Shown: positions 1 through 64,000 of the stretch, piece after piece
Layout of the letters: every line of letters starts with the position of its first letter
Position numbering within the stretch: the stretch's first letter is position 1
Source of the DNA: Alloascoidea africana
Lineage: Eukaryota > Ascomycota > Alloascoideomycetes > Alloascoideales > Alloascoideaceae
Reading direction: 5' to 3'
NCBI GenBank assembly: GCA_030581615.1
Contig: JAKTTT010000036.1
Span: 167,534 to 231,533 of the forward strand
DNA length: 64,000 nt
Program-made: the position numbers and the translations under genes
The notes under the pieces: generated by a model
The model's database searches: none
What the model was told of the DNA's origin: nothing
The model's input: the letters and a program-made list of their open reading frames with translations, nothing else

Positions 1-1787
1 AGCCCGTTGTCCGTGTCATATGTCCTGGGCATCGGGGGCAGTCGCGGGTGGATCAGCGTGGACATCAAAGCGGTATCCGAAACCAACGACGAAACCATAG
101 GTGCTATGCTGAATCTATCGTTAAGTCCAGGATACAGAGCACACGCTTCCATCAGCTCCCGCAGACTCGCCGATAATTGCTTCCTACCCGTGCTTGCGTT
201 CTTGGTCTCGGATGCACTGATCAGAGCATACCGGTATATCGATGCTCTTGATTGAGTGCTCAACATTGGACATGTCGAAACAACAACCGTGAAAAATCTC
301 TCCACTGTCTCCAAAATGCCCACAGGCGTGTCTTCAACAAACTTTGGCAAATGCGATAACAGATCCGCCAAAGCAGAATCCCCAGTTTTCGAACCCCCAG
401 TCGCCTTACTGTTCACACCTGGAGGTTCCGGAGGCTGGGCCAAATATGTACTCTGTGTAATAAGCTTGTCCAAAAACGGATTAAAACTAGCAGATGCAAT
501 TGAAACGAGATCAAGCAGTTCAGAAACAAGTGCCAGTATCTTTACCAACACCTCTTTATTCGCATCAACACTTGTCTTATTCGTCTCGGGCAAATAACAC
601 ACCTGTTCTAAACACCCGAAAATCTCATAAATATGGGGTAACATTTCTCGTTCCAATTTCAAAACCAACTCTTGTAAAAATTCAACAGCAAGAATGTGAA
701 GTTTGGATATCCGATACACAACAATCTGTTTGATATTCCCTGTTCGTGAATTTATAGAGAAATGTGAATAGTGTTTATTTAAAGAAAATAGAAACTTGAT
801 CAAAAGTACCAGTTTGCCAATCGGTACCTTCACAACGGTTTGTGTAGGTGTGGATAAAAACGCAGAAAGAAGCGAAAAATAGATGCCAAAAAGCTTGTTG
901 CTCTCACTGGACAACAAATCATCTGGATCAATCTCGGAAAGTGGTTTCATTGTTGTTGTTGATATCACCAATGGATTACTATCAATAAGAGACTTGAAAA
1001 TCACATTGTACTCCTCATCATCTGAAAAATCGATATATTTTTCAATCGACTCTTTAACTGTTGTCGTGATACCGGAAAGTACAGAGTTGAGAAGTTTCCT
1101 CCATTCCTGATGTTCAGAACCTTTCGGTGCCGTAAGGTGCAAAGACACAAAGCCTATGCCGATATTACGCTTCATCTCTTCCGATAAGCCCACAAATTTG
1201 TTTGGTTGCAGCGAATCGATCAGAAATGCGTGGTATCTTTTCGCAAACGGCCGGAATGTCGTGGAGTGCGATTGTAATACTCTGTTAATCTCTGGTATAG
1301 TGTACTCCACAACCTCTTCATCACGTCGAGACAACTCCAACAGCGCACTGATATATGCAGAAAGCCTTGGTGTCAAAATCTCTCTCGTGAAAGTCGGCTT
1401 ACCTCGAACTTGTTTGCATATGGACGAAATGGCCTCAATCACAACAGACTGGGTCACCAGTGGATCTGGAGCCGAGCTTTCCAGCATTTTTATCAGCATT
1501 GTAAGCCAGGTAGCGCCTTCCGAAGCCAAACACACAACATTCCTCTCGATCGTGGCTTTGCACAACTGAACGCCGCAGAATCGCAAAACCAATTGGTGGG
1601 ATCTCATCAGCGCCGAGATCCGTGAGCTCAGCTTTGTCAGTGTGGACTTTGAAATGTCACCAGAGGAAAGCACCCGCGTATTGTAAAACACTGCCAGCAC
1701 ATGCTCCAGGTTCTGAGCAAGCTTGTCCGCCTGCGCGGGGCTTAGAAGCACCGACACGAGCGTGTCCAGCGAGATATCCGAAGACAT
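1..1787 (-). CDS. RIX1: Rix1-type pre-rRNA processing protein (3' end outside window)
   Basis: Known role of the family: Rix1 is the scaffold of the Rix1-Ipi1-Ipi3 complex, which acts in the nucleus on ITS2 processing and late 60S pre-ribosome maturation. The reverse strand is open without a stop from the ATG at 1787 to the window edge (595 codons seen). The N-terminal 200 residues are helical-repeat-like and match the RIX1 Pfam pattern, with the LASEGATWLTMLIKMLE block near residue 90 and FRPFAKRYHAFL near 180. No intron is needed. The C-terminal, usually acidic, part lies beyond position 1. It is divergently arranged with PIS1 over 320 bp. Identification rests on my recognition of the N-terminal domain, so an unrelated helical-repeat protein is possible but less likely. 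Confidence 0.75.
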   Translation of the reverse strand, partial: MSSDISLDTLVSVLLSPAQADKLAQNLEHVLAVFYNTRVLSSGDISKSTLTKLSSRISALMRSHQLVLRFCGVQLCKATIERNVVCLASEGATWLTMLIKMLESSAPDPLVTQSVVIEAISSICKQVRGKPTFTREILTPRLSAYISALLELSRRDEEVVEYTIPEINRVLQSHSTTFRPFAKRYHAFLIDSLQPNKFVGLSEEMKRNIGIGFVSLHLTAPKGSEHQEWRKLLNSVLSGITTTVKESIEKYIDFSDDEEYNVIFKSLIDSNPLVISTTTMKPLSEIDPDDLLSSESNKLFGIYFSLLSAFLSTPTQTVVKVPIGKLVLLIKFLFSLNKHYSHFSINSRTGNIKQIVVYRISKLHILAVEFLQELVLKLEREMLPHIYEIFGCLEQVCYLPETNKTSVDANKEVLVKILALVSELLDLVSIASASFNPFLDKLITQSTYLAQPPEPPGVNSKATGGSKTGDSALADLLSHLPKFVEDTPVGILETVERFFTVVVSTCPMLSTQSRASIYRYALISASETKNASTGRKQLSASLRELMEACALYPGLNDRFSIAPMVSSLVSDTALMSTLIHPRLPPMPRTYDTDNG

Positions 1788-2107
1788 GGAGATGAAAAGA
1801 AGGCTCTTCCTCAGATGCTCTGGGGTGAAAAAAACAAAAAAATTATGGCAAATATTCAAGGTTCGGAAAAACATGTTGGTGCCTGTAGTTACGCGCGTGC
1901 GCGTACATCTGGGTCCTTTCAGAACGAGGTGATTCCGCATTATCTCCCTCCATCTCTCTATCTTCCATCCCCATCCCCATCCGCATCCTCTCACGTCTGC
2001 TTCGTTGCCAATCCGCTGCTGGGCCTTCCGTGCGCTGGGTATAGTCCTCATCTGAGTCCGAGAGTTCCTGAACCGATAATCGCCGGCGTCGACAAGTACA
2101 CACACAG
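1788..2107. promoter_or_regulatory. RIX1/PIS1 divergent promoter region
   Basis: A 320-bp spacer between two divergent start codons. It holds an A-rich tract near 1829-1845 on the RIX1 side and a C/T-rich tract (about 1940-1990) on the PIS1 side. No ORF of interest and no clear named binding site was seen. Confidence 0.5.
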
Positions 2108-2888
2108 ATGATTAAGCAACTGACTCCTGTTACGACAGGCACAATCTTTCTCTATATACCGAACCTGATCGGGTACTCGAGGGTCATCTTTGCCCTCAGT
2201 TCTCTATTCTATATGCAGTGGCACCCAAAGTATTGCACAATTCTCTACTGTCTCTCCTGTTTTCTGGATGCTCTTGACGGTGCCGCTGCGAGAAGATATA
2301 ATCAGTCCTCGCAGTTTGGAGCGATTCTCGATATGGTCACGGATCGGTGCACCACAAGCTGTTTGATCTGCTTTCTCTGCGTGGCATATCCCAAGTACGC
2401 CGTTGCGTTCCAAGTTCTGATATCTCTGGGTAAGTTTGCCAACTTTTTGAATTTTTTTTTTCTTTTTTTTTTCTTTTTTGGTGGCCCGGACCTAACGGTA
2501 GATAGACCTGGCTTCTCACTACATGCACATGTATGCCATGATGGCAACTGGCCACACCCATAAGAATGTGAGCGAGAAGGACAACTGGATATTGTATCTC
2601 TACTACACAAACAAAAAGGTTCTATTCACGTTCTGTGCGTTCAATGAGCTTTTCTTCGTGGCTCTATATCTCTACTCTTTCCCCTTGAAGACTCCTCCTC
2701 ATCTCGGCTACTTTGGTGAGATTCCGCTCTCCTATGCCACCATAATTGGACTCGTGACGTTCCCGCTCTGGTTAGGAAAGCAAATCATTAATGTAATTCA
2801 GCTGTACCGTGCTGCAATTGTGCTCGCGGAAAGTGACGTGGAATTGAAAAATGCCCAACTTGTTGCAAACACAACAAAAGCAGAGTAA
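2108..2888 (+). CDS. PIS1: Phosphatidylinositol synthase (CDP-diacylglycerol-inositol 3-phosphatidyltransferase)
   Basis: Makes phosphatidylinositol from CDP-diacylglycerol and myo-inositol in the ER membrane. Two exons, 2108-2429 and 2506-2888, give 234 aa (S. cerevisiae Pis1 is 220). The complete CDP-alcohol phosphotransferase signature DG-x2-AR-x8-G-x3-D-x3-D is visible in exon 1 (DGAAARRYNQSSQFG then AILDMVTD). Several hydrophobic membrane segments follow, and exon 2 begins with the conserved DLASHYMHMYAM block. The 76-nt intron starts GTAAGT, contains a long T tract and a CTAAC about 10 nt before the TAG acceptor. Splicing at these sites restores the frame exactly (CTG G|AC CTG). Unspliced reading would run into a low-complexity Phe tract and stop at 2563. 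Confidence 0.93.
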
Positions 2889-2913
2889 ACGGGAGGGAAA
2901 ATGAAATCAACAA

Positions 2914-2946
2914 GTGTAAGTACAAGTACAAGCACAAGTACCAGCA
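2914..2946. repeat. Imperfect AAGTAC-type tandem repeat
   Basis: About five copies of a hexamer of the form AAGTAC/AAGCAC lie just after the PIS1 stop codon. Simple-sequence repeat. Confidence 0.7.
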
Positions 2947-3040
2947 CAACGTGTGGAAGTGGTTGAATGGAGTGGAAAAGGGTTTTGTTGACTACTAGCA
3001 AGATAGTGCTGTCACGTCTGTTTGGAATCAGAAACGTAGC

Positions 3041-3069
3041 CATAATCATAATCATAATCATAATCATAA
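3041..3069. repeat. CATAAT hexamer microsatellite
   Basis: About five perfect tandem copies of CATAAT in the PIS1 3' region. Likely length-variable between strains. Confidence 0.8.
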
Positions 3070-3664
3070 TACACATCAAAATGACTTTAAAATCTACTTT
3101 GAATCCAGTTTGTATCTTTCACTGGTTCGTCTTTTCCTACTTGTAAAAACCTGCATACATTTGGTTATGTATGATGGCGTTTTAACCGCTATAGAATCAA
3201 TGATCCTCATCCACTTTTTCCATTCCCGCAACACACAACTACGCCAAAAAAAAAAAAAAGCTTCTAAATACGTGTAATGGCTTTAATGTCTCGTTCGGAT
3301 CGGGTATGCCAGCTCATACTACCCTGGCATATTCATTCACACTGATGATGCCAGGTCGCGATCTTCAATTCTTTATTATTATTATGCACCTCTCCATACT
3401 AAGCGTAGGCCGTTCCATAGGAAAGGGCAGTGCCCAAGTCGTACAATCTTTTTTTTTTTGGCTTATCTTGTCTGTCGCATAGTTATAATTCTCATTCTCG
3501 TCAAAGCCGAGATAATGAAAGGATGTGCAGTGTGGGAAAATCAAATTAGATCAAATACTCGGACAAACGCAAAATACTTGGCGCTAAAATGGTTTGCATC
3601 TATCGGTAATGCAAAGCCAGTGAAAATCTCTTCTTTTTATCACCGTAAAAAGCTTGGGCTTGAA

Positions 3665-6600
3665 CTACCAATCTTTCAGTGTCTTCAACAGAGGCATATC
3701 TATTGCCCGAGAACTTTTTAGTGCCTCCGTGGCTTTGAGTCGGGAGTAGTAAATAGGACAATCCTGGGAGACGCACTCATTGCCACCCGATTTTTCGCCA
3801 TTTGCGCACTGACGACAGATCATTTCGAGCTCTTGCAACTTGTTCTCTCGTTGCTTGATTCTCGTGGTCAACACGCCGATTGCATTGTCGTTGTCAGTAG
3901 AGCACGTTTCGCACACTTTTAAGCGGCCTTGGCCAGGTCGTCGGAGACAAACAGGACACAGATTGGATTCTCCATAAACACGAAGATTGCCAAACTCTCC
4001 TTTATTCGTTAATCCAACAGGCTGCACAGAATCGTATTTTGGCATTTCTTCATACCATTGTCGAACATCAACTCCCATTACATTAAAAATTCGTTCTAAT
4101 GGCGGTAAGATATTCTTGTTGATGTAATATTCGCTATCCAACTCCAGATTGTGATTGTTCAAAAGCGTATCGGGGAAAACACACCGATCTCGTAATCGAG
4201 TTCCATGCCGCTTCTTGATCACAACATACCGGACCCTTTCCTTGTATTGTGGCTCCGCCCTGCTGTCTTTCTCCATGTGTCGAGCAGCAAGTAATGCTCC
4301 TGGTGGAACACTACCACTCTCTTTATAAGATCCCAGCTTGACTTCTTTCGCAAAGCAAAAATCTTGAACTGATACATTCCCGAGCATGATGTTTCTCCAC
4401 TGGTCCTGTAAATACTTTTTAATTTGGGATAGATCACACGTTTCAAACAGCACCTTTAAGGCCTTCTCTTCAATCTTTTGTTGTGCAGGTGTGCCATCCC
4501 GGCGAACCGTCTCAATTCCTTTCGCATCAAAAATCGGCTCTTTCTGATTTTCATCTTCATAGGAATATCCAACGTATCTTTTCTTTGCAAGTAAAACACA
4601 AGGATGATACACTTTTTCAAGCTTCAACTTTATGGGACTGGGATTCATATTCGTAACCTGTTTGCTGATTTCTCTACCAATTGCAAATGCCTGTTCTCGG
4701 CTTTTATGCGGTAAGTAAACAAATAAAGAATCCGTGTCTCCGTATACAACCTCAGCCCCCCATTCTTGGTTAGAATGGATTAGATCAATGGCCCTTTCCA
4801 AAGTTTCCCGCCCAGTTTGAACAATACTGTCTGCAATTTCCGCACATGGCATACGTCCGGAAAACGTTGCTGAGGTGTATCCATAAGTGACATTCGCAAT
4901 AAGTTTGAGGGCCAATTGCCGATTATTACAAAGTTTTTGTAATGCAATGTCAGATTTTGGAAAAACTCCCATCGCATCCTTGACCATGACTCTGGTTTCC
5001 AAAATTTCGCTCAACATTTTGGATAGAAGAGATTTCCTAATTGACGGTTTGACAAACATGAGGCCATTTGGTGATATTGTTATGTCTTTCTGTAACAAAT
5101 CGAGTATTCCTGGCTTCAAGTCAAGATGTGTAACCCCAATCTTGTTCTTACTCGTTTTACTGGATAGCCCAATGTTGTTCCTTAGCCGTCCCAGCAATGT
5201 TGAATAGCAGTAATTGTAAGCAATCATCACTGAAGGATACAGCGACTGGAAATCCAAAACGACAAGCGGGCTATTGTAAAATTTGGATTCCGGTTCCATG
5301 ACCAGTGGAAGACACTCCAGAGCATCTTGTTTCGCCACCTGTTTCTTTGACGGCGATATAAGCATAAAGTTTTCCGCTTTGGTTAAGCGGGTCATTAGAG
5401 ACTCAATCTTGTATTGAGAACCTCGCGTGAATACAGAATAAAAATTGATCCCAATAAGTCTTGCCTGCTCTGCAGTTCTGGATATCAATTCTTGCATTTC
5501 AATGAGTTGTAGATTCAACTTTATCCTCCTCGTAAAATATTCAAAAACCACTTTTTGATTGCTTGGTTCCTTAGAATTGAAAAATCTTGTTAAAGTTTGG
5601 TGCGAATAATGAGGAATTCGTATATGGAGCACATGAAAGACAACATTCTCAAAAGAGTAGCCTAGCAAGTTTAGATATGACCTTAACGGTCGCCAAATGT
5701 TCAGCATGTGTCTTCCTGTGATTCTGATTGCAGAGGCCTGTGTATATCCCCATCTGTCATTCGTCTTTCCAAAGCTTTTGCTCTTAGTTCTTGATAGCCT
5801 ACGACAAAAATCCAATGAGTATTTTTTGCGACATCGGTCAATTAGATAACCCCAAGAAGCGTTATGGATCTCATAACCACATAAAACATCAGGATCTGTT
5901 ACATTCACCAGATCAGCAAAACATTTTAGCATGTCGAGTTCATTTAGAAATAGTTCCAACTTGGTTCGAGTGAGTACTCGAAACCTTTGGAGATCCTTTT
6001 CTGATTCTCCAACGACCAGAATTCCGGACTCGGTGCCTACTCCAAACCGGTCTTCCAACTGTTCGGATTCGATTTTCCAAAACATTGCAGTGATCTCATC
6101 TTTTTCAGGATCGGGATAAAATTTGCCTCTTGTCTTGATGAAAAGTTCAAGGGTAAGGATTCCCAGACTGTTGTACGTTTTACTCTTTGATTGCGAACGG
6201 AGCTTTTGTGTAGGATATCTAAATCCGTACTTACTTTTCGGCGTCGCCATCTCAATTTGAGTGAAAAATTTGTCTTTGTTAAATTTTGATTTTAGATTTG
6301 TCCTTTGCGTACTCGTCTTTTGTTTTTGAACTTCAACCCATTTGGCAACACTTTCATAGGATGGCGGTTGAGGGAGATAGGCCAGTTTTGCCTTTGCCAA
6401 CTGTTTGCTCTCTTTATTTACACCTTCGTCATTCATATTCTTCAATATGTTCAACTCTTGGTTTAAATTACGTAGCTTCTCTAACTCGTTCATAATCGAA
6501 TATCCCTTTTTAAAGACAAAGTCGGGCAGGAACTCTGTTGAATCCCCTTTAATGTTCCCCTTGACCCCAGCATATACCATCTGCTTCTTTGGGAGATCAC

Positions 6601-8467
6601 TATCCTTACTGTAATAAGGATCTCGATAGATGATTCTCGGTAGACCAAGAGCTTCTAAATCGTCGAGTATTGTGCGAGGCTCTGGAGGTACAACTCGATA
6701 TTCAAGAAGTCGACTAGCCATATCAAAACTGTCTGTCGCTTTTCGAACGGCAATGTCAGATGATGATGATGATGGTTTGTTTAGAGGGGTAGAGGTGACA
6801 CCGTCAACATTATGCCTGCTCACGGCGACAGCAGCATTGGAGCCTTCTGGTTTGTTTCCCCTGATGCCTACATCTTCAGCATGTCTCTAAACAAACAAAA
6901 AAACTTTGTTAATACATAATTGTCAACATTAAATCATTCATGTACTTGCCTTTCGTTTTCGAGAAAGAGCCAACACTTGTGAATCGCTTTTGGTCATGTC
7001 TCTGGTCACATTCTGAGAGCTGCGATCGTCTAGTTTGAAGCTGTTCTTTTCTTCATTGACATCAGTTTCTTCTTCTTCTTCTTCATCGTCAATGTACTCT
7101 CTGTTTTCGCTCTCGTCCTCTTTCTCCTCATCAATACGCAGCTCATCTTCGATCGCAGCTAGAACATCAAATCCATCATCCTCCAAAATCTCTTTTTCCA
7201 GCTCCATAAACGTATCATTTGCTTCTTCATCAACAAAACCACTATGATCGCCATCACCTTCTTCTTCAATCTCCGGAACCAAATATAATACTGTCTCCAA
7301 GGCTGTTGGTACCAAATGCTCGAACGGCGCTTTTTTCACAAACGTTTCAAACTTGACCTTTTGTTTGCATTTGCGCTTGCTCTCTTCAATGCATAGAGAG
7401 AATTGCTCGTTCAAATCCTCGTTCGCAAGCCATGCATTATCACGATAGTGCCTATCTTGGGCGCCAGTCCCCTGAGCCGCGTATGGCTTACACCCTTTCG
7501 AGGCTCTTTGACTCTGAATGTCGCTCCATATTTCTTTTGTTGAATGGAGAAAGATTAACTCTGGATTAAGGGGTTTGATTCTTTCGACAAAATCATGGTG
7601 TAGATTTCTATTTTCAAGGTCAAATCTGTTCTCGATCCAAAGAGGGCTAATGTCGACTTCCAATGGACATTTGCCCATCTTTGGAAATGATCTAGGATCA
7701 AGAAGGAGGCTCGGAGTTACTTTACTGGCAATCCACACTGCCAATGACTTTGACGCTTCGTAATCATCTTCTGTATTCTCATCGTCGTCTTCTTGATCTA
7801 CTTCCGTCTCATTGTCTTGATTCTTGCGTGCCTGTCTAAACAAGGCTTTTGATAGCTTTAACCAGCCACATCCAAACAAATTAAAGTCCACAAAGAATTG
7901 TAAAATATAAGGGATATGCGATTCAAAGGTTTGCCATCGACGTCCCAGAATCTCTCCCTTCTGGAGCAGGTCCACTATTCGATGCAGCAATGACGGATTT
8001 AAAAAGTAGATCTTGAAATAGTATTCCCACCCAACATGAAAGCCGTAGAACGGAACCGCTTTGCAAACCGTTACTCCTGCGATATAGCGAGCAACGTTTT
8101 TCTGGCTGGCTCTAGCCGGCAAAGTCTTGTTCTCATCGCGCTTGAACGATCGCGCGACGGCATCTTCGAGAGCCTGGAAAAGACGCGCCGACTCGCTCAC
8201 AAAATCGTCCGGATTCTTCGCGCCCCTGTACTCGACATAAACATAGGGGAAGACGTTGTGGACATGGGCCAGCACGGCGTGGCCGCCATCTGTTGTGCCA
8301 AAAACGCGACAGATCGGGACCTGGGCGTAGTGTCTCGGACAAGCGAAACCCTGGCCGGGATGGGTCGCCGAGCGGTCCAAGGACGACGGCAGAGCCAGAT
8401 ACGAGTCGAAATCGTTCAGCTGGATGCTCAGAAAGCTCCCCGGTCTGTCTGGGCTGGCGCTGGCCAT
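3665..8467 (-). CDS. REV3: DNA polymerase zeta catalytic subunit Rev3
   Basis: Catalytic subunit of the translesion B-family polymerase zeta, which extends from lesions with Rev7 and Pol31/Pol32 and drives induced mutagenesis. Two exons, 8467-6950 and 6886-3665, give 1579 aa (S. cerevisiae 1504). Exon 1 carries the Rev3 N-terminal domain (FLSIQLNDFD, ICRVFGTTDGG, HVHNVFPYVYVEY) and a long acidic linker. Exon 2 carries the polymerase core: motif A DFQSLYPSVM near residue 1050, motif B NRQLALKLIANVTYGY, and catalytic motif C YGDTDS near 1219. Two C-terminal cysteine modules end the protein: CPVC...CETC near 1482 and CRQC...CVSQDC near 1530-1550, the latter being the 4Fe-4S-type CysB that binds Pol31. 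The junction is a 63-nt phase-0 intron with a GC donor. It shares a 108-bp divergent promoter with ATG29. Confidence 0.95.
6887..6949 (-). other. Probable GC-AG intron in REV3
   Basis: Read on the minus strand, exon 1 ends CGA AAG and the next bases are GCAAGT. A TATTAAC branch-like site, a T-rich tract and TTTAG follow. Only this pair keeps phase 0 between the two long Rev3 ORFs. The nearby GT (GTACAT, three bases further on) would shift the frame. The donor matches the GTAAGT consensus apart from the C at +2. Confidence 0.75.
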
Positions 8468-8575
8468 GATGATAGGCGATGAGGTTGGAGGCGATTACAG
8501 TTGCGCGGTCGGTCGCAAGCGATTCAGTCACCGCTTCCACCAGCGACTCCAGCAAGACCGCCACCGCCGCCAGCC
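8468..8575. promoter_or_regulatory. REV3/ATG29 bidirectional promoter
   Basis: Only 108 bp separate the two start codons, so both genes share this GC-rich region. It contains GCGATGAGG near 8477-8485, which resembles the PAC element, but neither gene belongs to the ribosome-biogenesis class usually linked with PAC. Confidence 0.55.
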
Positions 8576-9930
8576 ATGCCGGAGCAGAACAAGTTCGTGG
8601 TCTATCTGCGATTCCCGTTCCCGCGGAACGGGTTCGTGGACCCCAAGCCGGTGGGTGATTGCTCTCGTGGGCCTGGGCCGTTTCGCACTGCTCTGCCGCT
8701 AACCAGACAGGTACTAGATGCACTGGGACTCATCCAAAGAGAAGAGCCTCTGGGAGATAGTTTCTCGAACGCCGAGGTCTGCGGTGATGGACTGTATGTA
8801 TCCCAGTATATCCGTATAATGCTATTAATTGAACAGTGTAGTAACCTCAGCATTGCCTTTCTAGGGAATGTAATGTATGGGATAGATCATGGAGCTGAGA
8901 GGCAAACATGTCACTAACTGGCGAAACAGTGCAAAGAAGTTCGATGTTAGCGTTCCTTTCATTCTCCAGCAGGCAGCATGGCTATACGAGAAAGAGCTCC
9001 AGCAGGTGCAAACCCATATGAGACGGATATCGTCCATGTCGGACACCGTGTCTGGTGGAGGCCTCCCTGCGAACCAAGGCTCGCCTGCCTCTGGGGGAAG
9101 TTTCAAGAAAGAAGAAGGGCCGATAAGATCGTCGTTTGCTAATCTACGGCACTTGATTAGCCATAATCAGCAGTCTTCTTCGTCCTCGTCCTCGGGAACG
9201 TCGAGGCCGCTTCACATCGCTGTCAAGTCATCGGACGGCCTGCCTGGGCCTCGAGAAGCCAGCGTGGACACGGCTTTGCGTGACAAGTCCAAGGCCCAGG
9301 ACGCTGGCAATGCTTCTTTTTACAAGGAAATGAGTGCTGCGTTCACGGCTGGAACGGCTAATAAGGGGATTATGGCTGAGCCCGATACATTCTACTACGA
9401 TGGACTGGATGAAGAAGCAGACGAAGAGAGCGGATTTGACTCCAGCGACAGCGAGATGCTAGGCACAGACTACCAAGACACAAAGAAGCTGTTAAGTATT
9501 TCTAGGATTCTACCCTCTGGAAGAAAGCCGGAACATTTGAGCACCAGAAATGGGAATGATGCCAGCATTGAAGAGGGCGAAGAGGACGATCAGGAGGACT
9601 TTGATGATGTTGACGAGGGCTTTGACAATGCCTTTGTTCCATTTGACGAGCAAGAGATTGAGCTCGTTACAGCGCGGGACGCAATAACTTCGGGTAGTGT
9701 AAAGGGCTCTGATCTAGGAAAGAAGAGCGAGGAGCTGGATAGCTTTAATTCTTCCTTTAGTGATTTGGCAGGTATGAGACAACTCCAACATTTTGTTCTC
9801 CTCATTTGATCTTGTGCTGGAAGTCTAACATTTGTATGTTATAGCTGCCGGATTGAGTAAGTCGGCATTAGAAGAAGAGATTCTACTGATGAAGAATAAT
9901 AAGTCATCGGGATCCTCAGACAGATACTAG
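8576..9930 (+). CDS. ATG29: Autophagy protein Atg29
   Basis: Known role: Atg29 works with Atg17 and Atg31 in the scaffold at the phagophore assembly site. Proposed exons 8576-8650, 8718-8776, 8900-9771 and 9845-9930 give 363 aa in one frame. The N-terminus holds the Atg29 pattern KFVVYLRFPFPRNGFVDPKP, then HWDSSKEKSLWEIVSRTP, then NWRNSAKKFDVSVPF and LLQQAAWLYEKE-like residues (here ILQQAAWLYEKE). The middle is Ser-rich and acidic. The C-terminus SFSDLA-x-SALEEE-like (across intron 3) is also typical. Introns 1 and 3 are secure (intron 3: GTATGA, CTAAC, TATAG). Intron 2 is chosen by frame and by family spacing between SR and W; its donor GTCTGC is weak, while a textbook GTATGT (8790) cannot be joined in frame. 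The start ATG gives the expected short N-terminus. Confidence 0.85.
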
Positions 9931-10503
9931 GTTGATCTTTATGATTTGAGAAGCTATGAGTGTAGATAACCCGTTTCTTTAATCATCATGTTGGCACATT
10001 TCGGTGATGACGGGAAAGTGAATTTCTATATTGGGCGGTTTAAGTTACAGAAAAGACTTTTTATACTCTCTGTTGCTTTCGACCTTTAATGGGCAGTTAT
10101 TTTTATGGAAAATGATGGTGGTAGTATTAATATAAATGGGTTGATTTGAAAATTGACTGATACTGATCAACATTTGTTTGATTTCATGGTCTCTTGGATG
10201 GAAAATGTTAACTAGACAAGATCGAATTGTAGCGTAAGTAGCACAGCTCTTTTGGATATATTTTGACTAGTTTATGTGATTTAAGCGGCAATTAGTAAAT
10301 ACAAAGATGCTTAAAAGTGAAATGCTGATACATTTATGTTTCTGTACAGCAACAATGCTTAAACAATTGGCTATCAAACAATACGGAGTGCCAAACCTTA
10401 CGATTGCTTATTACTAGTCCATCAAACATTACAATAAGAGCACTATAAAATCCACACTGATTACAAGCCACCGAGCCTTATAAATCTATTTTGGGGCATT
10501 CAT

Positions 10504-10510
10504 TGTGGCG
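10504..10510 (+). promoter_or_regulatory. Met31/Met32-like site (TGTGGCG)
   Basis: Core TGTGGC, the binding core of the yeast zinc-finger regulators Met31/32 of sulfur genes, lies about 195 bp before the TUM1 start. Inferred from the motif and the gene's function. A 6-7 bp match alone is weak. Confidence 0.35.
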
Positions 10511-10550
10511 GAAAACCGTCAAAGTTCCTTTTGACCTTGATTCTGATAGC

Positions 10551-10557
10551 CACGTGA
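10551..10557 (+). promoter_or_regulatory. Cbf1-like E-box CACGTGA
   Basis: CACGTGA, the Cbf1 consensus read in reverse, lies about 150 bp before the TUM1 ATG and 40 bp from the TGTGGCG site. In yeasts this pair recruits Met4 to sulfur-assimilation genes. Confidence 0.45.
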
Positions 10558-10703
10558 GGAACATCTCCTCCACTTTAGCTCTCCGGGGATCAGGAGTGAC
10601 TTTGATTTATCAACAAGGAAACCTGTTTCTCTGACTTAAACTATAGGTAAAATTGCTCGGTAACGCGGAAAGCTCTCAATCTTCACGAATTGTCTGATAC
10701 ATA

Positions 10704-11742
10704 ATGCTTTTGGAACGCCGACCCTCATTCAAAAGTCTGGTTGTTCTGCCAAGATTCTACTCCACTCGTCCTCCGAGAGTCTCCATCATATCCCCCGTCT
10801 CTTTCAGAGTACTACAAGACCGGGCTCAAGAATCCGTAGATGGGGGAAAGCTGGTAACTGTTGATGCCAGCTGGTATCTCCCAAACTCGCCACGCAATGC
10901 TATCAAGGAATACATTGAAGAGCGAATCCCAGGATCAGTCTTCTTTGACGTGGATGCTGTCAAAGATGAGGCTAGCCCTTATCCACACATGCTACCCTCA
11001 AAGGAAAAGTTTGGAGAAGAAATTGGTAAGCTGGGGATTTCGCCTGAAGATACTGTTGTGATTTACGATAAAGATGGCAACTTTTCAGCTCCTAGGGTGG
11101 CATGGACATTCTCCGTATTCAAACACCCAAGAACTTACATCTTGAACACCTATGCCATTTATAAAGAAATGGGGTATCCTCTGGAAAGAGGTATCAAGGG
11201 GACTCCAAAACCGATAACCTATGAAGCCCAAGGGTTTGAGGTTGATGAAGTAATTTCATACGAAGCACTTCTCAAGATTGTCCAAGACGCCAAGGAACTG
11301 TCAGGATATACAATTATCGATGCAAGACCTACTGGAAGATGGGAAGGAATTGATCCAGAGCCTAGAGAAGGATTATCAAGTGGACATATTCCCAATTCTA
11401 TCTCAATTCCATTTTCTTCTGTTCTTAACCCAGAAACCAAAACTTATAAAGAGAAAGATCAACTGGTTTCACTATTTGAGGAAAAAGGTGTCACCCCTGA
11501 TAAACCTATCATTGTCATGTGTGGAACTGGAGTCACTGCTTGTGTTGTAAAGACAGCACTTGACGTTGCCGGCCTTGGTGGAAAAGGAGTAAAAGTTTAT
11601 GATGGCAGTTGGACGTGAGTATATCTATATCTTGATGCGGTTAAGTTGAGGACCTTTTTTTTACTAACTGGTGCTATTTTTGTGCTAAAGCGAATGGGCT
11701 CTGAGAGCAGATCCCGGACTTATTGTGAAAAGCAAGGATTAA
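10704..11742 (+). CDS. TUM1: Thiosulfate / 3-mercaptopyruvate sulfurtransferase (rhodanese), Tum1-like
   Basis: Transfers sulfane sulfur in the relay that supplies tRNA thiolation (Tum1 to Uba4 to Urm1), and may act in mitochondria. Exons 10704-11614 and 11691-11742 encode 320 aa (S. cerevisiae 304). Two rhodanese domains are visible. The inactive N-terminal one has VDASWYLP near residue 50. The catalytic C-terminal one has the active-site loop CGTGVTAC near residue 273. The N-terminus is rich in Arg and Ser (RRPSFKSLVVLPRFYSTRPP), which suggests a mitochondrial targeting signal. The 76-nt intron has GTGAGT, a perfect TACTAAC (11662-11668) and AAG. The last exon supplies EWALRADPG, conserved at the end of the family. 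Confidence 0.93.
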
Positions 11743-11816
11743 TAGCATGAGGGTCATAAAAGATATAACTGATATTTATCGCCACCAAACTCAGTTTTCT
11801 GTTTCTTTTCTGTATT

Positions 11817-12671
11817 TCACTGAGGGCCTGAATACACAGTCCCTTCAATTCCGTTTTTGTGATACTTTTTGGGCGCAGTATCTCCTTGTGAACTGGCGCT
11901 AAGGTCAGACTCTTTAACAGGAATAGATCTTACCTGTTGATCAGCATTTGCATGAGCATCACCTTTAGCACCTTCCCAGGTAAACTCATCGTATAGATGA
12001 TCGTTTTTAATGTCAGTAGGAGAATGGGGTTCCATACCATCGTCAACAGCCTCGGCGTAATTGGGTAGAACATCTCCGTATTCATTTGAACGCTTCGCAT
12101 AGTACTGTTCTCTCTTCTCCAAGAAAACTTGCTTGCCCTTTAAGTAACCTTCCCCAAGTATCCGTTTCAAATCCTCCTGAAGCTTTGCGCTATCTCCTGA
12201 TTTGACGGACTCCAATAGCTTGTCAATCTGTTGTAACATGTAGCTTTTCTCCTGGCTCTCTGGGAGCGGATCTCCAACAGCCCGTTGTTTGGAAATGCCA
12301 TCTGGAGCGGTAGACTGTCCTGTCGAGTTCAAATTAAGAGCTCGTTCTACTCCTGCCACAAATTTAGATCTATTCTCCCAAATTTCTTTTGCTGTTGCCT
12401 GGAGCTCCACACTGTTTTTACATTTCAACAGTTTCATTAACATCTGAGTAAGCTCATTATAGGAAGAGCTGTTTGCTGGATCATTAGATCTTGCCACGTT
12501 CAGCGTTTTCTCTACTTCTTTTCTCTGACTTCGTTCAATCAAGTACTTCAAGGTTTGAGTCAGATAGGCGAGATCTTTATGGTTCTTGGATTTCGAAATG
12601 AGATACAAAACCTTCAACAGGTATACTGAAACGGTGTGAGAAGAAGCAGAGGCAGTAGTAGCAGGTGTCAT
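11817..12671 (-). CDS. Unknown helical, acidic protein (284 aa)
   Basis: I do not recognise a family. The first 110 residues are predicted helical and Leu/Lys-rich (SVYLLKVLYLISKSK, TQTLKYLIERSQRKEVEKTL, ELTQMLMKLLKCKNSVEL). A second amphipathic stretch follows (residues about 140-200, with LLESVKSGDSAKLQEDLKRI), and the tail is polar and acidic (EFTWEGAK, KYHKNGIEGTVYSG). No signal peptide, membrane segment or catalytic motif is seen. The ATG at 12671 is the first in frame. The gene is convergent with TUM1 (74 bp apart). Codon use and length make it a real gene; the function is open. Confidence 0.8.
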   Translation of the reverse strand: MTPATTASASSHTVSVYLLKVLYLISKSKNHKDLAYLTQTLKYLIERSQRKEVEKTLNVARSNDPANSSSYNELTQMLMKLLKCKNSVELQATAKEIWENRSKFVAGVERALNLNSTGQSTAPDGISKQRAVGDPLPESQEKSYMLQQIDKLLESVKSGDSAKLQEDLKRILGEGYLKGKQVFLEKREQYYAKRSNEYGDVLPNYAEAVDDGMEPHSPTDIKNDHLYDEFTWEGAKGDAHANADQQVRSIPVKESDLSASSQGDTAPKKYHKNGIEGTVYSGPQ

Positions 12672-12910
12672 ATTGCGATAAAGTTATCCTTTCCTTCAAA
12701 ATTAGAAACATCTAAACTGGAAACCGATTTATATACCAAACCATTAAAGATCAAACGCCCTTTGATAACTTTCCGTCCATCAACTATATTCTTTGTCTTT
12801 GTCTTTGTCGCTTGCATGAGTCTAGTCCAATCTTTTACAATCAACATGAAACTGGATGGTGTGAAATGAACATTAACATCAATAGAGTGCTCGTCAATCG
12901 AATATTCCAA
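12668..12910 (-). other. Open reading frame with ubiquitin-fold-like pattern, no start found
   Basis: A reverse-strand frame is open for about 80 codons and ends in a TGA overlapping the ATG of the downstream unknown gene (ATATGA). Its C-terminal half (KGRLIFNGLVYKSVSSLD, then FEGKDNFIAI) follows the hydrophobic spacing of the last strands of a ubiquitin-like fold. No in-frame ATG exists before the conserved-looking part and no clear 5' exon was found. It may be a 3' exon, a remnant, or chance. Confidence 0.25.
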
Positions 12911-13303
12911 GCATTGAGGTGTATAATGGATTCTTCTTCATCAAGTGGAGGAGAAAGAGCAAACCTAGTAGCTTCCGTTGATCCACCAGCTCTCATACTA
13001 TGATACTTCAAAGAATGAAACGGTACAAGCTCCTAGGCTGGTTGGTTCTAACAGAAGATATGCTTTTGTTATCAGGCCCAAATGAAGAATGTGAATTGAT
13101 ATAGCTAACAATCACGACTCAACACCTTTGCCTCAACACGACCAGCTCCAGAACCTCGTGTGAGAAGAGTTTGGATCAAAAGATTACAGGAATAGTTCAA
13201 TGCTGTATCCACTCATCATAGATCTATTAACTTTATAAACTTTATCAACACAAGGGCTTTGTCGATCCTATACACCACCACTAGATTAAATATTCCAAAT
13301 GAA
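12911..13303. other. Intergenic region upstream of the unknown gene, 3' of VAS1
   Basis: About 390 bp of AT-rich sequence between the VAS1 stop codon and the small reverse ORF. No convincing gene, tRNA or repeat was seen. Confidence 0.5.
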
Positions 13304-16300
13304 TTACAATTTCAAATTTTCAAAGTTTGCAATCATAGACTTGATGCCTGCAATTTCAGCATCATAATCCTTCAGCTTCTTCTCATTAGATTCTTTTGCT
13401 TGCTCGCTGGCCTTCACTGCATAATCAGCCTTTGTCACAACCTTTTCAAGTTGCTCTTTAGCCCTTTCAATCTTGGTAAGCTTCTTTTCTTGCTTGCCAA
13501 TCTCCGCATCCAAATCAACGAGACCCTTGACCAAAACATGAACGGTACAATGAGGTGAAATAACTTCGAGAGAACAGCCTGTTGGAATAGCATCTGTCTG
13601 CTTGAGCACATTAACATCCTCAACAGCCTTGATCAAAGATATAATGCTTGACTTTTGAGCCCAAATTGTTTCATAGTCTGCATCATTGTCAATTTGTACA
13701 AACACTTGACCCTTCTTCAAAATGTTAAACTGAGAGAGGATAGATCGGGCTCCCTTCACAACGTCCAGAACAAACTCGTAGTCCCGCTCGGCCTTTGCAT
13801 TGTCAAACTGCTTGTCGTAGACAGGATACGCCGCCTTCACGATCGAGGCTGTCTCGTCGCCCGGTCGGCGAGGAATCCGCTGCCACAGCTCCTCCGTCAC
13901 GTACGGCATGAACGGGTGGATGAACCTCAGTCCGGCATCGATACACGCGTACAGCGTGTCCTTCGCGGACTTGCTCTCCTCCGGCGTGCCGTCGATGAGC
14001 GCCTTGGAGTTCTCGATGTACACGTCGCACACATGGTACCAGAAGTTGTAGATCGAGCTGGTCGCCGTGAGGAAGTCTCGCTCCTCGAACGCCTTCTCCA
14101 CGGTCTCTGCCGTCTTCGCCAGCTTGTGGAGAATCCACTGCTCCACGAGCGTCTCGCGGCCGCCAAGCACAAACTTGCCGGGCGGCACGTAGTCCTCGCC
14201 CAGTCTCCCCAGCACAAACTTGGTGGCCTGGTAGATCTTGTTGCAGAACTTGCGGTATCCCTCCACGCGCAGAATGTCGAGGTTGATGTCTCGTCCTCCC
14301 GTCGTGTAGGCACACAGCGCGAACCGGAGCGCGTCCGTCCCGCACTCGGGAATGCCGTTGGGATAGCTGATCCGCTGGCCCTCCGTGGCCTTCGCGATCT
14401 CGCGGGGGTCCAGGTTCCCGACCGCGAGCTTCGCGTGGAGCTTCTCCAGCGAGATCCCGCTGATCACGTCCAGCGGGTCCACCACGTTCCCCAGCGACTT
14501 GGACATTTTGCGGCCCTGCGCGTCGCGGACCAGCGAGTGGCAGAACACCTCCGTGAACGGGATGTCGCCCGTCATCTTGATGCCCAGCATGATCATCCGC
14601 GCGACCCAGAAGAACAGAATGTCCCACCCGGTCTCGAGCACCGACATGGGGTAGAAGTCCGCCATGTCCTTGGTCTTGTCGGGCCAGCCCAGCGTGGAGA
14701 ACGGCCACAGCCCGGACGAGAACCACGTATCCAGCACGTCCTCGTCCTGCTCCAGCGTGAACGTGCTGTCCGGGAACGCCTTCTCGGCCTTGGCCTGGGC
14801 CTCGTCCTCGGTGCGTCCGGAGATCCACCACTTGGCCTCGTCCCTGTCCTGCTCCAGCCCTTCGATGTTGACAAAGTAGACCGGGCATCTGTGGCCCCAC
14901 CAGAGCTGGCGCGAAATGCACCAGTCCTGGATGTGCTCCAGCCAGTGGAAAAACTCCTGCTCGGAGGACTTGGGGGTGATTGTGATCCTGCCCGATCTGA
15001 CAGCCTTGATGGCCTCGTCAGCCATCTCCTTCTGAGCAACCCACCATTGCGGCTTCAGCAACGGCTCGATAACGTCTCCGGACTTGGCACACATGGGAAC
15101 AGTCATCGCATTGTCCTCCTCGCCAACATACAGCCCCTTCTCCTTCAGCTTCTCGACGACGAGCTTGCGGGCATCAAATCGCTTCACTCCCTGCCATTCG
15201 GGCCCGCAGTTCTCGTTGAGCAGCCCGTCGTCGGTCAGGATGTTGATGAACTCTAGACTGTGGCGTTTCCCTGTGTTGTAATCGTTGTTGTCGTGCGCAG
15301 GAGTGATCTTGACCGCACCAGTTCCAAACTCCATGTCCACGGCCTCCTCGTCGGTGATGATGGGCAGTTTCCGGTCCAGGAACGGGTGCACCACAAACTT
15401 CCCATGGAGGTGAGCGTATCGCGGGTCCTTGGGATGCACCGCGACCGCTGTGTCGCCAAACAGCGTCTCGGGACGCGTGGTCGAGATCTCGAGCGCCTCG
15501 CTCGAGTTCTCCACAGGGTATCTGAAGGTGAAGAGCGTGCCGAACTGGACGGGCTCCTTGTAGTTGGGCACAGACAGGAACGTCTTGCCCGGCACCTCCT
15601 TGTTGTCGACCTCGAGGTTCGAGAGCGTCGTGTTCAGGTGCACGCACCAGTTCACCAACCGGTTGGCCCTGTAGATGATGCCTTCCTCGTGGAGAGTCAC
15701 AAACGTCTCGACGACCGCCTTCGACAGCTTGGGGTTCAGCGTGAACGCCTCCTTGGTCCAGTCGTACGACGACCCCAGGCTCTTGAGCTGGTTCTTGATG
15801 CGCTGGTGGTACTCCTCCTTCCATTCCCACACCTTGTCGACGAACGCTTCTCGGCCCAGATCATGGCGTGTTAGCTTCATGCTGTTCCACAGCTGTTTCT
15901 CGACCACGGACTGCGTAGAGATGCCCGCGTGGTCAAACCCGGGCAGGAAGAGCACGGTCTTGCCTTTCATTCTGTTGTACCTGATCAGCGAGTCCTGGAT
16001 CGCAATTGTCAGCCCGTGTCCAATGTGGAGGGCTCCAGTGACGTTCGGCGGAGGAGCAGGAATCACAAACGATCCCTCTGGCTTGATCTTGCCATCACTG
16101 GTGAACTCTGGCTCGAAGAAGCCCTGCTTTTCCCACCACTCGTACCACGAGGACTCAACGTTCTTGGGATTGTAAGCTTTAAGCGAGGGCTCCTCCAAAG
16201 AAAGCAAAATCTTCTTCTCCCCCTTTACAGTCTTATCCACAAACTCGGGGATAGGCTCTGCCTCCTTCTTGACCTTCTTGGGCTTTTTCGAGGCATTGGC

Positions 16301-16547
16301 CTTCTGAGCAGCGGCATTCTTTTGTTGTTTAGCAGCAAACTTGGCGAGCTTTTCAGCCTTCTTTCTCTCCTTTTCGAGTTCCTTGGCGGTTTTCACCTTT
16401 GGTGGGTTAGAACCACCAGCAGCTTCCTGGTTGGCTTGAGCGTTAAGCTTGGAAGGTTCTAAAGTTATTTTTGAACACGTATTAGTCAATCCGCAAGCGT
16501 TGTTCCATAACAAATCCAACTAAGCACATACCTTCGGTGTTCGACAT
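13304..16547 (-). CDS. VAS1: Valyl-tRNA synthetase (cytosolic, probably also mitochondrial)
   Basis: Class I synthetase that charges tRNA-Val. Exons 16547-16532 and 16458-13304 give 1056 aa. The 73-nt intron (GTATGT...TTTAG) follows only five codons plus one base (MSNTE). An upstream-looking start inside the intron has no ATG. The HIGH-type signature PPPNVTGALHIGHG lies near residue 140, KMSKS (GRKMSKSLGNVVDP) near 675, followed by the anticodon-binding domain and the C-terminal coiled-coil tRNA-binding arm (LDAEIGKQEKKLTKIERAKE). The N-terminus is Lys/Ala-rich, as in fungal ValRS. The central part (about 13,790-16,100) is strongly GC-biased at third positions, which creates long false ORFs on both strands; the two ends are AT-rich. 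Fungal VAS1 usually serves both compartments from one gene. Confidence 0.96.
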
Positions 16548-16604
16548 CTGCGATAGAGAAGTGAAAAGAGAAGAGTAGTACTGTAACAAGATTCTTGTGG
16601 TATT
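16548..16604 (-). other. In-frame upstream extension of VAS1 resembling a mitochondrial presequence
   Basis: Directly upstream of the VAS1 ATG, the same frame stays open for 19 codons to a TAA and reads NTTRILLQYYSSLF then TSLSQ. It is Arg-containing, free of acidic residues and rich in Ser/Thr/Leu/Tyr, as in matrix-targeting signals. No ATG is present, but near-cognate codons (TTG, ATC, ACA) are. Confidence 0.4.
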
Positions 16605-16979
16605 TTATGACTCAAAGATTTTTCATCTCCAAATATATTACTCATAATATCTGAATGATGAATCAGCTTGTCACAAAGAGTTACTAATCACTCTTCATTC
16701 CAACGAAACCAAAGCATTTTAGCCAGAAAAACTAAGAAAAATAAGATCAGTACTCGGATATTTGGAACAAGTGCGTTTCCAAACGAGATTTGGACTTATC
16801 CATATATATTGACCTTTTGGATCCAGTTGTTGAAGGCTTTTCATTTTCCAATTGCTGGCAGCTCTGGCAAACTACTCACGTTCAAACTTTGCACTTCAAC
16901 AAAACAAAGACGGTGGCGACACCTAAAAAAAGCACAACAAATATAGAAAAACACAACACAGACGTCTAGCGCACACCAA
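16605..16979. promoter_or_regulatory. VAS1/ESA1 divergent promoter
   Basis: About 375 bp of AT-rich DNA between the divergent VAS1 and ESA1 5' ends, with an AAAAAAAG-type tract close to the ESA1 start. No named motif is claimed. Confidence 0.5.
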
Positions 16980-18570
16980 ATGTCCAAGAAAAACTCAACT
17001 AATAGCAATACTCCGACTCCTGGTGCTGGAAACAATGTCGGGAAAGCCGGCAGGGGGGTGGCAACGAAAAAAGTTGCTAATGGTAATGGACACGCCAACG
17101 CAAACACCCCGACGAGGACAAATTCTCCAAGTGTACAACCACAGCCTATCCAAGACAAGATTTCTGGGCCTGAGGAATTAATAATAGGTTGTAAATGCTT
17201 GGTTAAGAAAGATGATACGTTTCGCCGTGCCGAAATTCTTTCCAAACACGAGAGGAAGGGCCGTCTAGTGTTTTATGTCCACTACCAGGAGTTCAATAAG
17301 GTAAGCAACTGATTATGTTTTTTTCATATTGTTGATTTTTGCTCTAACTGGTTTTGGGTAGCGTCTTGATGAATGGGTAGAAGCTGATCGAATCAACTAT
17401 TCGGAGCCTGTTGAGTTCCCCAAGCCTGAACCAGTTAAGAAAGCTTCTGGAGCAGCCGCGAGAGGCAAGTCCAAGAATGACAAGAAGAAAAACAGGAAGA
17501 CAGATTCGTCTAGAGCTAGTTCGGCTACGGCATCCAGTACGCCCGCTGGTACGGGAATCAATACTCCTGTGAAAGGACAGGGCAATGATATTATGGACCT
17601 GGACAATCTGAACGTCCAAGGAACAATACCTGTTGGAGAAGAGTTGTCTCGTGAGGAGGAGATCAAAAGGCTGAAGACAGGTGGGTCCATGGCCCAAAGC
17701 TCACATGAAGTTTCCAGAGTTCGTAATCTCATGAAGGTTATCCTTGGGGATCATGAAATCGAGCCCTGGTATTTTAGTCCTTATCCGGTGGAACTAACAG
17801 AGAATGATGTTATCTACATATGTGACTTTTCGCTTTCCTATTTTGGTTCGCGGAAGCAATTCGAGAGGTTTCGAGCCAAATCCACGTTAAAACATCCTCC
17901 AGGAAACGAGATATATCGAGATGAAAACGTTTCATTTTTCGAAATTGATGGCCGAAAGCAAAGAGTTTGGTGTCGAAATCTTTGTCTTCTTTCTAAACTG
18001 TTTTTGGATCATAAAACGCTGTACTATGATGTCGACCCTTTTCTTTTCTACTGCATGACCCGCAGAGATGAAATGGGCCACCACCTGGTTGGATATTTCT
18101 CAAAGGAGAAAGAATCTGCAGAAGGTTACAATGTTGCCTGTATTTTGACTCTGCCGCAATATCAGCGGCATGGATATGGGAAACTTTTGATTTCTTTCTC
18201 GTATGAGTTGTCCAAGAGAGAGGGCAAAGTGGGATCTCCGGAAAAGCCATTATCGGATTTGGGTTTGCTCAGTTACAGAGCATTTTGGGCCGAGACGATA
18301 ACAGCAATGTTGATGGAGAGTGGCAAAACAGACATTACGATTGAGGAGGTATCTTCAGCAACTGCAATGACAACAACGGATATTTTACACACTTTACAAA
18401 CGCTCAACATTTTGAAGTACTACAAAGGGCAACACATTATATGCATCACTGAAGCGGTACAGGAGAGCTACGCCAAGCAAAAGATGAAAAAGAAGAAGAG
18501 AATTGATGCTTCAAAATTGGTTTGGAAACCACCTGTTTTCACCGCTTCGCAGCTGAGATTTGGGTGGTGA
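16980..18570 (+). CDS. ESA1: Histone acetyltransferase Esa1 (MYST family, NuA4 catalytic subunit)
   Basis: Acetylates H4 and H2A tails in the NuA4 and Piccolo complexes; essential in yeast. Exons 16980-17300 and 17362-18570 encode 509 aa (S. cerevisiae 445). The N-terminus is a low-complexity Asn/Thr/Pro tail. A chromo-barrel domain follows (KCLVKKDDTFRRAEIL, VHYQEFNK|RLDEWV) and is split by the intron. A basic linker leads to the MYST domain with HPPGNEIYRDE, the catalytic Cys in YNVACILTLP, the acetyl-CoA loop QYQRHGYGKLLI and the general-base Glu in SPEKPLSDLGLL. The end KPPVFTASQLRFGW is the typical Esa1 terminus. The MYST zinc knuckle has lost its canonical Cys residues (YICDFSLSYFGSRKQFERF), as in other yeast Esa1 proteins. 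The 61-nt intron has GTAAGC, CTAAC and TAG. Confidence 0.97.
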
Positions 18571-19263
18571 AGACAAAAATAATAAAAGAAATTCCCATTG
18601 TAATGTTTGTTTGTTCTATTTTCATTTGATTGTTTCTTCTTTTCTTTTTTTTTGTTTATTTTGGAATCAGGAATGTTTTGTACAATAGTTAGTTTCTGAA
18701 TAGGCATTGGTTGGCTATTAACAATAGCTACGAAAAGACTACTCTTTTTTTTGGGGAAATCCATGTACAAAGAAAACCGGAACAAGCTGTTACTCTAGAA
18801 CTACAAAATCGGTAACTTAACTAGAACTGGGGTTTGGATTGAAATTACAACCCATAGGTTGTTTGTTTTTTGCATATAGCTTATGAAAGTTCTAAATTGT
18901 CGGTAGTAATAATAACATTAACATTAATAGAAAATATAGGTGTTTTTTGTATGATGAGGCAGCCCGCCATTAATTATTTTGTTTTCTTTCTCTCGTATGT
19001 TGGTTGTTTTTTTAGTATCCAAAGTCATTAAAAAAAAGCAAAATCAAAAACAGAAAAAATCAAAATAAACAGAAATGAACAACTGTGATAAAGCAACCCG
19101 AAATCTTGTGACATTAACAGCAAGTAAAGACAAAACAATAAAACAAAGTTTTTTCAAGGATGATTTGTAAGTAGAGAGAGAGAGCGCTAGCTCTTCAAAC
19201 CGAGTGAAGTGTTTGATTGTGGGTGTACGTGAGTGGGTTTATTTTTTGCTTGGGAATATGTTA
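18571..19263. other. Convergent 3' region of ESA1 and the Ser-rich gene
   Basis: About 690 bp, AT-rich with T-rich runs, then A-rich runs (19030-19070) and a short (GA)n at 19172-19185. No gene seen. It probably holds the two 3' UTRs. Confidence 0.55.
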
Positions 19264-21183
19264 TTAGCTCATGACTATGAGGTTTTGTTTGGCAAAATCA
19301 ACTTCGGCTACAGTAACCAGCTTTGGATTTGTTTTCTCTTGTAAAACAGAGCTTGGGAACGTGGTTGTTATGGCATCTTTGTCCTTCTCAACATTGCTGT
19401 CATCTTCTTGTTCACATACAAGACCTGAAACTGGGAGGCGATGACCCTTGTCTATGCCGTTTGTCTCCATGGTTTCATTATTATCATGTTCATCAGTAAC
19501 GACAGATATCTTGGGTCGTTTGGGGACTCGGCGACTAGATAGGACTCTTTTCAAATATACGCTCAGTGTCCTCACAAGCTTTTCTTTTTCAACTTGCCCA
19601 GGGGACGAGCATTCCGATATACTGAACTCCGATTCTTCTTGATTAGGAGTGGTGATCCCCCCTACAGAATTGGATGTTTTGGAACAGGCACACGTATCTT
19701 CTTCTTCCTCTTGCTCTCTGTCACTCGTTTCCACATCCCTATCGCTTGCATTGTCAAGAATGCTCTTATTACTGGCATGGATCGAAACGTTGTCCAAAGG
19801 GCTCAAGTTGACGCATCTTAGTGGCATGTTCCAATTGTATTTGCCATACTCGGCAACAGATTCATTACTGCCTCTTCCCTCGCCATAAAAGTTTTGCACA
19901 GCATCGATATTATAGTCGCAATAAACCTTGTGTATACTGGAGTTCTTTTCATAAGAGTTAACCAAGGGGTATTCGTCCATAAACTCTTGTTGGGTTTGGG
20001 TTTGAGTTTCGGTTTGAGTTTGCACCTCAACATAGACCTTTGCCATATCCTTATCCGCCTCCTGGTTTTCGTCATAACTGAATGCATCATCCTCATCTTC
20101 AAAAAAACTATAGGGTCCGTAGGGATAGTTTGGTGAAGTGCCGAAAGTGACTTGTTTCTTGTTTATTACGGAACCAGCTCCGGATCCGGATTCAGACTGA
20201 GATTCTGGGTCTGATTCAGGCTGTGGATTGATTGGAAACTCGTGCTCCTGGCCCAGCTCTAGCTCAGGAGATGGTAGGCCATGTGTTGTCGCTATCGACG
20301 CACTTGCAGACAAGTGGTTTATTTCAGAACTGGGGGAAGACATTGGTCTAGCAGAATCTAAAGAGCATGCGGCGCTAAGAGAATCACTAGAAACAGCTGA
20401 TGAGGGTTCGGTAGATCTTCGCCCACTCTTCTCGGCAGCATCATAAATGTAGCCACGAGCGGTGGAATGGTTGATGTAGAGTCTTTTTTGTCTTTTTAAT
20501 TTTTCGTACTTGACGGAGGAAGTGGAAGTGTATTCTTTTGTCCATTTCCTCCTAATCTGATGAATGGCATTTTTGAGAATCGACTTGCAATTCGCTGGCA
20601 TTTGAGGTAGAGATGGGTTTGAAGATCTTTTCCTAGGCTTTAGAGAGAGTGTTCTCATTAGTGGAGCCGTGACATGTCTGTGTCCATGTCGATTTCGATC
20701 ATGATTATTTTGACTCCGGCTGTGGCTTTGCCCTTGGCCATATCTTTGACTATGGCTTCTGTTTGCGTATTGAAGTTGGCTATATTTGGTTCCTAACAGA
20801 GGATCCGACTTTCTCTTTAGGATCGTATCGGGAAGGTCCGTTGAAGAGGCAAAGGCATGAAGAGCCTCTTCCGAGCCGATGAATTTAGTAGAGCAGGCAT
20901 CCTTGTAACTGGACTCAAAGGAAACATAGGTCGAGGTAGACACAGAGGAGCACGCGGAGCAATTGGATATCGTCCTACATATCGTTGTGCCCTCGGAGTA
21001 TCCATGTGAGTCAGCATCAATCGTGTCCATGCTTTTTGTGTCCTGTTGAGCTGATGATGGAGATGATGGGGGTGTCAAGCACGAAGATGAGGCTGAAGAT
21101 TGATGGAGATCCGAGCTGGTGGGACTTTGTACCTCTTCACGCTTGTCTGGAGTAGATGTTGAAGACATTGGTTGGGCCATCAT
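19264..21183 (-). CDS. Unknown Ser-rich protein with an RVxF-type PP1 docking motif
   Basis: 639 aa from the ATG at 21183; the frame extends 11 codons further up only from a GTG. No enzyme domain recognised. Low-complexity Ser/Thr-rich N-terminus, a basic block near residues 205-255 (KSILKNAIHQIRRKWTKEY, KLKRQKRLYINHSTARGYIY), then a KKQVTF motif near residue 350 that fits the PP1 docking consensus [KR]-x-V-x-F. An acidic stretch and a Gln/Thr repeat (VQTQTETQTQTQQ) come next, followed by the Ser-rich CSSPGQVEKEKLVRTL region and a basic SSRRVPKRPKI cluster. The layout suggests a disordered regulatory or adaptor protein, for example a phosphatase-1 targeting subunit, but that is inference. It faces a 5-kb region without genes, shared divergently with KIP2. 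Confidence 0.75.
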   Translation of the reverse strand: MMAQPMSSTSTPDKREEVQSPTSSDLHQSSASSSCLTPPSSPSSAQQDTKSMDTIDADSHGYSEGTTICRTISNCSACSSVSTSTYVSFESSYKDACSTKFIGSEEALHAFASSTDLPDTILKRKSDPLLGTKYSQLQYANRSHSQRYGQGQSHSRSQNNHDRNRHGHRHVTAPLMRTLSLKPRKRSSNPSLPQMPANCKSILKNAIHQIRRKWTKEYTSTSSVKYEKLKRQKRLYINHSTARGYIYDAAEKSGRRSTEPSSAVSSDSLSAACSLDSARPMSSPSSEINHLSASASIATTHGLPSPELELGQEHEFPINPQPESDPESQSESGSGAGSVINKKQVTFGTSPNYPYGPYSFFEDEDDAFSYDENQEADKDMAKVYVEVQTQTETQTQTQQEFMDEYPLVNSYEKNSSIHKVYCDYNIDAVQNFYGEGRGSNESVAEYGKYNWNMPLRCVNLSPLDNVSIHASNKSILDNASDRDVETSDREQEEEEDTCACSKTSNSVGGITTPNQEESEFSISECSSPGQVEKEKLVRTLSVYLKRVLSSRRVPKRPKISVVTDEHDNNETMETNGIDKGHRLPVSGLVCEQEDDSNVEKDKDAITTTFPSSVLQEKTNPKLVTVAEVDFAKQNLIVMS

Positions 21184-24100
21184 GGTGTAGAGGCACGCGA
21201 AAGGGGCAATTTCCACTAGCCAGACTCAGTCTCTCGAGCTAAACGAACAATCAAGGAGAAGGAGGGCAGAAGAATGGCGGTCGCAGAGCTTAAGTACGGA
21301 GCGATTGTGGGATGAAAGAGGGCTTGGGAATTTCAATGGCGCTGGGCGTTGGCACCGGGCCACCGCACCCGGGGCGCGCCCGGGCAGCACAATCGCTCCC
21401 CCGAAGCCCCGCTCTCCCGGCCCCATCGGGTCGGGCGTCTCTTTGTGTCCACGCCCGGGTGAACGGGTGTATTGTGAGTGCGCTCACTGGAGACACAACA
21501 CTCGAAATGTGGTATGTGGACCAGGGGAATTGGCAGAGCGATTGATCCCATGGTGATTCTTCTCATGATTATTTCCAAGCACTTTCAGAGTCCTGGTCGG
21601 CGTCTCAGAATGTCTCTCAAGGTCTCTGAAAAGTCTCGAAAAGTTTCTAAAGAACTCACTTGGCCAAGATGAATATGCACACTCACCCAAACGTTATCTC
21701 CCCATGTACAATTAGCACTGTTCTCTGTTTCTGGCCTCCATTAGCATGGAATTGTCAATTGTCCGTCCAAGACAAGATTTACTTTGGCAAGCATGTACAA
21801 CCTTGTGCAATTGCAACGTCAAGTCTCTCGCTCTCTTTCTCTGTCTCTCTTCTTCCGTCTTTGATTACTCGCGTTCCTGGGCCTGGCTACAATACGGTGT
21901 CCATTCTCTTTCTCCCTCTCTCTCTCTCTTTGAGTTGGTCCTAAGGGTGGACAGGGGGCCGAATTCCTTAAGAACAAAAGCTTCTTTCTCCTGTAAGATC
22001 AGTAGTTGCGCCGCATCCATCGCACCATTTTTTGCTATTCCTGAGGAGGAAGAGTTGGGAGTGTCTGAGACATCTGAGCACCACAAGTCCAGCCACAACC
22101 AATCCCGTTGCCCGCCCCTTGATCATTTAAATGAATGAGCGTTGGTTATTCTAGAACCCCTTTTTTTTGTTCCCCAAGTATAGGCCCAATCTGGAAATAA
22201 ATGCATCATGTTGATGTTGTAGAAGAGTTGGGAGTTTGTTTCTTCCTTCCCCTTGGTTACATCTTCTATAGCGACATTCATTACCACCACAATTACTACC
22301 ACTACAACATTGGATCTTGTACCTTTTTTGGCTAGAAAAAGAGGATATTTAGCCCCTGACTAATGATAGAATGCCATAATGGAATTAAGCCCATGTCTTA
22401 TCTTCTTGTTGATTAATTTTATTTACCTCCAAGGTTGTTGTTTTCATTCTCTCTCTATTTCAATCGATTAAGTGTGATAAAGAAAATGAGTTTAAAAAAT
22501 CCGTTATTGGATTCTTATCACCGTTATCTGTTTAAATTCTTGAGTTTTTCGTAAGCCACGTCTAGTTGAAATTTCTCATTAACCCATGTCATTTCCTTGT
22601 ATCTTAGAGTGTGTATGTGTGTGGAGCTATCCATCGGAATAACTATTGTCCGGTTACAAGGAATTCTACAAGGTTGAATCAATTGAAAAAAAATAGAAGT
22701 AGAAACTAAAACCAGAAAAGTTTAGTAGTTTGGTAAAATAAATAGGCGTTAATTACACCCAAAAAGCAGGTAATTGTTAAAGGTTGGTTCTTGACATTCC
22801 ACTATTTCAAAACTTGTCAATGAAGGCCTTTTCATGTGATCGTGATCTTAATTCTGTAGTTCTATTGTTAGATAATTCTGGGTTTAACCAGAACTCCAAA
22901 CAGATCGTGTATTCAATTCGCAAATTACAAGAAATCTAAGAACCATGGAAACTGCGCGCGACTATAGAGAAGTGAAAATTTAAAAGAAGCCTATTCCATC
23001 TCGTCTCAAAGATAAAAACCAACGCGCTGATGATTGTGATCATGTAGTTGATATTCCATCCAAGCTAGGAGAAAGAACAGAAGATCAAGTTTTAAAAAGT
23101 TGGATGGGATTAATCGGGAACTCCGTGTTTTTTTGTGGTTTATACAGGGAAAAGCATACAGCATCTGTAGATGTTCTACTTCACGCAAAAGAGCAATTTA
23201 CTTGTATACCATGTATTTTCGTTATCAATTGAAGATTTTTGCAATTGATAGAAAAGGTACAAACTGTTGGGGGTATAAAAAAATTGCTCGTGCAATTGTA
23301 TCCTTGAGGTGAGAAATTTAGGGGAGGGGGGGGGGAGAGAATCTTAAGTGATTCCTTGCCTTTTTACGTTTAAAAAAAAATAAAGGGAAAGCTGAAAATT
23401 GTGAGTGTGTTAAGCTACAAGCAAAAAGCAAGGATATATTATGTAGAGGTCGCTTCATTGAGCTGTTTTGTGTAACCTTCTCTCTTCATCATCGGAGTAA
23501 ACATGTGTGGTTTATGAGCATGGATGTGGAAGAAAAAAATTTTACTCGCAAGGCGAACTTCACAAAGATTAAAAAAATAGGAAAATATTCCTAATAGAAA
23601 AGCACTATTGATGCTTTTAAGAAAGATATGCTATTAGGATATTCCGGAGTGTTTACCCAATTTAGTTCAATGGCAAGATTAAGCTAATAAAACGGAAGAA
23701 TCGGGTAGAATGAATTAATGGTCTTATTATGCATGTGATGATGTGGAGAAGCCATCTACTTTATATCTTGCCTTATCTGCTTCTTTCTGTTCTGGGATTC
23801 ACATTATCCAGGAGTATAATTGCAATTTTATTGTTCAAAAAATATACTTATGATTATACGAGTTCTAACTTATATGTTTTTTTTTTTGGATGTCTATAAT
23901 TGATATCTTTTTCCAATCTAGCATTGAGCAGCAGCACGAACAGTTGGTAGAATCAAAAATTTAATGGACAGAGCAGAGAGAATTTATGAAAATAAATTTT
24001 CCCCTCGGGACAATTTATTTACTCAAACTAGAAAGCGAACCTGCATAAAGGAAATTCCAAAACAGATAATTTATGGATCAGAAATATATTCCGTAAACTT

Positions 24101-26190
24101 TTTTTTAGATTAATCCCAAGTCTTTCTACCTTCCACACCCAATTGCTCATTTTAACTCTGGTTTTAAATCGGGGAGTTGGTTGGGTTGTTACGCTGTATG
24201 CAATCCTATGTACAACTTTGAGTTTATTCTTATCAAGATCTGAGCTACACTATTTATCCTAGGCTTTTTCAGAACTAGATGGGTTTCCAATCCATGCATC
24301 CATCTAACCGATGTGGATCAAAGTATTCAAGAACCCAATTTTCGGTGGGGGTGGAGACCATTATAGAAGGCAGACAATGTAAAATGGGCATACATTTTGG
24401 AGACACAGAAATACGAGAATGGTGCCTGGCGCAAAGTTAAAAAAGGGTACAGTTCTTGCTCAATATGTAAGAACCACAACGGCAGGTACATACAGAGAAC
24501 AGTAAAGGATAAAAAAAGAAAACTACAAAAGCAGAAAAGACTCCTTGAAAGCGTATATCCTTGTTCAGGGGTTCAAACAACGCATTATCTAGATGAAAGG
24601 GATGTTTTGTTAAGATTTGAAAATTCTCTGATGACGTTAAATATGGTCAACCGTTTTCACTTACTTTTTTTTTCCAGCTCGCCTTACCTCGTGTTCTCAT
24701 GCTCACTCACTCACTCACTCACTCATCCCCGCCCCAGTCCTTGTTCTTTTCGTCTTGCTTCTTCGCCTTGCCATATCTAATATCGTACCACAAGCGAAGG
24801 ACAATTAGGCGAGCTTTTGGCTGTTGTTGTGTACTTGGTTCTTTTAGACCTTCTTCTACGCGCAGCCTTTTGGATGAGTAGAAGAAGATGCTCTACCTAC
24901 TTTTGCATCTTAGTCTTCTCTGAGGCTGGCGAGCCTCAGCCGTGAACCTTGTGTAGGGTGTGGGCAATGGTGGTAAACAAAGATGGCATTTTATTACATG
25001 TCCTCTATACCTGATGCTGCAGGCTACACAATAAACAACGTCTGGCGGAGAAGAGCATTGTGGTCAATGGTGAACGAACACGGGGCATCATATTATATAG
25101 ACCATACATGAAGAGGCCATCGATGGAGAGGTTTGTTCAGTCCGCGCGTGGTTTTGTATGAGCAGAGGCTAAATCGAGCACGGACGAGGCGCGAGGATCC
25201 GAGACGATGACCAACGATGGCGATCAACTATGGCGATCAGAAAAGACCATGATCATCACGATGGCCAGTCGGCGGTCGCGGGCTCGGGATCAGGACCAGA
25301 AGACACTGGCACAATGGCCCGTCGTCCAGCGGTTGAAATCCCAGACACGCCTTGACTCTGGCGTTCTGATTAGGATTGGGACTCCCACATTCTCTCTCCC
25401 AGCTTCACCAGCCGGTGCCCCTGAGCCCTCTCTGTGCAATGGTCCCCTGCCATCAAGCCGCTCTCGCTGCCACTGCCACGGACAGCATCTACGCATTCTG
25501 CTCTAGTGCCCATCTCCAGCATACCGCTCCATCCAAAGCTCAGACCGGGATCAAACTTGACATTCCCGCGAAGAACCACGGCAAAGAGCCAAACACCCGC
25601 ACACCCGGAAAAAAGAAATGCGAACCCTAACGCTCTATATATTATAATAACTAGTTATTATAGTTTGCTGCACGCTGCACGCGCCTGCGTGGAAGAGGAT
25701 AATGGCGGATATTATTATAATTACTGGAATGCACCAGTTTAGTTTCTTCTGGTTTTGCTTTTGCTTTTGGTTTAGGTCCAGCTTCGAGCTGACTCTTCTT
25801 CTTCTTCTTCCTCTCTTCCTCTCTCTTTTCTCCAACACGTCGCTCATTTTGTTTTCGAGAAGATTCATCCGGGACCACCTCCTAGGTTCGCTCACACATT
25901 CCCTTCAGCACAAGCATCTCCACGCTTACCAAGAGCGGCTCTTGTTTTTGTTTTAGTTTTAGCGTCCATTTTAGTCCCTCTTTGAAGAGAAGCAACAAAA
26001 ACAATAAACAAAACAGCATAAACCTACTTTGTTCAGGCTCTACCTTATCAACTCGGTTTGGTTCCGCTCCTCGAAAACTTTTTATCTCCAACATTCATGA
26101 TTCTCAACTGTGCTCCCGACACTTCCACTCTTTACAGCATTCCCAAAACCTCGAAATCAATCGTTCGACACAAGATTGAGCACCACACAG
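21184..26190. other. Five-kilobase gene desert between two divergent genes
   Basis: No ORF with gene-like features and no confident tRNA. 21300-21480 is GC-rich with the palindromic GGGGCGCGCCCG. 21820-21940 is a CT-rich tract with (TC)n runs. 22200-24300 is AT-rich with many poly-A/T tracts and a G-run near 23321-23335. 24695-24730 has an ACTC tandem tract, and 25790-25850 is CTT-rich next to the KIP2 leader. It could hold long regulatory regions, non-coding RNA, an origin or a centromere. Nothing decides between these. Confidence 0.6.
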
Positions 26191-28602
26191 ATGAGACAGA
26201 GTTTAACTCCAACTACAACGCGAATATCTTCGCGGTCCCATTCCCGGACGCCCATGCCTAGGAGAACCGTATCCAACATGTCTCTAAGATCCACAGTCTC
26301 AGCCTATTTTAAACCCTCTCTGACACAACAGCACAGCTCCGCAAGTCTCAATAGTCCCAGTGGAGGCAGTGGTAGTAGTGGCAATTCTGTTTACAAAGGA
26401 ACGATATCTGTATCGGTTCGCGTACGACCCAGCAAAGAACGAGGTCCTTGGACAATAGATCCGGCCAGAAATGCCATATCGACGCGATCCGTTGGCGAGT
26501 TCAAATTTGACCACGTTTTCGATGGCTCTGCCCGAAACGTGGAGGTCTATGAACAGGTTGTAAACGACCTCGTCATCAAATCTCTGGAAGGCTTCAATGC
26601 CACTGTGTTTGCCTATGGCATGACGGGATCTGGCAAAACCCATTCCATGCAGGGCTCTCCAGACGACCCGGGCGTCATACCGCTCGCGGTGAAAACTCTT
26701 TTCAACAATATAGACAACCACCATCTGGGAAGGAACTACTCGGTGACGGTGTCCTATCTCGAAATCTACAACGAAAAACTCTATGATCTTTTATCTCCAA
26801 ATTCAACCAGTGATGAAATCAAGCTACGAGACGACCGTAGGGCGGGCGAGGTTCGCGCAGTAGGCCTGAGAGAAGAAACCGTGACTACTTCTGACCAGCT
26901 TCTTTCTCTGATACAGCAAGGCGATCTGGTACGGAGAACAGGAGAAACAGACTTTAACGCTCGAAGTTCTCGAAGTCATGCCGTTGTGCAAATCAGAGTA
27001 AGGTCGATACCATCTGCTGATGGAATCTCCTCAGATCCAATGGAACAATATAGCACCTTGAGCATGTGTGATCTGGCCGGTAGCGAAAGGGCAACTGGCC
27101 AATCTGAAAGACGCAAAGAGGGAAGCTATATCAACAAATCGCTCTTGGCTCTGGGAACAGTAATCTCAAAGCTAAGCACCATGAGTAATACAAACGGTAT
27201 CAATAATGGCATATCAAGCGGTGGGCATATTCCTTACAGAGACTCCAAGCTGACTAGATTACTCCAGTCTGCTCTATCGGGAGAGTCTCTTGTTAGAGTC
27301 CTGTGTACAATGCATACCTCTCAATCAGCCGTGATGGAGACTGTAAACACTCTGAGGTTCGCGGCCCGGGCCAAGAACATTGCGATAAATGCAAAGCGGA
27401 ACGAAGGCGGATCAGATCCTAAAATTATAGAACGACTGATGCTGCAGATAGAGCGGCAGAAAGAAGAAATCACTGTGCTAAGATCCCAAATGCCAAACGT
27501 TTCGGTTTCAGTCTCTGACGACCAAGGATTAAACTTGAACTCCCATCAGGCCAAGGCTTTAGGTATGGCTTCCAACTCTGAAATGCTGAAAGAGCTCGCA
27601 CAGTTACAGGCGGAAACGAGAATACAAAGAGAGCAGATTCAGCATCTATCGAGGCTTACAGATGCGAATGCGCTCGAAAACACCAAACTGCAGGGAGAGG
27701 TGTTTACCTCGATAAACCTTCTAAGTGATTATATACAAAACTCTCCACAGAACAAAGCCGCGCTGGACCAAGTACGAGAATGCATTACGAAGCAGAGCTC
27801 GGATATAGAAGAGTACAAGGGCTATATTAGCCATCTCGAGGCTCTCCTTTTCAAACATGAGATGAAGAAATATGCAGACCTGCTTGAGTTTTCTCCTTCA
27901 ATGTATTTTAAGGGCCTGAACTCCGGATCCAGTACTGCGACGACCCCTACAACACCATCCTCAATATCAACCTCAGTTTCTGCCCTTTCCTCGAGATCAA
28001 ACAGCGGAGTCTCGACGAATGCTTCCACAAACAGTTCTAGCACAAGTTCTAGTTCCATTGTGGCCGCACCGTTAACTGCCCCGTTGTGCCATTTCGCCAG
28101 TACAGCATCGACTACTCCTACAAGCAACTCTCTCAGCTCAAGTGGTGCAAGCGTAAGCACGGTGACTTTCCCTCTATTCCCATCGACGAAAGAGGAAGAG
28201 CTGATACAGGTGATACAGGAGAAGGAAGAAGAAATTGGCGAGCTTCGTGAAAGCAACCAAGACAAAGATCGTATCATTCGGGCTTTAAAATCTGTCAGGA
28301 AAGTACGCGATGGTCTGACGAGTCTGGTACAACAGCCTTCATTCACAGATGAAAATCCATCGAGCGATCGAAACTTTTTGGCACTGCACATTTCGGCCAA
28401 ATCCAGCGGTGCTGCTTCAACCACTTCTCCAACTTCTTCCGCTCCATCTCCTCCTGCTCCTTCCTCCTCGCCTTCCTCTGAACAATTGGATAAAGCCACT
28501 GAACGGTTAAAGAAAGTCATTGGCCAGGATAACGATCCATTGAGCCCCATGACCTATCGAAGGCTAAACCACAAGCTCACAGAGATTTTGAGCAAGAGCT
28601 AG
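26191..28602 (+). CDS. KIP2: Kip2-type kinesin motor protein
   Basis: Plus-end-directed kinesin family that in yeast stabilises cytoplasmic microtubules and carries dynein factors to plus ends. The first in-frame ATG (26191) gives 803 aa, and upstream codons in frame lack an ATG. A basic Ser/Thr-rich N-terminal extension (about 75 residues) precedes the motor. The motor has VSVRVRPSKERG, the P-loop GMTGSGKTHSMQG near residue 144, switch I NARSSRSHAVV near 256 and switch II DLAGSE near 293. Neck and coiled-coil segments follow (KIIERLMLQIERQKEEITVL), then a Ser/Thr linker and a second coiled coil (EEELIQVIQEKEEEIGELRE). The Leu of DLAGSE is a CTG codon, which shows standard decoding. A kinesin-7/CENP-E relative is the alternative name. 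Confidence 0.88.
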   Translation: MRQSLTPTTTRISSRSHSRTPMPRRTVSNMSLRSTVSAYFKPSLTQQHSSASLNSPSGGSGSSGNSVYKGTISVSVRVRPSKERGPWTIDPARNAISTRSVGEFKFDHVFDGSARNVEVYEQVVNDLVIKSLEGFNATVFAYGMTGSGKTHSMQGSPDDPGVIPLAVKTLFNNIDNHHLGRNYSVTVSYLEIYNEKLYDLLSPNSTSDEIKLRDDRRAGEVRAVGLREETVTTSDQLLSLIQQGDLVRRTGETDFNARSSRSHAVVQIRVRSIPSADGISSDPMEQYSTLSMCDLAGSERATGQSERRKEGSYINKSLLALGTVISKLSTMSNTNGINNGISSGGHIPYRDSKLTRLLQSALSGESLVRVLCTMHTSQSAVMETVNTLRFAARAKNIAINAKRNEGGSDPKIIERLMLQIERQKEEITVLRSQMPNVSVSVSDDQGLNLNSHQAKALGMASNSEMLKELAQLQAETRIQREQIQHLSRLTDANALENTKLQGEVFTSINLLSDYIQNSPQNKAALDQVRECITKQSSDIEEYKGYISHLEALLFKHEMKKYADLLEFSPSMYFKGLNSGSSTATTPTTPSSISTSVSALSSRSNSGVSTNASTNSSSTSSSSIVAAPLTAPLCHFASTASTTPTSNSLSSSGASVSTVTFPLFPSTKEEELIQVIQEKEEEIGELRESNQDKDRIIRALKSVRKVRDGLTSLVQQPSFTDENPSSDRNFLALHISAKSSGAASTTSPTSSAPSPPAPSSSPSSEQLDKATERLKKVIGQDNDPLSPMTYRRLNHKLTEILSKS

Positions 28603-31189
28603 AATCACGGCTATGATCCCAAATGTCATTTCCTACTATTATTACCAGTATTATTATGATCTATCTATATAATATCTTTGCCCATTATTCATTTTTCCCC
28701 ATATCATTTTATTCCCAGGCTTGCTGGACTAGTACTGTCGCATTTTTTTTCTTTGTTTATTCACTATATGCCATGCTTGCTTCATTCATTCTTAACTTTT
28801 TTTTCCTCCGATCTTGATGTTGCCATTCTACAAAAATCCTTCAAAAAAGAAAAAAAAAAAGAAATGTAGTTTCTTCTATATATATTCGGCGTTCGTTATT
28901 TCTTTTGCTACATTCTGTATACTATATAATATGATCCTTTTTAGATTCAGGAAATTGGTATAGTGTACAATAAAAGATTTATTCATTCCAAGGAAAATCT
29001 AAACATTCCACATTCGATCTGAGATCGATCGATCGTTCGTTATCTGTCATACCAAACAAGAGGGCGTGCAACCACCGCATTTTTCCTTTTATTATCAATA
29101 TTATTATTATTCTTCTGCTGATGGATGACAGTGCGATGCAATGTGTGGTTCACTTATTGTACGAGATAGTCAAACTTGGCGTGGTGAGCCGTCATTTTCT
29201 CTCAATTGGTGTGTCAGTATCATTATCAAACACATTCTCTGTTGTACTTACTCCACAAGTACACACTCGAATCTCCAATAAAAAAATTGTCTATATCATT
29301 GGTGGAACTTATACGCAATTTCATTACTGAACGACTGATCTAAAATGAGCTACTAGTATTATTATTATTCCACTATAGCGACTATTGAACTAATCTTCTG
29401 GGAACTATTGGAGCAATTCTCCGCCAATTAGTTATATCTGTCTGTTTGGTTTCGGAAGATCTAATTCGAATCAAACAAAACCAGGTAGAACTCGCAAAAA
29501 AGTAGAACTTTTTACTCTGCATGTGAATTTAGAACCTTCTAACTAGCCAGTATTTTCGAACTAGTGGTTTTACAAAGCTTACTAAACACTACAGTAGAAA
29601 CTTGATTGTCTAACCAAGGCTTGAACAGGAATAGACCACTTACAATGGCTTTGTAGAAGTAGGCTGATTTCCAATCAACCATGCTATATCCCATTACAGT
29701 TTCAGTCACTTTGGTAAAAGAAAAGTCCTAAAGACACTACCCATGTTCGAATCTATCCTTTTAAGAACAAAATGATGGTCATAAAAAATGCTAGACAGGC
29801 TTGGATAATAATATGGTCTGAGCTGTGGCATTTGTTCAAGACATATAAAAGTTTCTAATTTACATGTATTTTGCATTTCACAGGCAGGCATCTTTAATGA
29901 AGATGAAGCATGATGATGCAAATACCTACCTAGTATATGTGGTCAAGAAGAGATGTAAATCAGCGATAGAACAAAACTTCCTTTAGCAAAAATTGATTAA
30001 TTTAACCACATGATGATCCTGTGCTCCACAAATAGACACAAAGGAAATACGTTATCTATTAGACTTCTTTTTCCAAGCGCTCTCGTTTAGGTTTGAGAGG
30101 AAGATCTTGATCTTCAATATTTCTATTTGGTTTTTTTCTATTTCGAAAATATGAAGAGTGCATCAATTCCAGAATACTATTTCAGCCTGTCCAGAATCTA
30201 CTAAACATGGTGCTGGGTCATTAATTGTGTCCAAATCAGAACAACAAATGACACAAATCAAACACAAAACACGACATTAATTTCCATCCCTGTTCAGGCA
30301 GAGCATATCAACTAACACCTTGGCAAGAAAAGTGGCCGCGCTAAGCGCCAAAGACGTGTATCAAAGATGCTCCATTCTTGAGCTTACTTTTAAAGTTAGT
30401 GTAAAACTCACCATAATGAAGCGCCATCACCGTTCCGCTAGCGCGAAAAACGTTGAACAAGGCCACTAACATCGGGACCTGCTATTGTCGCTTTCAGGAG
30501 AATCAACGCTCGTCGTCAGATTGTGTCCTTCTTGAAGACTGGCCCGTTCCCAGCCCGTCTATCCTTTTGTACCAGGACCTGTCCACCAAAGGGTGGAAAC
30601 CTTAACAGCCCCCAGACATAGACCTAAACGTAGACTCTCCTACTCTCCACAGGACCGTCACAGCCTCTGCTCCAGCCTGTGCCTGGCGTCCTGTGCCTGG
30701 AGGAGGCCCACGCGAAGACGACCAGCCCGCGGCCGCCCCAGCCCGCCCCAGTGCCTGCTTATCAGATCTATCGAGGCCCCAGAGATACGGGCTCCCTCTG
30801 CTGGACATCCCTGGAGGCTCCCCAGGCTCTCCCAGCCCCAGTCCACACACGTGCGGCCGTCTTGGAAGGGATGGCCACGATCCCAATCCACTCTGGCGAG
30901 CCCGAGCACTCGCCCTTTTGGCCCCGACTTTTATTATCATTAAATCGCTGGGTCGGCCCAGCCTTTCTGGAGTTGCGCCAGCACTGGACTTTCGGCCTGG
31001 GGACCGACCAGACTCTTCCAATCTGCAATTGAGCCCGTGCTTCAGAAAGAATTTCTCGTGTCTCAGCCAGACCGTGGAGTGTTGGATGTTGAAGTTTTGT
31101 TCTCTTTTCACCCCTTTCTTTTTCCTTTGCACAATAAACCTTCTCTCCACACCCACTACGCATTTCTCCTGAGCCCTAGTTCTCTCCGA
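28603..31189. other. KIP2-CYR1 intergenic region and CYR1 leader
   Basis: 2.6 kb without a credible gene. 28603-30400 is AT-rich, with ATT triplet tracts near 29095 and 29355 and a GATC-rich run at 29020-29035. 30590-31010 is GC-rich and resembles the promoter or leader of CYR1. Long ORFs on both strands there are compositional artefacts. Confidence 0.55.
31086..31172 (+). other. Possible uORF upstream of CYR1
   Basis: ATG at 31086 opens a 28-codon frame (MLKFCSLFTPFFFL...) ending at TGA 31170-31172, 17 bp before the CYR1 start. It matters only if transcription begins upstream of 31086, which is not known. Confidence 0.35.
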
Positions 31190-34100
31190 ATGGCGTCCCA
31201 GAAGGAAGGGGAACTTCACCTGAGCCCCGGCCGATCCACCGAGAGAAAGCACTCCCGCCATCTACTCCATCCCCAGCAGAGCTATGACAATCTTGGTGGT
31301 GTCCCTGCTTCCTATAGAGGTCTCCATGCCAGACCAAGAGAGCCGAGCAGAGAGTTTCATCGAGACTCGGACGCTTCCTCGTCCTACTCGGTATCAACCT
31401 CTAACACTGGCAGGCGTAAACAGATGAATCGGTTGATCAGATTCATGCACAAGGATAAGGATAGACGAGACTCCTCTATTGACCCCAAAGACGAATCCTT
31501 CCTCAATAACCACACCCCGAGCACCAACTTTCTATCTGCTTCTGGTAGCACAAGTCCCGTAAATGACAAATCGGGCAAACGACGGGAAACCTCTGGCGAT
31601 ATTTCATTCCCTCTACATAGATCCCATATCCACGACAAGAAAATATCCCATTCGATACCTTCCATAATGCCAACCCCACCAAAACCAAGATACCTATCAT
31701 CGGGTCGCAAAAGCTCTTCCACCAATAATTCCCACCTAACTGCAAACAATGCTACCACTGGTACCTTTCGAGGTAGCATCAGCGAGGTTGATGAAGATCC
31801 AATTTCAACCGGCACTAGTTCATTCCTTTTCCCGTTGGACATAAAAGACATGACAGGCATTGTTTCTCAGACTCAGGACAGCTCGCTGCTCACAGTTCAG
31901 CAACAAGGCACCTCAATGTCGAGGTCGGGCTCTTTTGCAATGGCCAGTCCTGACTCGAGTAGACCAAGTGTTTCTTGGAAGGCCCCTGAGAGCTGGTCCA
32001 GTAGGCCAAGTGTCTCCTGGAAAGCTCCTGAGAGCTGGGAGGTTCAAAGAGACAGTAACAATGACGATCTAACCCCTTCTGGCTCTGAAGACGAAGATGA
32101 GCAACCAAACGGAGAGCAGAAATCCTCTGGTCCTGAAGTTGAGAATACTGTTGCTTCCGGCCCATACTGTTCGTTAGATACAAGGGACGATGATGAGTAC
32201 GAGTTTAGCAAATGGTCAATGAAGAAACCTGGACTGAAAAGGCCCGGGAACTACGCTATAAGGGTGTTTAAAGAAGATGGAACTTTTTGCACATTACCTC
32301 TGCCGTTTAATACCACGGTTAGTGAAATGCTTCCCTATTTGGGTAAGAAATTCTTTATGAATTCCGTCTCAAACTACCAAATCTCCTTCACGGTGGGTGG
32401 AACCACAAAGACACTAGACCCCACTGACGAGCCCCTTGTAATTCAAAACCATTTCTTGCTACTATGCGGCTATGAAGATGCAGATAAATTGAACATAATT
32501 GGGCGGGAAGACCTGAGTTTCCTATGTCGATTCACGTTAGAGCCTTCTGCTCTCCACACACTGACCGATGAAGAAGACTCAATTGTATCAAGATCGTTTA
32601 TTAATGTTGATCTGCACCATATGGATCTTCAAACCATCCCAATCATCTTTTATCAGCACACCTATGAAATCGAGTCAATCGATGTCTCCTACAACCCTTC
32701 CATTCAGATTCCTTTGGACTTTATACAATCTTGTATAAATCTGCAAAAGATCAAGTACACATCTAACCGTTCTAGTAGATTCCCCCTGAATCTCCTTGAA
32801 ACTCCCAAACTAACCCATTTAGATCTTGAAAGAAACCTGATGAAACAGATACCTGACCGAATCAACCTTCTGAGACGTTTAACAACACTGAATTTGAAAT
32901 GTAACCAGCTGAAAACACTCCCCAAGTCTTTTGGCGAAATGGATAGCCTACGTACCTTAAACCTCTCTTCAAATCATTTTCGAGTGTTTCCTTCCCCTAT
33001 AACTCGACTCGAGCATCTGGAAAACCTTGACATCTCATATAACCTAATTTCGACACTTGACGACTCAATTGGCAACTTGAAAAGCTTGGAAGTGCTAAAC
33101 ATTGCCACAAACAGAATCACCAAAGCTCTTCCCCAGGGCCTTGCAAAGCTGAAGAATTTGAGATCCTTAGATATGAGATACAACAGAATCCAGAGTATGG
33201 ATGCTGCTGGGCTACTCCCAAACTTGAAGCAACTGTTTGCAAGCAAAAACTTTATTTCCTCTCTCAACTTTCAAACCGATCAGCTGCAACTTTTTTACTT
33301 TGACAGAAACCCAATAACAAATCTAACTTTGGAAGGACTGCTTCCTGACCTGCGGACCTTGAATTTGTCAAAGGCAAAGTTGACTTCTCTTCCCACCGAT
33401 TTTTTTGCAAACATTCCGAACATTGAGAAGTTGATGTTGGATAAAAACGACTTTGTAACCATGCCTCCTCAGATTGGAATTCTGAAAAAGTTGGTTTTCT
33501 TGTCTTGTTATCACAACAATTTGGTAAATATTCCAGTTGAAATCGGACAGTTGAACCTTCTGCAATATTTGGACCTGCATTCCAACAATATAACTGTACT
33601 TCCAGATGAAATATGGAATTTAAAGTCTCTATCTGTTCTCAACATCTCTTCCAACTTGTTAGAAACATTCCCAAAGTTCTTGATACCCAAAAAATCAAAT
33701 TCCACAGACCGGGAAGATTTGAATTCAATTGCCTCTTCTAAAAACGGCAATGTTACTAATTCAAACGAGAATTCAAAACCCAATGCCAATGTCATTGATT
33801 CTCTAGAAAGTTACGATGGCCTCAACTATCGGCCCAATAGAAGGAAATCAAGTGCTGAACCTCCTGAAAGCTCAAGAGGTTATTCAAAAAGAAATAGTAA
33901 ACATGACTCCCTGCCTAACCTGTCCTCGACCTTGCGTGTTTTAAACATGGCAGACAATAGGCTAAGTGACGAGGTTTTTGATGAGATTTCTTATTTACCA
34001 GAGCTGAGAACTCTTAACCTCTCTTATAATCAATTGGTCGAGATACCCAATGGCGTCCTGCGAAGAATGCCCGAGGTCACTGAAATCTTTCTCTCTGGAA

Positions 34101-36604
34101 ATAACCTGACTACGCTTCCTGTTGATGATTTAGAGTTGTCCAAGCTACGAGTCTTGCATTTGAATTGTAACAAGTTTAGAACATTACCAGGCGAACTTGA
34201 ACGCGCAAAGCATTTGTCCGTGCTCGACGTAGGATCAAATTCGCTCAAGTACAATATCTCCAACTTGCCATTTGACTGGAATTGGAACACAAACCTGGAA
34301 CTAAAATACTTGAACTTTTCGGGGAACAAGCGGTTTGAGATTAAACCATCCGGCCGTCATTATCCAGGAGATGGGAGGAACGGTGCTCCCACAACAGAGA
34401 AAAACTTAGCAAGTTTTACAGAACATAAATATCTGGCCTGTCTTGGTCTGATTGATGTTACATTAACACCAGGTTGTGCATTACCTGAAAATAACCAATG
34501 TCGTGTGCGAACAACCGCCACTGAGATGAGCGGGATGAAGTTTGGCATTGCAGATACTCTTGGAAGCAGTGATATTCTAACTACAAGAGATTTGATAGTC
34601 GATAAATACCGCAATAATGAAGGAGAAGTTTTGGCCTATATATTTGATGGCAAGAACGAAACCGTTAAGGAAGATCGCATGATTTCAAATCTCAGCCAGG
34701 AAATGTTTTTTAAGGTATTTGCAGAAGAATTGGAAAAGCTTTCTTCTACTGAGACCCCGTCAGACGCCTTGAGAAGGGCCTTCTTAACTGTCAATAAGGA
34801 GCTTGGCGTTGGGAAGGAGGTTGGAGCCACAACTGGAAGTGTTGGAACTGTTGTGTACATAAAGGATAAACGTCTCTATGTGGCGAATATTGGAGATGTG
34901 GAAATACTCTTGTCCAAATCAAACGGCGAACATGCGGTTCTCACCCAGAAGCACGACCCTACAAAGAGATCAGAGTTTGAGAGAATTCGGGCATCTGGTG
35001 GATATGTCTCAAGCGATGGCGCCCTAGACGGGATCGTAACCGTTTCTCGTGCTGTTGGGTTCTATGACTTGTTACCTCATATTCACTCTGGACCCAGTAT
35101 TAGCGAAATGCCTATTACCTTTGCTGACCAGACTCTGGTTATTGGAACAAAACAGCTATGGGATTACGTTCCTTTCCAAACTGCTAGTGACATTCTGAGA
35201 TCTGTTAAGGATGAACCAATGCTAGCAGCTCAGAAGCTACGAGACTTTGCAATAGCCTATGGTGCATCAAACAAAATCATCGTTATGGTGATTTCGTTGA
35301 ACAAAAAACCCCAGCGGAAATCAATGTCAAGAAGAAATGTACGTTCTGTCGATAACGGCTATCAAATGCAGAAACGTTCAAGAGGAAAGGCTTCATTACC
35401 CGATGATTCATCTCTTGCTCGTCTTGGATGGGAGATTGATCCTCCAATAGGCGAATTGGCGCTTGTTTTCACAGATATTAAAAACTCTACGTTGATGTGG
35501 GACGCATACCCAGATGCCATGCGGTCTGCGATCAAGACACACAACCAGGTAATGAGAAGACAGCTGAGGATAGTAGGGGGCTATGAGGTGAAAACGGAAG
35601 GGGACGCTTTTATGTGCTCATTTTCAACTCCTACTTCTGCTCTTTTGTGGTGCTTTAACATCCAATCACAGCTCCTCTATGCTGACTGGCCGACTGAAAT
35701 TGTTGACTCCGATCGGGGGTTTTCGATTGAGGATGAAAACGGACAGCTGCTTTATCGTGGACTTTCAGTGCGAATGGGGATCCATTGGGGGTCCCCAGTG
35801 TGCGAAACGGATATCACGACTAGAAGAATGGACTATTTTGGGCCGATGGTGAACAGAGCGGCTCGAGTGTCAGCCATCGCGGATGGAGGTCAAATCGCGC
35901 TGAGTTCGGATTTTATGCAAGAGCTTATGGAACTGGATAAGGCATACCAGAAGATCACCGGTGGTGAGATTCTAAATCTTTATGAAGCCTATGGAGAAGA
36001 CCTCCCTGCAGATGACATTCACCGAAATATGATTGCGCTGAAAAGCGAGGACTGGAAAATCATCAAACTGGGAGAGATAAAACTAAAAGGCCTAGAAAGT
36101 CCTGAACTGGTGTCTCTCATATTCCCCAAGACTCTGGAGTATAGAGCCAAGTTCATTGAAATGGAGCGAGAGAACAAGGGCAAGCCAACTCAGTACAATG
36201 GCATTCTGTCTTTAGAATGGATTCACAAGCTGCGACATGTTTCCCTACGATTGGAAAATATCTGTTCCAGTCTGAACGGTAGTTACACCGAGTTTGTCAA
36301 GGAGCAGAATGTTGAGTTTTCCCCAATGGGTAAGGGGGAACTGAACAGCGAAACAGATTACATTTCTTACCTGGAACACGTCGTCACTAGGATAGAGAAC
36401 TGTATCACTGTGCTCTATCTACGCCAGACTGCGAGTAAAGCAGGTGGAAGTAGTGGACGACTCAAAGAGATCGATGGACAGTTTACTGCTCTTCAGGAGA
36501 TTCTACAAGCTCTTGAGAGTATATCACTCAAGGTCACAAAGGAAAGTTTAACCCACCGTGCTGCCTCTATAAGAAGGGTTGGGAAGTACTATGGGGTTTA
36601 TTAG
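31190..36604 (+). CDS. CYR1: Adenylate cyclase Cyr1
   Basis: Makes cAMP from ATP under Ras and Gpa2 control and feeds PKA signalling. 1804 aa from the first ATG; the frame runs 51 codons further up without an ATG. Order of parts: Ser-rich N-terminus, Ras-association domain near residues 350-440 (NYAIRVFKEDGTFCTL), and a long leucine-rich repeat array near 480-1035 (for example LRTLNLSSNHFRVFPSPI). A PP2C-like domain lies near 1065-1370 (YIFDGKNETVKEDR, NIGDVEILL), and the class III cyclase domain near 1413-1660 has FTDIKNSTLMWDAYP, KTEGDAFMCSF and GPMVNRAARVSAI. A C-terminal region near 1680-1780 is the expected Srv2/CAP-binding part. A direct 13-residue duplication, SRPSVSWKAPESW, occurs near residues 260-285. 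The gene is intronless. It lies in tandem 192 bp before DRS1. Confidence 0.96.
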   Translation: MASQKEGELHLSPGRSTERKHSRHLLHPQQSYDNLGGVPASYRGLHARPREPSREFHRDSDASSSYSVSTSNTGRRKQMNRLIRFMHKDKDRRDSSIDPKDESFLNNHTPSTNFLSASGSTSPVNDKSGKRRETSGDISFPLHRSHIHDKKISHSIPSIMPTPPKPRYLSSGRKSSSTNNSHLTANNATTGTFRGSISEVDEDPISTGTSSFLFPLDIKDMTGIVSQTQDSSLLTVQQQGTSMSRSGSFAMASPDSSRPSVSWKAPESWSSRPSVSWKAPESWEVQRDSNNDDLTPSGSEDEDEQPNGEQKSSGPEVENTVASGPYCSLDTRDDDEYEFSKWSMKKPGLKRPGNYAIRVFKEDGTFCTLPLPFNTTVSEMLPYLGKKFFMNSVSNYQISFTVGGTTKTLDPTDEPLVIQNHFLLLCGYEDADKLNIIGREDLSFLCRFTLEPSALHTLTDEEDSIVSRSFINVDLHHMDLQTIPIIFYQHTYEIESIDVSYNPSIQIPLDFIQSCINLQKIKYTSNRSSRFPLNLLETPKLTHLDLERNLMKQIPDRINLLRRLTTLNLKCNQLKTLPKSFGEMDSLRTLNLSSNHFRVFPSPITRLEHLENLDISYNLISTLDDSIGNLKSLEVLNIATNRITKALPQGLAKLKNLRSLDMRYNRIQSMDAAGLLPNLKQLFASKNFISSLNFQTDQLQLFYFDRNPITNLTLEGLLPDLRTLNLSKAKLTSLPTDFFANIPNIEKLMLDKNDFVTMPPQIGILKKLVFLSCYHNNLVNIPVEIGQLNLLQYLDLHSNNITVLPDEIWNLKSLSVLNISSNLLETFPKFLIPKKSNSTDREDLNSIASSKNGNVTNSNENSKPNANVIDSLESYDGLNYRPNRRKSSAEPPESSRGYSKRNSKHDSLPNLSSTLRVLNMADNRLSDEVFDEISYLPELRTLNLSYNQLVEIPNGVLRRMPEVTEIFLSGNNLTTLPVDDLELSKLRVLHLNCNKFRTLPGELERAKHLSVLDVGSNSLKYNISNLPFDWNWNTNLELKYLNFSGNKRFEIKPSGRHYPGDGRNGAPTTEKNLASFTEHKYLACLGLIDVTLTPGCALPENNQCRVRTTATEMSGMKFGIADTLGSSDILTTRDLIVDKYRNNEGEVLAYIFDGKNETVKEDRMISNLSQEMFFKVFAEELEKLSSTETPSDALRRAFLTVNKELGVGKEVGATTGSVGTVVYIKDKRLYVANIGDVEILLSKSNGEHAVLTQKHDPTKRSEFERIRASGGYVSSDGALDGIVTVSRAVGFYDLLPHIHSGPSISEMPITFADQTLVIGTKQLWDYVPFQTASDILRSVKDEPMLAAQKLRDFAIAYGASNKIIVMVISLNKKPQRKSMSRRNVRSVDNGYQMQKRSRGKASLPDDSSLARLGWEIDPPIGELALVFTDIKNSTLMWDAYPDAMRSAIKTHNQVMRRQLRIVGGYEVKTEGDAFMCSFSTPTSALLWCFNIQSQLLYADWPTEIVDSDRGFSIEDENGQLLYRGLSVRMGIHWGSPVCETDITTRRMDYFGPMVNRAARVSAIADGGQIALSSDFMQELMELDKAYQKITGGEILNLYEAYGEDLPADDIHRNMIALKSEDWKIIKLGEIKLKGLESPELVSLIFPKTLEYRAKFIEMERENKGKPTQYNGILSLEWIHKLRHVSLRLENICSSLNGSYTEFVKEQNVEFSPMGKGELNSETDYISYLEHVVTRIENCITVLYLRQTASKAGGSSGRLKEIDGQFTALQEILQALESISLKVTKESLTHRAASIRRVGKYYGVY

Positions 36605-36796
36605 TGGATTATATTTTAGTTTTGTAGGGAGTATACGGTTAAAGAAGACAGAAAAATCAAGAAAACGAATTCATGTAAACCTTATTGTTTTCTTAGATCG
36701 TGGTGATGGGCTGAAACATCCCTTCACCCGCATCACATAACTTTTTTTTTTTTGGGATGTACTGTCGACAGACTTTTCACAAGAGGAATACGAGAA

Positions 36797-39130
36797 ATGG
36801 CGAAACCGAAAAGTAATAGAAAGGGGAAAGAAGATTATATCCTTACGATATCTGATAGCGAGGAAGAAATTCCTGACTTGGACAGGGATGACGATGATGA
36901 AGGACAAAACGAATCTTCAGATTCAGAAACCCTCAAGCCAAATGTGAAAAATCAGAAAAAAAGTAAGAAGAAAAAGGCGAAAAAGGGAAAAGGTCAATCT
37001 AAAGCCAATTCTGGTGGTGACAGTGACGATGAAGAAGAAGGAGATGATAAGAATAGGGGAAAAGATTTGAATCCAAATTTTACGTTCTCTCTATATGGCG
37101 AGGAAACAAGCAGTGCTTTTGAAGGTTGGGATTTTCAAGTAGGCGATAATAAAAACAAAGAAGAAGTGGAACAGAAAGGAGTTGATCTGGATGGCATTAT
37201 ACGAAGAAAAGGTGGCCTTGGCAATATTGTTACAGATGACCGTTCTGATGAGGAAGATGAAGGAAAACAATCTGATGGAAGCAGCGGCGAGGGAGATGAT
37301 GAAGAAGAAGACGAGAAAGACTCTGAGGACGATGAGGAATTAGCTTTGGACGGATTTGGTATGGGCATAGGCTATTCTGTAAAGGAGGATGACTCAGATG
37401 AAGAACAGTCGGAGGGCGAAAAGTCGCAATCGGAGGATGAACAATCTGAAGATGGAGACGATGATAACGACAAAGATGAAGAGGAAGATGAAGAAGAACA
37501 AGGTGATACAGCAGAAGAGGTGGCAAAGTTCTATGCTCCCGCTGATGAATCTAAAGGAGCGTTGAGCACTGTGCACAAAACATTCAACTCTCTTTCACTT
37601 TCCAGACCAATTCTCCGAGGATTGGGTGCGCTAGGATACACAGCTCCAACTCGAATTCAAGGTGCCGTGATTCCTATGGCTCTGTTGGGGAAGGACATTG
37701 TTGCCGGAGCTGTTACAGGTTCCGGAAAAACAGCAGCATACATCATTCCAATTCTTGAACGGTTACTCTACAAACCTACAAAAGTAGCATCCACGAGGGT
37801 CGTTGTTCTGGCCCCTACAAGAGAGTTGGCAATACAGGTGTGCGATGTAGGGAGAAAACTGGGACAGTTTGTGAATGGCCTCACCTTCGGCCTGGCTGTC
37901 GGAGGATTGAATTTAAGACAACAGGAACAGCAACTGAGGAGCCGGCCGGATATAGTGATAGCTACTCCTGGTCGGTTTATCGACCATATTCGAAATTCTC
38001 CCAGTTTTTCAATTGACGGCTTGGAAATTCTCGTCATTGACGAGGCCGATCGTATGCTGGAAGATGGGTTTGAAAAAGAAGTAACAGAAATTTTATCTCT
38101 TATTCCTTCGAAAAGGCAAACGCTGCTTTTTTCGGCTACTATGAACTCGAGCATCAAGGATCTCATCAGATTATCGCTCCAGCGACCGGTACGAATTATG
38201 ATAGACCCGCCTAAACAGGCAGCTACGCAGCTGGTACAGGAGTTTGTGAGAGTAAGGAAGAGAGATAACCTCAAGCCTGCGCTGCTCTTTCATTTGTTGA
38301 GAATTCTGGACAGTCGACAGCAACAGAGAACAATTGTGTTTGTATCGCGAAAAGAAACTGCACATAGACTTCGTGTTGTTTGTGGGCTGATGGGCATCAA
38401 GATTGGAGAACTACACGGATCACTAACACAGGAACAGCGTCTCCAGAGCATTACCGAGTTCAAGCAGCTCAAAGTTCCTGTGCTGGTTTGTACAGATCTG
38501 GCTTCGCGTGGTCTGGATATTCCCAAGATCGAACTTGTTATTAACTATGACATGCCAAAGACACATGAGATCTACTTGCATCGTGTTGGTAGAACAGCGC
38601 GTGCTGGACGAGAAGGACGAAGTATTTCTCTAGTTGGCGAATCTACTGGAGATCGAGCTATTGTGAAGACAGCAATGAAAGGGGTTGAAATGACAGGCGC
38701 TGGAGAAGCTGTTGGGCGGGTTGTTGCTTGGGATGAAGTGGAAAAGATCAATTCAATTATAGAGACCAAATCCGAGCTTATAGAGGAAGTTTTGGAAGAA
38801 GAGAAACAGGAGAAAGAGATTGCTCAAGCTGAGATGGAGTTGAAAAAAGGTGAGAATCTATTAAAGTACAAAGACGAGATAAAGGCCCGTCCTAAAAGGA
38901 CCTGGTTTGAAACAGAAAAAGAAAAGAAGCAGACAGCGGCTGCGTTGGCTATTAAAAGAAAGCCTAATAGGAAGAAGAGAAAGATGGAAGAGGAGAGGAA
39001 AGATATTCAAAGGTCTTACAAAAAGACCAAAACAGACCGGATAAATGACAAACTCAAAGGAAAGAAAGGTCAGGGTAAGAAGAGCGCAAAAAAGAATGCC
39101 ATAAAAATGCAGCGCGCAAAAAAGAAATAG
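36797..39130 (+). CDS. DRS1: ATP-dependent RNA helicase Drs1 (DEAD-box)
   Basis: Nucleolar helicase for 27S pre-rRNA processing and 60S assembly. 777 aa from ATG 36797; the frame continues upstream only from a TTG. An acidic, Lys-rich N-terminus of about 250 residues (SDSEEE, DDDDEG and similar) precedes the helicase core. Core motifs: motif [12 protein letters not shown] near 305, Ia PTRELA, motif [11 protein letters not shown] near 414, motif III FSATM near 446, and motif [13 protein letters not shown] near 595. The C-terminus is very basic ([31 protein letters not shown]), as in Drs1/DDX27. A poly-T tract (36740-36753) stands just before the start. Confidence 0.96.
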
Positions 39131-39215
39131 TTATCTTAAACAATGTTGTTCTTTTTATTACTTTTTCACATAATTCAAAATATGAGTGTATCTAAAATTT
39201 ACACCCAAAATGCAT

Positions 39216-41476
39216 TCACCAGTAGCAGAAATCAGCCTGTGAAATTTGAAGCAAGGGCGGCTCTTCAGGCTTTGACTTTCTCGTGTACTCTATATCTTCA
39301 ACTGTCACATCTATAAGTTGAAGTTTGAGCTTCATTTTTGTTAGCAGATCGACATGTTTCTTTGTAGAAGCAGATAGCTCTGGCTGGTTGATAAGAATCG
39401 AAATTCCATCTGTCCATTCATCCCCGATTTCTGCCTTATTCGTGTAGAAAGTCAACAAATTAGGTCGACGAGCGTCTTTGCCAACTAGACATATCTGTTT
39501 ATAAAAGCTGCGGCTGGCCAAGCTTATCAAACGTGAACCTGGATTTGTGATAGTCTTTGGAGTAATATTGGTGGACACAACTCTTTCAACGGAGGACAGA
39601 TCAACTAAAAAGACATTAGTTATATCCAATGTATACTTCACAAAATATGCACACCTTGACTACACTCTTTTTCAAAAGCTGAATATGACTCTGGCCTCTT
39701 ATCGAAAACTTTGTAAAGAAGTGTCTGGCGGTTGGGTGAGATACAACAGAATATTGCTCTTGCATCTCGGTATTGTAAGGGATTTTCTGCATAACCCCAT
39801 GATCCTCTGATCAAAGATAAGACACGTTGCTCGTGAATGAAAGATAGTGTTTCTTCTTCGTATTGTTCATGAAGATTTCTATTGAACCAAAGTTAATATA
39901 CAGATCAAGGAAATATAAATCTTGGTAAAAACTTACTGAAGTTCAATTTTCCAAACAGTTTGTGGAGCAGAATCAAATTGCTCTAACTGAAGCTTTCGAA
40001 GGCTATCATATGAGTAAGAAGCAAATAGTTGAGCTAAATCGTCCACCGTTGTGGACTCGGTTAGTCTCGAAATTACTTCTGTGGTAAGGACGCCCATGAG
40101 CCTTTCAATATTTGGAAAATCTTTAACTTGAGCTTTTGCAGCTTTCCAGATTCTAAATAGATTTACCATTCCATGAAAGTAAAGAGTACTCCACCCAAAG
40201 ATGAAATAGTTCCGCAAAAGTGGATTTCCAAACCTCTCTTTGCTTGCTTTGTTTACGTTGAATAGATTCATCAAAAACTTTGTGATTGAAAGCCCCGCGC
40301 TTATAAGTGGAAGACACAATTTCTCTTCTCCAAACATAAGCTGTTCAGTATATGGCTTCTTAAACGTAAGGTTTTCATCTTTCAAGAAATGGATCATATC
40401 AAGCAGGTCTAAAAGGGACATTTCATTCTCAATATCTGACATGGACTCGGAAGATGAAAAGCCGGCCCTTTTCCATTCTCCCTCGGTAGAACAGCCCAAA
40501 GTTTTGCTAGTTAGCAGGAGCATTTCCGCAACGAGCGTCTTGTGAGTATCATTTTCCAGAGTTAGCCTAGTCTTGCTCATGATGCGCAGCACTTTTCTAT
40601 AACTCTCGATGAAACTGTCTATATCGTTCCTCATAGCCATTTCCTTCTCCTCGACCATGTTCTACAGGACATTTGTCAGTTTTTTTCTTTCATTTAAACA
40701 AATTAAACTTACCATCAATGCAATCAAAAATCCTCCCTCTCTGATCCGCATAAGTGGCAAAATGACTCTGTCTTCAGTGCCAAACGTATCGAGATAAATC
40801 GTTAAGAATTTTGCAAATGTAGATAAAACAATTTCAGGCCGTCCATAAATTTTACTGTCTAGAAGATCAAAGAAATCGGGAGTCATATCCAATGCATTTT
40901 TAGCAGTCCTGAAGATGCAATCATTAATATCCTTTTGTCTTAGAGCCACGGTAAGAAGGTCTGCTGTGGCCATTAACATAGACACTCCAGGATCAGATAG
41001 CGATCTTCTAATTGCCTATAAGCAAACCCATCATTAGTATTGCTGTAAATTCATCTTCATCAACCGTGAAAGAATATGGTTTGCTTATGATCTCACAAAC
41101 AAGCAAATACTCACTCTGGCGAAAACATATCTGAATGCCTTTTCGTCTCCCAGCTTTTCAGAATCGCAAGATTCAATTACCTGTGCTAAAGTGCCTATAA
41201 AACTGACACTATCACCAGTATCCTTTTTGATTGCGTCGGTGAGCAACAAAGTGACTTTTTGAGCCTGATCGTCTGGTAGCTTTCCCTTTCCTAGAGTAGT
41301 AGGAATTGTTTCAAGTTCTAAAGAAGATGAGCTTTTAGATGTCTCTTTACACACTAAATAGATGGATGAAACTTACAGCTTTTGCAGTTTCAGTGGGAAT
41401 TGTTTCGTATCTGGGAACACAAAAACGTACCACGGTGTAAGTCCTTGACGGATTTGCAAACAGCGTCTAAATCCAT
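39216..41476 (-). CDS. ELMO/CED-12 family protein, Lmo1-like
   Basis: ELMO proteins pair with DOCK-type exchange factors; the S. cerevisiae relative Lmo1 works with Dck1 on Rho5. Proposed exons 41476-41431, 41317-41115, 41015-40713, 40661-39937, 39878-39710 and 39659-39216 give 629 aa (Lmo1 665). The ELMO pattern EWKRAGFSSS...LLDLLDMIHFL lies near residue 245, followed by PLISAGLSITKFLMNLFN. The C-terminal PH-like part has LSLIRGSWG, FCCISPNRQTLLYK and DITNVFLVDLSSVERVV. Introns 1-4 have good donors (GTACGT, GTGAGT, GTAAGT, GTAAGT). The fifth (39709-39660) has donor GTTTTC and is inferred only because the frame must change there, so a one-base frameshift is the alternative. It converges on DRS1, 85 bp away. 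Confidence 0.75.
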
Positions 41477-41829
41477 CCTGTGACAGTAAAACCCTCCAAA
41501 AAAGAGAAGGAAAATATAACAGATTACTCTAGAGAAGGATGAAGATAAAGAAGAAGAGAAGAGTGGATCATTGGAAGAAGACTTGCCTGCTCCTCTGAGA
41601 CAGCAAGACCAATTTACGGTTTTTCTCTCTTCTTAACATGCATGAAGCTCATCAATCAAATCTATGAGTTTAAGCTAACTTCCCATCCTCAAAAGATTTT
41701 TAGTCCCAGGTTCCTGCTTTTAGCACTATTCTACGCTTATTTCGCGATATGAAGCCACAAAAATAGTAATGAATGGGAAAGTAAATGTTGATTGATACCA
41801 TGATGATAATCTACAATGCGATATGATAT
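41477..41829. promoter_or_regulatory. Promoter of the ELMO gene and 3' flank of VPS54
   Basis: 353 bp between two tandem reverse-strand genes, with A/G-rich sequence (41490-41580) just upstream of the ELMO gene start. No gene and no named motif recognised. Confidence 0.5.
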
Positions 41830-44800
41830 TCATTCGTCAGCGGGCCTGTCGGAATTGGGTTTCGTTTCGGTTTCGGTTTCGGTTTCGCCCTCGGCTTTAG
41901 GCTGCGTCTCGGTTCCGGTTTCGAGGCCATCGGTCTTGCTTGGGTCCTCATCGCCTTTATCAACTGCTGTTTCTGTGTGATTAACCACCTCGTTTTGGGG
42001 ATCGTTCTCAGCAGTTTCGGCGGCCCCAGCAGCTTTCTCCACATCCTGAATTTTTTCAGTTTCCAGAGTACTACCATTACTACTAGTATTGACATCCGCT
42101 ACTTCTGCGGTGGAAGAAGACCCAGTGTTTTTCTCTTCCTGTTGGATCTGTTGCTCTTCTACTTTTTTCAAAAGAATGTCGCCTAGGTCGCCATAACCCG
42201 CAAGATTAGACATGTTGTTCTTGAGATATTTAATATCGTTCAAGACGCTGCAGTATTCTCACGAGTTAATCACCAAATTCCGTAAAGTGACAGATTAATA
42301 CAATGATAACATACCTATCCTTTTCTACTGGGGACTTGAAAGGAATTTGTGTATACAGCTCAAGCAATGCGCTTTTGTAAATTCCAAACACTTGAGCCAT
42401 GATCATCTATCCAAAAAGTCAGTAAATTAGACACAAAAAGAAAACGTTTGTACACGTACCAGAGCTTGACCCTCCGAGAGATATCGGCCAAGGACTCTTG
42501 CCAAAGTAGACGTCTCTTTGACGAGGGATTCCATATAAGGGTGAGCTGTCTTGCCTTCTGGTAGTGCTTCGTTCCAATCCATCTTTGCGATAGTATCGCA
42601 ATGTATCTTCACACGATCTCCCATAATGTTAATAAGCTTCGTAAAGATTTCATTCTGATGGTCTTGGTATAACCGCCTTGTCCTGTCAAATTCTGAAAGT
42701 GCAGATTTATGAATGCTGGAAGGATTATTGAGGTCAGAAGAAGACGATGACGGGTTGGTGCCCCCCGCGTTTCCATTCAACGAGGCTGAACCACTAATAT
42801 GTCGCCGGTAGCATTCTCGAGCGTGGGGGATTAGCGAAACGATGAGGTCCAGTGACTGTGCCGCGATCGCCAAATGCCGCGCGGTGATATGCTTTAAGCC
42901 AGCGTATTGTGTCGCCTGAGCTCCAAGCACCAGCTCGTGGACTCTGGTGTTAAAGCGCCTTAACACTTCCAAAAGAAAGTTCACAACAGAGTCTGCCAAT
43001 TGGGGGAACGAAATGATGAGAATCAGGTAACACTTGACCAGTTCAACCAGCTCTGCCGTAGTTGCCGAAACTGCAAAGGTTTGAAACTCATCAAACTTGA
43101 TACGTTTCCCGAGGCTCTTTGGCTCCTCAACAGCAGTAGAAGTTTCGGTGTCGTCATGATCCAGTTTCAACTTGCTCAAGTGTGCGCCACCGAGCCATGA
43201 CTCTGGGTCTTGAATAGACGACTGGACAATTTGCTTAATCGCATCATCCAGAGCGGGCTTGATCTCAATATCCTTCCAGGGGTCTTTTTCAACCCTTAAG
43301 ATAAAGTACTTCATGTTATTGAGGTGGAACTGGTTTGGGAACTGTTTAACATGGCCTGTGAGTACGCTTTGAAGGTCTGATCCAATGTTTCCTGAAATTG
43401 CCTCACATTCCGATAAAAACAATCCAGTTAAAAAGTAGAAACGTAAAAAAAACTCAAAAGGAAGCGCCATGTTTTGATCTCTTCGGGTATTGATTACTCT
43501 GGACATGCGGCGTTGAGAAGTGGCAATGGCCTTGTTTATTGCCAATCTGATGTCAACATGAATAATATCGTACTGCTGTTCAGACCTGTCAAACCCCATC
43601 GCAAACTGGCGATCGGCTTCTGGAATGGATAACGCAAGATCAAGTAGTAGTTTTTGCTGGGCTGATAGCCGTCTAAAAGATTCCGAAAGCTTTGTATAGA
43701 TGAACACCAGCATATCCTCAAATTCTCTAGGTGTCTGTGCCTTTAGCAAATTTGCCAAATCTGTCGTGCGATCAACCGTTGATTTGTTTGAGCTTGTTGA
43801 GATTCCCGAGCTCATTGAAACTGTGTCGTCCATTGGTAAACCCGCTTTTGTGAGGTATTTGACCTCTTTTAAAATCAAGTCTTCGTAAGATTTGAATGCC
43901 ACCATTGTGCTTTGACATCGATACAGTCCTTCGAGATATGCTCTTAATGAGGAACGAAACTCGGGATCTATGGTTTGATAAGAAGTGTTGAGGTCTACTT
44001 TTTTCGAATGATCTATTACACGAGATATTCGTTTTACCGTGTCGGATTCGCTTACGCTTTCATAATGTGTCCTGAGATCCGTTATCAGTCGCTCTTTAAA
44101 CTGTTTCGTAAAACCTTCTCCAGCTTTGCCTCTAAGTAGAAACAATTTTTCCTTGGTCTCTTGTAAAGCGTGAACATTTGTAAGATCGGAGAGAGGGGCT
44201 GGCCATTGCGAAGCCAATTTCTCTACGTTTGGGTTCCTGGAATCGCCTCTTATAAGCGCTTCTGTAGAGTCTATTTGATCAAGACAAGCTCTCAATTCGT
44301 TTCTGTCAAGTAAACTTTGCACCTTGCCAGTTTCCGAAACAACTTTGGAAACCTGGAGGAGTCCTTGTTCCAACTCTTCCACCTTGCGTCTTTTTTTAAT
44401 AAGTTTCAACATTTCGATCCCCTTTGTCGCTTGTAGTCTGTCCACGTCTTCTAAAATAGATTTCAAGTTGTCGAGTTTCGTAATACAATTGGAAGCCTTT
44501 CCCTCTATTGCCCGCAAATTGCCAAGCGCGGAGAAAAACGAATTTGAGGCATTTGAAATCTCATTCACAAGATGAATTTCTACCGTGTCTAGGTACCATG
44601 AAAGCTTCTCTTGTAAGATTGTGTTGTTTGCCAAGACTTTTCTCGAGCTCGTTGGTGACAAGAGTTCTGGAATGCCATCTGCCGGAAGAGCAGAAGGCCG
44701 CGTTGTTGTTCTTACGATATCCGCCTTCTCACTCACAATGTCAAATGTGCGTGGGTTATCGAGACTGAAAGGAGTTTCGAAAAACACACTGGGGACGTTT

Positions 44801-45471
44801 TCTAGTAGAGGAATTGGTGATTGTGATAGCCTTCTCTGGGATTCAGACCCAGACCCAGACTCAGACACACTTTTCACATCTTCTGCCGATGCTATTGTCG
44901 TTACCTTTTTCTGTTGCTGCTGATTCAGATCGAGATACGCACCTGAGGCAAGCTTCATGGAGTAGTACTTGTTGTACTCGGCAGAGATGGAATTTAGATA
45001 GCTTTTGATATCCTTTTTGCTTGCCTTTGTGATTTTGGGAAGTTCTACTGGCGGTATTTCCTTTGAAGTTGGGTGCTTTTGATGAACTAGGCCGCTTCTC
45101 CGTTTCGAGCTTGAGCCTGAGCTTGAGCCCGAAGCCGAACCTGAAGCTGGACCACCTGTGCTAGAGGCGGATCCTCTAAATGAATCGACAGCATTGTTTG
45201 CATGGCCATTCACAATCTCGAATATTGGATTGGGACCCAAAGGTGAGGAGGCAGTTGCTGGGAGCTTGTTGATTCCAAACAAAAACCCCGGAGCTTCATC
45301 AAGACTTGGGCGCAGAGAGTAAGAATAAGAAGATTTAGAAACGATGCTTGAGGTCCGTCGATGGGACCGTATAGAGGACCCAACTGTGCTCTCTGGATAT
45401 GTGTACTGGTGGATCTCGCCGCCTTCGGCAATTGGATTCTCCAAAGAAGGAGTGGATGGAGCCTCCTCCAT
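41830..45471 (-). CDS. VPS54: GARP tethering complex subunit Vps54
   Basis: Subunit of the GARP complex (Vps51-54), which tethers endosome-derived vesicles at the trans-Golgi. Exons 45471-42460, 42406-42315 and 42247-41830 encode 1173 aa (S. cerevisiae 889). The Ser-rich N-terminus is followed by the family block VFFETPFSLDNPRTFDIVSE near residue 235, a coiled-coil region (IEMLKLIKKRRKVEELEQGL) and the C-terminal Vps54 domain with MAQVFGIYKSALLELY in exon 2. Exon 3 gives VLNDIKYLKNNMSNL, then a low-complexity acidic tail with a TETETETK repeat that is longer than usual. Introns are 53 nt (GTACGT/TAG) and 67 nt (GTATGT, GATTAAC, CAG). Reading through intron 1 would stop after ten extra codons. 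Confidence 0.93.
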
Positions 45472-46491
45472 GAGATTAGGTTATGATGACCTGGCAAGAA
45501 GCCAACTAGAACGAGTTAAGTTGAACAGCACTGGAATGCAAGCACAGGTCCCGTATAGCCTCGCTGAACAGGTCACCGAGAGATAGAGAACAAAAAAAAA
45601 CCAAAAACCAAAAAAAAATGGTACAAAAAAAAACAGCAGACTAGGACGGGTAGGTATCTCCACACTAGCACGGGGATTGTAGCGGCTGCGGAAGTGTTCA
45701 GCTCGGGCTCGGTTGTGGGAAGTTGTCACAGTTGGTTGCAACAGGTGTGAGATGATGATGACGATGGAGTTTCCGCTCAGGAGGCGAGAGCTCCCGCGTA
45801 CATCTGGGTCCGGCACGCACATCACAGCACCCTTCTGGCCTGTTGAAAAGTGAGACAAATCCAAAACCATCTGCTCAGTCCCGAATTACTTCAATTGAGT
45901 GTCATTGGGTATAGCGTTCTGTGCTTGAATTATCTGGTTAGACAGAGTCAAGATATCCAAGCGGTAATGCTATATGAACCAGTCACCAACATGACCATAG
46001 ACGAAATCCTACAACAATATGATTGGGAAGATCAATTCATTTTTAACCTGAAAAATACCCATAATCCGTGCTGACTGGGAACCAAGAATCGGTTACAGTT
46101 ATGCAAATGATCAATGATGAATTATGCCCATTATGTAACTCCAGTTTCGTGAAAAATGTACTTTGTGATTTTGTCCGGCACACACATTGAATCAGTTTTT
46201 ACAGCCTTGATATTCGCATTTGGGTTTTCTACTTTGTCGATTTTTTATACCAATTTTATATCTCAATCCACGTAACATGTCTCCAAAAACTGATAATCAC
46301 CAAATCAACCAGATAATTGGTAGACCAAAGGATGGAACTAATGGAGAAAGACCATTTTGTCGACATGAGATAATGTATCCTTTAGATAGAAGAGTTTACT
46401 TTCTTCATCATCATACAGAATTCTCAAATCATGTTGTTGCTTTTTTTAGTTGAATACCAAATTCATCAATCACATACCTATTATATCTTAA
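45472..46491. other. VPS54 upstream region up to the transposon
   Basis: About 1 kb. 45590-45635 is A-rich with several A runs. No gene-like ORF (the longest is 77 codons, AT-rich). TAA at 46489-46491 is a candidate target-site copy for the element that follows. Confidence 0.55.
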
Positions 46492-46495
46492 TATT

Positions 46496-46538
46496 CTTTC
46501 TACAACACTTTTGCGTTTTCACTTTTGCAATAACTTTT
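46496..46538 (+). repeat. Left terminal inverted repeat of the PIF/Harbinger element
   Basis: 43 bp beginning CTTTCTACAACACTTTTGCG. Its reverse complement is found at 49460-49502 with a single mismatch. Confidence 0.92.
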
Positions 46539-46701
46539 ACGTTAAAGGATTGCCGGATTCGATCACCTGCGTACCCGGTCAACTTGTTGCAAAAGTAGAT
46601 CTGGGAAGAATCCCTCCAAACACTCTTTGGACTTTGGGCTCTCGCACCCGACGGATAACTCAACTGGTCGTCACTATATTGAAGTTGATTCGATTTCTCC
46701 A

Positions 46702-47930
46702 ATGGGTAACGATGAAGAAGAAGAAGTTGTGGTGGCGGTGGCTGCCGCTGCATCAGTAAATATTTCATTGCTACAGCAATTACTGATGGATGATACTGGA
46801 ACCAGCCCACCCGTGTCCAATAATGTTTTCAGTATATGGGACATGGATGAAGATGCCATAAGGATGAATTTTCGGTTTGATCGAGCATCGATAATCCGAT
46901 TAACAACACTGCTGGAGATTCCTGAAAACGTAGCAAGGCCCGCTTATAGATACAAAGTCGGGCTGTTGAAGCAATGTGTATCCTATTGCAGTAGGTTCAA
47001 AATTAATACTTTGGTATGCAAATGGATAATTATTTCCAAATTGTAACGTCTTATATAGCAGATTGGCCTTAACCAAAAGTTGGTTTGATATAACCGATTT
47101 GTTTGGGAGGAGTGTTTCAGCTCTGTGCCATATTCTCGTTAGTGTTTTGGACCACATCTCGGCAAAGCATTTACATCTTCTTAAGATGGAAAGCCATCCG
47201 AGCTTGCTTTCTGAAGAGTCCCTTAGAGGATATGAGGCTGCGATCAAAAACAGAGGAGGAGTTGTTCGGCGTGTGGTTGCATTTTTGGATGGCACTCAAC
47301 GTCAAATATGTAGACCGTCTGTCAGCAAAGGTTCTACAGTGGGTATAAAGTAAGAACGTATTTATAACGCGTTTGCTCGTATTTTACTAATCCATTTTGT
47401 TACAGGCACATTGTAGTATCAAAATACAAGCTTTAATAACTCCAGATGGCCTTTTTCTCGATACATATGGTGTTGTAGCGGGGCCTCGTCATGACAGCAG
47501 TGCTTACAGGATGAGCGGCCTCGAAGAACGAATGAAAAAGTGCTTCAAGGTCAATGGAACACAATTCATTGCTTACGCCGATCAGGGTTATCATAGAAAC
47601 TCAGATGTCCTCCAAATACCGTATCCAGCCACCTCTGATATACCATGGCAGCGCGAGGCGAACAAGGCACAAAGTCGAGTCCGTATTGCCGTGGAAAACG
47701 CATTCAGATCAGTTCACGCAAATTGGGCCAAAATTAGCTATTATCTAAAGAATCGAATAGATCATAGCTATATTGGAAATGAGTATCTGGTTTCTGTTCT
47801 TTTGGCTAACCTGCTAAATTGTTCTAACCCCAATCAAATATCCCAAGCATTTGATGTAGTACCTCCTTCAATGGAGGATTATATCAATGATCCATTGCTC
47901 TATGTTGAGGCAGATCAAGACGAAGTTTAG
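46702..47930 (+). CDS. PIF/Harbinger DDE transposase
   Basis: Cuts and pastes the element. The first ATG (46702) and exons 46702-46994, 47062-47349 and 47417-47930 give one 364-aa frame. The acidic/Val-Ala-rich N-terminus leads to a helical region (DITDLFGRSVSALCHIL) and the DDE_Tnp_4 catalytic core. First Asp in FLDGTQRQICRP (codon 47288), second Asp in GPRHDSSAY (47493), Glu in VENAFRSV (47694). TPDGLFLDTYGVVAGPRHD and ADQGY are typical of Harbinger. The donors are GTTCAA (weak) and GTAAGA (good). For intron 2 the nearer acceptor TTACAG (47405) would keep the conserved HCSIKIQ but breaks the frame, whereas TTGTAG (47416) keeps it. The copy may thus be intact with altered splicing, or carry a one-base loss at the exon edge. 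Confidence 0.85.
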
Positions 47931-48029
47931 TTTATGCTTAATACTATATAGGGGCATATATGTAAGAGATCGGAAAGCTATTCACATTTCATACACTTTC
48001 TTCATACTTTTTCTATTGCTATGTAGGAA

Positions 48030-49020
48030 CTAAGCTATCGAATTGTTTTGCACCATACTCTGGGTCATCAACGATAATAACCTCTCCAACTTGTCATTAG
48101 ATTCGTGTACATTGAGTTCTAAACTTGTCAATTTATTGTTCGATTCCTTAACATCAGACTTTAAAGTGGTCAATTGATAGTTCGATTCCTTAACATCAGA
48201 CTCTAAAGTGGTCAATTTATCGTTCGATTCCTTAGTATCAGACTCTAAAGTGGCCAACTGTTCCTCGATTTCATCGCTATTCGTTTGCCTTCCTGTGAAA
48301 GCTTGGGCGATAGATTTCAAGGAACCACTTATCTCCGAAGAATTTTCGGCGGTTTGCTGTAGCAGCAGGTCCAGCTTAATACCTCTCCGTGAACCACGCA
48401 CCGAACGCGTAGTTCTCCCCATTTGTGAACTGCTGTCTTCCGAAGATTGAGAGTCTTCCAGTTCACTTGTAGAGTCCCAACTAGTCTCGGACAAGCTCAA
48501 TGCTTGTGATAGTGATTGGATGCGTCGTCTCTTGAGACGCGCAGAGGACGATTTACAGATTTCTCCCTCCCTGTCAAGCAGTTTTTTTTTTTTTTTTTAT
48601 CTGCTGGTCCTCTGCATCTCTTTGCCTTTGTTCCTCGATACTTTGTTTCTATAATAAAATGTTGGCATTGTATACAAAATACGCGTCATCTATTTTAGAT
48701 AAACATACATCATGTAAGATTTCTTGGAGCTTCAACTCCACTTGAGATAATCCTCCACCAAGGCCGGTCTGGGTTTGGCGACCCTTGACCTTCTCCTTCA
48801 TAGCAGCTTCTAGCTCGAAAAATCTCTTTTCAAGCGTTCTTCGCTGAGCAACATGGAATCCGGTTTTATTGTTAAACACCGAAATCGCTTCTAACCACCT
48901 GGACTCTATGGAGCCGAATTCAAGACAATATAGTTGATAATCTTGATAGAGCTCAACAAGTTCAAGATCAAGCTGCTCAGTCCAACGCACTCTACGCCTA
49001 GACTGTTCTTCTTGCGGCAT
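48030..49020 (-). CDS. Myb/SANT-like second protein of the PIF/Harbinger element (one-base frameshift in an A-run)
   Basis: In PIF/Harbinger elements a Myb/trihelix-type partner binds subterminal sites and helps the transposase enter the nucleus. Exon 1 (49020-48709, 104 codons) has a SANT-like pattern: RVRWTEQLDLELVELYQDY, RWLEAISVFNNKTG, RRTLEKRFFELEA. Its donor GTATGT and acceptor TATTATAG (48649) define a 60-nt intron. Exon 2 (48648-48030) begins KQSIEEQRQRD and then meets a run of 17 A (on the coding strand). After the run the conserved-looking frame is offset by one. That second frame continues LLDREGEICKSSS through a basic SARLKRRR, a Ser/Glu-rich part and a coiled coil with about four copies of a TLESDVKESN heptad-like unit. 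Stop at 48030. With 16 A the two parts would be one frame. Confidence 0.65.
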
Positions 49021-49459
49021 CTAAGGACAAACGTAGGCTTTATCAGTTTTTGAGAAACCAGAGAGGGTCTTGTAAGCTCACAACAACTGGCACGGCGGCG
49101 GTCACGTGTGTCAAGAATTGTCAGATTTGTCAGGGTAAGGCTTGATTTTTTGATTCAAGAAGACAAATTTGGTAATTTATGTATCCCAAATACAAAAATG
49201 TTTAGGTTCTGATATCATTATTGGCTGATTTTTAACCGTGCAGAAAGCTTAAAAGTGATGACCGGCGGGGCTTTTGACTTTTTGCTACAGACCCGGCTTT
49301 TGCAGTAAAATGGCCAGTTACTGCAAATCTACATCAAGGATTTGCATTGTGAGCGCAAAAGTTTTTTAAGTTTTTCATTAACAGCATCCCAAAGTAGTAA
49401 TATGCACTGTCCTTGCATGTGCATATGAAAGATCACGTAAGCATGGCCCGGTCACCCGC
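49021..49459. other. Right subterminal non-coding part of the transposon
   Basis: About 440 bp with repeated short motifs related to the inverted-repeat core: GGCTTTTG copies near 49270-49300, GCAAAAG near 49348-49356, and AAAAGT tracts. Likely transposase or Myb-partner binding sites, by analogy with the family. Confidence 0.5.
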
Positions 49460-49502
49460 AAAAGTTTTTGCAAAAGTGAAAACGCAAAAGTGTTGTAGAA
49501 AG
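49460..49502 (-). repeat. Right terminal inverted repeat of the PIF/Harbinger element
   Basis: Reverse complement of 46496-46538 with one mismatch (42/43). Ends ...GTTGTAGAAAG. Confidence 0.92.
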
Positions 49503-49709
49503 TCTCTATATAACATTTTGGCATATAAAAAACAGTTAAAAAATGTTTCTGTAAAAACTGTTACAAATCAAGATCTTTGGATATCAACCCTCAAAAACTC
49601 ACATTTTTATTCTTTTTTTAAACTTATTATTTGTAGACTTTTTTTCATTGTACATGGATCCCAAAAAAAAAAAAACTAATACAAAATAATCACATTGATT
49701 TTTGGGATT

Positions 49710-52517
49710 TCATTCCAATTTTCCTCCCAATCCTAAAGGTAATCGATAATCTCGTTTTTCACCGGAACGGGAACCTGCATTCCCATTACTGGTATTATTG
49801 TTTGAATTCCTTGCAACTCCATTTGCAACAATATTTTTCATCTGTTTTCTTCCTAAAGATCTTAAAACTCGACATTTTTTGAAAATTAGGTAAACAACCA
49901 GGGATACAATCACAGTTATGATCAACAAACTTGAATTGTTGTTTAATGAATCTGCTGCATTGTAATAATCCAAATTGAAATATCCACCATGTGCATAACC
50001 CAATTTTGAATTTTTGTTTTTGGAATACAGGACACGTAGATGAGGAACTTTTGTATCAAATTTGATTTTTGGATCGGGACCAAATAAAATGTATAGTAAA
50101 TCATTTGTGATATCTTTTGAATTCAATGTCAAATCTTCCTTTTTAATGTTTGTTGACCAATATTTTTTACCCCTTTTCTCAATTATAAATACTTTACCCA
50201 TTAATCGAGCACTGTTTTTGCCCCATCCCATTAATACCAAATACTGTTCCCAACTCGTACCGTCTATCCATGCAAATTGGACATTACTATAGAATTCTTC
50301 CATCGTCTCAAATGTCGGCTTTGTCCTGTCTGTTTTGGTATTTGTATTTTGTTTTGCTTCCCATTGTCCTAAAACATCACTATACTTGGATTGGATTAAA
50401 TTTTTTCTCTCAAGCCGAAATTGATGGAATGAATGTTCCAATTCACGCAACATTGGCGCAAAACCCGCAGTGTCTGCGGGATCCATGATGACCAACACAA
50501 TATAATCTGAATCCCGTTGGTCGTCATTGTGTAGAATCCAGTGGGCTTTTACAGGAGAAAAATCCATGATACTGGGATTCAACTTGTTGTTAACCCATGC
50601 CTTGGCCTTTTCAATCGTTATTGTAGAGTCAAGCGCTGCATCACCCTTGCTGTAAGACAATACTGGGAACACTTCGTAAAGTCTAGAGTGTTGCTTGATA
50701 CTGAGAAGAGCTGGACCATCATCTTCCAAATCCGTGTTGACCAAAGCATCAAGTTTAGCATCTTTAAAAGCTTCAAGTTGTTGGTCTTTTAAAAACCCCA
50801 AAATTTCAGGATCCTTGGATTTGTACAAATAAGTGTCAAAGGGGTTTGACATTATGGTTGAGTATAGTTGTGGCAAAATATTTAGATCATCACCTTCCTT
50901 GTATTTGTAAATGAAAAAAGATTTTCCTTCTCCTGTTACGGGTGCAAACAGCTTATCTGTCAAATCTTGTAAAGAAATTTCAGTCGTTTCAAAATTTTCA
51001 ACGAGTCGGTTTGCATAGGCCAGTAAATCACTAAGCACTAGAGAGCCCGTGTATTGCATCACGGAACTATGTGCAATGATGTAGATACTGGGGACAACAG
51101 ATGTTGGGACAGCGGGTTTTTTGGTCAATTTGTGAAGACCCATTTGGGTACAAAAACTGGATTGTGAGAGACAGTTGATGTGACCGACTTTGATGGGTTT
51201 ATCTGCCATGCCATTGGAAAACTTGTTCCAGACGCTGAATGCAGGTTGGGAATCTGAATCTGAGTTTAGATCTGTATCTGTGTCATCGAGGGGCCAAAAG
51301 GAAACAATAAAGAGTCCTTTATCTATGGAGGTCGTGTGTTCTTGTTCCAACGCATTTAAAAGCGTGGCAACATTGAATTTGAGACTTGGAGAGTTTGAAA
51401 TTTCCTGGTTGTCAGCAGCAGCTGCATTTGGGGCGTCACCAAGCATATCATCTTCGAGTCTTTTGAGGTCAAAAATATCAGCACTTGGATTTGCAACATG
51501 TAGATAATCGCCTCTATTGAATCTATTTGCAACGAGGGTAGCCCAATCGACGAGCTCTTCGACGTTATTGTAATCGTCGGGGAATGTGTCAATGACAGTG
51601 CTGGAGGAATCAGAGTTAACACTAGGAGCATAGCTGTAGACTCTTAGGGACGGGTATCCAGAGATTTGTTCACGGGAGCACAAGTCTCCGCTTTCGACAC
51701 AGTTGACTGATTGGAAGAAAATGCCCAGCTTTTCATCCTGTTTGGAACCGTGGATTCTGGAATATGCTCGCTTCCAAGTTGGGGCCATTTCGAGACAGTG
51801 GGAACAATAGGGGGAGAAAAACTTTATAAAATGGAGTTTTGTCTTGTCTGCAGAGATTGTGGTATCAAATGTCTCCATTGTGAGGGGCTCAGGTTCGGAA
51901 TCAGAATCAGAAGCATTTTCCGGATCTGATTTTGAGTCAGTTTGATAAATATCAGCAGGTTCAAAGTTGAGGGTGGATTCAACGACACGCAGAGTTGACT
52001 CAAATGTCTTGTCTTGGGAATCTGCGTATGAATAGATAAGGTCCACGAGATTGGAGGTAGAGTTGCGGGAATAAATGTTTACAGCTGGGATGATGCGGAG
52101 CTTTTCACGTTGACATAGTTCAAGGTTATCTTTACAATTTACAGAATGGATACCTATTCCGTATTTTTTATCATAGTTGTGTTCGTGGAGGTATTCAGAT
52201 AGTTTTGCCCATTCAGCAGAATAAGCCTGGCAATGGGGGCAATCGGGGGAATAGAGCTTGACGAGGGAAAAGTTTGTTTCGTTTACTTTGATGTCAAAGT
52301 TTTGGTCTGTAAGGGAGATTGTTTCAATCATGACGACCTCATGGGAGGACCTGGTGTGTTCTTGGTGGTTGGGAGCAGGCGAAGAAGAAGCTGATGAGCT
52401 GGCGCTTTGGCTTGGACTAGAGCTGGCACTGGAGACAACATTCTGGGGAGCAGAAGAGACCACAGAGACTGCTGTGGACAGCAACAGCAATCGCAAGGCC
52501 AAACGCAAGCTCTTCAT
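49710..52517 (-). CDS. EPS1: ER membrane protein disulfide isomerase-like protein (Eps1 type)
   Basis: A PDI-family protein of the ER membrane; S. cerevisiae Eps1 acts in ER quality control of membrane proteins. I choose the ATG at 52517 (935 aa) because it starts a classic signal peptide (MKSLRLALRLLLLSTAVSVV). An upstream in-frame ATG at 52580 would add 21 residues before it. After a Ser/Ala-rich linker, the first thioredoxin-like domain has CPHC near residue 93 and the second CSHC near 237. Further degenerate thioredoxin folds follow, then one membrane span near 857-880 (LLIITVIVSLVVYLIF) and a short basic cytosolic tail. Its stop is about 200 bp from the right end of the transposon. The gene is longer than S. 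cerevisiae Eps1 (701 aa). Confidence 0.85.
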   Translation of the reverse strand: MKSLRLALRLLLLSTAVSVVSSAPQNVVSSASSSPSQSASSSASSSPAPNHQEHTRSSHEVVMIETISLTDQNFDIKVNETNFSLVKLYSPDCPHCQAYSAEWAKLSEYLHEHNYDKKYGIGIHSVNCKDNLELCQREKLRIIPAVNIYSRNSTSNLVDLIYSYADSQDKTFESTLRVVESTLNFEPADIYQTDSKSDPENASDSDSEPEPLTMETFDTTISADKTKLHFIKFFSPYCSHCLEMAPTWKRAYSRIHGSKQDEKLGIFFQSVNCVESGDLCSREQISGYPSLRVYSYAPSVNSDSSSTVIDTFPDDYNNVEELVDWATLVANRFNRGDYLHVANPSADIFDLKRLEDDMLGDAPNAAAADNQEISNSPSLKFNVATLLNALEQEHTTSIDKGLFIVSFWPLDDTDTDLNSDSDSQPAFSVWNKFSNGMADKPIKVGHINCLSQSSFCTQMGLHKLTKKPAVPTSVVPSIYIIAHSSVMQYTGSLVLSDLLAYANRLVENFETTEISLQDLTDKLFAPVTGEGKSFFIYKYKEGDDLNILPQLYSTIMSNPFDTYLYKSKDPEILGFLKDQQLEAFKDAKLDALVNTDLEDDGPALLSIKQHSRLYEVFPVLSYSKGDAALDSTITIEKAKAWVNNKLNPSIMDFSPVKAHWILHNDDQRDSDYIVLVIMDPADTAGFAPMLRELEHSFHQFRLERKNLIQSKYSDVLGQWEAKQNTNTKTDRTKPTFETMEEFYSNVQFAWIDGTSWEQYLVLMGWGKNSARLMGKVFIIEKRGKKYWSTNIKKEDLTLNSKDITNDLLYILFGPDPKIKFDTKVPHLRVLYSKNKNSKLGYAHGGYFNLDYYNAADSLNNNSSLLIITVIVSLVVYLIFKKCRVLRSLGRKQMKNIVANGVARNSNNNTSNGNAGSRSGEKRDYRLPLGLGGKLE

Positions 52518-52593
52518 TGAGGTTTCAAAAGAGTTGAGAGGAGTGTGGAGTTTAGGAGACAGAAACCTCCAGATCTCCATTTTATGAGGGCGG

Positions 52594-53466
52594 TCACGTG
52601 CGGCGCGGGTGTGGGCGGTTAAGCGGGAGCAGCTGGGACGGGAGTGCGAGAAAGGGCCCGGAGTCGTTCTCGGAGTCGTTCTCGGAGTCGTTCTCGTTCT
52701 CGTTCTCGTTCTCGCTGACGGCGCTGACGAGAGAAGAGCTCAGCCGCAGGTGGCGGAGGTGGACGGCCTGGGACGGTCTGAGCAGGCGGTTTGCGAGAAC
52801 GTGGTCGGCCGCGTAGTAGGACACAAGGTGGATGGTTTCCTCCCGCGGCGTGCTCACCGTGATGGACAGCGTTTTCTTGACCAGGCCGCCCGGCTTGAAG
52901 GCGTACGAGCCCACGAGCGAGCCCACGAGTGCGCGTCCGGGCAGACAGGCAGAGGCCTTGTCTGGCGGTGGAGCACCAGCACCAGTAGAAGTAGAAGTAG
53001 AGGTAGAAGTGCTGGTAGTGGCTGGTGAAGCAGCAGCTGGAGGAGCGGTGTGTCTCTCTCTCATGTCCATGCTCATATTCATACTCATACTCCCACTCTC
53101 GTTTGCACTCTCACTGTGTCTTTTTCTTTTTCTTTTCCTGCTCGTGCTCGCAGCGGTGCCCATGCTGATGGGCGTTCCCTCGATCTCGCGGTAGACCAGA
53201 AACCGGCCCAGGATGCGCGACGGCGACCAGCGCAGGCCGTCTGTCCAGCGCTTGATGCCCGAACGCTCCTCGCTGAACACAAAAACATGGCCTGAGCGGA
53301 TCAGCCAGGCACGCTCCTGGGCCAGCGGCCGGCGGACGACGGACGGCAGGGCGTGGTCCAGCGCGGCCTGGATGAGCAGCAGGGCGTCGGTGGTGTTGGC
53401 CACGTAGCCCACGAACGTCGGCGACACGCTCGCAGAGTCCGGAGCCATTGCCATCGCCATGTCCAT
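52594..53466 (-). CDS. WOPR-domain transcription regulator (Wor1/Ryp1/Mit1-Pac2/Gti1 family)
   Basis: WOPR proteins are fungal master regulators of morphology and cell type (white-opaque switching, dimorphism, pseudohyphal growth). The ATG at 53466 gives 290 aa with the domain near the N-terminus, as in the family; another in-frame ATG at 53607 would add 47 residues. WOPRa, near residues 14-90: FVGYVANTTDALLLIQAAL, LIRSGHVFVFSEE, SGIKRWTDGLRWSPSRILG. The linker is Ser/Thr/Ala-rich and has a basic RKRKRKRH. WOPRb, near 165-235: SYAFKPGGLVKKTLSITVS, IHLVSYYAADHVL. The tail is a short tandem repeat of Ser-Glu-Asn/Glu-Asn-Asp units. The RWSPSRILG form is closer to Wor1/Ryp1/Mit1 than to Pac2. Stop to first EPS1 ATG is only 13 bp. 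GC-rich throughout. Confidence 0.88.
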   Translation of the reverse strand: MDMAMAMAPDSASVSPTFVGYVANTTDALLLIQAALDHALPSVVRRPLAQERAWLIRSGHVFVFSEERSGIKRWTDGLRWSPSRILGRFLVYREIEGTPISMGTAASTSRKRKRKRHSESANESGSMSMNMSMDMRERHTAPPAAASPATTSTSTSTSTSTGAGAPPPDKASACLPGRALVGSLVGSYAFKPGGLVKKTLSITVSTPREETIHLVSYYAADHVLANRLLRPSQAVHLRHLRLSSSLVSAVSENENENENDSENDSENDSGPFLALPSQLLPLNRPHPRRT

Positions 53467-53660
53467 CTTGCTCTTCTGCTCTTTTGCTCTTTTGCTCTGT
53501 CTGGAGATGTGCACATCGCCGCTGGAGCTCAGCAGCAGCTGGACAGCCGCCACAGTCACAGCCGCCACAGTCACATGCCAGCCCGCCGCGCTGGCTCGCG
53601 CTGCCATTGGCCACGGACGGAGCACCGTGCGGCGAGGCCGTGCAGATACGACAACGGTTG
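53467..53660. promoter_or_regulatory. Immediate upstream region of the WOPR gene
   Basis: GC-rich 194 bp that stays open in the WOPR frame from a second ATG at 53607, so it may be either 5' UTR or N-terminal coding sequence. Bounded upstream by the foldback repeat. Confidence 0.45.
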
Positions 53661-53903
53661 GTTGAGAAACAGTTGATCAAAAAGTGGTGATCTGGGATGA
53701 GAAAAGCAGTGGTGAGGTTCATTTAATGCACCTGTCATCTGCAATCCTGCGTGCCAATCCGAAAACAATACGCCGTGCAGTCCGATTGGCACGCACGCAT
53801 GCAGATGGCAGGTGCATTAGCATACAACACACAACTACTGAATGAACCTCACCACTGCTTTTCTCATCCCAGATAACCACTTATTGATCAACTGTTTCTC
53901 AAC
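53661..53903. repeat. Foldback (inverted repeat) element in front of the WOPR gene
   Basis: Arms 53661-53758 and 53783-53903 are reverse complements. The outer 63 bp (GTTGAGAAACAGTTGATCAA ... GGTTCATT) differ at two positions, and the inner part (TAATGCACCTG...TGCGTGCCAATC) is also paired. The right arm has an extra 21 nt (about 53819-53839), and the loop is about 25 nt. No clear target-site duplication was seen. It could be a MITE-like element, a fold-back duplication or a structured 5' leader. Single-stranded, it would form a very stable hairpin. Confidence 0.9.
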
Positions 53904-54260
53904 ATAGGCATTTGATCAAAATGCTTTACATCGGCACTCCCAACCCGGATGACCAACTGCAACGTCTATAAGAGGCCAAACTGATAAATCAATTTGTTGT
54001 TATTTTATTGCAATGTAATTTGTCTTACGATACTGTAAGAAAAGTGAATCGCATAAAGTTATCGGTTTTACGAGGCATGGACACAAACATAAAAACAAGT
54101 TTATTTTACTTTATAATCTAGTATACTGTTACAAATCAAAACACCAGCAAAAGACAAGTCAAAGAAAACAAAAAACATTGTACATCAAATCAAATCAAAA
54201 CACCAACTAACGAAAAGACCGGTAAAGCAAAAAGCAACCAAAAAAAAAATAATTGTGCAT
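53904..54260. other. Intergenic region between the foldback and the kinase gene
   Basis: About 350 bp of AT-rich, A-rich sequence, the 3' flank of the kinase and distal upstream region of the WOPR gene. No gene seen. Confidence 0.5.
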
Positions 54261-55292
54261 TCAGAGACTTTCAAAGTCTTGGAACAAAACCTGGTCTCTA
54301 CTCTCAATTTTATCAAGGGGAGTCAAGTAGTCAATCTTTTGCATGGGGCGTTTACCACTGGGGAAATAATCCTTCAATATTGCGGCCTCGTCGAATAAGG
54401 GAACATGGGGAGGAGCGATTTCCTTTCTCCTGAGTGCATCCCAATCCACCCTGGAAAAGAAGCGGTGACCGCGGATTTCTTGGGCGCCATATGTTCCCAG
54501 CCTTTGTTTGGGATCCTTATTCAGTAAGCAGTGGAGCAAATCGCGGTATGCTTTCGAGAGCTTCCGGGGCATCTCCTCGATGTTTGGCACCCGCATCATA
54601 ATGTTGGCGTAGAGCTGGTATATCCCATCTGCCTCGAACGGTAGCCGACAAAACACCAGTGCATATGCCACAACACCGAGAGCCCACCAGTCGAGGGCCT
54701 CTGGATTCTGAATGGGGATGTAGTTCCAGAACAGTTCCGGAGCGAGATATTCGGGTGTTCCTTCCCAAGGAACTTTGAACCCCAAAACATTCTCGCGCCA
54801 GGTTGAAAGCCCAAAGTCACACAAGGAGATATGCCCCTCGGCGTCTATCAACACGTTTTCGGGCTTGAGGTCCCGAAAGATTATCTCGTGTGAATGAAGA
54901 AAGTCGAGGGCTTCCACAAGCTCTGCAAGGTAGAACCTTGCTTCGCGCTCAGTGCGGCGATAGTTGCTGGACCAAATGTGATTGCACAGGTCCCCACCTG
55001 GGTACCAATCCATGGCAAAGTAAATTTTGTCATTGGATTGGTATGCCGCTTTGAGCGTGGTATTGAAAACGCCATACATGAGCTCCTCCATGATGTGTTT
55101 CTCTTGCTGGGCGTGTTTCGTTGATTTTGTGTCTATCAACTTTGCCTTGGAGATGACCTTTACGGCATAGAGTCTGGTTTTTTGTTTGCGATGATAACGA
55201 GTAAGATAGATTTTCCCAAAGCCACCTTCGCCTAATTTAAGGAAGGGCTGGAGGGATCGAAAATCGCGTTTGCTAAGTTCGTAAGTAGACAT
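54261..55292 (-). CDS. AGC-type Ser/Thr protein kinase, compact
   Basis: 343 aa, almost only a kinase domain. Gly loop GEGGFG at 21-26, VAVK-type Lys 45 (YAVKVISK), Glu of helix C in QQEKHIMEEL, and catalytic loop FRDLKPEN with Asp 141 (Phe in place of His/Tyr). DFG at 159-161, activation segment ending GTPEYLAPE, then DWWALGVVAY. The C-terminal extension has PPHVPLF and ends LFQDFESL, where FQDF could be the AGC hydrophobic motif. No regulatory domain precedes it, so it is shorter than Sch9/Ypk1/Pkc1 and nearer PKA/Nrc2 size. Degenerate copies of this gene occur at 61.8-62.6 kb. Substrate and pathway unknown. Confidence 0.85.
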   Translation of the reverse strand: MSTYELSKRDFRSLQPFLKLGEGGFGKIYLTRYHRKQKTRLYAVKVISKAKLIDTKSTKHAQQEKHIMEELMYGVFNTTLKAAYQSNDKIYFAMDWYPGGDLCNHIWSSNYRRTEREARFYLAELVEALDFLHSHEIIFRDLKPENVLIDAEGHISLCDFGLSTWRENVLGFKVPWEGTPEYLAPELFWNYIPIQNPEALDWWALGVVAYALVFCRLPFEADGIYQLYANIMMRVPNIEEMPRKLSKAYRDLLHCLLNKDPKQRLGTYGAQEIRGHRFFSRVDWDALRRKEIAPPHVPLFDEAAILKDYFPSGKRPMQKIDYLTPLDKIESRDQVLFQDFESL

Positions 55293-56868
55293 GGCAGTTT
55301 CTCAGAGTTTTTGCAACAGAAGTAGATGGGATAAAGTGGAGTAAGATGGAAGGGGATATTTGGAGTCAGCGCTCTTTTTTATAGACATTGGAAATAGGGC
55401 CGCTATTGTTTGAATTGAGTTTGGACAAGGTGAACATGTCAAACATGAGTTAGAGTCTGTTTAGCTGGAGATGCCGAATTGGGATGTTTTCTGGAGTTTG
55501 ACGCAGGTATTTTTATTTTAGTTAATCCGATTGCGATATCCCGAGGGTAAAAATGCTTTTGGACAAAGGTGCCCTGCTGAATCAACAGAGATATTGGTGG
55601 GTCTGCCATTTTTGTAAACCTAAAGCTGTGGATCAAAGAGATAAGGTTTTAGGTCCCTGCATACAACGAGCAGAAGCTCATCGGTGATCCAGAGCCACGC
55701 CAAATAGTGTTGAATAAGGATTCGATTCACTAGACACAGACGTTTAACTGTAAGCCAGGTATCAGTATTTGCCAACAACTGGCTGAAGAATCAGCCGTCT
55801 TTACCTGGTAAAAATGGCAAATGCAGAGTGTGCGGCTAGAAATGATCCAGATTAAACTTTTTGTTGTTCTTTTTTTTAAACTCAACCAACCTTCATACCA
55901 AAATAGACTTCTCATCTATTGCAAAACAGGCAGTTACATTTTTCATTTAATCTCTGTCTTTATTGTTGATTTGGATATAGTATAGGTTGAACCCAATATC
56001 ATTCTAGTAGTTTTTCCCATCGTTTGAAGTATACCAGAATGGTATTTATCACACTTGACACATAGAAGCTGGACCCAAGCCACTTTAATTGTACTTTCAA
56101 GTTTGGCGATACCAGAGCGGCAGGGTTTGAGCATTCTGCAAACTCTTTTTCAAATTTTCCAAAAACAGGAGATGTGCTCTGTTCTTTCAGTTGGGAAAGA
56201 ACAAAACCATTCAAACTGGAAACCTCTGTTCCTTAATCTATTGTTCTTCGAAATGATTTCTTTGTTGGGCTTTTTAACTTTATAATATCATTCAAACTCT
56301 GAGGTTTGAATTTCTTCTGATTCCTCTCGAAGAAAAAACTTTAGTACGTCTACTGGCCAGATAATTATGTGCTTGTTCATCATTTGAAAACTCTAGGCAT
56401 TGTTATTTGCAATACTCTCCTACACATGACCTACGTGTGGAGTCACTCTCCGACATCTAAAAGACTAAGTTATGAATTTCATTCTTCAACACTGGGAATT
56501 GCTTCTATGAAGGCAGTTTGAAGTGAATACATTCTGGGCAAAACCAATTTTTCTGAGTATACATTGCATTAGATTTAGATGATACTATTAGCAGAAAAAA
56601 AAAAACTGTAAGGATCAGTATTATGTGAAAGGACTAAGTACAGTGTAGATTCAGCCAGGATTATTCTGACAAATCTCGGCACAAATGACAGTCAAGACTT
56701 TTAGGTACTACCGTTCTCTCAACACTGCTTTCCAACCTCAATTGTCTGTATTTCCATATTTTGCTCTATTCTAACCTATTTTATTTGACCCATTCTTTGA
56801 TTTAATTCTAACAAAAGCAATCTCTTCGTCAAAATATCGACCTCCAAACCTGGTAATTCTTTTTCAAT
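55293..56868. other. Kinase upstream region
   Basis: About 1.6 kb of AT-rich DNA between the kinase start and the F-box gene stop. Only short ORFs (up to 76 codons) without family features. No tRNA or repeat recognised. Confidence 0.55.
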
Positions 56869-58383
56869 TTAGTTTCCAGAACTAAAGTATTGAAGAGTAT
56901 TATCACCCAGAACAGCTGCTCCAGCACAAGACTCAGGATTGTCGTCCAGTCTGATCTCATCTGCATGAGAAAAAGGTATAATAATTCCTTCAGGAGTTTC
57001 AATAACTTCGGGATTTTTACTACCTTCCCGATTTTCAATCCCCAACGTAAGAATTTTTGTACCAGTGAGGGCATCATACGCTAGCATTCTTTTACCATTC
57101 TCTCCAGCAATAAGACCTACCAAAACAATCAGAGAGTTATTTGCAATGGCAGATACTTCCCAGCGTACCCCATCTGAGAGGTCTGTAGGATTTCGGATGA
57201 TGGCTGTTGGCTTCAACCACTCGTCATCTGAGTGCTGACGGAAGTCAAATATGACAATTTCACCTGTTTCAACCTGTACAGTTGCCAAACAGGCACCACC
57301 ACCAACCAGTGATTTATCGTATGTTAGCAGCGATGTCTTATCAATTGAAATCCTGATAATGCGTTTCTCATTTTCCGTACCAAGCGCGACGTCAAGCTTT
57401 AGAGTCTTTGAAGACCATTTGGGAACCCCATCTTGGCTTTGGTTCATATCATATCGAATGATCTCATTTCCCTGCCCCTTCCATAGTACACAATATCCTG
57501 CTGCAAAGTCGACCGCGAAGATATTGGAAGCATCTTCCTCAACATTTCTGGAGATTGCTAATATGAAGTCGTCACTATGTGGAGGTTTGTAATACACATT
57601 TCCTGATTTGTCTCTTGCCACGATAGTGCCCTTAAAGTCTGCAAAAAAAATCGTGATAGCATGACAGTCTGGACTAACTTGCCACTCCTCAAGCTTTTTG
57701 TTAAGTTTGAGATCCCAAGCTTGTATCTTACCACTCCTGTCTCCAGTATAAAGCGAAGTTTCGTTGTTGAAGATATCTTCCTTGTTGATACATAGAACCG
57801 AAACCCCGTCTACTGGTAGTGGAAGCGTACGGCATTGATAGCTTAAGGATTTGTCTTGAGAGAACAAAACCGCCTCAACTGAGCCATCTTCATGTACAAG
57901 TGCAAGGGCATCAGGTGAAGAGACAGCAATACCAACATTGTAGCTTTCAAATTGTATGTTTGCAGAAATCTTTTTCTTATCTAGGTCAAAAATATCAACC
58001 ATACCAGTAATTGCTGAAAAATGCTGCAAGCGATTATTGCTAAAGTCATCTTCGAAGTAGTCAAGAAATCCAACAGTATTGACAAGCGTGCGGAAAATGA
58101 GTTTCCCTTCACTCCACTTTCGAAGACAAAACATTCTGTAGCGGTATTCCTCTTGCCAGCTTTTACTTTTCGAAACGCTCGGAAAAGACTTGGTGCCAAA
58201 AAAATTAACAAAAATCTGTGCCCAAATATCATCGTTGTGAACAATTCGTTTCCACTTTCTGCAAACGCAACCTGCTTGGTGGAGCAAGTCGGGATCCAGA
58301 TAACCAAAGACCTGTGTCAGTACTTCATCAGGCAGATCATTGATAGCTGTCGCTTTTGATTTGGGAGCTTGAACAGACAGCAT
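56869..58383 (-). CDS. F-box protein with a WD40/beta-propeller-like C-terminus
   Basis: 504 aa. The N-terminal F-box near residues 14-60 has INDLPDEVLTQVFGYLDPD, then CVCRKWKRIVHNDDIWAQIF, and would bind Skp1 in an SCF ubiquitin ligase. The remaining 440 residues are beta-rich with propeller-like units (NVGIAVSSPDALALVHEDG, SLYTGDRSGKIQAWDLKLN, GTIVARDKSGNVYY, GEIVIFDF). One unit (GDRSGKIQAWDLKLNKKLEEW) closely resembles a WD40 repeat, the others are degenerate. The end is LDDNPESCAGAAVLGDN. The target is unknown. Broken copies lie at 59.8-61.0 and 63.5-63.8 kb and an inverted fragment of its 3' end at 59.45-59.65 kb, so this is the parent or sister of a local family. Confidence 0.85.
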   Translation of the reverse strand: MLSVQAPKSKATAINDLPDEVLTQVFGYLDPDLLHQAGCVCRKWKRIVHNDDIWAQIFVNFFGTKSFPSVSKSKSWQEEYRYRMFCLRKWSEGKLIFRTLVNTVGFLDYFEDDFSNNRLQHFSAITGMVDIFDLDKKKISANIQFESYNVGIAVSSPDALALVHEDGSVEAVLFSQDKSLSYQCRTLPLPVDGVSVLCINKEDIFNNETSLYTGDRSGKIQAWDLKLNKKLEEWQVSPDCHAITIFFADFKGTIVARDKSGNVYYKPPHSDDFILAISRNVEEDASNIFAVDFAAGYCVLWKGQGNEIIRYDMNQSQDGVPKWSSKTLKLDVALGTENEKRIIRISIDKTSLLTYDKSLVGGGACLATVQVETGEIVIFDFRQHSDDEWLKPTAIIRNPTDLSDGVRWEVSAIANNSLIVLVGLIAGENGKRMLAYDALTGTKILTLGIENREGSKNPEVIETPEGIIIPFSHADEIRLDDNPESCAGAAVLGDNTLQYFSSGN

Positions 58384-59453
58384 TGTGGGACGGTCTGTAA
58401 GAGCTGCTAGTACTATTTGTCCTGCTTGGTTTACTGCCGTGCCTTATTGAAGCGTTGCTCTATTTATTCTCTTCCCTGGCTGACCCATAGACAGCCCAAC
58501 GTTTCGGGTTATTCTTCTCCCCCGCAGTACCGTTCACATGTGTGGCAAACTGTTAAAATACCCAAAGTGTCAAGTTACACCAATATCCATATCCATTGAA
58601 AGTGGATATCTGTCAGTTAACTCTACGACCGATCAAACTTTAACCAGACGGATAGGCCGTTTCCTCACGAACACGGCATCAACCAACTCGGTTCGAATAG
58701 TAATGAATCAAATGCTGTAATCAAGGACATAAATCAAGTATCCAAAGAAGTACAGAACGTTCGGTCCACAGGAACATGAACAAACACCAAAACCTAGCAC
58801 AGAGTCAATTTGCCACATGCAAAAACCGATAGCATGCACAGAGGACACTAAGAAGGAAAAGGCAGCAGAATCAAAGATTGTTGGAAAAATGCTTGTCTGA
58901 CAGCACTCAGAGAGCAATGGGTTTTAGAAAGATTAAGAGAGTCAAGGACCTTAGAACGGTATCAACACAATCGATCAATGGTGAATTGGTCAACAAAATC
59001 CAAAGAGCTTACGCCGGGGGATGTTTTCAGCAAGCCAAAACCAGTGCTCTCTGCTTTAGCCCAACTCTTGAGCGGAACCAGCTTGGTAGAAATCAAATTC
59101 AAAATAATTCTCAGAAAGGAGCCGCCAGAGTGCGAAAGTGGATATGATAGTCCCAGGATTGACCACGAAGTGCGAGACTGGCCAAAGTGGCACACGCAGC
59201 ACTTTCGCGTGAGATGCGGGATCAGGCAATCCAGCACCACGATGGAGCTTTGAGAAAACTTATCAAAGGAAAGAAATTAGAGCTCCAGAGATCATAGTAC
59301 ATTGCTCTCTATGGAGCGGACCCCGTCCGGGGTCGACGCCGTTGAGCGTTCGGTCAAGCTTTTCAACTAACGAAAAGTAAATGTGCAACTAGAAAGATGG
59401 ACAGGTGGAGCTTTAAATTCTTTATGGACTAACTTTGGAAGTCATTGTACAAA
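58384..59453. other. Upstream region of the F-box gene, no recognisable gene
   Basis: About 1.07 kb. Plus-strand frames (58878-59147 and 58978-59253) overlap each other with similar residues around GELVNKIQRAYAGG, as if one frame had been shifted, but I recognise no family. A short perfect hairpin GACCCC-GTCC-GGGGTC lies at 59319-59334. Confidence 0.4.
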
Positions 59454-59650
59454 GCCTCTACTAAAGTATTATAGAGTATTCCTCCCCATAACAACTGCTT
59501 CAGCACACGACTCAGGATTGTTGTCATTTTGGATTATGGTGGTATTCTTTCGGATGATGGCTGTTGATTATCCCAAAGATATCAGACTGGACGACAATCC
59601 TGAGTCGTGTGCTGGAGCAGTTGGGAGGAATTTTCTACAATACTTTAGTA
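59454..59650. repeat. Inverted duplication of the F-box gene 3' end
   Basis: Two copies of the last about 70 bp of the F-box gene (encoding LDDNPESCAGA...LQYF) face each other: minus-oriented at 59454-59525 and plus-oriented at about 59578-59650, separated by about 50 bp. Both resemble 56880-56950, with substitutions and small gaps. Confidence 0.8.
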
Positions 59651-59799
59651 GAGGCCTTGAACATAGACATCCGCTTTTGGATTATGTTATATCATATGGA
59701 CGTAGGGTCGCAAACCAGAAGATGTGCCATATGGCATATCTGCCATTGCAAAATTATCAATTATATAATGGGTCTATTTGATAGTAATTAATTTCAATT

Positions 59800-60979
59800 T
59801 CAAGTTTTAAATATGACAATTTCACCAGTTGCAACCTGCAAAGTTGCCAAACAGGCCCCTCCACCAACAAATGATTCATCGTATGTCAGCAGCGATGTCT
59901 CATCAATTGAACTCTTGACAACGTGATACTTGCTTCCCTTACCAAGCGCGACGTCAAGCCTTAGATTCTTTGAAGGCCATTTGGGAATCCCATCTTGGCT
60001 TTGGTTCATATCATATGGAATAATCTCATAGGCCTTACTTATTACAAATTATCCAGCAACAAAGTCGACCGCGAAGATACTGAAAGGATCTGCCTTGTAA
60101 AAATCTCTCTCCAAGCTTCCGGAGATTACTAATATGAAGTCGTCACTATGGGGAGTTTTGTAATACAAATTGTCTGACCAATCTCTCGCCACGATGGTGC
60201 CCTTAAAGTCTGCAAAAATATTGCGGATAACATCGGCGTCTGGACCTAATTGCCACTCCGCAAGCATTTTGCTGTGTTTGAGATCCCAAGGTTGTATCCT
60301 ACCGCTCCAGTGTCCAGTATAAAGCGAAGTGTTGTTGTTGTGGATATCTTGCTTGTCGAGACATAGAACCCGAACCCGTCTGCTGAGGGTCGTGAAACCG
60401 CACCACAATGATAGGTTGTGGATTTGTCTTGAGAGAACAAAAATGTCTCAACTGAGTCATTTTGAAGTTGAAGAGCAAAGGCATCAGGTGAAGAGACGAC
60501 AGGCCCACTGTCAAGATAGTGACGTCTATCTCCCAGATTTTCGCCTCCACATACGGCTGGCCTGGCCACGTTTAAGTAGACTCTTAGGTCAAAAACATCG
60601 AGGATAGCAGTAAACTTTGATAGTTTCAGCAAACGATTGTTTTTAAAGTCAGCTTCTAATGAATTGTCTCACCTTCGACAAGCGTGTGGAAAATGAGTTT
60701 CCCTTCACTCCACTTTCGAAGACAAAACTTTCTGTAGCGGTATTCCTCTCGCCAGCTGTTACTTTTCGAAACGCTCCGAAAAGATTTGATGCCAAAAATC
60801 ATGAACGAAAATCTCTTCCCAAATAGCGTCGTTGTGAACAATTCTTTTCTGCTTTCTGAAACGCAACCCGATTGGTGGAACAATTCCAGATCCAGATAAC
60901 CAAAAATCTGTGTCAGCATTTCATCATGAAGCTCATTGATAACTGTCGCTTTTGATTTGGGGGCTTGAACAGACAACAT
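59800..60979 (-). pseudogene. Degenerate copy of the F-box/WD40-like gene
   Basis: From the ATG at 60979 the frame starts MLSVQAPKSKATVINELHDE, nearly the same as the intact gene. A small indel then shifts the F-box (CVSESRKELFTTTLFGKRF in place of the Trp-rich end), and the rest is spread over at least four frames (60656-60979, 60246-60632, 60049-60408, 59800-60009) with internal deletions. Many residues are kept (SLYTGHWSGRIQPWDLKHS, GTIVARDWSDNLYYKTPHSD). The last about 100 codons are missing here; related 3'-end pieces are at 59454-59650. Clearly non-functional as an F-box/propeller protein. Confidence 0.88.
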
Positions 60980-61774
60980 TGTGTAACGGTCTGTAAGATG
61001 CGCCACTTGTCCTACTTGGTGAAGTCTAGGTGTCTGTGTCTTGTTAAAACCTTCCCACTGCTCTATTTATTCTCTTTCCTGGCTATAGACAGCACAACGC
61101 TTCCAGTCTCTGCTCTCTCTCTGGCGACGCTTTTCATGTGTTTGACGAGATGTCAAAATACACAAAATGCCATACTATACAGTGTCCTGCAAAATACTCG
61201 AATGCATTTTTTTATGAACCACCACCACCACTCCATTTCTATAGCCAGAAATGTGCTTTAGTAAGATAGTATAGCGTAATAAAAATTGGAATTTTTGGTG
61301 GTGACTTGTGCAAGTTTGCATTTGATCATTCTGCTGCGGAACATAACACATACTAGTACTATTAAGTTCTTGAGCAACCAATATAACTCCAAATTTCCTA
61401 AACAATCATCAGCAATAATCTTTGAAGTGCTCCTAATTAAGGGCTGAAAAAAAAAGACCGAAAAAACTTTTGAAGCCTTGTCAATTCTTGTTTGCAGTTT
61501 GATGATTCAAGAGGTTGTGATGCTTACCCACAAGGTTTAGCCATACGGAATAGAAAAGACTCTTCGATTGGGTTTAAACCTGGTAAATGAGATAGTCATT
61601 GAAACAATTTAAATCTGTTTATTTGAACTATTCATTTGTCTTATTTGTGGTGTTATTAAGCTCACTCGCTTATGGGAAAACGACATCTCCTACTTCCTTT
61701 TCATACATTAAAATATATAGCAGTTTCTCCTACAAAAAATGATGCACGTCGCAGCACAAGAAGAATGTCCCTGT
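60980..61774. other. Spacer between broken F-box and kinase copies
   Basis: About 800 bp, AT-rich. The first about 150 bp resemble the upstream region of the intact F-box gene (SCF-gene promoter copy near 58384-58530). No other gene seen. Confidence 0.5.
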
Positions 61775-62071
61775 GCATCCAACAAGACGTTGCCGAGCTT
61801 GAGGTCTTGAAAGACTATTCCATGCATGTGCATAAAACCTGGGGCATCGACCAACTCTGTAAGGTAGAACCTTGCTTCGTCCTCAGTGCCATTATAGTTG
61901 CTGGAAGCTATATGGCTGTACAAAGTTCCTCCTGGATAGAAATCCATGGGGATTGAAAAGACCCCCTGAGAGTTGTGTTGAAAATGCCTGGACTGAGACG
62001 CTCCATGAAGCGTTTCTCCTTCTCGGCATGTTTGGTGGCTTTTCTCTCTATCAATTTGGCTTTGGAGATGG
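61775..62071 (-). pseudogene. Kinase pseudogene fragment, minus-strand arm
   Basis: The reverse strand encodes residues matching the middle of the AGC kinase at 54.3 kb: YPGGTLYSHIASSNYNGTED, EARFYLTELVDAPGFMHMHG, IVFQDLKLGNVLLDAQGH. The catalytic Asp context is altered (FQDLKLGN) and the Gly loop and C-lobe are missing. It meets a second fragment head to head at 62072-62081. Confidence 0.85.
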
Positions 62072-62390
62072 CCTTTCAACACCATCTCAAAGCCAAATTG
62101 ATAGAGGCAGGCGCCGCCAAACATGCCGAGAAGGAAAAGCGCTTCTTGGAGTGTCTCAACCCAGGCATGTTCAGCACAACTCTCAGGGGGTCTTTTCAAT
62201 CCCCATGAATTTCTATGCTGGAGGAGACTTGTGCAGTCACATATGGTCCAGCAACTATCGCCGCACTGAGCGCGAAGCAAGATTCTACCTTGCAGAGCTG
62301 GTGGAAGCCCTGGGCTTTATCCACGCGAATAGGATAGTGTTCAGAAACTTCAAGCCCGAAAACGTGTTGATAGACGCCGAGGGGCATATC
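61775..62390. repeat. Head-to-head inverted repeat of kinase fragments
   Basis: Arms 61775-62071 and 62082-62390 are reverse complements with about 10-nt spacer (CCTTTCAACA). They are most alike in the inner 140 bp (for example AACTCTCAGGGGGTCTTTTC in both) and diverge outward. Confidence 0.85.
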
Positions 62391-62565
62391 TCCTTGTGTG
62401 ACTTTGGGCTCTCAACCTGGCGCTAAAATGTTTTGGGGTTCAAAGTTCCTTGGGAAGGAACACCCGAATATCTCGCTCCGTAACTGTTCTGGGACTTCAT
62501 CCCCATTCACAATCCAGAGGCCCTCGACTGGTGGGCTCTCGGTGTTGTGGCATATGAACTGGTGT
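62082..62565 (+). pseudogene. Kinase pseudogene fragment, plus-strand arm
   Basis: The plus strand encodes SNYRRTEREARFYLAELVEA as in the intact kinase, then FRNFKPENVL (catalytic Asp changed to Asn) and LCDFGLSTWR followed by a stop (62424-62426). Homology continues past it through VPWEGTPEYLAP, a second in-frame stop, and PEALDWWALGVVAY, and ends near 62565. The N-lobe before helix C is missing. It lies closer in sequence to the intact gene than the opposite arm does. Confidence 0.88.
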
Positions 62566-63479
62566 TGTAACACATGAACTGGCGTTTTTGTAGTGATTCG
62601 TAGAGAGAACGCACGTGCCCTAATCGAGACACACGCAAGAGAGAACGAAACCCAGAAAAGAAAAACAGAATCGGAAAACTCCCTGAGGAACCCCGAAATC
62701 TCAGGGAACTGGCTTCGTCTGGGGGGACTCCGTTCTCGAGCTTCACCACGGAGCCGGGCACTAAGCTCGATTCCCTCGCGGGAAAAGGGCTGGACCCGTG
62801 GTTCTTGCTAGAAGCCCACAATAGCATCGCGATCAAACGGAGGAGAGAGGAAACCAAGAAGGATTCTAAAGCCAAGAAGAGCGCTAAACCCCAAAAGAGC
62901 GCTAAAACCAGGGACAGCCTTAAGGACCCTTTCATCTCAATCCATTCGAAGGATTCTTTGCGCATTCCAAAGGAAAGCGAGATTTGGGGGTCGGTGGGGA
63001 CACTATAGTGGGTGCTACTCTGCAAATTGGGGGTTTGGGGAAGAGGAATGTCGAGTGTTGCAGGTTGATGTTGATGGTGATGTTCAAATTGTGATTCTAA
63101 CTGTATTTGTGATTGTAATTGTATTTGTGATTGTAATTGTGCTTGTGATTATGCTTGTGGTAGTTGTAGTGATGGCTCTGAAGGAATCCAGGGCTCATGG
63201 CTTCCAATGTCCCGCAGTTGGTTGGAGACTTCACGACACTAAACAGCATGATTTCCAATTTGTTCAAAATGGTCGTCTTCCGTCTGGTCCAACTGGAGAT
63301 AGTCCCAAAAGGTGGTGTCTTGCTCGACACCACTGTGGTGCCCAGAGTCCATGGTCGCAAGCAGATTCAGATTTCACACTTCCAGAAGCCGTTTTTATAT
63401 ATAGTTCATTGATAATAAGTTCACCAGCAACTGTTAAATATGTCAACAAACATTTTATAGACTGTTTCGTGTGTCAATA
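62566..63479. other. Region of unknown origin between pseudogene fragments
   Basis: About 900 bp not matching the kinase or F-box families. 62610-62960 is GC/purine-richer with overlapping frames on both strands that I cannot assign. A short direct repeat AAGAGCGCTAAA occurs near 62876-62907, and a TTGTGATTGTAATTGT-type tandem tract at 63090-63150. A plus frame at 63197-63412 is of unknown meaning. It may be a remnant of an inserted element, but no long terminal repeats or target duplication could be shown. Confidence 0.35.
63090..63170. repeat. Low-complexity GTGATTGTAATTGTATTT tract
   Basis: Several imperfect copies of an 18-nt unit made of GTGATTGTAATT-like hexamers. Confidence 0.7.
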
Positions 63480-63499
63480 GTACCATCACGATAGATAAA

Positions 63500-63815
63500 T
63501 TTCTGAGAAATGAGTTGCCCTTCACTCCACTTTCGAAGACAAAACTTTCTGTAACGCTATTCATCTCCCCAGCTCTTAAAAGATTTGGTGCCAAACTCAT
63601 GAACAAAAAACTTTTCCCAAATAGCCTCGTTGTGAACAATTCTTTTCCACTTTCTGAAACTGCACCTGATGGGTGAGTCCAGCTCTGATCCAGAAAACCA
63701 AAGATCTGTGCCAGTATTTTGTTGGGTGAAGCGTTGAGATCTGGCACTTGTGTTGTACTTTCAAAAAGACTTTTGCTTGACTTGGGAGAGTCTTTAACTT
63801 ACAGCATTGAGCAAC
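63500..63815 (-). pseudogene. N-terminal fragment of an F-box gene copy
   Basis: The reverse strand resembles the first about 100 codons of the intact F-box gene: a start-like region, then ILAQIFGFLDQSW, then frame changes, and the ESFVFESGVKG frame that is the shifted version of the YRYRMFCLRKWSEGK region. Homologous DNA also exists at 58080-58380 and 60680-60980, so this is a third copy. It is cut at the 3' side and frameshifted. Confidence 0.82.
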
Positions 63816-64000
63816 GGTATATATGATGGTCCAACGTTGCTTACTCTTTGTCAAGTTGGCTTAGGCCATGGGCCAGAGAGGGGGGGTACTATCACTTCTT
63901 ATCAAAATTGTGTCAACATCTGTACCACTATAAGTTTTCTTCCAAAGCTCATCAATAATCCGATTCGTCTCCTCCATTTTGATACTGTGATATTTCATGA
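63816..64000. other. Window end, nothing recognised
   Basis: 185 bp of AT-rich DNA following the F-box fragment. No feature supported. Confidence 0.4.

What the first reader, a model, noticed from the sequence alone, without database searches (positions are those of the whole stretch)
46492..49510. PIF/Harbinger transposon with both partner genes in a budding yeast
Terminal repeats, a DDE_Tnp_4-type transposase with all three acidic residues in recognisable blocks, and a Myb/SANT-like second gene together define an autonomous-type PIF/Harbinger element. Described yeast DNA transposons are mainly hAT, Tc1/mariner, Mutator-like and Zisupton types, so this superfamily is unexpected here and may be a new family or a transfer from filamentous fungi or another host.
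Basis: partly seen in the sequence, partly recalled or inferred. Interest (0 to 1): 0.8.

Follow-up and report, generated by a model that had tools for sequence, protein, structure and literature searches.

The report
Dying Harbinger-type jumping gene in yeast
This is a worn-out PIF/Harbinger-type DNA transposon, with its transposase gene and its Myb-like partner gene, in a budding yeast, where such elements are rarely reported; a distant relative of the partner gene elsewhere in the same genome looks as if the host has kept it as a gene of its own.

Summary
Window 46492-49507 is a 3-kb element with a 46-nt terminal inverted repeat (96%), a three-exon DDE_Tnp_4 transposase (Pfam E=1.3e-13, all three acidic residues) and, convergent with it, a two-exon gene for a Myb/SANT-like domain plus a coiled coil with a 14-residue repeat. 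Eight loci of the family lie in the same 23-Mb genome; older lineages survive as relics. The host is a budding yeast reading CTG as Leu. The window copy is dead: the transposase frame breaks twice, the partner gene once. Copy C19 has an open 373-codon transposase but no complete partner gene. dN/dS between copies (0.24; 0.08) indicates past selection on both proteins. Seven exact ACTTTTGC motifs all lie within about 155 nt of the ends: likely partner-protein binding sites. The target-site duplication could not be read, so canonical PIF/Harbinger versus a sister lineage stays open. The best overall relative is 34% identical, so recent transfer is not supported. New here: at C1:1044554-1046154 an intact full-length partner-gene homologue (367 codons) stands beside a stop-riddled transposase relic, a candidate for domestication of the partner gene alone.

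The parts
46492..49507 (.). whole element (outer limits from comparison of copies; left end eroded)
46496..46541 (+). left terminal inverted repeat, with ACTTTTGC repeats
   Evidence: motifs
49457..49502 (-). right terminal inverted repeat, with ACTTTTGC repeats; outer GAGA motif runs to 49507
   Evidence: motifs; outer motif
46702..46990 (+). transposase exon 1; frame breaks near 46960 against copy C19
46991..47058 (+). intron 1 of the transposase gene (68 nt, GTAGGT...TATAG)
   Evidence: model taken over from C19
47059..47349 (+). transposase exon 2 with first catalytic D (FLDGTQ); frame breaks near 47322 against C19 and C48
47350..47405 (+). intron 2 (56 nt, GTAAGA...TACTAAT...TTACAG)
47406..47930 (+). 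transposase exon 3 with second D (YADQGY) and E (VENAFRS), DDE_Tnp_4
47961..48038 (+). truncated relic of a probable solo LTR (TGTAAG...), nested between the two genes
48030..48648 (-). gene 2 exon 2: 14-residue coiled-coil repeat; frame breaks at an A-run at 48582-48598 against copy C5
48649..48708 (-). intron of gene 2 (GTATGT...TTATAG)
48709..49020 (-). gene 2 exon 1: Myb/SANT-like three-helix domain (104 codons)

Best explanation
An inactivated copy of an old, resident cut-and-paste transposon of the PIF/Harbinger-like (PHIS) superfamily. When the family was active, the two proteins would have acted together: the Myb-like protein binds the iterated ACTTTTGC motifs at both ends and brings in the DDE transposase, which cuts the element out at the GAGA... 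termini and reinserts it. Shown here: the anatomy, the copy family, the catalytic triad, the signature of past purifying selection on both genes, the clustering of motifs at the ends, and the present frame breaks. Inferred: which protein binds the motif, the cut-and-paste chemistry, and the loss of mobility of this copy.
For: TIR 46 nt 96% with outer motif shared by copies (9 hits versus 0 control); DDE_Tnp_4 E=1.3e-13; alignment of D, D, E; 8 loci of the family in the genome, among them an internal-deletion derivative with both ends (C67) and a copy with an open 373-codon transposase (C19); convergent Myb-like partner gene; dN 0.077/dS 0.316 for exon 3 (C36 versus C19) and dN 0.079/dS 0.992 for gene 2 exon 1 (C36 versus C5); 7 exact ACTTTTGC in the element, all within about 155 nt of an end, 0.15 expected.
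Against: The target-site duplication is unresolved: only two copies keep both ends, and no register gives a perfect 3-bp match in both. The Myb-like domain stays below Pfam's cut-off, and the single-sequence model of it is poor (pLDDT 54, three helices). With one mismatch allowed, ACTTTTGC occurs 13 times, 5 of them internal, against 3.6 expected, and the motif was picked after seeing the ends. No empty site is known; the left flank occurs once in the genome.
Confidence: 0.88

Rival explanations
1. It belongs to a PHIS sister lineage (Nuwa, Pangu or PHISTA) or a new one, rather than to canonical PIF/Harbinger.
For: No TWA duplication could be read; a 2-bp reading (TT in C67, TA in the window) fits both two-ended copies; in the 33-row tree the window and C60 stand alone as sisters. 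PHISTA makes TA duplications (PMC12730594, passages).
Against: The Myb-like partner gene is typical of PIF/Harbinger and Nuwa, not of Pangu, ISL2EU or PHISTA (PMC4482050 parts 1-2 of 4; PMC12730594 passages). The 2-bp reading was found after trying several registers.
Confidence: 0.3
2. A recent horizontal transfer from a filamentous fungus or another host.
For: Such elements are rarely reported in this group; the only species named among the transposase relatives is a basidiomycete, Tilletia indica, 33%.
Against: Best overall relative 34%; lineages at 39-45% identity (C60 and others) in the same genome; dS 0.32 and 0.99 between copies; an LTR inserted before the copies split; GC 0.413 near the window's 0.437.
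Confidence: 0.07
3. Gene 2 is a captured host gene and not the ordinary PIF partner; the intact C1 and C2 homologues are the host originals.
For: C2 is an open two-exon gene without a recognisable transposase relic in the 2 kb downstream. Gene 2, C1 and C2 each have a phase-0 intron after the three-helix domain, placed within a few residues of one another.
Against: C1 lies convergent to, and about 60 bp from, a decayed transposase, in the layout of the window element, so it looks element-derived. Two genes, one Myb/MADF-like, are the rule in PIF elements of plants and animals (PMC9710019, abstract and passages).
Confidence: 0.12
4. Contamination, misassembly or a chance resemblance.
For: The assembly has 138 contigs; runs such as the A17 in gene 2 could be sequencing errors.
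Against: The element sits between yeast genes in a 231-kb contig, and relatives lie on seven other contigs.
Confidence: 0.02

Closest known systems
PIF/Harbinger group of the PHIS superfamily (PMC4482050, parts 1-2 of 4 and passages)
   Same: DDE_Tnp_4 transposase, Myb/SANT-like second gene, TIR under 60 bp whose first base is A or G, about 3 kb
   Different: 3-bp TWA duplication not confirmed; in a budding yeast; partner protein carries a 14-residue coiled-coil repeat (no claim that others lack it)
HAR1 (Harbinger) of Cryptococcus neoformans (PMC6643885, passages)
   Same: fungal Harbinger DNA transposon in a yeast-like fungus, low copy number
   Different: HAR1 is in a basidiomycete and shown to move; the element here is in Saccharomycotina and this copy is dead. 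Sequences were not compared.
Domesticated PIF proteins: DPLG7/DPM7, ALP1/ALP2, HARBI1/NAIF1 (PMC9710019, abstract and passages)
   Same: a Myb/MADF partner gene kept open after the element died (C1 locus)
   Different: the cases seen in that paper keep the transposase alone or both genes; at C1 only the partner gene is open and the transposase is a relic
PHISTA (PMC12730594, passages)
   Same: fungal PHIS lineage; a 2-bp TA duplication is one possible reading here
   Different: PHISTA was described from rust fungi, with a third protein and no Myb/SANT domain

Membership tests
PIF/Harbinger (canonical) | DDE transposase of the DDE_Tnp_4 type | tested here: met
   Pfam E=1.3e-13 over cut-off; triad aligned
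PIF/Harbinger (canonical) | second gene with Myb/SANT domain | tested here: inconclusive
   Myb families are the only or best hits for the window, C5 and C1 copies but below cut-off; C2 none; three helices in a poor model
PIF/Harbinger (canonical) | 3-bp TWA target-site duplication | tested here: inconclusive
   C67 reads TTT/TTT or TTA/TTT by register, the window TTA/ATA or TAA/TAT; no empty site
PIF/Harbinger (canonical) | terminal inverted repeats, mostly under 60 bp, first base A or G | tested here: met
   46 nt plus outer (A)GAGA motif
PIF/Harbinger (canonical) | position in the PIF/Harbinger clade of a PHIS tree | not testable with these tools
   no named reference transposases held; tree has mostly unnamed rows
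ISL2EU | THAP domain in transposase, YqaJ nuclease as second protein | tested here: not met
   no such Pfam match among the five pieces scanned
Spy | no duplication, insertion between AAA and TTT | tested here: inconclusive
   the one clean two-ended copy, C67, does not show AAA|element|TTT; one copy only
Pangu | ANT duplication, second protein without known motif | tested here: inconclusive
   flanks vary; second protein is weakly Myb-like
PHISTA | TA duplication | tested here: inconclusive
   TT in C67 and TA in the window in one register only
Domesticated PIF partner gene (C1 locus) | open reading frame kept while the element decays | tested here: met
   367 codons without stop beside a transposase relic with at least five stops; simulation
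Domesticated PIF partner gene (C1 locus) | orthologues in synteny under purifying selection; expression | not testable with these tools
   no other yeast genomes or RNA data held

The most novel reading that the evidence does not exclude
In this yeast the Myb-like partner gene of an extinct PIF-type element at C1 was recruited as a host gene on its own, while its transposase decayed: a partner-gene-only domestication of a Harbinger element in a budding yeast, with C2 perhaps an older case.
Probability: 0.4. Interest if true: 0.7.

Novelty: new member of a known kind. Interest (0 to 1): 0.5.

Why it matters
Class II elements are described as very few in Saccharomycotina (PMC10512250, passages). 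A resident two-gene PIF-type family there would widen the known host range of the superfamily and gives a natural record of its decay: nested LTR, internal deletion, inverted duplications, frame breaks. If the C1 gene is a working host gene, the DNA-binding partner alone can be recruited, in a group where the domesticated transposases that I saw described (alpha3 and Kat1 of Kluyveromyces lactis; PMC5499181, passage) come from the MULE and hAT families.

Tried and rejected
First intron-1 model (donor GTTCAA) was wrong. C19, and by eye C60, showed that exon 1 of the window has a frame break of its own and that the donor is GTAGGT. The queries, the first row of A2 and the window row of the tree therefore carry about ten residues in the wrong frame; the conclusions do not rest on them. 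The element's end was first taken at CTACAAC, and comparison of copies moved it out to GAGA.

Spy-type insertion (TTT/AAA next to CTAC) was considered and dropped, since those bases belong to the repeat in the copies compared. Inverted ends for the C60 relic were looked for by repeat search: pairs of 14-25 nt at 75-87% turned up, none flanking the gene in a convincing way. Ends of the C1 relic: nothing above shuffles (best 17 of 20 matches; shuffles reach 15-17). A transposase relic near C2: none; one hit at E=0.047 was dropped as chance. Empty site: the left flank is found only once; the right flank and joined flanks were not searched. Rfam: no match. Window tRNAs: none. Codon-usage scores favour the annotated frame in C1 and C2 only slightly. 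The structure model of gene 2 exon 1 was too poor (pLDDT 54) to search with, so no fold search was made. The profile search of PDB sequences gave one match at E=0.31, no evidence. From the tree, P0011 and P0033 were left out as short, and P0034 was not included (31 of the 34 transposase relatives used).

Full report
What is there. The window lies in contig C36 of a 23.18-Mb, 138-contig genome. The element runs from about 46492 to 49507. Its arms 46496-46541 and 49457-49502 are 46 nt long and 96% complementary. Lining up 7 ends from 5 copies shows a shared outer motif beyond the core repeat; the 24-nt pattern GAGAYWTTSTAYARCACTTTTGCG with up to 3 mismatches is found 9 times in the genome and its reversed control 0 times. 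One of the 9, on C9, reads as coding sequence by eye and looks like chance; one, on C20, is a lone 24-nt end. The window's own left end has lost the outermost bases of the motif.

The transposase has three exons, 46702-46990, 47059-47349 and 47406-47930. Exon 3 matches DDE_Tnp_4 at E=1.3e-13, above the curated cut-off; exons 1 and 2 alone match nothing. The catalytic D, D and E blocks line up with the homologues found (12 homologues, some of them partial). Gene 2 runs the other way: exon 1 49020-48709, intron 48708-48649, exon 2 48648-48030. Its first exon is Myb-like below threshold (window E=0.08; copy C5 E=0.012); a single-sequence model shows three helices at low confidence (pLDDT 54). Its second exon holds a 14-residue repeat. 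The two genes converge.

State of this copy. The transposase frame breaks near 46960 and near 47322, and gene 2 at an A-run at 48582-48598, each judged against related copies. Copy C19 has a transposase open over 373 codons in three exons, but its gene 2 and right end are lost or rearranged. C5 keeps gene 2 up to an inverted duplication, with no transposase. C67 is an internal deletion of 0.88 kb with both ends. By alignment coverage, none of the 8 loci (C36, C19, C5, C6, C67, C131, C7, C48) carries both genes intact. Between C36 and C19, exon 3 has dN 0.077 and dS 0.316; between C36 and C5, gene 2 exon 1 has dN 0.079 and dS 0.992 (NG86). The copies therefore diverged mostly while both proteins were being selected, as expected of an element that needs both.

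A nested clock. In one search, 13 places outside the family match only the stretch around window 47956-48038. I aligned 5 of these 13 with C36 and C19. They share a repeat of about 165 bp, TGTAAG...CTAACA. Its 5-bp flanks are ATATA on both sides in C19 and C37, agree with one mismatch in C16, do not agree in C47 and C53, and are unclear in C1 (read by eye). I read it as a solo LTR. C19 holds it whole at the same place where C36 holds a truncated piece, so an LTR had entered the ancestor of these copies before they split.

Ends and mechanism. ACTTTTGC occurs 7 times exactly in the element, all within about 155 nt of an end; the rest of the window predicts 0.15. With one mismatch allowed there are 13, against 3.6 predicted, 5 of them internal. 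In the 7 ends compared, copies sit at offsets near 16, 30 and 42; the third is missing in C131_R, and C67_R has two, at 16 and 28. Shuffles of each 300-nt end reach the observed count in 0 to 3 of 500 (all). The motif was chosen after seeing the ends, so the counts are descriptive. In zebrafish Harbinger3_DR the Myb-like protein binds a subterminal 9-bp motif and is needed to bring the transposase to the nucleus (PMC9710019, passage); by analogy I infer that gene 2 binds these repeats. The duplication is unresolved: C67 reads CCCTTT|AGAG...CTCT|TTTATG, and the window does not match in the same register. A 2-bp reading (TT in C67, TA in the window) fits both but was found after trying several registers.

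Host and kin. The flanks carry yeast genes (by my own reading of the ORFs: REV3, VAS1, ESA1, CYR1, DRS1, EXO84, an EPS1-like protein). For ESA1, every species named among the 120 listed of 1547 matches is a budding yeast (Pachysolen 81%, Ogataea 79%, Sugiyamaella 79%...); the nearest of all, P0035 at 84%, is unnamed. In a tree of 17 sequences the window groups with P0035 (98/98) apart from the 15 named genera, whose own deeper forks are weakly supported. At the 8 CTG codons of ESA1 the relatives mostly have Leu (16 of 16 at five positions, 15 of 16 at two, 11 of 16 at one), so CTG is Leu here. I could not name the species.

Transposase searches gave 12 and 33 proteins. The best overall match is P0001, 34% over 86% of the query; a short one, P0033, is 37% over 39%; the only species named is Tilletia indica. 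In the tree of 33 rows the window and C60 are sisters at 100/100 with no supported close kin. C60 carries stops, and its second D reads N (YGNSGY). Further relics lie on C72, C3, C49 and C33.

A possible host gene. Searching gene 2 found two more homologues without stops, C2:694165 (25%, E=9e-5) and C1:1045756 (27%, E=1e-4). C1 is a two-exon gene of 142 and 225 codons, with a phase-0 intron within about three residues of the place in gene 2. It matches gene 2 over the N-terminal domain (BLASTP E=5e-9 for the single comparison) and over the coiled coil (score 101; highest of 1000 shuffles 82), although the tblastn did not report the coiled coil. About 60 bp downstream and convergent lies a transposase exon-3 relic with at least five stops and a frame change in about 375 nt, closest to C60 (tblastn E=7e-8 on the 3.6-kb stretch without composition adjustment; E=0.0225 in the genome search). 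With substitutions alone, 10% neutral change would leave such a frame open in 0.45% of 2000 simulations. The likeliest reading is that selection kept the partner gene after the element died. A later separate insertion, or a host origin of gene 2, is not excluded, and codon usage supports the frame only slightly. C2 has no relic in the 2 kb downstream.

Literature. Searches of the held library listed no paper whose title or listed abstract describes a PIF/Harbinger element in Saccharomycotina. PMC4999066 (passage) mentions 40-90-bp similarities to several superfamilies, Harbinger among them, at Dekkera centromeres. The survey of fungal cut-and-paste transposons (Muszewska 2017) is not held, so I cannot say that the superfamily is unreported in this group. 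The main text of PMC4482050 does not contain the word yeast; its species tables were not seen.

Noticed in passing
G000:C1:1044554-1046154 (L077, L082): Open two-exon homologue of gene 2 beside a decayed, convergent transposase relic: candidate host gene derived from a dead element.
   Followed up: partly
G000:C2 about 693088-694590 (L076): Second open two-exon homologue (three-helix domain, low-complexity middle, C-terminal coiled coil) without a recognisable transposase relic in the 2 kb downstream.
   Followed up: partly
C5, C7, C19, C72, C49 copies (L010, L014, L009): Several copies carry inverted duplications or flipped pieces of internal sequence, as if repair after cutting had gone wrong.
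   Followed up: no
window 47961-48038 and 13 places: Probable solo LTR family, about 165 bp, TG...CA, dispersed in the genome; internal retrotransposon not looked for.
   Followed up: partly
window 17593-18570 and protein P0035: The host's ESA1 groups with one unnamed protein, apart from the 15 named genera in the tree: probably a poorly sampled yeast lineage.
   Followed up: partly
window 46280-46453: Small open frame of about 58 codons from ATG just left of the element (read by eye); the stretch 46142-46491 occurs once in the genome; nature unknown.
   Followed up: no
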